The notes beneath the pieces were generated by a model that saw only the letters and a list, made by a program, of their open reading frames with translations, searched no databases and was not told the DNA's origin. A stretch of 36,489 bases of DNA, taken from Streptomyces laculatispora (GTDB lineage Bacteria; Actinomycetota; Actinomycetes; Streptomycetales; Streptomycetaceae). Both the position numbers and the translations under genes were made by a program. Location: the NCBI RefSeq assembly GCF_017353455.1, contig NZ_JAFMPZ010000491.1, positions 1-36,489 on the forward strand, given 5' to 3'. Below are positions 1 to 36,489 of the stretch, one piece after another (the first letter of the stretch is position 1; each line of letters starts with the position of its first letter).

Positions 1-293
1 CCTCCTGGGGTGCGAGCGGGTGGGTGAAGTGGGCTTGCGCCAGGGGTTGTTGCGGTTGGTACGCCGCGAGAGTCGGTGGCAATGCCGGTCCGGGCCTGCC
101 TCCCGGGTGGGCAGGGTGGATCGGTGCGCTTCCGTCGATAACGGTGAGCAAGTGGCGCTCATCAGAGAGTAGAGGTCGAACTCATAACAGTGCTACCAAG
201 TCACTCCGAAGGGTTAACTGCCCGGTTTCGGTGGACCGCGCCGTTCCTGCCGGAAACACTGTGCGCGGGTCCAGCAGAGAACGAGGACAACAC
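1..293. other. left-edge non-coding region
   Basis: I see no supportable gene here. An open frame runs through it into the XRE gene, but its translation (rich in Trp, Gly and Arg) does not resemble an N-terminal extension of that family. The AT-richer stretch around 175-220 is the likeliest place for the regulator's promoter, but I cannot pick a convincing -10/-35 pair. The window edge cuts whatever lies upstream. Confidence 0.5.
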
Positions 294-1148
294 ATGGCAC
301 CACGACATGCCCCCACCATCCTTCAGCGCCGATTCGGCATCGAGTTGAGGCGGCTACGCGAAGCTGCCGGCATGACGGCAGCGGAGGCCGCAGGCCTGTT
401 GGGTACCGACCGGACGGTCATCGCCAACGTGGAGGCCGGGAGGTTCGGCATCAGCGAGGAGCGGCTGCGGCGTCTGGGCAGCATCTACGAGTGCGACGAA
501 CCAGGCCTGATCGATGCCCTGGCAGGACTGACGGGTGGACGCCGGACGGGCTGGTGGGAGGAGTACCGGGGCAAGATCCCGCCGGGCTTTCTGGATGTCT
601 CAGCCCTGGAGAACTACGCCGTTCGCCTGCGCACGGTCCAGACTGCGCATCTGCCCGGCCTGTTCCACACGGAAGACCACGCACGCGCCATCTTCGAACT
701 CTTCGTTCCGGCACTCCCCCGCCTCGAAGTCGAACTACGGGTGGCGCACCGCATGGCCCGTCAGTCCGTGATCACGAAGGATCACGGAGTCCCATACTCC
801 GGCGTGATCCACGAGGCTGCACTCAGGATGCAGCTCGGGGGCCGGAGCGCCGCACGCGCCCAACTGCTGCACCTGTTGGACGCCGGCGAGCGCGCCAACG
901 TGACGCTCCAGGTCATCCCGTTCACAGCGGGCGGATACCCGCTCCTCGGTGACGCTTCCGTCCTCTACGTGGAGGCTCCCAACTACCATCTGGACACAGT
1001 GCAGATGGACTCACCGACAGGAGCTGTGTTCATCGACTCGCCCACACAGCTGGCCAACTTCCGCACCAAACTGGACTTGGTCGAGAAGGTGGCGTTGACT
1101 CCCTCCGAGTCCAGGAGCTTCATCCGCTCCATCGCCAAGGAGTTGTAA
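294..1148 (+). CDS. XRE-family regulator with DUF5753 domain
   Basis: A 284-residue DNA-binding protein. Residues about 10-65 form a Cro/C1-type helix-turn-helix (LRRLREAAGMTAAEAAGLLG, then a recognition-helix region). Residues about 90-275 match the DUF5753 (WhiJ/Scr1-like) ligand- or partner-sensing domain, with typical segments such as VIHEAALR and LQVIPFTAGGYP. ATG 294 was chosen because the HTH begins soon after it and a GAGGA lies just upstream; the in-frame upstream extension has no family-like sequence. A DUF397 gene follows 3 bp after the stop. This pairing is very common in streptomycetes, where such pairs influence development or behave like toxin-antitoxin modules. Which of these applies here cannot be told from sequence. 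It converges on the R-M operon, so it may or may not be part of the same accessory region. Confidence 0.9.
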   Translation: MAPRHAPTILQRRFGIELRRLREAAGMTAAEAAGLLGTDRTVIANVEAGRFGISEERLRRLGSIYECDEPGLIDALAGLTGGRRTGWWEEYRGKIPPGFLDVSALENYAVRLRTVQTAHLPGLFHTEDHARAIFELFVPALPRLEVELRVAHRMARQSVITKDHGVPYSGVIHEAALRMQLGGRSAARAQLLHLLDAGERANVTLQVIPFTAGGYPLLGDASVLYVEAPNYHLDTVQMDSPTGAVFIDSPTQLANFRTKLDLVEKVALTPSESRSFIRSIAKEL

Positions 1149-1151
1149 GAG

Positions 1152-1346
1152 GTGCGTCACGTGGCCGACCTGCACTGGGTGAAGTCGTCGTTCTCCGACG
1201 CAGGAGGGAACAACTGCGTTGAGGTCGCGACGGTGGAGAACGAGGACATTGCGCTTCGGGAAAGCGACAGCCCCGATACCGTCCTGACAACTACCCCGTC
1301 CGCAATGCGCGCTCTCGTGCTCGCAGTTAAGAGCGGGGACGCCTGA
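1152..1346 (+). CDS. DUF397 domain protein
   Basis: A 64-residue protein with the DUF397 core: W-x-K-S-S-F-S near the N-terminus, a GNNCVEVA segment, then the alternating strand region and a terminal helix. Such proteins usually accompany a DUF5753 XRE regulator, as here, and are thought to act with it; the molecular role is not settled. GTG 1152 is preferred because AAGGAG at 1137-1142, inside the end of the regulator gene, is correctly spaced. GTG 1161 is an alternative that gives a protein three residues shorter. The 3-bp gap means translation is probably coupled to the upstream gene. The 3' end faces the hsdS 3' end 18 bp away. Confidence 0.88.
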   Translation: MRHVADLHWVKSSFSDAGGNNCVEVATVENEDIALRESDSPDTVLTTTPSAMRALVLAVKSGDA

Positions 1347-1364
1347 CGCGTCACTGGATGTTCG

Positions 1365-2564
1365 TCACCCAGCCAGCAGGTCCTCAACCGCGGAAGCCTG
1401 CAGCACCCGAATTTTGCGGATCTGCTGCTTCGCACTCTCGACTGAACGGCTGGCAACTCGGCATACCTCCGTGATCTGGCGTTGCTCCTCAAGGCCGAGT
1501 TGAGGGAACGGCACCCCAGCGAGGAGCTTCGAGTTGATCGTGTATAGGCCAGAGCTGGTCGTGCAACGTGTACGCCAGTAGCTGCGGACCACCGAGGCGT
1601 TTAGCCACAGCGCAGCGAACTCAGGAATCACGTCGTCGAACCTGAGACGGAAGAGATGGTTCTGGTAGAGCAGCCCACTCGTCGTTTCGTCAACGACTGC
1701 AGCCCTTCCGATCTGTTCGGGGTTCGCGTGCCCCTCCACAACGAGCACATCCCCCTTGGCCAGCTCGTAACGAGGAAAATCACGCTTCTGAGATTCCAGG
1801 ATGGCAATGTCGTCGGCATCGATCCAACCCTTTCGTACGTTCGCCACGCGCAAGTAACCCACGGCGTTATGGCGAGGCACCCTGTGCGCTCCGAGCGTGA
1901 CACCTGCTTGGCATTCAATAACCGCGTCGCCCAAAGCTACGAGCTTGTCCACATGGTGCTGGAGAAGCGAGTCAGTCAGGCCGGAAAGCAGGGCCGTACG
2001 CTTGTCCGCTTGCTTCTGCAGAACCTCGATCCGCCGCTCGAAAGCAGAGTGCACTGAGACAATCTCACGCTGCCCCTCGACAACGGGTAGCGGAATCGAC
2101 AGACCTTCCACAAGCCGCGCATTAATCTTCACCATGCTGTCGCTGGTACCTCGCGCGCCTCCGCGCACGACCCGACGCAACGGCTCCGACCTCAACACAA
2201 TTTCCAGGTACTCAGGCAGACACCTGTCCGAATCCGGCTGCAACCGCATCATGAGGTCGGGATAGATGCAGGGAACTCCGGTATCCGAGAAACGCCCCAC
2301 GAGGCCGACGAGCTCACGCGTATTAGCTCGACTCATGAGCAAGTCACCATTCTCCAACTGGGAACGGCGAGCAAGCGGTGTGTCCGGAACGTTCTTCAAC
2401 TGCTTTGGCGAAAATCCATGGCTCCCCAGGCAGGAAAGACCCAGAGCTTGGAGTCCGGTCCACTCCGGCAGGTCATTTGGCGAGTATCCGTTCTGCGGGC
2501 GTTGCTTCAGCACACTCCCAAGAGCCACAGTACGACGCTCTCGTGAGCCTACTTCACCGCGCAT
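1365..2564 (-). CDS. hsdS: type I restriction-modification specificity subunit HsdS
   Basis: A 399-residue HsdS-type protein that gives sequence specificity to the methyltransferase. It has two target-recognition halves. The first runs to about residue 165 and is followed by a long helix ([20 protein letters not shown]). The second ends in an equivalent helix ([20 protein letters not shown]). This TRD-helix-TRD-helix plan is the family signature. ATG 2564 overlaps the hsdM stop by 11 nt, so translation is probably coupled; a longer in-frame version would run into the hsdM coding region and look unlike the family. Sixty bases counted at 1921-1980 are 60% G+C, against 68% in hsdM (4561-4620), suggesting the recognition domains were swapped in. 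The recognised DNA site cannot be read from the protein. No hsdR follows; the next gene converges from the other strand. Confidence 0.92.
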
Positions 2565-5169
2565 AACCCAGCTCCTCCAGCCACGTCCCCAGCTCCCCCG
2601 CAGCCGCCCCGCTTTCCGTCTCCAGGTCAGCCAGCGACACCCCATACTTCTCCGACCACTCCCGGAACGCCGCCACCAGCTCGCGCCGCCGCCGAGCCGC
2701 GGCCGAGTCCAGGCGTCCGGAGAGGTCAGTGTCCAGCACCTCCAGGACCACCCGCTCCGGGCCGTCCTTCTCCGCGTTCTTCACCACGTCCCGCGCGGCC
2801 CGCAACTGGGGCAGGAACACCTCGTCCAGGCCCTTCCGCTTCTTCCTGGCCGCCGCCAGAACCTTCTTGCTCGCGGCCACATCGTCGGCCAGCTCAGCGC
2901 GCTTCTCCGCCGAGGCCACCGGAGCGGCGTCCTCCTCCGGCTCGGCACCGTCCGCATCCTCCGCAGCCTCGTCCGCCGCCTCCTCCGCCTCGACGTCCCC
3001 GTCCGCCGGCTCCGGCCCCTTCGCCTCCGCCAGCGCCTCCAAAGCCGTCTTGTACGCCACATCCGCCTCGGCGACCACCTTGTCCGCCGCCGTCACCGCG
3101 TCCAGGAACTCCGGGATCAATACGCGCACGACCGGCTGGTCCATGGCGCGACGGCGGTCGACGGCCGTGACCGTCGTCTTACGAGTAGTCGTGTCATCGT
3201 CAGGGATCACCGGCTCGACGATCGCCTCGACCGAGTCGACCCACCCCGTCAGCACCCGCTCGAACCCGCCCGCCGCCAGCGCCTTCATGTCGTAGCGGTT
3301 GGTGGCCCACCAGTCGGCGATGATGCCGGCCGTGGTGAACTCGTCGATCACGCCGACGGCACCGATGTCCCGCTTGAACGAGTCCAGGAGCCCGCTCCGC
3401 AGCTTCATCAGCTCACGGTCCGCCGCAAGCCCCGCGAACAGCGGCGCGTGGGCCTCCCACCACGTGCCGTACACCTCGTCCAGCTCGGACTTCTTCTTCT
3501 CCGCCAGCCACGGGATGCGGGCCGCCGTCGCGTCCGGGCCCTCCGGCAGGAAGTCGTAGTAGTCCGGGTCGCCGTCCCGCACCGCGAACAGCTCCGTCGC
3601 GTCCACGCCGAACGAGTGGAACAGTTCCGCGCGGTCCGCGACCTCGGTCACCGGCACCCCGCCGTACAGGTGCGCCCGTACGTCCTGAGGCTCGGCGGGC
3701 GGCGAGTTGTCCACCCAGCGGCGGATGTTGAGATTGGCCTCCGCCGCCAGCAGGTCCTCCACCTCGACCTCGCGCGAGTACCGTGGGATCTGGCGCCACT
3801 GCTCGTACGTGGTGACGATCTTCTCGACGTGTTCCGGGCGGAGTTCGTTCTGGTTCCGGCCCACCGTGAAGTCCCGGTCGGCGTTGATGAACAGGATCTT
3901 GTCCACCCGGCCCGTGCGCTTGCGGTGCGGGCGGCGCAGCACCAGCACGCAGGCCGGGATGCCCGTCCCGTAGAACAGGTTCGGACCGAGGCCGATGACC
4001 GCCTCGATGCAGTCGTCCCTGAGGAGCTGCTCGCGGATGTCGCGTTCCTTGCCGCCCCGGAACAGCACCCCGTGCGGCATGACGATCGCCGCGACGCCCC
4101 GCTCCTCCAGCACCGCAACCATGTGCTGGACGAACATGAGGTCGGCCTTCTTACCGCCCTCCGGCGCCCAGTGCTTCATCCGCTTCCCGTGGTTCCTGTC
4201 GGCCTCGGCGACCAGGGAGGCGTCGTAATTCAGGGAGAACGGCGGGTTGGAGAGGACCTTGGTGAACCGGCGCAGCTGCGTGGTCCCCGGCTGGAAGTGC
4301 ATCGGTTCGGTGAGGGTGTCCCCGTGCTGGAGGTCGAACTCCCGGATGCCGTGCAGCACCATGTTCATGCTGGCCATGGACCAGGAGGGGCCGTTCTTGT
4401 CCTGTCCGTTGACCGAGAGAAGCGTCGGGTCCTCGCCGTGCTCCTCCACATGCTCACGGGCCGCGATCAGCATGCCGCCGGAGCCTGCGCACGGGTCGTA
4501 GACGGACTCCTCGGCCTTCGGGTCGACGAGCTGGACCATCATCCGTACGACAGCGCGCGGGGTGTAGAACTCCCCGCCCTTCTGCCCGGCCGAGTCGGCG
4601 AACTCCCCCAGCAGGTACTCGTAGGCCGCACCCAGCATGTCCGGGAACTCGAAGTCCTCGTTGCGCAGCCGGTAGAGCGTGAAATGGCGGATCAGCTGGG
4701 ACAGCTCGGCATCGGTGAAGCGGGGCTTCGTGCCGACGACCTCGTTGAAGCTGATGTGCGTGGTCACACCGGCGAGACGCTCGTTGCCCTCGCTGAGCGC
4801 GACCATCGCCTGGTCGAGCCGCTCGCCGACCTTGTCGGTGAGGGTCTGGATGCCGGGCGCGGGGCTGTCCGGAGCCGCAGGGTCGAAGTGAGGGCCGTTC
4901 CACCAGCGTGCCCGGGGCGGTACGTAGAAGACCCGGGTGTACGAATCCGGATCGTTGGCCCGCTTCAACGCCTTCGTCTCGTCCTTCGTCCGTTCCAGTT
5001 GCTCGCGGTGCACCCTCTCCCACTCGGGCTGGAACTCGTCCGAGGCACGTTTCAGGAAGAGCATCCCGAATATGTAGTCCCGGTACTCGGAGGCGTCCAT
5101 CCGACCGCGCAGGATGTCGGCGGCCGAATACAGGTGCCGTTCGAGCTCGGGCAGGGTGATTCTGGCCAC
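2554..5169 (-). CDS. hsdM: type I restriction-modification N6-adenine methyltransferase HsdM, C-terminally extended
   Basis: An 871-residue DNA adenine methyltransferase. It has an HsdM N-terminal helical domain (about 5-165), the [10 protein letters not shown] segment (199-208), SAM-binding motif I DPCAGSGG (225-232) and catalytic motif IV NPPF (308-311). It would methylate adenine at the site chosen by HsdS. GTG 5169 is supported by AAGGAA about 7 nt upstream. Typical HsdM proteins are about 500-550 residues, so roughly 300 extra residues follow the catalytic core. These include a Glu/Asp/Ala-rich linker at roughly 700-755 and a Lys/Arg-rich, coiled-coil-like stretch. The gene lies third in the rloA-rloB-hsdM-hsdS order, 109 nt after rloB. 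No restriction subunit (DEAD helicase plus nuclease) is present, so restriction activity cannot be assumed. Confidence 0.95.
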
Positions 5170-5278
5170 GCGCCATTCCTTCGTACGTACGGTGAGCGGA
5201 TCGGGATGCTCAGGGAAGCGTAGACGTCCTCCGGATCTGGTGCGGACCGAAGGCCGAATCGGGCTGCACCCCGAGCGA

Positions 5279-6109
5279 TCAGGCGTCCACGATTTCGAGG
5301 CTCACCAGCAGCCGCCAGACGTCGGTGGACGGATCACGGTCGAGAACCGGGCAGTCGGCGGCGTGGCCCGAGTGCGGGATCAGCGGATCGGGGCGCTCGG
5401 GAGCACCCTCCCACTGGTAGCGGTCCCTCCGGGTGGACTTCGCCTTGCACGTGCCGTGCTCGCACTGCCCGACCATGCTCCGCGCATTGCGGACAGCGTC
5501 GGATTCCTTCTCCTCCAACGCTGTGCGGCGCCCGTCCTTGACGCTCTTGTTGTTCCTCTTGTCGAACTTCTTGAAGGCCGGGTCAGCCTTCCGCAGCGCG
5601 TCCACCACGTGTTCGCTGCTCCCGCTACGTTTGCCCCCGAACGCCTGGAAGTGGAGCAGCAACCACAGTTCGAACGACGGGTGCGAGAAGCAGACCTCGG
5701 TGCCCGTCTCGGCCGCCAGTTCCAGCGCCTCGGGGATGTCGTGGTGCCGATCCCGGTCGAAAAGGGCCCACGCCTCGTCCTCTTTCGCCTCGGACTGAAC
5801 CCTGGCAACCGCCCTGGCGGGAGTCAGCCCGTTCTTGGCGAACACCGGCTGGATGCGGAATCGCCGGCCGCCGGTGAGGCTGCCGTCCCCGAAGCGTTCG
5901 TTGAGGTAGTTGAGGTAGTCCGGCTCGGTGGACTCGCCCTCGCAGCCGACGTACAGCACCCGTTCCGCCCGCGTATCAGCCGGAGGCGGTGGCGCGGGGG
6001 CCACAAGAGGCTTCTCCTCGCCCTTGCGGCTCTTGCGTTTCCGCCGGGGCGGCTCGTCCGCCTGCCCCTCGGTACCGTGCTGTCCTTGCTGCCCACCCCA
6101 CGTACTCAC
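5279..6109 (-). CDS. rloB: RloB-like protein with TOPRIM-type motifs
   Basis: A 276-residue protein of the RloB family (restriction-linked ORF B). A charged, Pro-rich N-terminal tail of about 45 residues precedes the core. Key segments are [15 protein letters not shown] (51-65, with Glu58), FDRD (117-120, an Asp-x-Asp) and the family hallmark [11 protein letters not shown] (144-154). A Glu followed by Asp-x-Asp is the layout of TOPRIM metal-dependent nucleases, as in AriB of PARIS and OLD-type nucleases; assigning nuclease activity here is inference. GTG 6109 overlaps the rloA stop by 4 nt (GTGA), so the two products are probably made together and act together. RloAB pairs are known beside type I R-M genes in other bacteria. 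The pair is a candidate abortive-infection or anti-restriction-sensing effector. Confidence 0.85.
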
Positions 6110-7374
6110 GCTGTTGCCTTCTCCTCCTGCCAGGACAGTTCGCGAGCGATCTCGCCCGCGCTGACGCGGGGCACCCCGCCGTAGCGCCCGCGCAGATAGC
6201 CGCGCTCCAGGTTCTCGCCGTCCTTCGGGTGGGCGGCGGTCAGCGGATAGATCTCCGTCGCGCCCGACCGGTCCTTGGCGGCGATCCAGGCCTGGTCACG
6301 GCCCAGCGGCCGGTCCAGCACCTCACTGCCCAGGAGGGTGGCGTCGTGCGTGGTGAAGATCAGCTGGGCGTTGCGCGGGTTGGCCTTCGGGTCCTGGAAG
6401 ATCCGTACGACCTCCGCCGCCAGTGTCGGGTGCAGGGAGGAGTCCAGCTCGTCCACGAGCAGCACCGCCCCCTTGTCGAGCACGGTGAACATCGGCCCGA
6501 GGAAGGCGAACCAGGCGTGCGTGCCGAACGACTCCTCGGTGAGGAAGTCCAGCGGGATGTCGGTTCCATCCGCCGTACGGTGCCGCAGTCTGACCGCCCC
6601 GGTCTCCTGGTCGATTTCCATGCCAGTGACACCGATGTCGGCGGCGGCCAGCAGATGCAGGACTCGCTCGCGGTACCCGTCCTTCGCGTTCTGCTCGATG
6701 AGGTCCAGGGTCCACCTGGTGCGGTGTCCGACGTCCTCACCGGGTGTCACCAGCCATAGGTTGTCCAGGAACCACCGGTGCAACGAGGAGAGTTGAGGGT
6801 CGTTCAGAGTGGCGGCGGTGGACAGGAACAAGGAGTCGGGACGAGTGACCGACACCAGGAGTTCGCGATTCCCCTTGTAGCCCTCACCCTCGAAGACGAA
6901 CTCCCCGCCCTCCGCTTCGGGTCGCCCCGCTTCGCGGTCGAACCAGGTCTCCCGCTTGCCCCCGGGGTAGGCGTGCAGCCATTCGGCCTCGACGCGCTCG
7001 TCCGAGAGCTCGAAGCCGTACGTGAAGCGGGTCCCGCTGCGGCCGAGGGAGAGGTCGACCTCGTACAGGCTGGTCTCCTGCGCGCACGCGGGGTCGAGCT
7101 TGAAGGGCTCGCGGGGCACGCCGGGCGACTTCGTCCAGTCGGCGAACGATGTGCGGACCGCATGGCGCATGTCGGACAACGCACTGAGCATGTTGCTCTT
7201 GCCCGCGGCATTGGAACCGAAGATGCCCAGCACCGGCAGAGCCGATACGTCGTGCCCGTCGTGACGGAGCCCAGTCACTCGGGCGTTGCCGTCACCGTGA
7301 TCCGGTCCGATGAGCGACAGCTCGCACTCATCGCGGATCGAGCGGTGATTGGCCACCCGGAAACGCAGTAGCAC
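6106..7374 (-). CDS. rloA: RloA-like ABC-type AAA ATPase
   Basis: A 422-residue SMC/ABC-like ATPase (AAA_15/AAA_21 type) of the kind paired with RloB. Starting at GTG 7374, the N-terminus LLRFRVANHRSIRDE is the usual opening of this family. Walker A is GSNAAGKS (53-60), Walker B is AVLLVDELDSSLHP, and a switch/H-loop IFTTHDATLLG follows. GTG 7374 has GGGAGG at 7381-7386 as Shine-Dalgarno. A start at GTG 7422 would add 16 residues unlike the family and has no ribosome-binding site. It is the first gene of the defence operon and overlaps rloB by 4 nt. In related two-gene systems (PARIS AriAB, AbiL, OLD/Gabija-like) the ATPase senses phage products and controls a TOPRIM partner; that role is inferred here. 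Confidence 0.87.
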   Translation of the reverse strand: MLLRFRVANHRSIRDECELSLIGPDHGDGNARVTGLRHDGHDVSALPVLGIFGSNAAGKSNMLSALSDMRHAVRTSFADWTKSPGVPREPFKLDPACAQETSLYEVDLSLGRSGTRFTYGFELSDERVEAEWLHAYPGGKRETWFDREAGRPEAEGGEFVFEGEGYKGNRELLVSVTRPDSLFLSTAATLNDPQLSSLHRWFLDNLWLVTPGEDVGHRTRWTLDLIEQNAKDGYRERVLHLLAAADIGVTGMEIDQETGAVRLRHRTADGTDIPLDFLTEESFGTHAWFAFLGPMFTVLDKGAVLLVDELDSSLHPTLAAEVVRIFQDPKANPRNAQLIFTTHDATLLGSEVLDRPLGRDQAWIAAKDRSGATEIYPLTAAHPKDGENLERGYLRGRYGGVPRVSAGEIARELSWQEEKATA

Positions 7375-7378
7375 CCTC

Positions 7379-7403
7379 GGCCTCCCGACAGGACGGGGAG
7401 GCT
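7379..7403 (-). promoter_or_regulatory. hairpin that would mask the rloA ribosome-binding site
   Basis: On the minus-strand RNA, GCCTCCC (7402-7396) can pair perfectly with GGGAGGC (7386-7380) across a 9-nt loop. The second arm contains the GGGAGG Shine-Dalgarno of rloA, so a folded leader would hide the ribosome-binding site. The pairing is seen directly; translational control is inference. Confidence 0.5.
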
Positions 7404-7424
7404 GGCCCCGTCGTACGTACACCG

Positions 7425-7452
7425 CATGCGGACGATCCGCATGTGCAGCCTA
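7425..7452 (-). promoter_or_regulatory. candidate rloA promoter -10 with perfect palindrome
   Basis: CATGCGGA (7425-7432) and TCCGCATG (7436-7443) form a perfect 8-bp inverted repeat with a 3-bp centre. Read on the minus strand, TAGGCT (7452-7447) is a good actinobacterial -10 hexamer, and the palindrome would sit at about +1 to +25. That placement suits an operator controlling the defence operon. A weak terminator for mnmA is the alternative, but the stem lacks a U-tract. Confidence 0.4.
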
Positions 7453-7486
7453 TGACGCCGGCACCGGCCGTGCCAGCCCTGGCCCG

Positions 7487-8617
7487 TCAGCCCGCCGCCG
7501 CCGTCTCCCGCCGTACCGTCGTCGCGATCGTGGCCGACCCGACCACGCGCGTCCCGTCGTACAGCACGACCGCCTGGCCGGGGGCCACGCCCCGTACCGG
7601 CTCGGCGAACAAGACGGTGAGGGTCCCGTCGAGCAGTTCGGCCGTCACCTCGGTCTCACCGCCGTGGGCGCGGAGCTGGGCGGTGTACGTGCCCGGGCCG
7701 GCCGGCGGCGTGCCGCACCAGCGGGGCTTGATCGCGGTCAGGGCGGTCACGTCGAGGGCCTCGACGGGGCCGACGGTGACCGTGTTGTTCACCGGGGAGA
7801 TGTCCAGGACGTAGCGCGGCTTGCCGTCGGCCGCGGGGTGGCCGATGCGCAGGCCCTTGCGCTGGCCGATGGTGAAGCCGAAGGCGCCCTCGTGGGTGCC
7901 GAGCTTGGTGCCGGACTCGTCGAGGATGTCGCCCTCCGCCGTGCCGCCTAGGCGGTCGGCCAGGAAGCCCTGGGTGTCGCCGTCGGCGATGAAGCAGATG
8001 TCGTGGCTGTCGGGCTTCTTGGCGACGGCCAGTCCCCGGCGCTCGGCCTCCGCGCGGATCTCGTCCTTGGTGGTGAGGGTGTCACCGAGCGGGAACATGG
8101 CGTGGGCGAGCTGGCGCTCGTCCAGGACGCCCAGCACATAGCTCTGGTCCTTGGCCATGTCGGAGGCGCGGTGCAGCTCGCGGCTGCCGTCGGCGGCGAG
8201 CACGACCGTGGCGTAGTGGCCGGTGCAGACCGCGTCGAAGCCCAGGGCGAGGGCCTTGTCGAGCAGCGCGGCGAACTTGATCTTCTCGTTGCAGCGCAGG
8301 CAGGGGTTGGGGGTGCGGCCGGCCTCGTACTCCGCGACGAAGTCCTCCACGACGTCCTCGCGGAAGCGTTCCGCCAGGTCCCAGACGTAGAAGGGGATGC
8401 CGATGACGTCCGCGGCGCGGCGGGCGTCGCGGGAGTCCTCGATGGTGCAACAGCCCCGGGCCCCGGTCCGGAAGGACTGCGGGTTCGCGGAGAGGGCGAG
8501 GTGCACACCGGTCACGTCGTGGCCCGCCTCTGCGGCGCGGGCCGCGGCGACGGCGGAGTCGACCCCGCCCGACATGGCGGCGAGGACACGGAGGGGGCGC
8601 TGGGAAGTCTGAGTCAT
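7487..8617 (-). CDS. mnmA: tRNA-specific 2-thiouridylase MnmA
   Basis: A 376-residue enzyme that thiolates U34 of Lys, Glu and Gln tRNAs in the cytoplasm. It has the PP-loop SGGVDSAV (16-23) for ATP, the catalytic Cys106 in NPCLRCN, and the partner Cys208 in HDICFI, which forms the persulfide that attacks the adenylated base. Length is normal. ATG 8617 places the PP-loop at the usual distance from the N-terminus, and a purine-rich GGTGGAG lies just upstream. A longer open frame exists but overlaps the divergent amidase promoter and does not look conserved. The likely sulfur donor, a cysteine desulfurase, is encoded on the same strand at 9358-10527, separated by the divergent amidase gene. Confidence 0.96.
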
Positions 8618-8678
8618 AGCTCCACCAGGGTACGGGGCCCCGGGAACCGAACGCTCATGGATATGCGTTGTCGACCAC

Positions 8679-9365
8679 ATGGGGACGAAGGGCACGACAG
8701 GCGCCGAGGGCTCCGGCACCGGCATCAGCCGGCGTTCGGTGCTGATCGGTGGCGCCGTCACGGCGGCCGGCACGGCAGCGCTCGCCCGGGACCAGCTGAA
8801 ACGTGCCTGGTGGCGGCTGCCGGGCGTGGAGAAGCCCCGTACACCCGGCGAGGTGGACTACGCGCGGGCCCGGTGGACGGCGGCGTCCCCGTCGAACTGG
8901 CGGCGGGCGGACCGCCCCGACGACTACGGCATCGACCGGGTCGTCATCCATGTCACGCAGGGCAGCTTCCAGAGCGCCGTCAGGGTCTTCCAGGACCCCC
9001 GGCACGGGGCGGCGGCGCACTACGTGGTGCGCAAGGACGGCCATGTGGAGCAGATGATCCGCGAGCTGGACGTGGCGTTCCACGCGGGCAACCGCTCGTA
9101 CAACGAACGCAGCGTCGGCATCGAGCACGAGGGCTTCGTGGACCGCCCGCAGGACTTCACGGCGGCGATGTACGGGGCGTCCGCCCGGCTGACCGCGGCG
9201 ATATGCGGGCGGTACGGGATACCGGTGGACCGCAAGCACGTCATCGGGCACGTGGAGGTGCCGGGCGCCGATCACACGGACCCGGGGAAGCACTGGGACT
9301 GGGACCGGTACATGAAGCTGGTCCGGGCGGCGGCTTCGGGCACCGGGCGGAAAACCGCTAGCTGA
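8679..9365 (+). CDS. Tat-exported N-acetylmuramoyl-L-alanine amidase (amidase_2/PGRP fold)
   Basis: A 228-residue secreted peptidoglycan amidase that would cleave the MurNAc-L-Ala bond. A twin-arginine signal, SRRSVLIGG (17-25) followed by a hydrophobic Ala/Gly stretch to about residue 37, directs it to the Tat pathway. The amidase domain spans about 80-215. His91 (VIHVTQG), His191 (IGHVEVPG) and Asp201 (HTDPG) match the zinc ligands of the AmpD/T7-lysozyme fold, with Glu149 in GIEHEG. ATG 8679 has no strong Shine-Dalgarno, so the start is less certain than the family. The gene is divergent from mnmA (61 bp apart) and its 3' end overlaps the desulfurase gene by 8 bp. A role in wall turnover or spore/hyphal remodelling is inferred. 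Confidence 0.9.
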
Positions 9366-10527
9366 GCCCCGCCGTGCGGGCCCGTTCCACCGCCGGGCCG
9401 ATCGCCCGTGCCACGTCGTCGATGTCCTGCTTGGTCGTGGTGTGGCCGAGCGAGAAGCGCAGGGTGCCGCGCGCCAGATCCGGGTCAGTGCCGGTGGCGA
9501 GCAGGACGTGACTGGGCTGGGCGATCCCGGCCGTGCAGGCGGAGCCGGTCGAGCACTCGATGCCCTGGGCGTCCAGCAGCAGCAGGAGGGAGTCGCCCTC
9601 GCAGCCGGGGAACGTGAAGTGCGCGTTGGCCGGGAGCCGGCCGCCGGGGGCCGGGTCGCCGCCGAGGAGGGCGTCGGGGACCTGCGCCAGCACGGCCGCG
9701 ACCAGTTCGTCGCGGAGGCCGCCGATCTCCCGGGCGAAGTCCTCGCGCCCGTCGGCGGCGAGCCGTCCGGCGACGGCGAACGCCGCGACTCCGGGCACAT
9801 CGAGGGTGCCGGAGCGCACATGGCGCTCCTGGCCGCCTCCGTGCAGCACGGGAACGGGGGTGTACTCGCGGCCGAGCAGCAGTGCGCCGACGCCGAACGG
9901 GCCGCCGATCTTGTGTGCGCTGACGGTCATCGCGGCCAGTCCGGAGCGGGCGAAGTCGACTTCCAGCTGCCCGAAGGCCTGCACCGCGTCGGCATGCATG
10001 GGAACGCCGAACTCGCGGGCGACGGAGGCCAGTTCACGTACCGGCATGATGGTGCCGATCTCGTTGTTGGCCCACATCACGGTAATCATCGCGACGTCGT
10101 CGGGGTTACGGGCCAGCGCCTCGCGCAGCACGTCCGGGTGGACGCGCCCGTACCGGTCGACGGGGAGGTACTCGACGCGCGCGCCCTCGTGCTCGGCGAG
10201 CCAGTCCACCGCGTCGAGCACCGCGTGGTGCTCGACCGGACTGGCCAGCACCCGGGTGCGGCGGGGATCGGCGTCGCGGCGGGCCCAGTACAGGCCCTTC
10301 ACCGCGAGGTTGTCCGATTCGGTGCCGCCGGAGGTGAGGACCACCTCGCTGGGGCGCGCGCCGAGGGCGTCGGCGAGGGTCTCTCTGGACTCCTCGACGG
10401 TACGGCGGGCCCGGCGCCCGGCGGCGTGCAGGGAGGACGCGTTGCCGGTGACGGCGAGCTGGGCGGTCATCGCCGCGATCGCTTCCGGAAGCATCGGCGT
10501 GGTCGCGGCGTGGTCGAGGTAGGCCAT
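9358..10527 (-). CDS. cysteine desulfurase (NifS/IscS type)
   Basis: A 389-residue PLP enzyme that takes sulfur from cysteine and hands it on as a persulfide for Fe-S clusters and thiolated tRNA. The N-terminus [11 protein letters not shown] is the standard family start. Lys206 in SAHKIGGP binds PLP. The catalytic loop [11 protein letters not shown] carries Cys331. His100-His101 and the Asp180-x-x-Gln183 segment match the cofactor pocket. ATG 10527 was chosen because the family begins almost exactly at YLDHAATT; the longer frame adds a low-complexity extension. The short Cys loop arrangement is of the IscS/NifS rather than SufS type. Proximity to mnmA suggests it supplies the sulfur for tRNA thiolation. 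Confidence 0.95.
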
Positions 10528-10565
10528 GGTGGGCTCGATTCTACGAGCCTGCGGCGGGGCGTACG

Positions 10566-10592
10566 GCGGGCGCATGGCGCCTTGGCGCCCGC
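10566..10592. terminator. GC-rich hairpin between the DUF4190 gene and the desulfurase gene
   Basis: GCGGGCGC (10566-10573) and GCGCCCGC (10585-10592) form a perfect 8-bp stem with an 11-nt loop. It lies downstream of the DUF4190 gene on the minus strand and just upstream of the desulfurase start. It may separate the two transcription units; there is no U-tract. Confidence 0.35.
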
Positions 10593-10669
10593 GCACCGCG
10601 GAAGGCGCGTCTCACCCGCCCCGGCCCGGGGCCCGATCCAGTGGGGAGAACGGCGGGAACCGAGCCCTG

Positions 10670-11026
10670 TCAGCCGCCGAAGTTCCAGGCGACGGCGCCG
10701 TTTCCGGTGACGAGGAAGGCCAGGATCACCAGGTCCGCGATGCCGAGTGCGAGTCCCAGCAGGGCGCGGCCGCGGCGGGTGGTGGAGCGGGCCAGGGCGA
10801 TGACCGCCATGACGATGGCCGCCGGACCCAGCAGGATGTTCATCACCAGCAGACCGACGAGACCCAGGACGAACGAGGCGACGGCGAGAGCGTCGGCATC
10901 CCGGGTGGACCGGACGGAGCCGGGGCCCCCGGGGCGCCGGATGTGGTCCTGCGGTGCGTCGGCGGGGGCGCTCGGCCCGGCGGCGTCCGTCGCTCCGGAG
11001 CGGCGGGTGAGTGTGGTGAGTGTCAT
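10670..11026 (-). CDS. DUF4190-type small membrane protein
   Basis: A 118-residue protein. A polar Ala/Pro/Arg-rich N-terminal region (about 1-45) precedes two membrane segments: residues about 48-75 (AVASFVLGLVGLLVMNILLG, then a second half) and about 87-110 (LLGLALGIADLVILAFLV). The ASFVLGLVG and RGRALLGLALG elements are typical of DUF4190 proteins of actinobacteria; their function is unknown. ATG 11026 has AAGGAG at the right distance. It lies 62 bp after the 53-residue membrane-protein gene on the same strand, so the two are probably one transcript, divergent from a TetR gene that may control them. Confidence 0.75.
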   Translation of the reverse strand: MTLTTLTRRSGATDAAGPSAPADAPQDHIRRPGGPGSVRSTRDADALAVASFVLGLVGLLVMNILLGPAAIVMAVIALARSTTRRGRALLGLALGIADLVILAFLVTGNGAVAWNFGG

Positions 11027-11088
11027 GGTGCGGACTCCTTCGGGGACGGATGCGGCGGGGGTGACCGGACGGCGGACGGAGGCGTCCG

Positions 11089-11250
11089 TCACCGGGACCG
11101 GCGCTGCGCGCCCATCCGCTCGCGCACGGCGAAGACCAGCAGCCAGCCGCCGATCAGCGCGCCGAGGACGAGAGTCAGCGGCAGCGGGATCTGGGCCACC
11201 GCTCCCAGCACGATCCCCAGCAGAAGCAGGGCGACGACAAGGACGATCAT
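11089..11250 (-). CDS. 53-residue membrane protein
   Basis: A short ORF starting at ATG 11250, preceded by GGAAAGG at good spacing. It encodes two close hydrophobic segments: residues about 2-18 (IVLVVALLLLGIVLGA) and 23-42 (LPLTLVLGALIGGWLLVF). A basic tail, RERMGAQRRSR, probably stays in the cytoplasm. I do not recognise a named family. Support comes from the ribosome-binding site, the clear membrane-hairpin pattern, and its place as first gene of a two-gene unit divergent from tetR. A regulator-linked small membrane protein is the best description. Confidence 0.65.
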   Translation of the reverse strand: MIVLVVALLLLGIVLGAVAQIPLPLTLVLGALIGGWLLVFAVRERMGAQRRSR

Positions 11251-11279
11251 GGCCGGCCTTTCCACAATTGAGAGTACGA

Positions 11280-11347
11280 TTGTTCACTGACTTGTCAGTC
11301 TAGACCCGCGCACCTCTTCCTTGCCCCGGAGAACAGTTGTTTACTGA
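11280..11347. promoter_or_regulatory. candidate TetR operator region in divergent promoter
   Basis: The 103-bp gap between the small membrane protein and tetR holds a perfect palindrome, ACTGAC-TT-GTCAGT (11286-11299). It also holds two near-identical copies of TTGTTYACTGA (11280-11290 and 11337-11347), the first overlapping the palindrome. This layout suits autoregulation and control of the divergent unit by the adjacent TetR protein; binding is inferred. Confidence 0.5.
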
Positions 11348-11352
11348 ATGGC

Positions 11353-11979
11353 ATGAGTCACACCGCCGGCATCCGCCAGACCCAGAAGCTGAAGACGCGT
11401 CAGTCACTGCTGGACGCCGCCCTCGGACTGCTGGAGCACCAGAGCCTGAGCAGCCTGGGGCTGCGCGAGGTGACCCGCGCCGCCGGTGTCACACCCACCG
11501 CCTTCTACCGGCACTTCGACGACATCGCCGCGCTCGGGGTGGCTCTCGTCGAGCAGACGCTGGGCAGCCTGCACGGAATGATCGGCGCGATCCTCGCCGA
11601 GACCGGCGACAGCGAGGTCCGGCTGGACCGCAGCGTCGGCCTGATAACGCGCCATGTCCGCGAGCAGCCCGCCCACTTCCGGTTCATCGCCCGTGAGCAG
11701 CACGGCGGGGTCGGCCCGGTCCGCGAGGCCATCGCCTCCCAGCTCCGGCTGTTCGCCCAGGAGGTGGCGGCGGCGCTCGCCGGGGAGCCGGAGTCGCGGG
11801 GCTGGAGCGAGGAGGACCTGCTGATGCTGGGCGGCCTCTACGTCGACCACATGGTGATCACCGCGTCGGCGATGCTGGACGCGGGCCCGGACGGCGGACG
11901 GACGGTGGCCGACGTCGCCCGGCGCCGGCTGCGCCTGGTAACGCTCGGCCGGCTGCACTGGCTGGACGACGCCTCCTGA
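11353..11979 (+). CDS. TetR-family transcriptional regulator (FabR-like)
   Basis: A 208-residue repressor-type protein. The N-terminal TetR HTH spans about 12-60, with GLREVTRAAGVTPTAFYRHF covering the recognition helix and the family FYRHF motif. The following ALGVALVEQTLGSL and the all-helical ligand domain to the C-terminus resemble FabR-like members. ATG 11353 is close behind one TTGTTYACTGA element, so the protein could repress its own transcription. The divergent neighbours are two small membrane proteins, suggesting a membrane-linked ligand or stress. The ligand cannot be named from the sequence. Confidence 0.9.
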   Translation: MSHTAGIRQTQKLKTRQSLLDAALGLLEHQSLSSLGLREVTRAAGVTPTAFYRHFDDIAALGVALVEQTLGSLHGMIGAILAETGDSEVRLDRSVGLITRHVREQPAHFRFIAREQHGGVGPVREAIASQLRLFAQEVAAALAGEPESRGWSEEDLLMLGGLYVDHMVITASAMLDAGPDGGRTVADVARRRLRLVTLGRLHWLDDAS

Positions 11980-12034
11980 CCCCGGGCGCCTCCAGTGACC
12001 CCGTGGCCCCGCGCCCCCGGGTGACCTCGCCCGA

Positions 12035-12097
12035 GCCGGACGCCGGATGCCGGATGCCGGATGCCGGATGCCGGATACCGGATGCCGGATGCCGGAC
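12035..12097. repeat. nine-copy 7-bp tandem repeat (GCCGGAT)
   Basis: Nine uninterrupted 7-bp units. Six are GCCGGAT, the first and last are GCCGGAC, and one is ACCGGAT. The repeat sits between tetR and the hydrolase gene, directly upstream of the hydrolase -10 element. As a non-multiple of three it is unlikely to be coding, although it can be read as Pro-Asp-Ala-Gly-Cys-Arg-Met repeats. It is a candidate length-variable spacer. Confidence 0.9.
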
Positions 12098-12099
12098 CC

Positions 12100-12105
12100 T
12101 AGGCT
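12100..12105 (+). promoter_or_regulatory. -10 element TAGGCT for a leaderless hydrolase transcript
   Basis: TAGGCT ends 7 nt before ATG 12113, and there is no Shine-Dalgarno. This is the usual actinobacterial leaderless arrangement, where transcription starts at the A of ATG. The -35 region would fall inside the 7-bp tandem repeat. Confidence 0.5.
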
Positions 12106-12112
12106 GGCGCCC

Positions 12113-12976
12113 ATGCGCGCCGACACCTGGGTCCTGGACCGTACGTTCCGCAGCTCCGCCGGGGAGGTCCGCTGGGCCGCCCTGGGGCCGGCCGGCGCAC
12201 CGCCCGTCGTCCTGGTGCACGGCACGCCCTTCTCCTCGTACGTCTGGCGCGGGGTGGCCCGCGCGCTGGCCCAGGACCACCGGGTGTTTGTCTGGGACCT
12301 GCCCGGGTACGGCGCCTCCGCCCAGTTCGAGGGCCAGGACGTCTCGCTCGGCTCCCAGGCCCGGGTGCTCACCGAGCTCCTCGGCCACTGGGAGCTGCCC
12401 GAACCCGCCGTGGTCGCCCATGACTTCGGCGGCTGCGTCGCCCTGCGCGCCCATCTGCTGCACGGTGCGCGCTACCGCCGGCTCGCCCTCGCCGACCCGG
12501 TGGCACTCGCGCCCTGGGGCTCGCCCACGTACCGACTGCTCGGCGAACACCCGGAGGTCTTCGGGCAGTTGCCGCCCGAGCTGCACCGGGCACTGGTACG
12601 CGAGTACGTGAGCTCCGCCAGCCATCCCGGTCTGCGTCCGGCGGTCCTGGACCGGCTCGTCGCGCCCTGGTGCACCGAGGCCGGACAGCCCGCCTTCTAC
12701 CGGCAGATCAGCCAGAACGACCAGCGGTTCACCGACGAGATCCAGCACCGCTACGGGGAGATCGAGCTGCCGGTGCTGATCTGCTGGGGCGCCGAGGACA
12801 CCTGGATCCCGGTGGCCCGCGGGCATGAACTGGCGTCCCTCGTGCCGGGTTGCGAGCTGCGGCTCATCGAGGGCGCCGGCCACCTCGTGCAGGAGGACGC
12901 CCCGGCCGAGCTGACCGCGGCGCTCACCCGCTTCCTGCGGACTCCCCCGGGTCCGGATCCCCGTACAGCGCCATGA
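12113..12976 (+). CDS. alpha/beta hydrolase (haloalkane dehalogenase/epoxide hydrolase-like)
   Basis: A 287-residue alpha/beta-hydrolase-fold enzyme. LVHGTPFSSYVW (34-45) gives the oxyanion HG motif. Asp104 in AHDFGG is the nucleophile, an Asp as in dehalogenases and epoxide hydrolases rather than a Ser. ICWGAEDTWIP carries the likely acid, and GAGHLVQEDAP the catalytic His. The substrate is unknown. ATG 12113 was preferred because upstream codons would lie in the 7-bp tandem repeat, and a leaderless -10 fits this start. The 3' end overlaps the convergent WYL regulator gene by 53 bp, so antisense effects between the two are possible. Confidence 0.88.
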   Translation: MRADTWVLDRTFRSSAGEVRWAALGPAGAPPVVLVHGTPFSSYVWRGVARALAQDHRVFVWDLPGYGASAQFEGQDVSLGSQARVLTELLGHWELPEPAVVAHDFGGCVALRAHLLHGARYRRLALADPVALAPWGSPTYRLLGEHPEVFGQLPPELHRALVREYVSSASHPGLRPAVLDRLVAPWCTEAGQPAFYRQISQNDQRFTDEIQHRYGEIELPVLICWGAEDTWIPVARGHELASLVPGCELRLIEGAGHLVQEDAPAELTAALTRFLRTPPGPDPRTAP

Positions 12977-13916
12977 CGGCGGCCGCGTGCGCGGCCACCA
13001 CCGAGCGCGCCCCGGGCGGGGCGAGGACCTCGACGTTCGGGCCGAAGGAGAGCAGGGAGCGCGCCCACTCCACCGATTCCACGGCCAGCTCGGCCCGCAG
13101 CCACTCGCCGTCCCGCTCCTCGGGCCGCGGCTCCCCGGTGAGCACCCCCGCGTGCAGCCGCAGGAACAGATCCAGCCGCGAGCGGTGCACCCGGACCCGC
13201 AGGATCACGCCGCCCTGCCGGTCCTCGACCTGGCGGCGCAGCAGCTCCCACACCTGAGCCAGCTCCACCCCCCGCCTGCGCACCACCGCTTCGTCGGTGA
13301 GGACGGCCCGCCGCACCCGGTCCGCACGGAAGAGCCGGGGCTCACCGTCGCGGTCGGCGACCAGGTACCAGACGCCCGCCTTCACGACCAGGCCGTACGG
13401 ATCGACGGTGTAGTCGCGCGCGGTCCGCGTACCGCTGTGCCGGTAGCGCAGCCGAAGCCGCTGGTCGGTGAACACCGCGTCGTGCAGTTCGGCGATGTCG
13501 ACGGCGGCGCGCGGACCGCTCCGCCAGCGCACCGGGTCGACGAGGATCCGGCGGCTGGTCAGCTCGGCGGCGGGCCGGTGCGGGGCGGGGAGCGCCGCCA
13601 TCACCTTGCGCAGCGCGGAACCGATCGCCGCGTCGAGCCCGAGCGCCGCGTGGGCGCCGTCCGCGGCCAGCACGAACAGGGCGCGCGCCTCGTCGGCGGT
13701 CAGTCCGGTGACATCGGTGCGGAACCCGGGCAGCAGGGCGATCCCGCCGTGCCTGCCGCGCTCCGCGTAGACGGGGACGCCGGACGCGGAGAGCGCCTCG
13801 ACGTCCCGGTAGATGGTGCGTACGGAGACGTCGAGGCGCTCGGCGAGCTCGGGCGCGGGGACCGGGCCGCGGGTCTGGAGCAGCAGCAGGATCGAGAGCA
13901 ACCGGTCGGACTTCAC
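12924..13916 (-). CDS. HTH + WYL domain transcriptional regulator
   Basis: A 330-residue regulator of the YafY/DeoR-like WYL class. An HTH_11 winged helix occupies about 5-60 (LLLLQTRGPVPAPELAERLD, then SVRTIYRDVEAL). The WYL domain spans about 140-215, with the name motif VWYLVADRDGEPRLFRADRVR. A WCX-like C-terminal domain runs about 235-315. WYL domains bind ligands, often nucleotides or single-stranded nucleic acid. GTG 13916 begins with KSDRLLSILLLLQ, the standard family start; its ribosome-binding site is weak. Its target is not evident, though it faces the overlapping hydrolase gene and lies 37 bp downstream of the thioesterase gene on the same strand. Confidence 0.9.
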   Translation of the reverse strand: MKSDRLLSILLLLQTRGPVPAPELAERLDVSVRTIYRDVEALSASGVPVYAERGRHGGIALLPGFRTDVTGLTADEARALFVLAADGAHAALGLDAAIGSALRKVMAALPAPHRPAAELTSRRILVDPVRWRSGPRAAVDIAELHDAVFTDQRLRLRYRHSGTRTARDYTVDPYGLVVKAGVWYLVADRDGEPRLFRADRVRRAVLTDEAVVRRRGVELAQVWELLRRQVEDRQGGVILRVRVHRSRLDLFLRLHAGVLTGEPRPEERDGEWLRAELAVESVEWARSLLSFGPNVEVLAPPGARSVVAAHAAAVMALYGDPDPGESAGSG

Positions 13917-13953
13917 CGCACCAGCATCCCCCGGTTCCGGCCCTCGCGGGGTG

Positions 13954-14820
13954 TCAGCTGCGCGGCGCCCTGGCGAGCTGGCGGGACTGGGCGACCAGCC
14001 GGTCCGCGCTGTCCCAGACGTCCGCGTCCTCCTCCAGGAAGCCGCCCGCCAGGTTGCGGGTGGTGATGGAGACGCGGAGCGGGCCGGGGGCCGGGCGGCA
14101 GCGGATGTGGGTGGTGAGTTCGATGGTGGGGGTCCAGCCCTTGAGCCCCAGCTCGAACGAGGTCGGCGGCAGTGCGTCGACGGTGAGCAGCAGCGAGAGC
14201 GGGTCGGCGTCGCGGCCGTCGGCGAGCCCGAACCAGCCGCGCATCTCGCCCTTGCCGGACGGCTGCCCCACGGCCCAGCCGATCGTCGCCGGGTCGAGCT
14301 TGATGTCGAGCCGCTCGGTGATGGCGGAGCTGCCGGGGATCGGGGCCGGGCCGTCGCTCGGGCCCAGGCAGTGCTCGCGGGGCGGGATGGCGGGCGGCTT
14401 CGCCGAGGTGCGGATGTCGTCGGTCAGGGCGGCCAGGTCGCCGTAGGTGGCGAGGACCCGGATGCGCTCGACCTCGGTGCCGTCCTGCGCGTACTGGAAG
14501 AGGGAGGCCTCGCCGGTGGAGAGGGTGCGCCCGGTCCGGACGACCTGGGTGCGGATCACCGCCGGCCCCGGGACGGACGCGGTGAGGTAGTGCGCGGAGA
14601 CCGAGAAGGGGTCCGCGTGCGGGAGTGCCTCACCGAGCGCGCGGCCGAGCATCGCGAGCAGGTAGCCGCCGTTGACGGCGTGGATGATCGTCCAGCCGGC
14701 GGAGAGCTCGGCTTCGTAGACGCCTTCTTCGCGAAGGGTGACGGCGGTGTCCCGGTCGAACTCGCTGTCACCGATGGTTGCCTGCGCGGTCCGTGCCGCC
14801 TGCGTTGCTGCCTGTGCCAT
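13954..14820 (-). CDS. acyl-CoA thioesterase-like protein (4HBT_3/TesB-like)
   Basis: A 288-residue double hot-dog protein. The first half contains NGGYLLAMLGRAL (about 50-63) and SAHYLTASVPGPA, the second FELGLKGWTPTIELTTHIRCRPAPG. This order is typical of TesB-like thioesterases acting on acyl-CoA or related thioesters. ATG 14820 was chosen over GTG 14829 because TACCGT (14833-14828) lies 7 nt upstream of the ATG, fitting a leaderless transcript, and no Shine-Dalgarno supports either start. The substrate is unknown. It is followed on the same strand by the WYL regulator, possibly co-transcribed. Confidence 0.85.
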   Translation of the reverse strand: MAQAATQAARTAQATIGDSEFDRDTAVTLREEGVYEAELSAGWTIIHAVNGGYLLAMLGRALGEALPHADPFSVSAHYLTASVPGPAVIRTQVVRTGRTLSTGEASLFQYAQDGTEVERIRVLATYGDLAALTDDIRTSAKPPAIPPREHCLGPSDGPAPIPGSSAITERLDIKLDPATIGWAVGQPSGKGEMRGWFGLADGRDADPLSLLLTVDALPPTSFELGLKGWTPTIELTTHIRCRPAPGPLRVSITTRNLAGGFLEEDADVWDSADRLVAQSRQLARAPRS

Positions 14821-14905
14821 GGAATGCACGGTACACCGATCGCATTACTGAGCGGTAGCTTTTTCGAGTCGGTGAGATGACGGCCGGAGCGGTGCCCGCC
14901 GCCCT

Positions 14906-15565
14906 CTACCCCTCCTCGGCTGTCGCCGAGCGCCGGTTGTAGGCGCGCGGGGCCCGCCAGTGGTAGCGCAGCGCCAGCAGCCGCAGCACGAACGCCGTGA
15001 TCACCGCGGCCCCGCTGGTGAAGGCGTTGAGCGCGTCGAAGCGGATGCAGAGCACGATCATCGCGGCCCCCACGATCGCGGGCACCGCGTACAGGTCGCG
15101 GTCCCAGCGCAGCAGTGAGGGCACCTCGTTGGCCAGTACGTCCCGCAGCACACCGCCGCCGACCGCGGTGGCCAGCCCGAGCGCCGCCGACGCGGTCAGG
15201 CCGAGGCCGTAGTCGTACGCCTTGACCGTCCCGGTGACGCAGAAGAGCCCGAGCCCGGCCGCGTCGAAGACATTGACGCCGACCTGGATCCGCTCGACGT
15301 GCGGATGCAGGAAGAAGACCAGACCGGCGGCGAGCAGCGGGGTGGTGAAGTACCCGAGATCCGTGAAGGCGGCCGGCGGCACCGCCCCGATGATCACGTC
15401 ACGGAACAGCCCTCCGCCCAGCGCGGTGACCTCGGCGAGTACCGCGATGCCGAAGACATCGAAGTTCTTGCGTACGGCGAGCAGAGCGCCGGAGATCGCG
15501 AAGACGAAGATCCCGACGATGTCGAGCGCATGCTGGACGGAGGGCGTGAACAGTTCGTTGAGCAC
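14906..15565 (-). CDS. TRIC-family (UPF0126) cation channel
   Basis: A 219-residue integral membrane protein with about seven hydrophobic segments. It carries the duplicated family motif: GGGLFRDVIIG near residue 50 and GGGVLRDVLANEVP near residue 137. These glycine-rich kinks are conserved in trimeric intracellular cation channels and their bacterial homologues, which conduct monovalent cations; older annotations call them UPF0126 or YadS-like. GTG 15565 starts only 18 nt after the last ABC-transporter gene on the same strand, so it may be read through from that operon. The polar C-terminus (HWRAPRAYNRRSATAEEG) is cytoplasmic-like. Confidence 0.9.
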   Translation of the reverse strand: MLNELFTPSVQHALDIVGIFVFAISGALLAVRKNFDVFGIAVLAEVTALGGGLFRDVIIGAVPPAAFTDLGYFTTPLLAAGLVFFLHPHVERIQVGVNVFDAAGLGLFCVTGTVKAYDYGLGLTASAALGLATAVGGGVLRDVLANEVPSLLRWDRDLYAVPAIVGAAMIVLCIRFDALNAFTSGAAVITAFVLRLLALRYHWRAPRAYNRRSATAEEG

Positions 15566-15583
15566 CGGGCAATTGTGCCGGTA

Positions 15584-16852
15584 CTACTCCTTGGGGCTTT
15601 CCTCCGCCGGCTCGGAGGGTGTTGCGGCGTCGCCCTCGGTGAGCGCGGCACCGTCCCCGGCGGGGGCCTCGGCCGGCTCCTCGGCGGGGCTCTCGGGCTT
15701 CGCCACCGTGATCAGCTCGACCGCTTCCCGGGCCCCGGCCAGCACCTGCTGCCCGGGCGCCTGGTCCGGTGCGTTCTCCGGGTGGTGACAGGCGACCTGG
15801 TGGCCGGTCTTCAGCGCGATCAGCGGCGGTTCCTGCGTCATGCAGACCTCCGTCGCCTTCCAGCACCGGGTGTGGAACCGGCAGCCGCTGGGCGGCGAGA
15901 TCGGCGAGGGCACATCGCCCTTGAGCAGGATGCGCTCGCTCTTCGATCCGCGCCGCCGGGGATCCGGCACCGGCACGGCGGACATCAGGGCCTTGGTGTA
16001 GGGGTGCATCGGCGCCGAGTACAGCGACTTGCGGTCCGTCAGCTCGACGATCTTGCCGAGGTACATGACCGCGATCCGGTCCGAGACATGGCGGATGACC
16101 GAGAGGTCGTGCGCGATGATCACGTACGTGAGCCCGAGCTCGTCCTGGAGGTCGTCGAGCAGGTTGACCACCTGCGCCTGGATCGACACGTCCAGCGCGG
16201 AGACCGGTTCGTCGGCCACCACGAGCTTCGGGCGCAGGGCGAGCGCGCGGGCGATGCCGATGCGCTGGCGCTGCCCGCCGGAGAACTCGTGCGGGTAGCG
16301 GTTGTAGTGCTCGGGGCTGAGCCCGACCAGCTGGAGCAGCTCCTGCACGTGGTTCTTGAGACCGCCCTCGGGCTCGACGCCCTGGAGCCTGAACGGCGCG
16401 CTGACGATCGTGCCGATCGTGTGCCGCGGGTTCAGCGAGGAGTACGGGTCCTGGAAGATCATCTGGACGTCACGCCGCATCGGCCGCATCTTGCCCATGG
16501 ACAGATGCGTGATGTCGCGGCCCTCGAACTCGACCTTGCCGCCCGTCGGTTCGATCAGCCGGGTGATCAGCCGGCCCATCGTCGACTTGCCGCAGCCGGA
16601 CTCGCCGACGACGCCCAGGGTCTCCCCCGGGTACACCTCGAAGTCGATGCCGTCGACGGCCTTGACCGCGGCGGTCTGCCGGCCGAGCAGTCCCCTGCGG
16701 ATCGGGAAGTGCTTGACCAGGCCCTCGACCCTGAGCAGCGGCTCGCGCGAGGAGGTGGCCTGTTCCGGGATCGTCACGTCCTTCTCCAGCACCGGGGGGT
16801 TCTTCTTCTCGCTCACGTCACTCACGTCGCTCACATCACTCGGATCGCTCAC
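15584..16852 (-). CDS. oligopeptide ABC transporter ATPase, DppF/OppF type
   Basis: A 422-residue cytoplasmic ATPase of a peptide importer. It has Walker [10 protein letters not shown]-loop [13 protein letters not shown], signature EFSGGQRQR and Walker [13 protein letters not shown], followed by the oligo_HPY tail with Cys residues ([15 protein letters not shown] and ACHHPE). Those Cys positions bind an Fe-S cluster in some family members. The protein has an unusual Ser-Asp-Val repeat N-terminus ([13 protein letters not shown]) and a Glu/Ala/Pro-rich C-terminal extension of about 70 residues. GTG 16852 overlaps the dppD stop by 4 nt. It works as a heterodimer with the upstream DppD-type ATPase. 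Confidence 0.93.
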
Positions 16853-17940
16853 AGCTTCGGCGCAATCTCTTCGGTCCAGATCCGGGTCCGCTCCTCCGGT
16901 GCCATGTGGCAGGCGGAGAAGTGCCCGTCGCCGACCTGCTTCAGCTCGGGACGCGTCGTGCGGGTGAGGTCGTCCTTGGGGATGTCCGCGTACGGGCAGC
17001 GCGGGTTGAAGGCGCAGCCGCTCGGGACGTTGATCAGCGACGGCGGCTGGCCCTTGACGGGGATCAGCCGCTCGGTCTCCTCACGGTCGATGCGCGGCAT
17101 CGAGGTGAGCAGACCCCAGGTGTACGGGTGCTGGGCCTCGTAGAAGACCTTCTCCGCCGAACCGCGCTCGATGCACCGGCCGCCGTACATCACCAGGAGC
17201 TCGTCGGCCATCTCGGCGACGACCCCGAGGTCATGGGTGATCATGATGACGGCGGAGCCGAACTCCTTCTGCAGGTCCCGGATCAGGTCCAGGATCTGCG
17301 CCTGGACGGTGACGTCCAGGGCGGTGGTCGGCTCGTCCGCGATGAGCAGTTCCGGGTTGTTGACCAGCGCCATCGCGATCATGGCGCGCTGGCGCATGCC
17401 GCCGGAGAACTCGTGCGGGTGGGAGTCGACCCGCTTGTGCGGCTCGGGGATGCCGACCCGGTCGAGCATCTCGATGGCGCGGGTGCGGGCGATCTTCTTG
17501 CTGACCTTGTTGTGGACCCGGTACGCCTCCACGATCTGCCCGCCGACCGTGAAGTACGGATGCATCGCGGAGAGCGGGTCCTGGAAGATCATGGCCATCT
17601 TGCGGCCGCGCAGCTCGCGCACCCGGGCGTCGGACGCGCCGATCAGCTCCTCGCCGTCCAGCCAGACCTCGCCCGAGATACGGGCGTTGGCGGCCGTGCG
17701 GTGCAGGCCCATCACCCCGAGCGAGGTGACGGACTTCCCGGAGCCGGACTCGCCCACGATGCCGAGGGTCTGTCCGGGCTTCACGTCGAAGCTGACGCCG
17801 TCGACCGACTTGACCAGGCCGTCATCCGTCTTGAAGTGGATGCGCAGGTCCCGGACGGAGAGGAAGGCGTCGTCGCTGCCGGCCGGCGCGGCGGCGGGCT
17901 CGCCGGCCACCGTGGTCTGTGCCTTGGAAACCTCGGTCAC
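16849..17940 (-). CDS. oligopeptide ABC transporter ATPase, DppD/OppD type
   Basis: A 363-residue ATPase partner of the DppF-type protein. It has Walker [10 protein letters not shown]-loop [12 protein letters not shown], signature EFSGGMRQR, Walker [13 protein letters not shown] and an H-loop MITHDLG. The C-terminal oligo_HPY region contains [14 protein letters not shown] and a later Cys. An Ala-rich leader of about 25 residues precedes the ABC domain. The start overlaps the permease stop by 4 nt and the stop overlaps the next ATPase by 4 nt, so the three gene ends are translationally linked. Confidence 0.94.
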
Positions 17941-18947
17941 GAGTACCTCACCCTGGGGTCGATGGCGGCGTACACCAGGTCCACCAGCAGATTGCAGACA
18001 ACGATGAAGAAGGCCGCGATGAGCGTCACGCCCATCACGATGGGCAGGTCGTTCTGCTGGACGCCCTTGATCGCGTAGAAGCCGAGGCCCTGGAACGAGA
18101 ACACCTGCTCGGTGATGACCGCACCGCCGACCAGCAGACCGAAGTCCATGCCGAAGATGGTGACGATCGGGGTGAGCGCGGCCCGCAGACCGTGCTTGCC
18201 GATGATCACGCTCTCCTTGAGGCCCTTGGCACGGGCCGTACGGATGTAGTCCTCACCCATGGTCTCCAGCATCCCGGCTCTGGTGATCCGGGCGTACAGG
18301 GCGGAGTAGAGGAAGGCGAGCGAGCACCAGGGGATCAGCAGGTTCCAGGCCCAGTCCAGCGGACTGTCCGTGAAGGGGACGTAGTTGACGCCCTCCCAGA
18401 TCGGCCATTGGACGGTCAGCACTCCCAGCGCGAGCATGCCGGTGAAGAAGATCGGCAGCGAGACGCCGGCGAGCGCGACACCCATGAAGAAACGGTCGAG
18501 GAGCGAGCCCCGCTTGAGCGCGGAGACGACACCGATCGCCACACCGCTGATCAGCCAGATCACCGCGGCACCGATGGCCAGCGAGAACGTGACCGGGATA
18601 CGTGCGGACAGCTCGGGCCAGACCTCGACGTGGTTCTTGAACGAGTAGCCGAAGCACGGCACGCCGCAGTGCGAGGCGTCGGGGCCGAACTTGTAGTCGG
18701 CGCCGACGAAGATCTGCTTGAGGAAGTGCCAGAACTGCGCATACAGCGGCTGGTCGAGGCCAAGGTTCTGCTTGACCGCGAGGATGGACTGCGGATTGGC
18801 GTCCTTGCCCACGTACTGGGCCGCCAGTTGGTCCATCGTCTGCCCGGCGAGCCGGGGGACGAGGAAGAAGATCGCGAAGGTGACTGCGCTGACGATCAAC
18901 AGCAGCAGTACCGCGCCGAAGACGCGTCGGATGATGTACGCAGCCAC
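17937..18947 (-). CDS. oligopeptide ABC transporter permease, DppB/OppB type
   Basis: A 336-residue inner-membrane permease. The N-terminus YIIRRVFGAVLLLLIVSAVTF is the standard DppB opening helix. A long extracytoplasmic loop (about 30-105) follows, then five more membrane segments. The cytoplasmic EAA loop EDYIRTARAKGL docks with the ATPases. GTG 18947 lies 143 bp after the binding-protein gene, with a large hairpin between. It pairs with the DppC-type permease encoded at 20924-21922. Confidence 0.94.
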   Translation of the reverse strand: MAAYIIRRVFGAVLLLLIVSAVTFAIFFLVPRLAGQTMDQLAAQYVGKDANPQSILAVKQNLGLDQPLYAQFWHFLKQIFVGADYKFGPDASHCGVPCFGYSFKNHVEVWPELSARIPVTFSLAIGAAVIWLISGVAIGVVSALKRGSLLDRFFMGVALAGVSLPIFFTGMLALGVLTVQWPIWEGVNYVPFTDSPLDWAWNLLIPWCSLAFLYSALYARITRAGMLETMGEDYIRTARAKGLKESVIIGKHGLRAALTPIVTIFGMDFGLLVGGAVITEQVFSFQGLGFYAIKGVQQNDLPIVMGVTLIAAFFIVVCNLLVDLVYAAIDPRVRYS

Positions 18948-19045
18948 AGCTATCCGGCGCCGGTATCTGTCTGCCGGGGGTAACCCGTACGGTCGGACAC
19001 CGTGCCTTCACCTGCCTTTCAGGACAATTCTGGGGGCCCGGGGGG

Positions 19046-19082
19046 CCGCTCCCCGGGCCGCGGTGCGCGGCCCGGGGAGCGG
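19046..19082 (-). terminator. 17-bp perfect hairpin after the binding-protein gene
   Basis: CCGCTCCCCGGGCCGCG (19046-19062) pairs perfectly with 19066-19082 around a 3-nt loop. It begins 8 bp after the binding-protein stop codon. There is no U-tract. Inside a transporter operon, such a stem probably ends or slows most transcripts and protects the 3' end, so that more binding protein than membrane components is made. Confidence 0.75.
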
Positions 19083-19090
19083 GGCCGTAC

Positions 19091-20851
19091 CTACTTGGCG
19101 GAACCCATCAGCACGTAGTCGTACATGCCGAGGTAGGCCTGGGTGACCGTGACGTTCGTCGCGGACTTCGGCCGGAGCAGCAGGTTCTTGCGGTAGATCA
19201 GCGGCACGGCGGTCGCACCTTCGGCCACGGCCTTGTCGACGTCGCCCCACGCCTTCTCACGGGCGGCGGTGTCGGTGTTGGCGATGCCCTCGTTGAGCAG
19301 CTTGTTGATCTTCGGGTCGTTCAGTTCCTGGACGTTGTTGCCACCGGACGGCTTGATGGCCGAGCCGTTGATGATCTGGTCCAGGAAGCCGAAGCCGGTC
19401 GGCCAGTCGGCACCCCAGGCACTCATGATCATGCCGAGCTTGTTGGCGTGCACGTAGCTCGGGTTGCCCGCGAAGTTCGAGAAGTACTTACCGGCCGGGA
19501 AGCTCTTGATCTCGGCGTTGACGCCGATCTTCTTGAGCGAGGCCTGCACCGCGGTGACCATGGCCATCTCGGCGGGGCGGTCGGAGCGGGCCGAGATCTT
19601 GGTGTCGAAGCCGTTCGGCTTGTTGCACTGCTTCAGCTCGTCCTTGGCCTTGGCCTCGTCGCCCTTGTGGCCGGCGGACTCGTACAGGTCGAACTTCGAG
19701 TAGCCGTTGACCGTCGGCGGCAGCAGGGTCGTCGCGACGTCACCCTTGGGGTCGCCACCCTGGGCGGCCTGGACCGACGCCTTGTCGACGCCCCACTGAA
19801 CGGCCTTGCGGCAGTGGATGTTGTCGAACGGCTTCACGTTGACGTTCAGACCGATGTACGAGGTGGCACCCGCGTACGAGTTGTCGGTCTGCTTCTTCAG
19901 GTCGGCCTTGGTGAGCACCTTCGGCTGGGTGGCCGGGGCGACACCGGTGCCGGCGCCGTCAACGGTGATGTTGTCGGCGAGCAGGTTGTTGTCGACCGTC
20001 TCCTGCTTGACCTTGAAGCGCACCGTCACCTTGTCCGGCAGGGCCGGGCGGTTCGGGTCGGTCTTCGGGTCCCAGTTCGAGTTGCGCACGAGGGTCGCGC
20101 CGCGGCCCTCGTCGTACGACTCGAACTTGTACGGGCCCGAGGACACGATGTGCTTGACGTAGTCGGCACCCTTGTCCTTCGAGGCCGGCACGGGGGCCGT
20201 CTGCGAGAAGGTCGCCAGGTAGTCGAAGTCCGCGAAGGCGTCCTTCAGCTTGAAGACGATCGTGGTGTCGTCCGGCGTCTCGATGGAGGAGATGCCGTCG
20301 GGGCTCTTGTCCTTGTACGGACCCTTGTACTTGTCGCCGCCGGCCAGGTGGGCCTTGAAGTACGTCGGGCCGTTGGACAGGGCCTCCGGCGCGAAGTTGG
20401 AGCGCTCGACGGCGTACTTGACGTCCTTCGAGGTGATCGGGGTCCCGTCCTCGAACTTGAGACCCTTCCTCAGCGTGTACGTCCAGGTCTTCGCGTCCGC
20501 GCTCGGCTTGCCGAGGCCCTCCGCGAGGTCCGGGACGATCTCCAGGCCGTCCTTGCCGGCGGCCGGCTTGAAGGACGTCAGGGTGCGGCCGTACAGGCGG
20601 GAGAGGTTCTGCACCCAGCCGTAGTACGTGTTGCCGGGGTCAAGGGAGTCGGGCTCGTCGGAGAGCTCGATCTTGACGGTCCCGCCCTTCTTGTCCGACT
20701 TGTTGACGATCGACGTCAGCCCGGCGTCAGTGGCGCCGGAGCCCTTGTTGTCGGTGCCGCCGTTGTCGTCCTTGGAGCCGTTGCACGCGGACGCGCCCAG
20801 CATCAGGACCACAGCCGTGGCAACCACCGCTGTCGTTTTTCTGGTCTTCAC
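19091..20851 (-). CDS. peptide ABC transporter substrate-binding lipoprotein (SBP_bac_5)
   Basis: A 586-residue exported lipoprotein. A short basic start and hydrophobic core end in the lipobox LGASAC, so Cys23 would be lipidated and anchor it outside the membrane. A Gly/Asp/Asn-rich flexible linker follows. The body matches the family 5 solute-binding fold used for oligopeptides, with segments such as EPDSLDPGNTYYGW near the start and KTWTYTLRKGLKFEDGTPIT. GTG 20851 has GAGGGG about 12 nt upstream, and a small TGAGG/CCTCA inverted repeat spans that site. It is second in the operon, between the two permeases, as in bldK-type loci. The peptide bound is unknown. Confidence 0.94.
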   Translation of the reverse strand: MKTRKTTAVVATAVVLMLGASACNGSKDDNGGTDNKGSGATDAGLTSIVNKSDKKGGTVKIELSDEPDSLDPGNTYYGWVQNLSRLYGRTLTSFKPAAGKDGLEIVPDLAEGLGKPSADAKTWTYTLRKGLKFEDGTPITSKDVKYAVERSNFAPEALSNGPTYFKAHLAGGDKYKGPYKDKSPDGISSIETPDDTTIVFKLKDAFADFDYLATFSQTAPVPASKDKGADYVKHIVSSGPYKFESYDEGRGATLVRNSNWDPKTDPNRPALPDKVTVRFKVKQETVDNNLLADNITVDGAGTGVAPATQPKVLTKADLKKQTDNSYAGATSYIGLNVNVKPFDNIHCRKAVQWGVDKASVQAAQGGDPKGDVATTLLPPTVNGYSKFDLYESAGHKGDEAKAKDELKQCNKPNGFDTKISARSDRPAEMAMVTAVQASLKKIGVNAEIKSFPAGKYFSNFAGNPSYVHANKLGMIMSAWGADWPTGFGFLDQIINGSAIKPSGGNNVQELNDPKINKLLNEGIANTDTAAREKAWGDVDKAVAEGATAVPLIYRKNLLLRPKSATNVTVTQAYLGMYDYVLMGSAK

Positions 20852-20923
20852 CTGAGGAAATTCCCCTCAATCGATGGTTGCCATGGCATGTCGCCCGTCG
20901 ATTTGACGAGCGCCCGGGCACTA

Positions 20924-21922
20924 CTACTTGCTGCGGGGGTCGAGGGCATCACGCAGCCCGTCTCCCAGCAGGTTGAACGCCAGGACCGTGACGAAGATGG
21001 CCACGCCTGGCACGATCATGTACATCGGGTCGTTCTGGTAGAAGTCGATCGCGTTGGTGAGCATCCCGCCCCAGGAGGCCTGCGGCGGGGCGATACCGAC
21101 CCCGAGATAGCTGAGGCCCGCCTCGAAGAGGATGTTCGAGGGAATCAGCAGCGTGGAGTAGACCAGGATGGGTGCCACCAGGTTCGGCAGCAGCTCCCGG
21201 AAGAGGATGAAGGGCCCCCGGGCACCCAGCGACCGGGCCGCCTCGACGAATTCGCGGTTGCGCAGGCTCATCGTCTGGGCGCGGACGATACGGCCCATGT
21301 ACGGCCAGCTGAAGAAGCCGATCACGAAGATCAGTACGGCGATCCGCAGCGGCAGCCCCTCCAGACCGAAGGCTCCGTCCTGCAGCGCCGCCGAGATGGA
21401 GATCGCGAACAGCAGCAGCGGGAAGGCCAGGAAGGTGTCCATCATGCGGCTGATGATCGTGTCGACCCAGCCGCCGTAGAACCCCGAGACCACGCCGAAG
21501 AAGACGCCGATCACCACGGAGAGCAGCGTGGCGCCGACGGCGACGACGAGGGAGACCCACGAGCCCTCGATGACCCGGGTCATGATGTCGCGGCCGTACT
21601 GCGGTTCGACGCCGAGCGGATGACTCCAGCTCATGCCGCCCCAGTCGCCCTTGGGGGCGAGCAGCGCGGGGTCGATGAGCTCCTGGTGGAACTCGTTGGG
21701 GTCCAGCCCGAAGACGGCCTGGATCGGCTTGGAGAGAACGGCGAGCAGGATCAGCAGGATGACAACGATGCCGCCGGCAACGGCCACCTTGTCGCGCTTG
21801 AAGCGCGTCCAGGCGATCTGCCCGAGCGAACGGCCCTCGATCTGGCTCTGTTTGACTCCCGTGAGTACTGCCTCCGGCTGAGCCTCGGCAGCCGATCCGG
21901 TGGTCTCGATCGGTGCGGTCAC
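20924..21922 (-). CDS. oligopeptide ABC transporter permease, DppC/OppC type
   Basis: A 332-residue inner-membrane permease with the OppC-type N-terminal cytoplasmic segment (QIAWTRFKRDKVAVAGGIVV leading into helix 1). An extracytoplasmic loop, five further membrane segments and the EAA loop REFVEAARSLGARG follow. GTG 21922 has GGGAGGGG about 13 nt upstream and AAAGG closer. It is the first gene of the importer operon. The order permease, binding protein, permease, ATPase, ATPase is that of bldK-type operons of streptomycetes, not of the classical binding-protein-first dpp/opp operon. BldK identity itself is not claimed. Confidence 0.94.
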   Translation of the reverse strand: MTAPIETTGSAAEAQPEAVLTGVKQSQIEGRSLGQIAWTRFKRDKVAVAGGIVVILLILLAVLSKPIQAVFGLDPNEFHQELIDPALLAPKGDWGGMSWSHPLGVEPQYGRDIMTRVIEGSWVSLVVAVGATLLSVVIGVFFGVVSGFYGGWVDTIISRMMDTFLAFPLLLFAISISAALQDGAFGLEGLPLRIAVLIFVIGFFSWPYMGRIVRAQTMSLRNREFVEAARSLGARGPFILFRELLPNLVAPILVYSTLLIPSNILFEAGLSYLGVGIAPPQASWGGMLTNAIDFYQNDPMYMIVPGVAIFVTVLAFNLLGDGLRDALDPRSK

Positions 21923-22118
21923 AGTGCCTTTGACCCCTCCCGCCGGCGGTGGCCGGCCCTTGCTCGCCGCGGTAACGGCCAGGCGCGTGTCAGCCGCGCA
22001 TGTTCATGCGGCTGATGTCTCGGTGCGAAAAAGCATCTGCGGAATGTCCGTCGGGGCAACCTCGTACAAAGGGCCGACGATCCCCACTAGCCGGGAGTCT
22101 TCAACGCAGTTGCGATCA

Positions 22119-22136
22119 CCCGCCAGACCTGGCGGG
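22119..22136. promoter_or_regulatory. perfect inverted repeat upstream of the peptide importer
   Basis: CCCGCCAG-AC-CTGGCGGG is an 8-bp perfect palindrome with a 2-bp centre, about 200 bp upstream of the first permease start. The size and the short spacer suit a dimeric regulator site better than a terminator. The binding protein is unknown. Confidence 0.45.
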
Positions 22137-22302
22137 GAATGTTTGCTCAAACGTGATGCGGTCAGTGAGCTTCCGTTATCCGGACAGCTTGATCGAGTGA
22201 GCGGACCACTCGGCCACTAATCCACCAGAACGGACATGACACCCAACAGGCCTTATTGAGTGGCTATTTGGGTGACCGCGGCGGTCGCCTTGTCCGGCGG
22301 AG

Positions 22303-22332
22303 GGACCTTTGTCCGCTCCGGTGAGCGGGTCC
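22303..22332 (-). terminator. hairpin after the first sseB-like gene
   Basis: CCGCTC (22313-22318) and GAGCGG (22323-22328) pair around a 4-nt loop, and flanking GGACC and GGTCC can extend the stem. It lies within 10-40 bp of the stop codon at 22340 on the minus strand. Confidence 0.45.
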
Positions 22333-22339
22333 GGCGGGC

Positions 22340-23185
22340 CTAGTAGGCGTGCGGGGCCGGACCGGGTGCCTGCGGGTAGCCGTAACCGGGAGCGACGACA
22401 CCGCTCCGGCCGGCCGGGGCGTGCGATTCACGGTCGTAGAACGGACGGGAGTTGCCGCGCAGCCACATCGCGACCGGGTCGTACTCGTCGGACATGGCTA
22501 CGGTGGAGACCGGCAGCCCCTCCGGGACCGCGCCGATCGACTGCTGCATCATCGCGCGCACCGCGTCGACGGACGGCTGGCTGGTGTCGTACAGATCGAG
22601 ACCGATGGCGAGGTACGGGACACCGAGCGCGGGCTGCACCCAGGCGCGCCGCAGCGAGCGGATCGCCGGGGTGTGGTGGGCGTTGCGCGTCAGCTGGGCG
22701 TAGAACTGCGGGGTCTCGACGGCGGGGTCGCTGATCCGCAGCGGACCGGCGGGCATCCGGTCGAGGCCGGTGGCGATCCGCCGCAGGTCGAGCCAGGGAA
22801 TGCCCACGCCGCCGCCCGGGGCGTGCGGGTTCAGCCAGATGCCCCAGCGGTCGGGGAACAGGGCGCGGGCGATGTCGCGGCCGCCCACCACCTCATGGGC
22901 CCGGTTCCAGCCGCTGGCGGAGAGCTCCTGGGCGGAGGTGACACAGGGGGCGTAGCCGAGGCCGTCGATCTCCATGTTGCCGTACTGGGCGTCGGGCGAA
23001 CCGGCCCGGCCGTTCCAGAGCAGCATCCAGATCCGGTCACCCGCCAGGGCCTGGAGCAGAGCCTCGTACGCGTCGTAGCGCCCGGGTGTCACTTGGCGCA
23101 GCATGTGCTCGACCTCTCCCCGGGCTCTCGGCTCCGCTCGAGCAGGGGAGATCCCATCGGCCGCCCCCATGCCTGACGCACTCAC
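22340..23185 (-). CDS. SseB-family protein
   Basis: A 281-residue protein with an SseB N-terminal domain (about 40-140, including RIWMLLWNG and a GIWLNPHAPGGGVGIPW core). The C-terminal SseB region ends in MWLRGNSRPFYDR, followed by a Gly/Pro/Tyr-rich tail. SseB was named for enhanced serine sensitivity in E. coli; its biochemical role is unknown. GTG 23185 is chosen because GAGGGG lies upstream; ATG 23170 and ATG 23119 (MLRQVTPG) are alternatives, and the core begins after the latter. A second SseB-like gene lies directly upstream. Sitting beside glycine/serine genes may be meaningful but could be chance. Confidence 0.82.
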   Translation of the reverse strand: MSASGMGAADGISPARAEPRARGEVEHMLRQVTPGRYDAYEALLQALAGDRIWMLLWNGRAGSPDAQYGNMEIDGLGYAPCVTSAQELSASGWNRAHEVVGGRDIARALFPDRWGIWLNPHAPGGGVGIPWLDLRRIATGLDRMPAGPLRISDPAVETPQFYAQLTRNAHHTPAIRSLRRAWVQPALGVPYLAIGLDLYDTSQPSVDAVRAMMQQSIGAVPEGLPVSTVAMSDEYDPVAMWLRGNSRPFYDRESHAPAGRSGVVAPGYGYPQAPGPAPHAY

Positions 23186-23352
23186 CCTGGGTCCCGCCCC
23201 TCTTCGATCCACTGTGTCGGCCTGCCGCTCCCGGGGCACTCGGGTACGGCACGGTGCCGAGGCACCAGCCATCAAACCAGCTTAGGTGCCGGTCCTGACA
23301 CCGACTTGACGCCATGGGCCGCCGCCGTCACCCCGCGGTACAGCGGGCCGCG

Positions 23353-24123
23353 CTACTCGGCGGCGCGCTGGTAGAACGGCCGGATCCTCGCGCGCATCCA
23401 GTCGGCGACCGGGTCCTGCGCCACGTCGAGCAGCACCAGATTGACCGGCCACCGCACCTCGACGCGGCCGAGCGCGCGGCCGAGGGCGTCCATGGGGGCG
23501 TTGCGCCCGGCGCCGTCCCAGGTCGAGAACTCGACGCCGACGAAGAGCACGGGGTCGCCGCCCTCGATGCTGGCCAGGGCCCTGCGGGCGCTGAGCACGA
23601 CGCCGCTCTCCTCGAACTCGCCGGCCGCGGCGGAGAGGAAGTCGACGGGCTCCTCCTTCCAGTCCGGCTCGTAGAGCCGGACCCGGCCGCCGCTGGACGG
23701 TCCGTCGAGCACGGTGCGTCCGGCCCGGCAGAGTTCGGCCACGGCGGGCGGCGGGAGCGGCATCCCGACGGCGCCGCCCGGGTTCACCGCGATGCCGAGC
23801 TGCGGGGGCAGTCCGCGGGCGAACTCGACGGCGGGCGCCACGGTGAAGGACATATGGGTGCCGACGCAGGCGATGAACTGCTGCTCGGAGCTGAACACGG
23901 GGACGTACGGTGCGCCGTCGATCTCCAGTGTCGGCAGGTCCAGGTCGGGGGCTTCCGGCCCGCCGCCGTTGGGCAGGGGCACCCAGAGATGGCTGCGGCC
24001 GAGCACCTCCACGAGCCGGCCGCCCGCTTCCGGGCTGCCGAGCGAGGCGCCCAGTACCTCTTCGAGCTCGTTGGCCGGCCATCCGCCCTGCGGAGTGGTG
24101 TGACCCTGTGCCGGAATGTCCAC
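23353..24123 (-). CDS. second SseB-family protein
   Basis: A 256-residue paralogue of the neighbouring SseB-like protein. The N-terminal SseB domain (about 20-120) includes LWVPLPNGGG, the PVFSSEQQFIACVG segment and GIAVNPGGAVGMPLPP. The C-terminal region ends with DWMRARIRPFYQR, matching the WLR...RPFY ending of the first copy. GTG 24123 has AGAGGGA at good spacing; a very long frame continues upstream through the ATPase gene but its translation there is a shadow. It probably shares a transcript with the ATPase gene 77 bp upstream. Confidence 0.84.
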   Translation of the reverse strand: MDIPAQGHTTPQGGWPANELEEVLGASLGSPEAGGRLVEVLGRSHLWVPLPNGGGPEAPDLDLPTLEIDGAPYVPVFSSEQQFIACVGTHMSFTVAPAVEFARGLPPQLGIAVNPGGAVGMPLPPPAVAELCRAGRTVLDGPSSGGRVRLYEPDWKEEPVDFLSAAAGEFEESGVVLSARRALASIEGGDPVLFVGVEFSTWDGAGRNAPMDALGRALGRVEVRWPVNLVLLDVAQDPVADWMRARIRPFYQRAAE

Positions 24124-24200
24124 TGCTTCCCTCTCTCGCCCCGTGCCGTGCAGCAAGAGGTTAGCGCCGCGCACCGGGTGTCCAGGCATCGGGCAGTGGG

Positions 24201-24890
24201 CTACCCGTCCTCGCTCTGTGCCTCCGCGAAGGTGATCCGGGTCAGCAGCGTCGCCGCCTCGCGGTCCAGCAGCACCGCCGAGACGCAGCCGAGCGGCAGA
24301 GTGCCCGTCTCGGTGTCCCGCAGCAGCCTCCGCAGGGCCCTGCGGTGCCGGGCGAACGCGTAGCCGGAGACGCCGCGCCCGCGTTCGAGCTGGCCCGCCC
24401 GCGCGGTCTGCGGGGTGACGTCGAGCAGGACGAGGTGCAGGATGCGGCCGCGCCGCCGGGCGTCGCGCGCCAGCCAGCCGCGCACCCAGGCCTGGGTGCC
24501 GCAGTCGTGGACGACGACGGAGGCGCCGGAGCGCAGCACCTGCCACAGCCCCCAGTAGTGGGCGACGCGGACGAGCGGGCGGTAGAGGGCGTAGGGGACT
24601 AAGCGGGGCAGCAGGCCGGCCCAGCGGTCCCTGGTGTCCTGGGAGTCGATGACGCGGGCGGACACGGCCCGTCTGATCAGGGTCGATTTGCCGCTGCCCG
24701 GCAGTCCGGAGACCACCACGACATCGCCCGCCGCGAAGTGCAGGCCGCGCGGGCTGCGCCCGGCCCGGTCCCGCAGATCCCGTACGACGGGTCCGCGCGG
24801 GCCCCGCGCCCCCCGGGCCGGCGCACCCGGCTGTGCGGGCAGCGCGCCGTGCGCGGCTCCCGCGGTCGTCGCGTACCGCTGCAACGTCAT
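24201..24890 (-). CDS. P-loop ATPase/kinase-like protein (AAA_33 type)
   Basis: A 229-residue protein. After a variable Ala/Arg/Pro-rich N-terminal 50 residues, VVVVSGLPGSGKST (57-70) is a clear Walker A of the small-kinase/zeta-like AAA_33 type. VVVHDCGTQAWVRGWLA supplies the likely Walker B/lid region, and HLVLLDVTPQTA a second strand. It could phosphorylate a small molecule or RNA end, but the substrate is unknown. ATG 24890 is preferred over ATG 24896 because AGGGGG lies 6 nt before it. It is divergent from the gcvT riboswitch and upstream of the second sseB-like gene. Confidence 0.75.
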   Translation of the reverse strand: MTLQRYATTAGAAHGALPAQPGAPARGARGPRGPVVRDLRDRAGRSPRGLHFAAGDVVVVSGLPGSGKSTLIRRAVSARVIDSQDTRDRWAGLLPRLVPYALYRPLVRVAHYWGLWQVLRSGASVVVHDCGTQAWVRGWLARDARRRGRILHLVLLDVTPQTARAGQLERGRGVSGYAFARHRRALRRLLRDTETGTLPLGCVSAVLLDREAATLLTRITFAEAQSEDG

Positions 24891-25052
24891 CGTCATCCCC
24901 CTGTCGGCAGACCCACACCTGCCAAGAAGTGTAAAGAAAAGGTAATGCGGCACAAGCATGCGACCCGCCGGATCCAGGGGGGTACCGGCGCCCCACGGCC
25001 CGGCGATGCGTGCGATGATGACCCGGCCAACTGCATAAAGGCCGCTTGAATC

Positions 25053-25234
25053 CGCGCGGGAGAGTTCCGGCCACTGGGCCGGGCGCCGAAGGAGCAAGAT
25101 CCTCCCTTGAATCTCTCAGGCCCCGTACCGCGTGGATGAGGCAGATCTGAAAAGCGAGTCGCCCGGCGGCTCCACCCAAGGTGCAAGCCGAACCCCTGCG
25201 GGGTCTCTCGGCGAACCTCTCAGGTTCCGATGAC
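25053..25234 (+). ncRNA. tandem glycine riboswitch upstream of gcvT
   Basis: Two consecutive glycine aptamers precede gcvT. Each contains the conserved CTCTCAGG element (25113-25120 and 25217-25224), preceded by a purine-rich stem side (CGGGAGAG at the start; GCCGAAGGAGCAA and CCAAGGTGCAAG as the core segments). The second ends in GATGACAGATGGGGAGG. The gcvT start lies about 47 nt further on. Glycine binding to such tandem RNAs normally turns on glycine-cleavage genes. Boundaries are approximate, and I did not see a clear intrinsic terminator, so control may act on translation. Confidence 0.92.
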
Positions 25235-25281
25235 AGATGGGGAGGGATCGTCCTCGTCGTCATGCCCTGGGAGCCATATCA

Positions 25282-26397
25282 ATGAGCACCGCCCCCCGCC
25301 TCACAGCCCTCGATGCCCTGCACCGTTCGCTGGGCGCCACGATGACCGACTTCGCGGGCTGGGACATGCCCCTGCGGTACGCCAGTGAGCGCGACGAGCA
25401 CATCGCCGTGCGCACGAGGGCCGGCCTCTTCGACCTCTCCCACATGGGCGAGATCACCGTCACCGGCCCGGCGGCCGTGGACCTGCTGAACTTCGCGCTG
25501 GTCGGCAACATCGGCACCGTCTCCGTGGGCCGGGCCCGCTACACGATGATCTGCGCCGAGGACGGCGGCATCCTGGACGACCTGATCGTGTACCGGCTGG
25601 CGGACACCGAGTACATGGTCGTCGCCAACGCGGGCAACGCCCAGATCGTGCTGGACGCGCTGACCGCCCGCGCCGAGGGCTTCGACGCCGAGGTCCGCGA
25701 CGACCGCGACGCGTACGCGCTGCTGGCCGTCCAGGGCCCCGAGTCCCCCGCCATCCTGGCCGCCGTCACCGACGCCGACCTGGACGGGCTGAAGTACTAC
25801 GCCGGTCTGCCCGGCACCGTCGCCGGGGTCCCCGCGCTGATCGCCCGTACCGGCTACACCGGCGAGGACGGCTTCGAGCTGTTCGTCGCCCCCGGGCACG
25901 CCGAGCAGCTGTGGCGGGCGCTGACCGAGGCGGGCGCCTCCCGCGGCCTGATCCCCTGCGGGCTCTCCTGCCGCGACACGCTGCGCCTGGAGGCGGGCAT
26001 GCCGCTGTACGGGCACGAGCTGACCACCGGGCTGACCCCGTTCGACGCCGGGCTCGGCCGGGTCGTGAAGTTCGAGAAGGAGGGGGACTTCGTCGGCCGC
26101 AAGGCGCTGGAGGCCGCCGCCGAGCGCGCCGAGACCGCCCCGCCCCGCAAGCTCGTCGGCCTGGTCGCCGAGGGCCGCCGGGTGCCGCGGGCGGGCTTCC
26201 CCGTCATCGCCGCCGGCCAGGTCGTCGGCGAGGTCACCTCGGGCGCCCCGTCGCCCACCCTCGGCAAGCCGATCGCCATGGCATACGTCGACGCCGCGCA
26301 CGCCACGCCCGGCACCGAGGGCGTCGCGGTGGACATCCGGGGCAGCCACGAGCCGTACGAGGTCGTGGCGCTGCCGTTCTACAAGCGCAAGAAGTAG
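25282..26397 (+). CDS. gcvT: aminomethyltransferase GcvT (glycine cleavage T protein)
   Basis: A 371-residue T protein. It transfers the methylene from the aminomethyl-lipoyl H protein to tetrahydrofolate, releasing ammonia. Motifs include FAGWDMPLRY near the start, LFDLSHMGEI, GYTGEDGFEL, CRDTLRLEAGMPLYGHEL and a C-terminal barrel ending in YEVVALPFYKRKK. ATG 25282 has GGGAG 9 nt upstream; in-frame codons before it fall in the riboswitch tail. It is the first gene of the glycine/serine module and is controlled by the riboswitch. The P and L proteins of the complex are not encoded in the window. Confidence 0.96.
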   Translation: MSTAPRLTALDALHRSLGATMTDFAGWDMPLRYASERDEHIAVRTRAGLFDLSHMGEITVTGPAAVDLLNFALVGNIGTVSVGRARYTMICAEDGGILDDLIVYRLADTEYMVVANAGNAQIVLDALTARAEGFDAEVRDDRDAYALLAVQGPESPAILAAVTDADLDGLKYYAGLPGTVAGVPALIARTGYTGEDGFELFVAPGHAEQLWRALTEAGASRGLIPCGLSCRDTLRLEAGMPLYGHELTTGLTPFDAGLGRVVKFEKEGDFVGRKALEAAAERAETAPPRKLVGLVAEGRRVPRAGFPVIAAGQVVGEVTSGAPSPTLGKPIAMAYVDAAHATPGTEGVAVDIRGSHEPYEVVALPFYKRKK

Positions 26398-26498
26398 GCC
26401 GTGGGCGCGGCAGCGCTCCACGCACGTGACGCAGTCCTGTCTCACACCGTAAGACCATCGTTCATCAGCACTCCCCCGCGTACAGGAGAATTCAGGTC

Positions 26499-26876
26499 AT
26501 GAGCAACCCCCAGCAGCTGCGGTACAGCAAGGAGCACGAGTGGCTGTCGGCCGTCGAGGACGGTGTGGCCACGATCGGCATCACGGAGTACGCGGCCAAC
26601 GCGCTCGGTGACGTCGTCTACGCCCAGCTCCCCGAGGTCGGTGACACGGTGACCGCGGGCGAGACCTGCGGTGAGCTGGAGTCGACCAAGTCCGTCAGCG
26701 ACCTGTACTCGCCGGTGACCGGTGAGATCACGGCCGCGAACCAGGACGTCGTGGACGACCCCTCGCTGGTGAACTCCGCACCGTTCGAAGGCGGCTGGCT
26801 GTTCAAGGTACGTGTCGCGGAGGAGCCGGCCGATCTGCTCTCCGCCGACGAGTACACCGCGTTCTCCGGCAACTGA
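26499..26876 (+). CDS. gcvH: glycine cleavage H protein
   Basis: A 125-residue lipoyl carrier that shuttles the aminomethyl group from the P protein to GcvT. Lys64 in [11 protein letters not shown] is the lipoylation site, and KEHEW near the N-terminus is the family start. ATG 26499 has AGGAGAA at good spacing. It lies 101 bp after gcvT and 19 bp before glyA. The 101-bp gap could hold its own promoter but shows no strong one. Confidence 0.97.
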
Positions 26877-26895
26877 GACCCCAAGGGACCACCTG

Positions 26896-28152
26896 ATGTC
26901 GCTTCTCAACTCCTCCCTCCACGAGCTGGACCCGGATGTCGCCGCCGCGGTCGACGCCGAGCTCCACCGTCAGCAGTCCACCCTCGAGATGATCGCCTCG
27001 GAGAACTTCGCTCCGGTCGCGGTCATGGAGGCCCAGGGCTCCGTCCTGACCAACAAGTACGCCGAGGGTTACCCGGGCCGCCGCTACTACGGCGGCTGCG
27101 AGCACGTCGATGTGATCGAGCAGATCGCCATCGACCGCGTCAAGGCGCTCTTCGGAGCCGAGGCCGCGAACGTGCAGCCGCACTCCGGCGCGCAGGCCAA
27201 CGCCGCCGCGATGTTCGCGCTGCTGAAGCCGGGCGACACGATCATGGGCCTGAACCTGGCCCACGGCGGTCACCTGACCCACGGCATGAAGATCAACTTC
27301 TCCGGCAAGCTCTACAACGTGGTCCCGTACCACGTGGACGAGACCGGCGTCGTGGACATGGCCGAGGTCGAGCGCCTCGCCAAGGAGTCCAAGCCGAAGA
27401 TGATCGTGGCCGGCTGGTCCGCGTACCCCCGTCAGCTGGACTTCGCCGCCTTCCGCCGGATCGCGGACGAGGTCGGCGCGTACCTGATGGTCGACATGGC
27501 GCACTTCGCCGGTCTGGTCGCCGCGGGTCTGCACCCCAGCCCGGTGCCGCACGCCCATGTCGTCACGACCACCACGCACAAGACCCTCGGCGGTCCGCGC
27601 GGTGGCGTCATCCTGTCGACGCAGGAGCTCGCCAAGAAGATCAACTCGGCGGTCTTCCCCGGTCAGCAGGGCGGCCCGCTGGAGCACGTGATCGCGGCCA
27701 AGGCGGTCTCCTTCAAGGTCGCGGCGACCGAGGAGTTCAAGGAGCGCCAGCAGCGCACCCTGGACGGCGCCCGCATCCTCGCCGAGCGTCTGGTGCAGCC
27801 GGACGTCACCGAGGTCGGCGTCTCCGTCCTGTCCGGCGGCACGGACGTGCACCTGGTCCTGGTGGACCTGCGCAACTCCGAGCTGGACGGCCAGCAGGCC
27901 GAGGACCGCCTCCACGAGCTGGGCATCACGGTCAACCGGAACGCCATCCCGAACGACCCGCGGCCGCCGATGGTCACCTCGGGTCTGCGGATCGGCACCC
28001 CGGCCCTGGCGACCCGCGGTTTCGGGACGGAGGACTTCACCGAGGTCGCGGAGATCATCGCGTCCGCCCTCAAGCCGTCCTACGACGCGGACGACCTGAA
28101 GGCCCGCGTCGCCGCGCTCGCCAAGAAGTTCCCGCTGTACCCCGGTCTGTAG
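26896..28152 (+). CDS. glyA: serine hydroxymethyltransferase
   Basis: A 418-residue PLP enzyme that interconverts serine and glycine with one-carbon transfer to tetrahydrofolate. The N-terminus has LEMIASENF (30-38), [15 protein letters not shown] follows, and Lys229 in [14 protein letters not shown] binds PLP. Length is normal. ATG 26896 is supported by AAGGGA; upstream in-frame codons would overlap gcvH. With gcvT and gcvH it turns two glycines into serine plus CO2 and ammonia. A strong hairpin follows its stop. Confidence 0.97.
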
Positions 28153-28181
28153 TCCGGACCTGCGTATTTGCACGTTGGGGA

Positions 28182-28219
28182 GGGGCACCGCGCACACTGA
28201 ACAGTGAGCGCGGTGCCCC
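28182..28219 (+). terminator. terminator after glyA
   Basis: GGGGCACCGCGC (28182-28193) pairs perfectly with GCGCGGTGCCCC (28208-28219), and CACTG/CAGTG inside the loop can extend the stem. It begins 29 bp after the glyA stop and 90 bp before sdaA. It likely ends or attenuates the gcv-glyA transcript. Confidence 0.8.
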
Positions 28220-28308
28220 ATCCCTTGTCCCCGCTCTTCGGGCCGACCCGGCCCGTACCGCACCACCCGGCAGACAACGGCGTCTACCAGCGCTTTGAGG
28301 AGTCACCC

Positions 28309-29691
28309 GTGGCCATCTCGGTCTTCGACCTGTTCTCGATCGGCATCGGCCCGTCCAGCTCCCATACGGTCGGCCCGATGCGCGCGGCCCGTATGTTCGC
28401 GCGTCGGCTGAAGAACGAGGGCCTGCTGGCCCACACCGCCTCGATACGCGCCGAGCTGTTCGGCTCGCTCGGCGCCACCGGCCACGGCCACGGCACCCCC
28501 AAGGCCGTCCTGCTCGGCCTGGAGGGCGAATCCCCCCGTACCGTCGACGTGGAAACGGCCGACGACCGGGTCGCCGAGATCCGCTCGACCGGCCGGCTCA
28601 ACCTCCTCGGGATGCACGAGATCGCCTTCGACGCCGACGAGCAGCTGATCCTGCACCGCCGCAAGGCCCTGCCGTACCACGCCAACGGCATGACGGTCTT
28701 CGCGTTCGACCGCGACGGCGCCCCGCTCCTGGAGAAGACGTACTACTCGGTCGGCGGCGGCTTCGTGGTCGACGAGGACGCGGTGGGCGAGGACCGGATC
28801 GTCCTCGACGACACCGTGCTGAAGAACCCGTTCCGCACCGGCGACGAACTGCTGCGGCTCGCCCGCGACACCGGTCTGTCGATCTCCTCCCTGATGCTGG
28901 AGAACGAGCGGGCCTGGCGCACCGAGGACGAGATCCGCTCCGGTCTGCTGGACATCTGGCGTTCCATGCAGGCGTGCGTGTCTCGCGGCATGTCCCGCGA
29001 GGGCATCCTGCCCGGTGGCCTCAAGGTCCGCCGCCGCGCCGCGAACACCGCCCGCCAGCTGCGCGCCGAGGGCGACCCGCAGACCCACGCGATGGAGTGG
29101 ATCACCCTCTACGCGATGGCGGTCAACGAGGAGAACGCCGCGGGCGGCCGCGTCGTCACCGCCCCGACCAACGGCGCCGCGGGCATCATCCCGGCGGTGC
29201 TGCACTACTACGTGAACTTCGCCGCCGGCGGCGCCACCGAGGCGGAGAAGGACGACAGCATCGTCCGCTTCCTCCTGGCCGCCGGAGCCATCGGCATGCT
29301 CTTCAAGGAGAACGCCTCCATCTCCGGCGCCGAGGTCGGCTGCCAGGGCGAGGTGGGCTCCGCCTGCTCCATGGCCGCGGGCGCGCTCGCCGAGGTCCTG
29401 GGCGGTACCCCGGAGCAGGTCGAGAACGCCGCCGAGATCGGCATGGAGCACAATCTGGGCCTGACCTGCGACCCGGTCGGCGGCCTCGTCCAGATCCCGT
29501 GCATCGAGCGCAACGGCATGGCGGCGGTCAAGGCCGTCACGGCCGCGAAGATGGCGCTGCGCGGAGACGGCAGCCACAAGGTCTCCCTCGACAAGGTCAT
29601 CAAGACCATGAAGGAGACGGGCGCCGACATGAGCGTCAAGTACAAGGAGACGGCGCGGGGCGGGCTCGCGGTGAACATCATCGAGTGCTAG
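28309..29691 (+). CDS. sdaA: L-serine ammonia-lyase, single-chain, [4Fe-4S] type
   Basis: A 460-residue Fe-S enzyme that deaminates serine to pyruvate. The N-terminal beta domain starts at [25 protein letters not shown]. In the alpha domain, Cys345 (EVGCQGEVG), Cys353, Cys387 (LTCDPVGG) and Cys398 (IPCIERN) are the cluster-ligand region. The last residue, Cys460, corresponds to the C-terminal cysteine that binds the cluster in the Legionella enzyme. GTG 28309 has GAGGAG 6-7 nt upstream; the longer frame from 28204 begins inside the glyA terminator. The last 57 bp of the gene contain the attachment core of a 3.7-kb island, yet the reading frame is whole. Confidence 0.95.
29635..29685 (+). repeat. 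left attachment core (end of functional sdaA)
   Basis: A 51-bp segment, identical at 50 of 51 positions to 33335-33385. It encodes [17 protein letters not shown] of SdaA and stops just before the codon for the terminal Cys. The single mismatch is a silent change in an Arg codon (CGG here, CGC in the right copy). Confidence 0.85.
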
Positions 29692-29698
29692 GCGGATA

Positions 29699-29742
29699 GG
29701 CCCTGACCAGCGCGTTTTGTATCTTTCAGCGCCGTCAGGGCC
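29699..29742 (+). terminator. terminator-like hairpin after sdaA
   Basis: GGCCCTGAC (29699-29707) and GTCAGGGCC (29734-29742) are perfect complements around a 26-nt loop that contains GCGC elements able to pair. It starts 8 bp after the sdaA stop and, given the insertion, is probably island-borne. Confidence 0.5.
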
Positions 29743-29761
29743 TTGCCTGCTTGCGCGGCGG

Positions 29762-29816
29762 AAAGTCCCTGAAAACGCCCTGGGACAGACGTGAAAGTCC
29801 CTGAAAAGTCCCTGGG
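29762..29816. repeat. left cluster of AAAGTCCCTG repeats (candidate integrase arm sites)
   Basis: AAAGTCCCTGAAAA occurs at 29762-29775 and 29794-29807, with AAAGTCCCTGGG overlapping at 29805-29816. The copies are all in the same orientation. Together with matching copies at the right end they resemble arm-type binding sites of a tyrosine integrase. Confidence 0.6.
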
Positions 29817-29894
29817 ATATCCCCCTGGAAGGGGCTTTTGACCTGCGGGTTCGCGGCATGTGATCAACGCCGGATGTGCCGCTCACCCACCAGC

Positions 29895-29949
29895 TGATGT
29901 ATCAAATCGTTCCCCCACTCCCACCCAAGGGGCACCATTCGATACATGA
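29895..29949. promoter_or_regulatory. imperfect 21-bp inverted repeat at the abiEi start (candidate AbiEi operator)
   Basis: Positions 29895-29915 and 29929-29949 are complementary at 17 of 21 positions. The most regular part is ATGTATC against GATACAT. The right arm covers the abiEi start codon. AbiEi antitoxins are known to repress their own operon by binding long inverted repeats upstream; this site fits that pattern. Confidence 0.65.
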
Positions 29950-30560
29950 ACGCTGCGGAAAACCCGCGCTTGGAGCAGCGGCTGGCCGGCCTCTCCCCCA
30001 CATTCACGACGGCGCAGGCGCGACAGGCCCTGCTCTCCCCTCGCGATCTGGCGCACTTGGTCACGGAGGGGGAGATAGACGAACTGTCCCGTGGGGTGTA
30101 CCGGCGGGCAGACGCCCCGGAAACGGCGCACGCGGATTTGCTGGCCGTGTGCGCACGGGCCCATCGCGCCGTCGTGTGCGGTGAATCCGCCCTGGCCCTG
30201 CATGAACTGATCGACGACATCCCCGCAGCAGTACACATCGCCGTGCCGCGCGGTTCACGCCGCCCGACGATTTCCTACCCGCCGACCGTGGTGGCGCAGT
30301 ACGCCGCAAAGACCTTCGACCTCGGTATCGAACGGTTCGAAGCAGCCCCGGGAGAAACCATCCCCATGTACAACGCAGCTCGCAGCGTCGTCGACGCAAT
30401 GCGCCACCGCAGCCGCCTCGGCGAAACCCTCGCCCTGTCCGCGCTCGGCCGCTACCTGCGCCGAAGCGGGCGCGGCGGGGTTGGCGAACTCCAGCACATC
30501 GCACGCGAGTTGGACGCCCTCTCCGTCGTCCGCCCCGCCGTAGAGGCGGTGCTCGCCTGA
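29946..30560 (+). CDS. abiEi: AbiEi-type antitoxin
   Basis: A 204-residue protein of the AbiEi family, the antitoxin of a type IV toxin-antitoxin and phage-defence system. An N-terminal winged helix (about 17-60) contains TTAQARQALLSPRDLAHLVTEG and the family segment SRGVYRR. The C-terminal domain includes AVCGESALALHELIDDIPAAVHIAVPRGSRRP, typical of AbiEi. AbiEi both represses transcription and antagonises the toxin without binding it directly. ATG 29946 lies within the right arm of an inverted repeat. The stop overlaps the toxin start by 1 nt (TGATG). Confidence 0.9.
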   Translation: MNAAENPRLEQRLAGLSPTFTTAQARQALLSPRDLAHLVTEGEIDELSRGVYRRADAPETAHADLLAVCARAHRAVVCGESALALHELIDDIPAAVHIAVPRGSRRPTISYPPTVVAQYAAKTFDLGIERFEAAPGETIPMYNAARSVVDAMRHRSRLGETLALSALGRYLRRSGRGGVGELQHIARELDALSVVRPAVEAVLA

Positions 30561-31261
30561 TGGCCAACCCCACCCGCGACACCACCGCCGGCCGCGTCTA
30601 CAACGACCTGCGCAACCTGGCGCGCCGCAACAGCCGGTCCACGGACGAGGTCATGGTCGAGTACATCCTCGAACGGTTCCTCTACCGCCTGGCCTCATCG
30701 TCCCTGGGCCGGGAGCACTTCGTCCTCAAAGGTGGCCTGCCGCTCGCTCAGTTCGGCGCACGTCGAATGACCCGGGACGTCGACATCCTCGGTCGATCTT
30801 TCCCAGGCACAGAAACAGAGATCATCCACAGAATCGCGGCCATCGCCGCCACCGAGAGCGACGACGGCGTCGTATTCGATCCCACGACACTCAAGACCGT
30901 CCCCATTCGTGAGGAGGACGAGTACCACGGTCTACGCCTGTCTATGGCCGCCTCCATCGCCCGAGCACGACTCAAGCTCCAACTGGATATCAGCTTCGGC
31001 GACCCCGTCACCCCCGGCCCCCGGATCATCGACTATCCGCAGCAACTCACGACGGACAGCTTCCAGCTCCTCGGCTACCCACTCGCCACCGTCATCGCCG
31101 AAAAACTCTCCACCGCCATCTCACTCGGCAACCTCAACACCCGCGACCGCGACTACGGTGACCTCTACCGCCTGCTCACCCTCAACGACCTGGACGGCCA
31201 AGAACTCACCACAGCGCTGACCGCCACCGCCACACACCGCGGCATCACTCGGACTCGGTGA
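30560..31261 (+). CDS. abiEii: AbiEii-type nucleotidyltransferase toxin, probably C-terminally shortened
   Basis: A 233-residue nucleotidyltransferase of the AbiEii/AbiGii family. FVLKGGLPLAQFGARRMTRDVDIL (54-77) carries the KGG motif and the catalytic R-x-T-x-D-x-D (Asp73, Asp75). The later AEKLSTAIS and RDRDYGDLY segments are the family's motifs III/IV, with Arg where Lys is usual in the last. Related toxins block growth by nucleotidylating tRNA or a similar RNA. Many relatives continue for several dozen residues beyond the HRG segment near residue 228; this one stops after ITRTR and overlaps a TPR gene by 4 nt, suggesting loss of the C-terminus at a rearrangement junction. Activity is therefore uncertain. 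Confidence 0.85.
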   Translation: MANPTRDTTAGRVYNDLRNLARRNSRSTDEVMVEYILERFLYRLASSSLGREHFVLKGGLPLAQFGARRMTRDVDILGRSFPGTETEIIHRIAAIAATESDDGVVFDPTTLKTVPIREEDEYHGLRLSMAASIARARLKLQLDISFGDPVTPGPRIIDYPQQLTTDSFQLLGYPLATVIAEKLSTAISLGNLNTRDRDYGDLYRLLTLNDLDGQELTTALTATATHRGITRTR

Positions 31262-32793
31262 GCATCCACCGCCTCGTCCAGACCACACTCCGGAACCAGT
31301 CGCCCATCGGTGACAGCGCGCCAACCGGCAGGTTGGAGGCCGAACGGCTGCTGAGCGCTGCGGTCGCCCCCCTGGGAGAACCACCCGACTCTGGCCGGTC
31401 CCCCACCTGGGATCGGCTGCTTCCGCACCTCGTCGCGCTCGCGGCCACCACTCCTGACGGACACGCTGACACCTTTCCCGCCGGCCGGTACGCGAGCGCT
31501 GCACTCTACCTCCAGGGCCTCGGCCATGACGGCCGCGCCGTTCCGCTACTGACGGCGGCCCTCGCCCGCTGCGAAGCGCTCGCTGGCGCCGAGCACGAAA
31601 TCACCATGAAGGTCCGTTCGAACCTGGGCGACGCCTACTACGGAGCCGGGGACTTCGAACGGTCCATCGCCATCCTCGAACCGTTGGTTGCCCAGTGCGC
31701 GCAGGTACTCGGCGACTCGCATCTAGGGACGCTCACCGTCGCCGCCAACCTTGCCAACTCGTACCGTGACTCCGGCGATCTGGCCCGTGCCGTCACACTC
31801 CACGAGGAGACGTTGGCCCGGCGTAGGCACGCACTTGGCAACGATCACCCCGACACTCTCGTCAGCTGCGAGGAACTGGCCCGCACCTACCATGCGTCCG
31901 GCGACTTGGGTCGTGCTGTCTCTCTGTATGAGGCCACACTCACGCATCACCAGCGATCCCTAGGACCAACTCACCCTGCCACGCTGAGCAGCCAGCACGG
32001 TCTAGCGGCGGTCTACCTCGCTTCAGGCGACCTGTCCCGCGCCATTCCGATGTACTCCGCCGTCTTCACACAGTGGCAGCAGGCGTTCGGCGACAGCGAA
32101 TCCGAAACCATCACCAGCCGGAACAACCTTGCCTACGCCTATCTGATCGCCGGACGCCCTGACCAGGCAGCGCAGCACCTCAAGACGGCCCTGGCCCGAT
32201 GCGAGGAGGTGTACGGCGAGGCGTACCCAGAGACCATTGCCATCCGTGCGAATCTCGGCTGCGCCTACCGAGACGCCGGAGACTTCACCCGTTCGCTTCC
32301 ATTGCTGGAGACCGCGGCCGCGCAGAGCGCCCACCTCCTCGGCGAGGGCCATCCTCAGACCTTGACCACTAGGAACGGGCTAGCGCAGGCATACCGGGCC
32401 GCCGGCCACGATGGACAGGCGATCGCCCAGTACGACACCGTCCTCAAGCACCGTGCCGCGCTGCTCGGCGAGACCCACCCCCATACCCTCGCCACCCGAA
32501 GCGGCCTCGCGAATGCACACCTCGCGGCGGGCGACCCTGATCGCGCCGTCCCGCTATTCGAAACCGTCATCACCCAGTGCGAGCAGGTCTTCGGCGAGTC
32601 CCACCCGGACACCCTGTCCAACTACATCGGCCTGGCCGACGCACTACGCCAGACGGACAATCGGGCACAGGCGAGACGATCGGCACGGCCGTCACCGGAG
32701 ACAACACCACGATCCGCCCGTGACCCCGCCTCGGCTATAGAGTTCTTGCCACCAGTCTTCGAACTGTGCGCGATACCGTCGACCCTGGTCTGA
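31258..32793 (+). CDS. TPR-repeat protein, probable N-terminally truncated STAND (NB-ARC-TPR) protein
   Basis: A 511-residue protein made mostly of about nine 42-residue tetratricopeptide repeats (about 95-465). Each has the kinesin-light-chain-like pattern G-x-x-HP-x-T followed by paired helices with AYRDAGDFTRSL-like turns. The N-terminus SIHRLVQTTLR is normally found at the end of the winged-helix part of NB-ARC/STAND ATPases, just before the TPRs, so the nucleotide-binding half is missing. GTG 31258 overlaps the abiEii stop (GTGA). The C-terminal 45 residues do not look like TPRs and may be out of register with the original end. It may be a remnant or a new AbiE-linked TPR protein. Confidence 0.75.
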   Translation: MSIHRLVQTTLRNQSPIGDSAPTGRLEAERLLSAAVAPLGEPPDSGRSPTWDRLLPHLVALAATTPDGHADTFPAGRYASAALYLQGLGHDGRAVPLLTAALARCEALAGAEHEITMKVRSNLGDAYYGAGDFERSIAILEPLVAQCAQVLGDSHLGTLTVAANLANSYRDSGDLARAVTLHEETLARRRHALGNDHPDTLVSCEELARTYHASGDLGRAVSLYEATLTHHQRSLGPTHPATLSSQHGLAAVYLASGDLSRAIPMYSAVFTQWQQAFGDSESETITSRNNLAYAYLIAGRPDQAAQHLKTALARCEEVYGEAYPETIAIRANLGCAYRDAGDFTRSLPLLETAAAQSAHLLGEGHPQTLTTRNGLAQAYRAAGHDGQAIAQYDTVLKHRAALLGETHPHTLATRSGLANAHLAAGDPDRAVPLFETVITQCEQVFGESHPDTLSNYIGLADALRQTDNRAQARRSARPSPETTPRSARDPASAIEFLPPVFELCAIPSTLV

Positions 32794-33094
32794 TCCACCC
32801 CGCACACCAGGAAATGTCGGTCGCTGAACCGACCGACGCCAGCCGGAACCTGATGCGCCTCCCAACTTCCCTCAGACTCCTCACACCCTCGCAGCGCGCT
32901 CTTTCATTTCCGCCTCGCGTAGCAGCTCGTGGATCGGCTGACCTCCCTGTTGTCCGAGTACCGAACCTTGGCTCTTTGATCCGACTGCTGCACAGCCACA
33001 ACTCGTCAACGACGGCCGTGACCTGCGGCCGTCTCTTCGATCAAAGTCTTGACCTGCTGCTGAACTGTCGGCGGTGTCGACGTCGATCATCGTT

Positions 33095-33125
33095 GAGCGC
33101 CCTTCCACTACCCGGGAGGGCGCTC
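33095..33125. terminator. hairpin within the island right arm
   Basis: GAGCGCCCT (33095-33103) and AGGGCGCTC (33117-33125) form a perfect 9-bp stem with a 13-nt loop. It lies 300 bp after the TPR stop, perhaps marking the original end of a gene now deleted or degraded. Confidence 0.5.
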
Positions 33126-33249
33126 GTGCATGAGCACCGCATAACGAGAGCGGGCTCGCCGAAGCCATCGCGTGGCGCTCGATCGTCAACTACCCAATCC
33201 CGCACGCTTTTCACGCAACACGCGATACGTTGTAATCAGCTCTCGACAA

Positions 33250-33271
33250 AAAGTCCCCACAAAGTCCCTGA
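33250..33271. repeat. right cluster of AAAGTCCC repeats (candidate integrase arm sites)
   Basis: AAAGTCCCCAC (33250-33260) is followed directly by AAAGTCCCTGA (33261-33271), in the same orientation as the three copies near the left end. The cluster sits 64 bp before the right attachment core. Confidence 0.6.
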
Positions 33272-33334
33272 CGTGAAGCCTGGGCACGCCAAAACTGCAG
33301 GTCAGTCCCGTGATCAACAGCCGTCCACATGTCG

Positions 33335-33385
33335 GTCAAGTACAAGGAGACGGCGCGCGGCGGGCTCGCGGTGAACATCATCGAG
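33335..33385 (+). repeat. right attachment core (displaced sdaA 3' end)
   Basis: This 51-bp copy reads in frame as the end of SdaA ([17 protein letters not shown]), followed by Arg and a TGA stop. It therefore lacks the terminal Cys of the functional copy. It has no upstream gene of its own and is a footprint of integration, not a gene. Confidence 0.85.
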
Positions 33386-33391
33386 CGCTGA

Positions 33392-33745
33392 GGAAGCTGA
33401 CCGATCCCCTTCAGGACCCGCGGTTCCCGCGGCTGCGTCTCGCCCTGTCCGCGCGGGGGACGGACCGGCGCCGGACACGGCTGATGCGCGGACTCCACGC
33501 GTTGCCCGTCACCGGGTGAGTGCCACCCGTCATGCGGTGAGTACGGCGGGAACCCCTGCCGGGCCGCGCCGGCCGCATCACGGTCGGGGTTTGCCGAAGC
33601 GGCAACAGAGCTCGCGGCGGGCCCGGCACCCGTCGCATGATCGTCGTCCGGGCCGTCGGGCCGCTCCCGGGCGGCGCGGGTCCGTGAGCGCGGTCGGCGG
33701 ACACGCCCGATCGTGACCGACACAGACCGAGACCGCGGAGGATTC
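33392..33745. other. gap between island and epoxide hydrolase gene
   Basis: A 354-bp region of high GC content. Short open frames exist, but none has a ribosome-binding site together with recognisable sequence. It probably holds the original downstream flank of sdaA and the hydrolase promoter; I cannot pick the promoter. Confidence 0.5.
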
Positions 33746-34732
33746 ATGTCGCAGCAGCCCGCCCCGTCCCCGGAGCTCACGCACCGCACCGTCCCCTCTC
33801 CGGCCGGCCGTATCCACCTGGTGGAGCAGGGCACCGGCCCCCTGGTGCTGCTGCTGCACGGATTCCCGGAGTCCTGGTACTCCTGGCGCCACCAGCTGCC
33901 CGTGCTGGCCGCCGCCGGATACCGGGCGGTCGCCATCGATGTCCGGGGATACGGACGGTCCTCCCGGCCCGGGGACGTCGCGGCGTACCGGATGCGCGAA
34001 CTGGTCGAGGACAACGCAGCCGTGGTGCACGCGCTCGGCGAGCGCGGTGCGGTGGTCATCGGCCATGACTGGGGTGCGACGATCGCGGCGAACTCTGCGC
34101 TGATCAGGCCCGATGTCTTCCGCGCGGTGGGGCTGCTGAGCGTTCCGTACACCCCGCGCGGCGGTCCGCGTCCCAGCGAGGTCTTCGCGGGGATGGGCGG
34201 CGGCGAGGAGTTCTACGTCTCGCGTTTCCAGGAGCCCGGCCGGGCGGAGGCCGAGATCGAGCCGGATGTCCGCGGCTGGCTCGCGGGCTTCTACGCGGCG
34301 TTCTCCGCCGACACCATGCCCGCGCCCGACGCCCCGGACCCGCACTTCGCCGGGCCCGGCGGGACGCTGCGCGAGCGATTCCCCGGCCGACGGCCCGGCT
34401 GGCTCGGCGAGGCCGAACTCGACTTCTACGCGGGCGAGTTCGAGCGGGCCGGGATGAGCGGGGCGCTCAACCGCTACCGGAACATGGACCGGGACTGGGA
34501 GGATCTCGCGGACTTCGACGGCGCACCCGTCACTCAGCCGTCCCTCTTCCTCGGCGGCTCCCTGGACGCCTCCACCACCTGGCTGGCCGATGCCGTCGCG
34601 GCGTATCCCACGACGCTGCCCGGCCTGGTCTCCTCACACATCCTGGACGGTTGCGGCCACTGGATCCAGCAGGAGCGCCCCGAAGAGGTCAACTCGATCC
34701 TGACGGACTGGCTCGCCTCGCTGCCCGTCTGA
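33746..34732 (+). CDS. epoxide hydrolase-like alpha/beta hydrolase
   Basis: A 328-residue soluble epoxide-hydrolase-type enzyme. HGFPESWYSWRHQ (38-50) provides the HGFP oxyanion motif. Asp108 in IGHDWGATIAA is the nucleophile. A cap-domain insert runs about 135-240, and DGCGHWIQQERPEEVN near the C-terminus carries the catalytic His. Such enzymes open epoxides to diols, and relatives include fluoroacetate and haloalkane dehalogenases. ATG 33746 has GGAGGA 5 nt upstream, better than GTG 33713. The substrate is unknown; the terpene synthase 625 bp downstream on the same strand makes a terpenoid epoxide conceivable, but nothing proves a link. Confidence 0.9.
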   Translation: MSQQPAPSPELTHRTVPSPAGRIHLVEQGTGPLVLLLHGFPESWYSWRHQLPVLAAAGYRAVAIDVRGYGRSSRPGDVAAYRMRELVEDNAAVVHALGERGAVVIGHDWGATIAANSALIRPDVFRAVGLLSVPYTPRGGPRPSEVFAGMGGGEEFYVSRFQEPGRAEAEIEPDVRGWLAGFYAAFSADTMPAPDAPDPHFAGPGGTLRERFPGRRPGWLGEAELDFYAGEFERAGMSGALNRYRNMDRDWEDLADFDGAPVTQPSLFLGGSLDASTTWLADAVAAYPTTLPGLVSSHILDGCGHWIQQERPEEVNSILTDWLASLPV

Positions 34733-34733
34733 A

Positions 34734-34758
34734 CCGGCCCTACGGTGAGAGGGGCCGG
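34734..34758 (+). terminator. terminator-like hairpin after epoxide hydrolase
   Basis: CCGGCCC (34734-34740) and GGGCCGG (34752-34758) form a perfect 7-bp stem with an 11-nt loop, directly after the stop codon. It argues against co-transcription with the terpene synthase. Confidence 0.6.
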
Positions 34759-36368
<1,610 letters not shown>

Positions 36369-36386
36369 CGGGACGCCCGGCGAGGT

Positions 36387-36417
36387 GCCCGGCAGGGTCC
36401 GACGCACCCTGCCGGGC
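36387..36417 (+). terminator. terminator after terpene synthase
   Basis: GCCCGGCAGGGT (36387-36398) pairs perfectly with ACCCTGCCGGGC (36406-36417) around a 7-nt loop, 18 bp after the stop codon. The strong stem suggests the terpene synthase is the last gene of its transcript. Confidence 0.85.
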
Positions 36418-36489
36418 CCTGCCGCGGCGGCACCCGGCACCGGAACACGGGCACCCGGCAGCGTTTTCCGGACATTCGTCGCCCCGATG

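Follow-up and report, generated by a model that had tools for sequence, protein, structure and literature searches.

The window analysed here (36,489 nucleotides of Streptomyces laculatispora, assembly GCF_017353455.1, contig NZ_JAFMPZ010000491.1, positions 1 to 36,489, forward strand) very probably contains an integrative element inserted by a tyrosine recombinase into the 3' end of sdaA, the gene for L-serine ammonia-lyase. Strand exchange would have occurred near 29635-29657. A near-identical copy brought by the element would have taken the place of the final 11-18 codons of sdaA and its stop codon, including the codon of the C-terminal cysteine, and the original end of the host gene would have been pushed to 33335-33391. 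In autonomous relatives this displaced end would become the 3' coding end of the integrase gene, so that on integration SdaA and the integrase would swap the coding sequences of their C-terminal tails. Since the element of the window has no integrase of this tailed family, its displaced tail would code for nothing known and would have drifted, after the loss of int, from TGC (Cys) to CGC (Arg). Evidence for this comes from the two tails, the sharing of the tail with integrases, the markers of the swap, the absence of the integrase family and a unique terminal codon, all read directly from the sequences.

The comparison panel comprised 295 genomes of the same genus. The genome containing the window is a draft (663 contigs, 84% complete). 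The left and right copies of the sdaA tail (attL and attR) were compared in 28 pairs, nine from elements without an integrase gene (int-less) and 19 from int-bearing elements, of which 13 have an intact and six a partial int. These pairs are phylogenetically non-independent, and all agreement and substitution statistics below should be read accordingly. One pair with a diverged tail, NITEC (L182 in genome G318), was retained; the middle copy of G306 (L188) and the two-copy genomes that were not fetched lie outside the set. The int-less class includes elements of up to 14 kb, among them L039, whose katG-like content is chromosomal in appearance.

The target gene is preceded by gcvT, gcvH and glyA and encodes a full-length member of the SdaA family:

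28204-29691, forward strand: sdaA, L-serine ammonia-lyase (TIGR00720, 690.7 bits against a cut-off of 345.1), ending in NIIEC-TAG

The open reading frame was taken from the first GTG, and the family homology begins near residue 38. In a sequence alignment with the Legionella L-serine dehydratase (PDB 4rqo), which ends in GGLAVNLPEC, the window protein can be aligned through its last residue, cysteine; the two were compared by sequence alone. In the accessible part of PMC12647591, C-terminal Cys458 of the Legionella enzyme binds the fourth iron of the cluster, which agrees with the preliminary description of this DNA, where the residue was named as a ligand of the Fe-S cluster. The same part cites work whose title calls the C-terminal cysteine an intrinsic competitive inhibitor. 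The preliminary description also called the residue essential; this is unproven, as the roles given in that part of the paper are those of a fourth cluster ligand and a competitive inhibitor. At all occupied sites compared (28/28 pairs) sdaA keeps the terminal cysteine.

A second copy of the sdaA 3' end lies 3,700 bp downstream, at 33317-33389 (88% identity over 73 nt). The two copies are divided as follows:

29635-29657, forward strand: attL identity block, identical in both copies and including the wobble agreement at 29637; probable strand-exchange interval
29658-29691, forward strand: part of the sdaA tail presumably supplied by the element, judging by base 29658 and the stop-codon distribution; Cys codon 29686-29688, stop codon TAG 29689-29691
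33335-33391, forward strand: attR, probably the displaced 3' end of the host sdaA; terminal codon CGC 33386-33388, stop codon TGA

Counting from 29635, the copies match over 23 bp, differ at 29658 (G/C), match at 29659-29685, differ at 29686 (T/C) and match at 29687-29689. Base 29658 of sdaA differs both from the displaced copy and from the copy in another genome of the same species, G166. As described before, sdaA ends in NIIEC (TGC-TAG) and the displaced copy in NIIER (CGC-TGA); the sole difference between the terminal codons is T at 29686 versus C at 33386. The earlier statement that the common core stops one codon short of the cysteine holds for the window, because of this single substitution, but not for the other 27 of the 28 pairs, where both copies have TGC. 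The repeat is not due to chance, since two tail copies on the same strand, 1-14 kb apart, were found in at least eight further genomes in the scan of 295 (G032, G252, G245, G007, G057, G089, G130, G072). The arrangement is that of an element restoring the 3' end of its target: the sdaA 3' end is present at both borders, the gene is kept whole, and the end carried by the element is distinguished from that of the host by the stop codon and wobble markers.

The following features were found between the two copies:

29698-29743, forward strand: hairpin at the left end of the element, just after the restored stop codon (fold z -3.71, none of 200 shuffles as stable)
29762-29814, forward strand: three copies of AAAGTCCCTG, probable left arm-type sites of an integrase (repeat search, one mismatch allowed)
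29946-30560, forward strand: AbiEi antitoxin gene (PF13338, 31.9 bits, cut-off 25)
30560-31261, forward strand: AbiEii toxin gene without about the last 70 residues (PF08843, 111.4 bits, cut-off 22.5)
31258-32793, forward strand: gene of a TPR-repeat protein, probably a fragment (PF13424, nine stretches; NF040586 FxSxx_TPR, 282.3 bits, below the cut-off of 300)
33261-33270, forward strand: right arm-type site (repeat search), with a degenerate neighbour 11 bp upstream read by eye

Besides the genes of AbiEi, the shortened AbiEii and the TPR protein, the 3.6 kb between the copies contain a fourth scanned open reading frame without a Pfam match. The AbiEi and AbiEii genes form the pair of an AbiE type IV toxin-antitoxin system, but AbiEii is not full-length: it has 233 aa versus 299 aa in L037, with 93% identity over residues 1-229, and the homology ends at 229. 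The DNA similarity to the related elements L035, L036 and L037 stops at 31246. Between 31246 and 33145 the end of AbiEii and the following DNA of the relatives seem to have been replaced by a piece of a TPR gene, and from near 33145 the sequence again resembles the 1.9 kb mini-element of L037. Three int-less elements at this site (L034, L040, L041) encode a similar PIN-like protein instead of or besides AbiE (PF01850 in the L041 copy). Beyond the element, the window contains a gene of the terpene synthase family (34932-36368, PF19086) and tandem GCCGGAT repeats (12035-12090).

No rep or tra families were found among the four open reading frames of the element, which thus does not have the int, rep and tra modules of an AICE. 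A profile HMM was built from 27 integrases of the tailed family. It matched none of the nine int-less elements, including that of the window, and all five small elements with remains of int that served as positive controls, each carrying a partial gene. The rest of the draft genome contains only divergent or partial integrase homologues together with the shared tail. Thus both cores are present and the tailed integrase family is absent; other recombinases were looked for by Pfam in part of the open reading frames. The element may be comparable to a CIME, an int-less island flanked by att sites.

The left-end sequence signature was observed in 55 of the 295 genomes. Within one mismatch, AAAGTCCCTG occurs elsewhere in the window only at 33261, and thus the window retains three left arm-like sites and one right site. 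In the pair set, copies of AAGTCCCTG within one mismatch are located mostly at +70, +81, +102 and +113 after the stop codon and, ahead of the distal core, at -101 and -90. Such a repeat is present at least once in 24/28 attL and 20/28 attR, and in none of 18 unoccupied controls, which were chosen visually by the absence of the hairpin, cover the left side only and include one site twice (L008 and L045). Right-hand arm sites were found in 16/19 int-bearing versus 4/9 int-less elements. Within the int genes the right arm pair is coding (VPEKSL). Judging by sequence, a role as arm sites for the repeats, and a function for the hairpin, may be suggested.

The link between the repeat and an integrase was found in G067, where two tails are 137 kb apart. 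The open reading frame entering the second tail encodes a tyrosine integrase (P0003, PF00589), which reads in frame through the attR repeat and ends in the SdaA-tail sequence. The same holds for the autonomous elements at the sdaA site, whose tyrosine integrases have the SdaA tail as their last ~16-23 residues. A contig scan, in which most hits bear the name Streptomyces, yielded 79 integrase loci, of which 25 end in the SdaA tail or a close variant, counting whole and partial frames; several of the 25 were matched in pieces or only partly. The tail is present in all 24 integrase genomes examined, and 23 of them have at least two copies, where the second copy may be sdaA, a paralogue or another element and in six genomes lies on another contig. 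In 17/24 genomes two copies share a contig and a strand, with a spacing that ranges from 3.3 kb in G316 to 120 kb in G303. In five loci (L056, L058, L063, L064, L076) the left-end signature directly follows the int tail at the stop codon, which suggests tandem elements stacked at one site.

One could suppose that the second copy in the window arose by simple tandem or segmental duplication of the 3' end of sdaA and is not an attachment site. Direct repeats by themselves are no proof of site-specific recombination, and five of the nine int-less elements have no right arm site. However, the arm-like repeats stand at fixed offsets in most attL and attR and are lacking from the left-side controls, integrases read through the same repeat, and the left-end signature recurs across the panel. 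A simple duplication is therefore hardly credible, and we consider the copies to be attachment sites.

Tail-less related integrases terminate close to the arm region or a little beyond it. Five of them (L067, L068, L070, L071, L095) are 70-72% identical to the tailed ones and keep the VPEKSL arm-coding stretch; most are followed by similar sequence, perhaps another target. In a structure model of the integrase, residues 448-478 have pLDDT under 50 (mean pLDDT 71.5, 23 sequences). The idea that the integrase needs the SdaA tail was considered; the low pLDDT at 448-478 and the tail-less relatives at 70-71% identity (L070, L071, L095) speak against it. The model and the sequences suggest that the SdaA tail may be a passenger on the integrase.

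A phage or plasmid source for the element found no support. No exact attP-like match was found in viral contigs, no DNA match in phages, and the whole element was not found in plasmids. Relatives of the integrase occur in 505 phage and 34 plasmid records, all of them below 60% identity. In the plasmid search a left-end stretch of about 90 bp was matched at 75.6% by four S. cellulosae records, and part of AbiE has a 76.8% match in an Embleya replicon. Titles and abstract openings in the literature mention neither an sdaA integration site in Streptomyces nor an integrase sharing the C-terminus of its target; as subscription papers were mostly outside this search, it is weak evidence of novelty.

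The 28 pairs contain markers of the swap. At 29637 (wobble position -4, in the Val codon before Lys-Tyr) attL and attR agree in 25/28 pairs versus 14.9 expected, a level reached in none of 2000 shuffles, and the base itself varies between pairs. At 29634 the two ends have the same base in 25/28 pairs versus 16.1 expected. The agreement at both positions is compatible with an overlap region in which attP and attB have to be identical. On the other hand, the second base of the stop codon shows no excess of agreement (17/28 versus 16.6 expected), and the stop codon TAG occurs in 11/28 attL versus 2/28 attR. The window follows this pattern, with TAG at sdaA and TGA at the displaced copy. Because of the agreement at 29637 and 29634, its absence at the stop codon and the skew of TAG to attL, we infer that the tail to the right of about 29657, including the cysteine codon, came from the element. 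However, some positions to the right of the presumed exchange also agree above chance (+26, 23/28 versus 13.1 expected), and thus the markers do not fix the exact exchange point. That the incoming DNA must supply the cysteine codon, as proposed earlier, is in line with the probable exchange interval, which lies 28-51 bp upstream of this codon.

Two explanations had been offered earlier for the different endings, that the displaced copy lost the cysteine codon by one T-to-C change or that the element was selected to keep it. The former fits the data. Among the 295 genomes, with patterns requiring CTN for leucine (TTG copies, one of them in G261, fall outside), a tail copy ending in TGY is present in 287, and a search for a terminal codon with a non-T first base, the only class of variants covered, yielded one genome, the hit being the displaced copy of the window. 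In the other 27/28 pairs the displaced copies keep TGC, and in G166, which lacks this element, sdaA ends in TGC-TAG. The unique codon, the prevalence of TGY and the same-species TGC make a private change in the discarded copy the most likely origin of CGC. This change was presumably neutral. The second explanation stands in a general sense, as the cysteine is retained in every one of the 28 sdaA tails at occupied sites.

The reverse history, with an original sdaA that had a terminal Arg in this lineage and was repaired by Cys from the element, would agree with the CGC ending of the displaced copy, which is expected to be host DNA, and with the failure to find a clean same-species empty site. 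It is very unlikely, as no other tail with a non-T first base was found in the 295 genomes, the sdaA of G166 ends in TGC without the element, and PDB 4rqo has Cys at the aligned position. The check proposed earlier, for an uninterrupted sdaA ending in Arg, gave no such gene; it gave no clean empty site in the species either. A search with the right flank of the window in 100 relatives, a set without G166, produced a full-length match only in the window. G166 itself is not a clean ancestral site: its stop codon is TAG, and no alignment is obtained between the 61 bp after an insertion there and the 94 bp following the displaced copy of the window. This insertion (L033, about 1548-2550) is IS-like and located at the sdaA stop codon, with a duplication of TA or TAG and an intact reading frame. 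A sequencing or assembly error might also produce a single base seen once in a draft genome, and we consider it very unlikely: the displaced copy differs in addition by its TGA stop codon and by C at 33358, which argues against a mis-assembled duplicate. The private T-to-C change thus remains our preferred origin of CGC.

The tail differences between attL and attR depend on the state of the integrase gene. The numbers of nonsynonymous and synonymous differences are 0/28 in 13 pairs with an intact int, 3/16 in six pairs with a partial int and 4/5 in nine pairs without int (Fisher test, p 0.002 for intact versus none, p 0.010 for intact versus the rest); these numbers are low, come from related pairs and were divided into three classes once the two-class result was known. 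In that first split int-bearing pairs had 3/44 (binomial p 7e-24 at an expected nonsynonymous share of 0.757) and int-less pairs 4/5 (binomial p 0.04; Fisher test between the classes, p 0.009). The Cys-to-Arg change of the window is one of the four nonsynonymous differences in int-less pairs. The displaced copy of L036 has no stop codon; stop loss was outside the substitution counts. The int-less counts are what drift after the loss of int would give.

Another possibility is that the terminal cysteine codon is conserved because the integrase recognises the att DNA and not through selection on SdaA. The codon is inside the repeated segment, and TGC occurs in 55/56 copies of the pair set. However, with an intact int nearby wobble bases vary whereas amino acids do not, the stop codon directly after the cysteine varies between TAG and TGA, and sdaA genes without the left-end signature also end in Cys. 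Recognition of the codon as DNA is therefore unlikely, and selection on the encoded tails is preferred.

AbiE DNA similar to that of the window was found in 20/295 genomes. It adjoins the sdaA tail in 16 of these 20, and in the other four no sdaA tail was present within the stretch fetched. In G252, G007, G002, G112 and G049 AbiE is 92-94% identical to that of the window versus 83-85% for sdaA (G252 93.6/82.9, G007 92.8/85.3, G002 92.9/83.6, G049 93.0/84.1, some over partial length). The contrast is reversed in G245 (83.2/90.5), G097 (79.6/83.5) and, barely and over 104 bp, G183 (82.7/83.4). The element thus has a history different from that of its hosts, which suggests transfer between species, in trans or before the loss of int. 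The scarcity of right arm sites in int-less elements, compared with those with int, weakens the case for mobilisation in trans, and the mode of movement of the int-less elements can be suggested only conditionally. A broader reading is that the shared tail works in both proteins, the integrase having adopted the cluster-binding end of SdaA, that tails are traded at each integration and excision, and that int-less toxin-antitoxin mini-islands (about 1-4 kb) were moved in trans between Streptomyces species via the same att sites. Taken as a whole, this seems rather doubtful.

Phage 21 and e14 enter the 3' end of a protein-coding gene, icd, and restore it. The sdaA site is analogous in that the element brings a substitute 3' end, moving the old one aside and leaving the gene intact; a difference may be that, in autonomous relatives, the integrase has the displaced end as its own C-terminus. 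In the part of PMC9513070 available, Streptomyces AICEs and DAICEs are located in tRNA or protein-coding genes, with 14 protein-coding insertions. The decay by integrase loss, with cargo left between direct repeats and possible later mobilisation in cis, is similar there, whereas the open reading frames of the window element contain no rep or tra family. Boilgate-type phages with tRNA-targeting tyrosine integrases, so far as the accessible text of PMC10865867 describes them, carry the 3' part of the host gene in attP, and the gene is rebuilt at one junction. Unlike there, the element considered here targets a protein gene, and in the relatives the copy on the element side is also part of the int coding sequence.

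At occupied sites, mobile DNA would supply a housekeeping enzyme with its final residue, one that has been described as an iron-sulfur ligand. A single DNA segment would be an attachment site and would also encode the ends of two unrelated proteins. The conservation of the tail would be explained by host selection on sdaA together with constraint on the displaced copy where int is intact. The loss of int would then predict drift of the displaced tail, and this is what the window displays. The sdaA site, with its left-end signature in 55 of the 295 genomes, and the corresponding integrases could serve as an integration system for Streptomyces.
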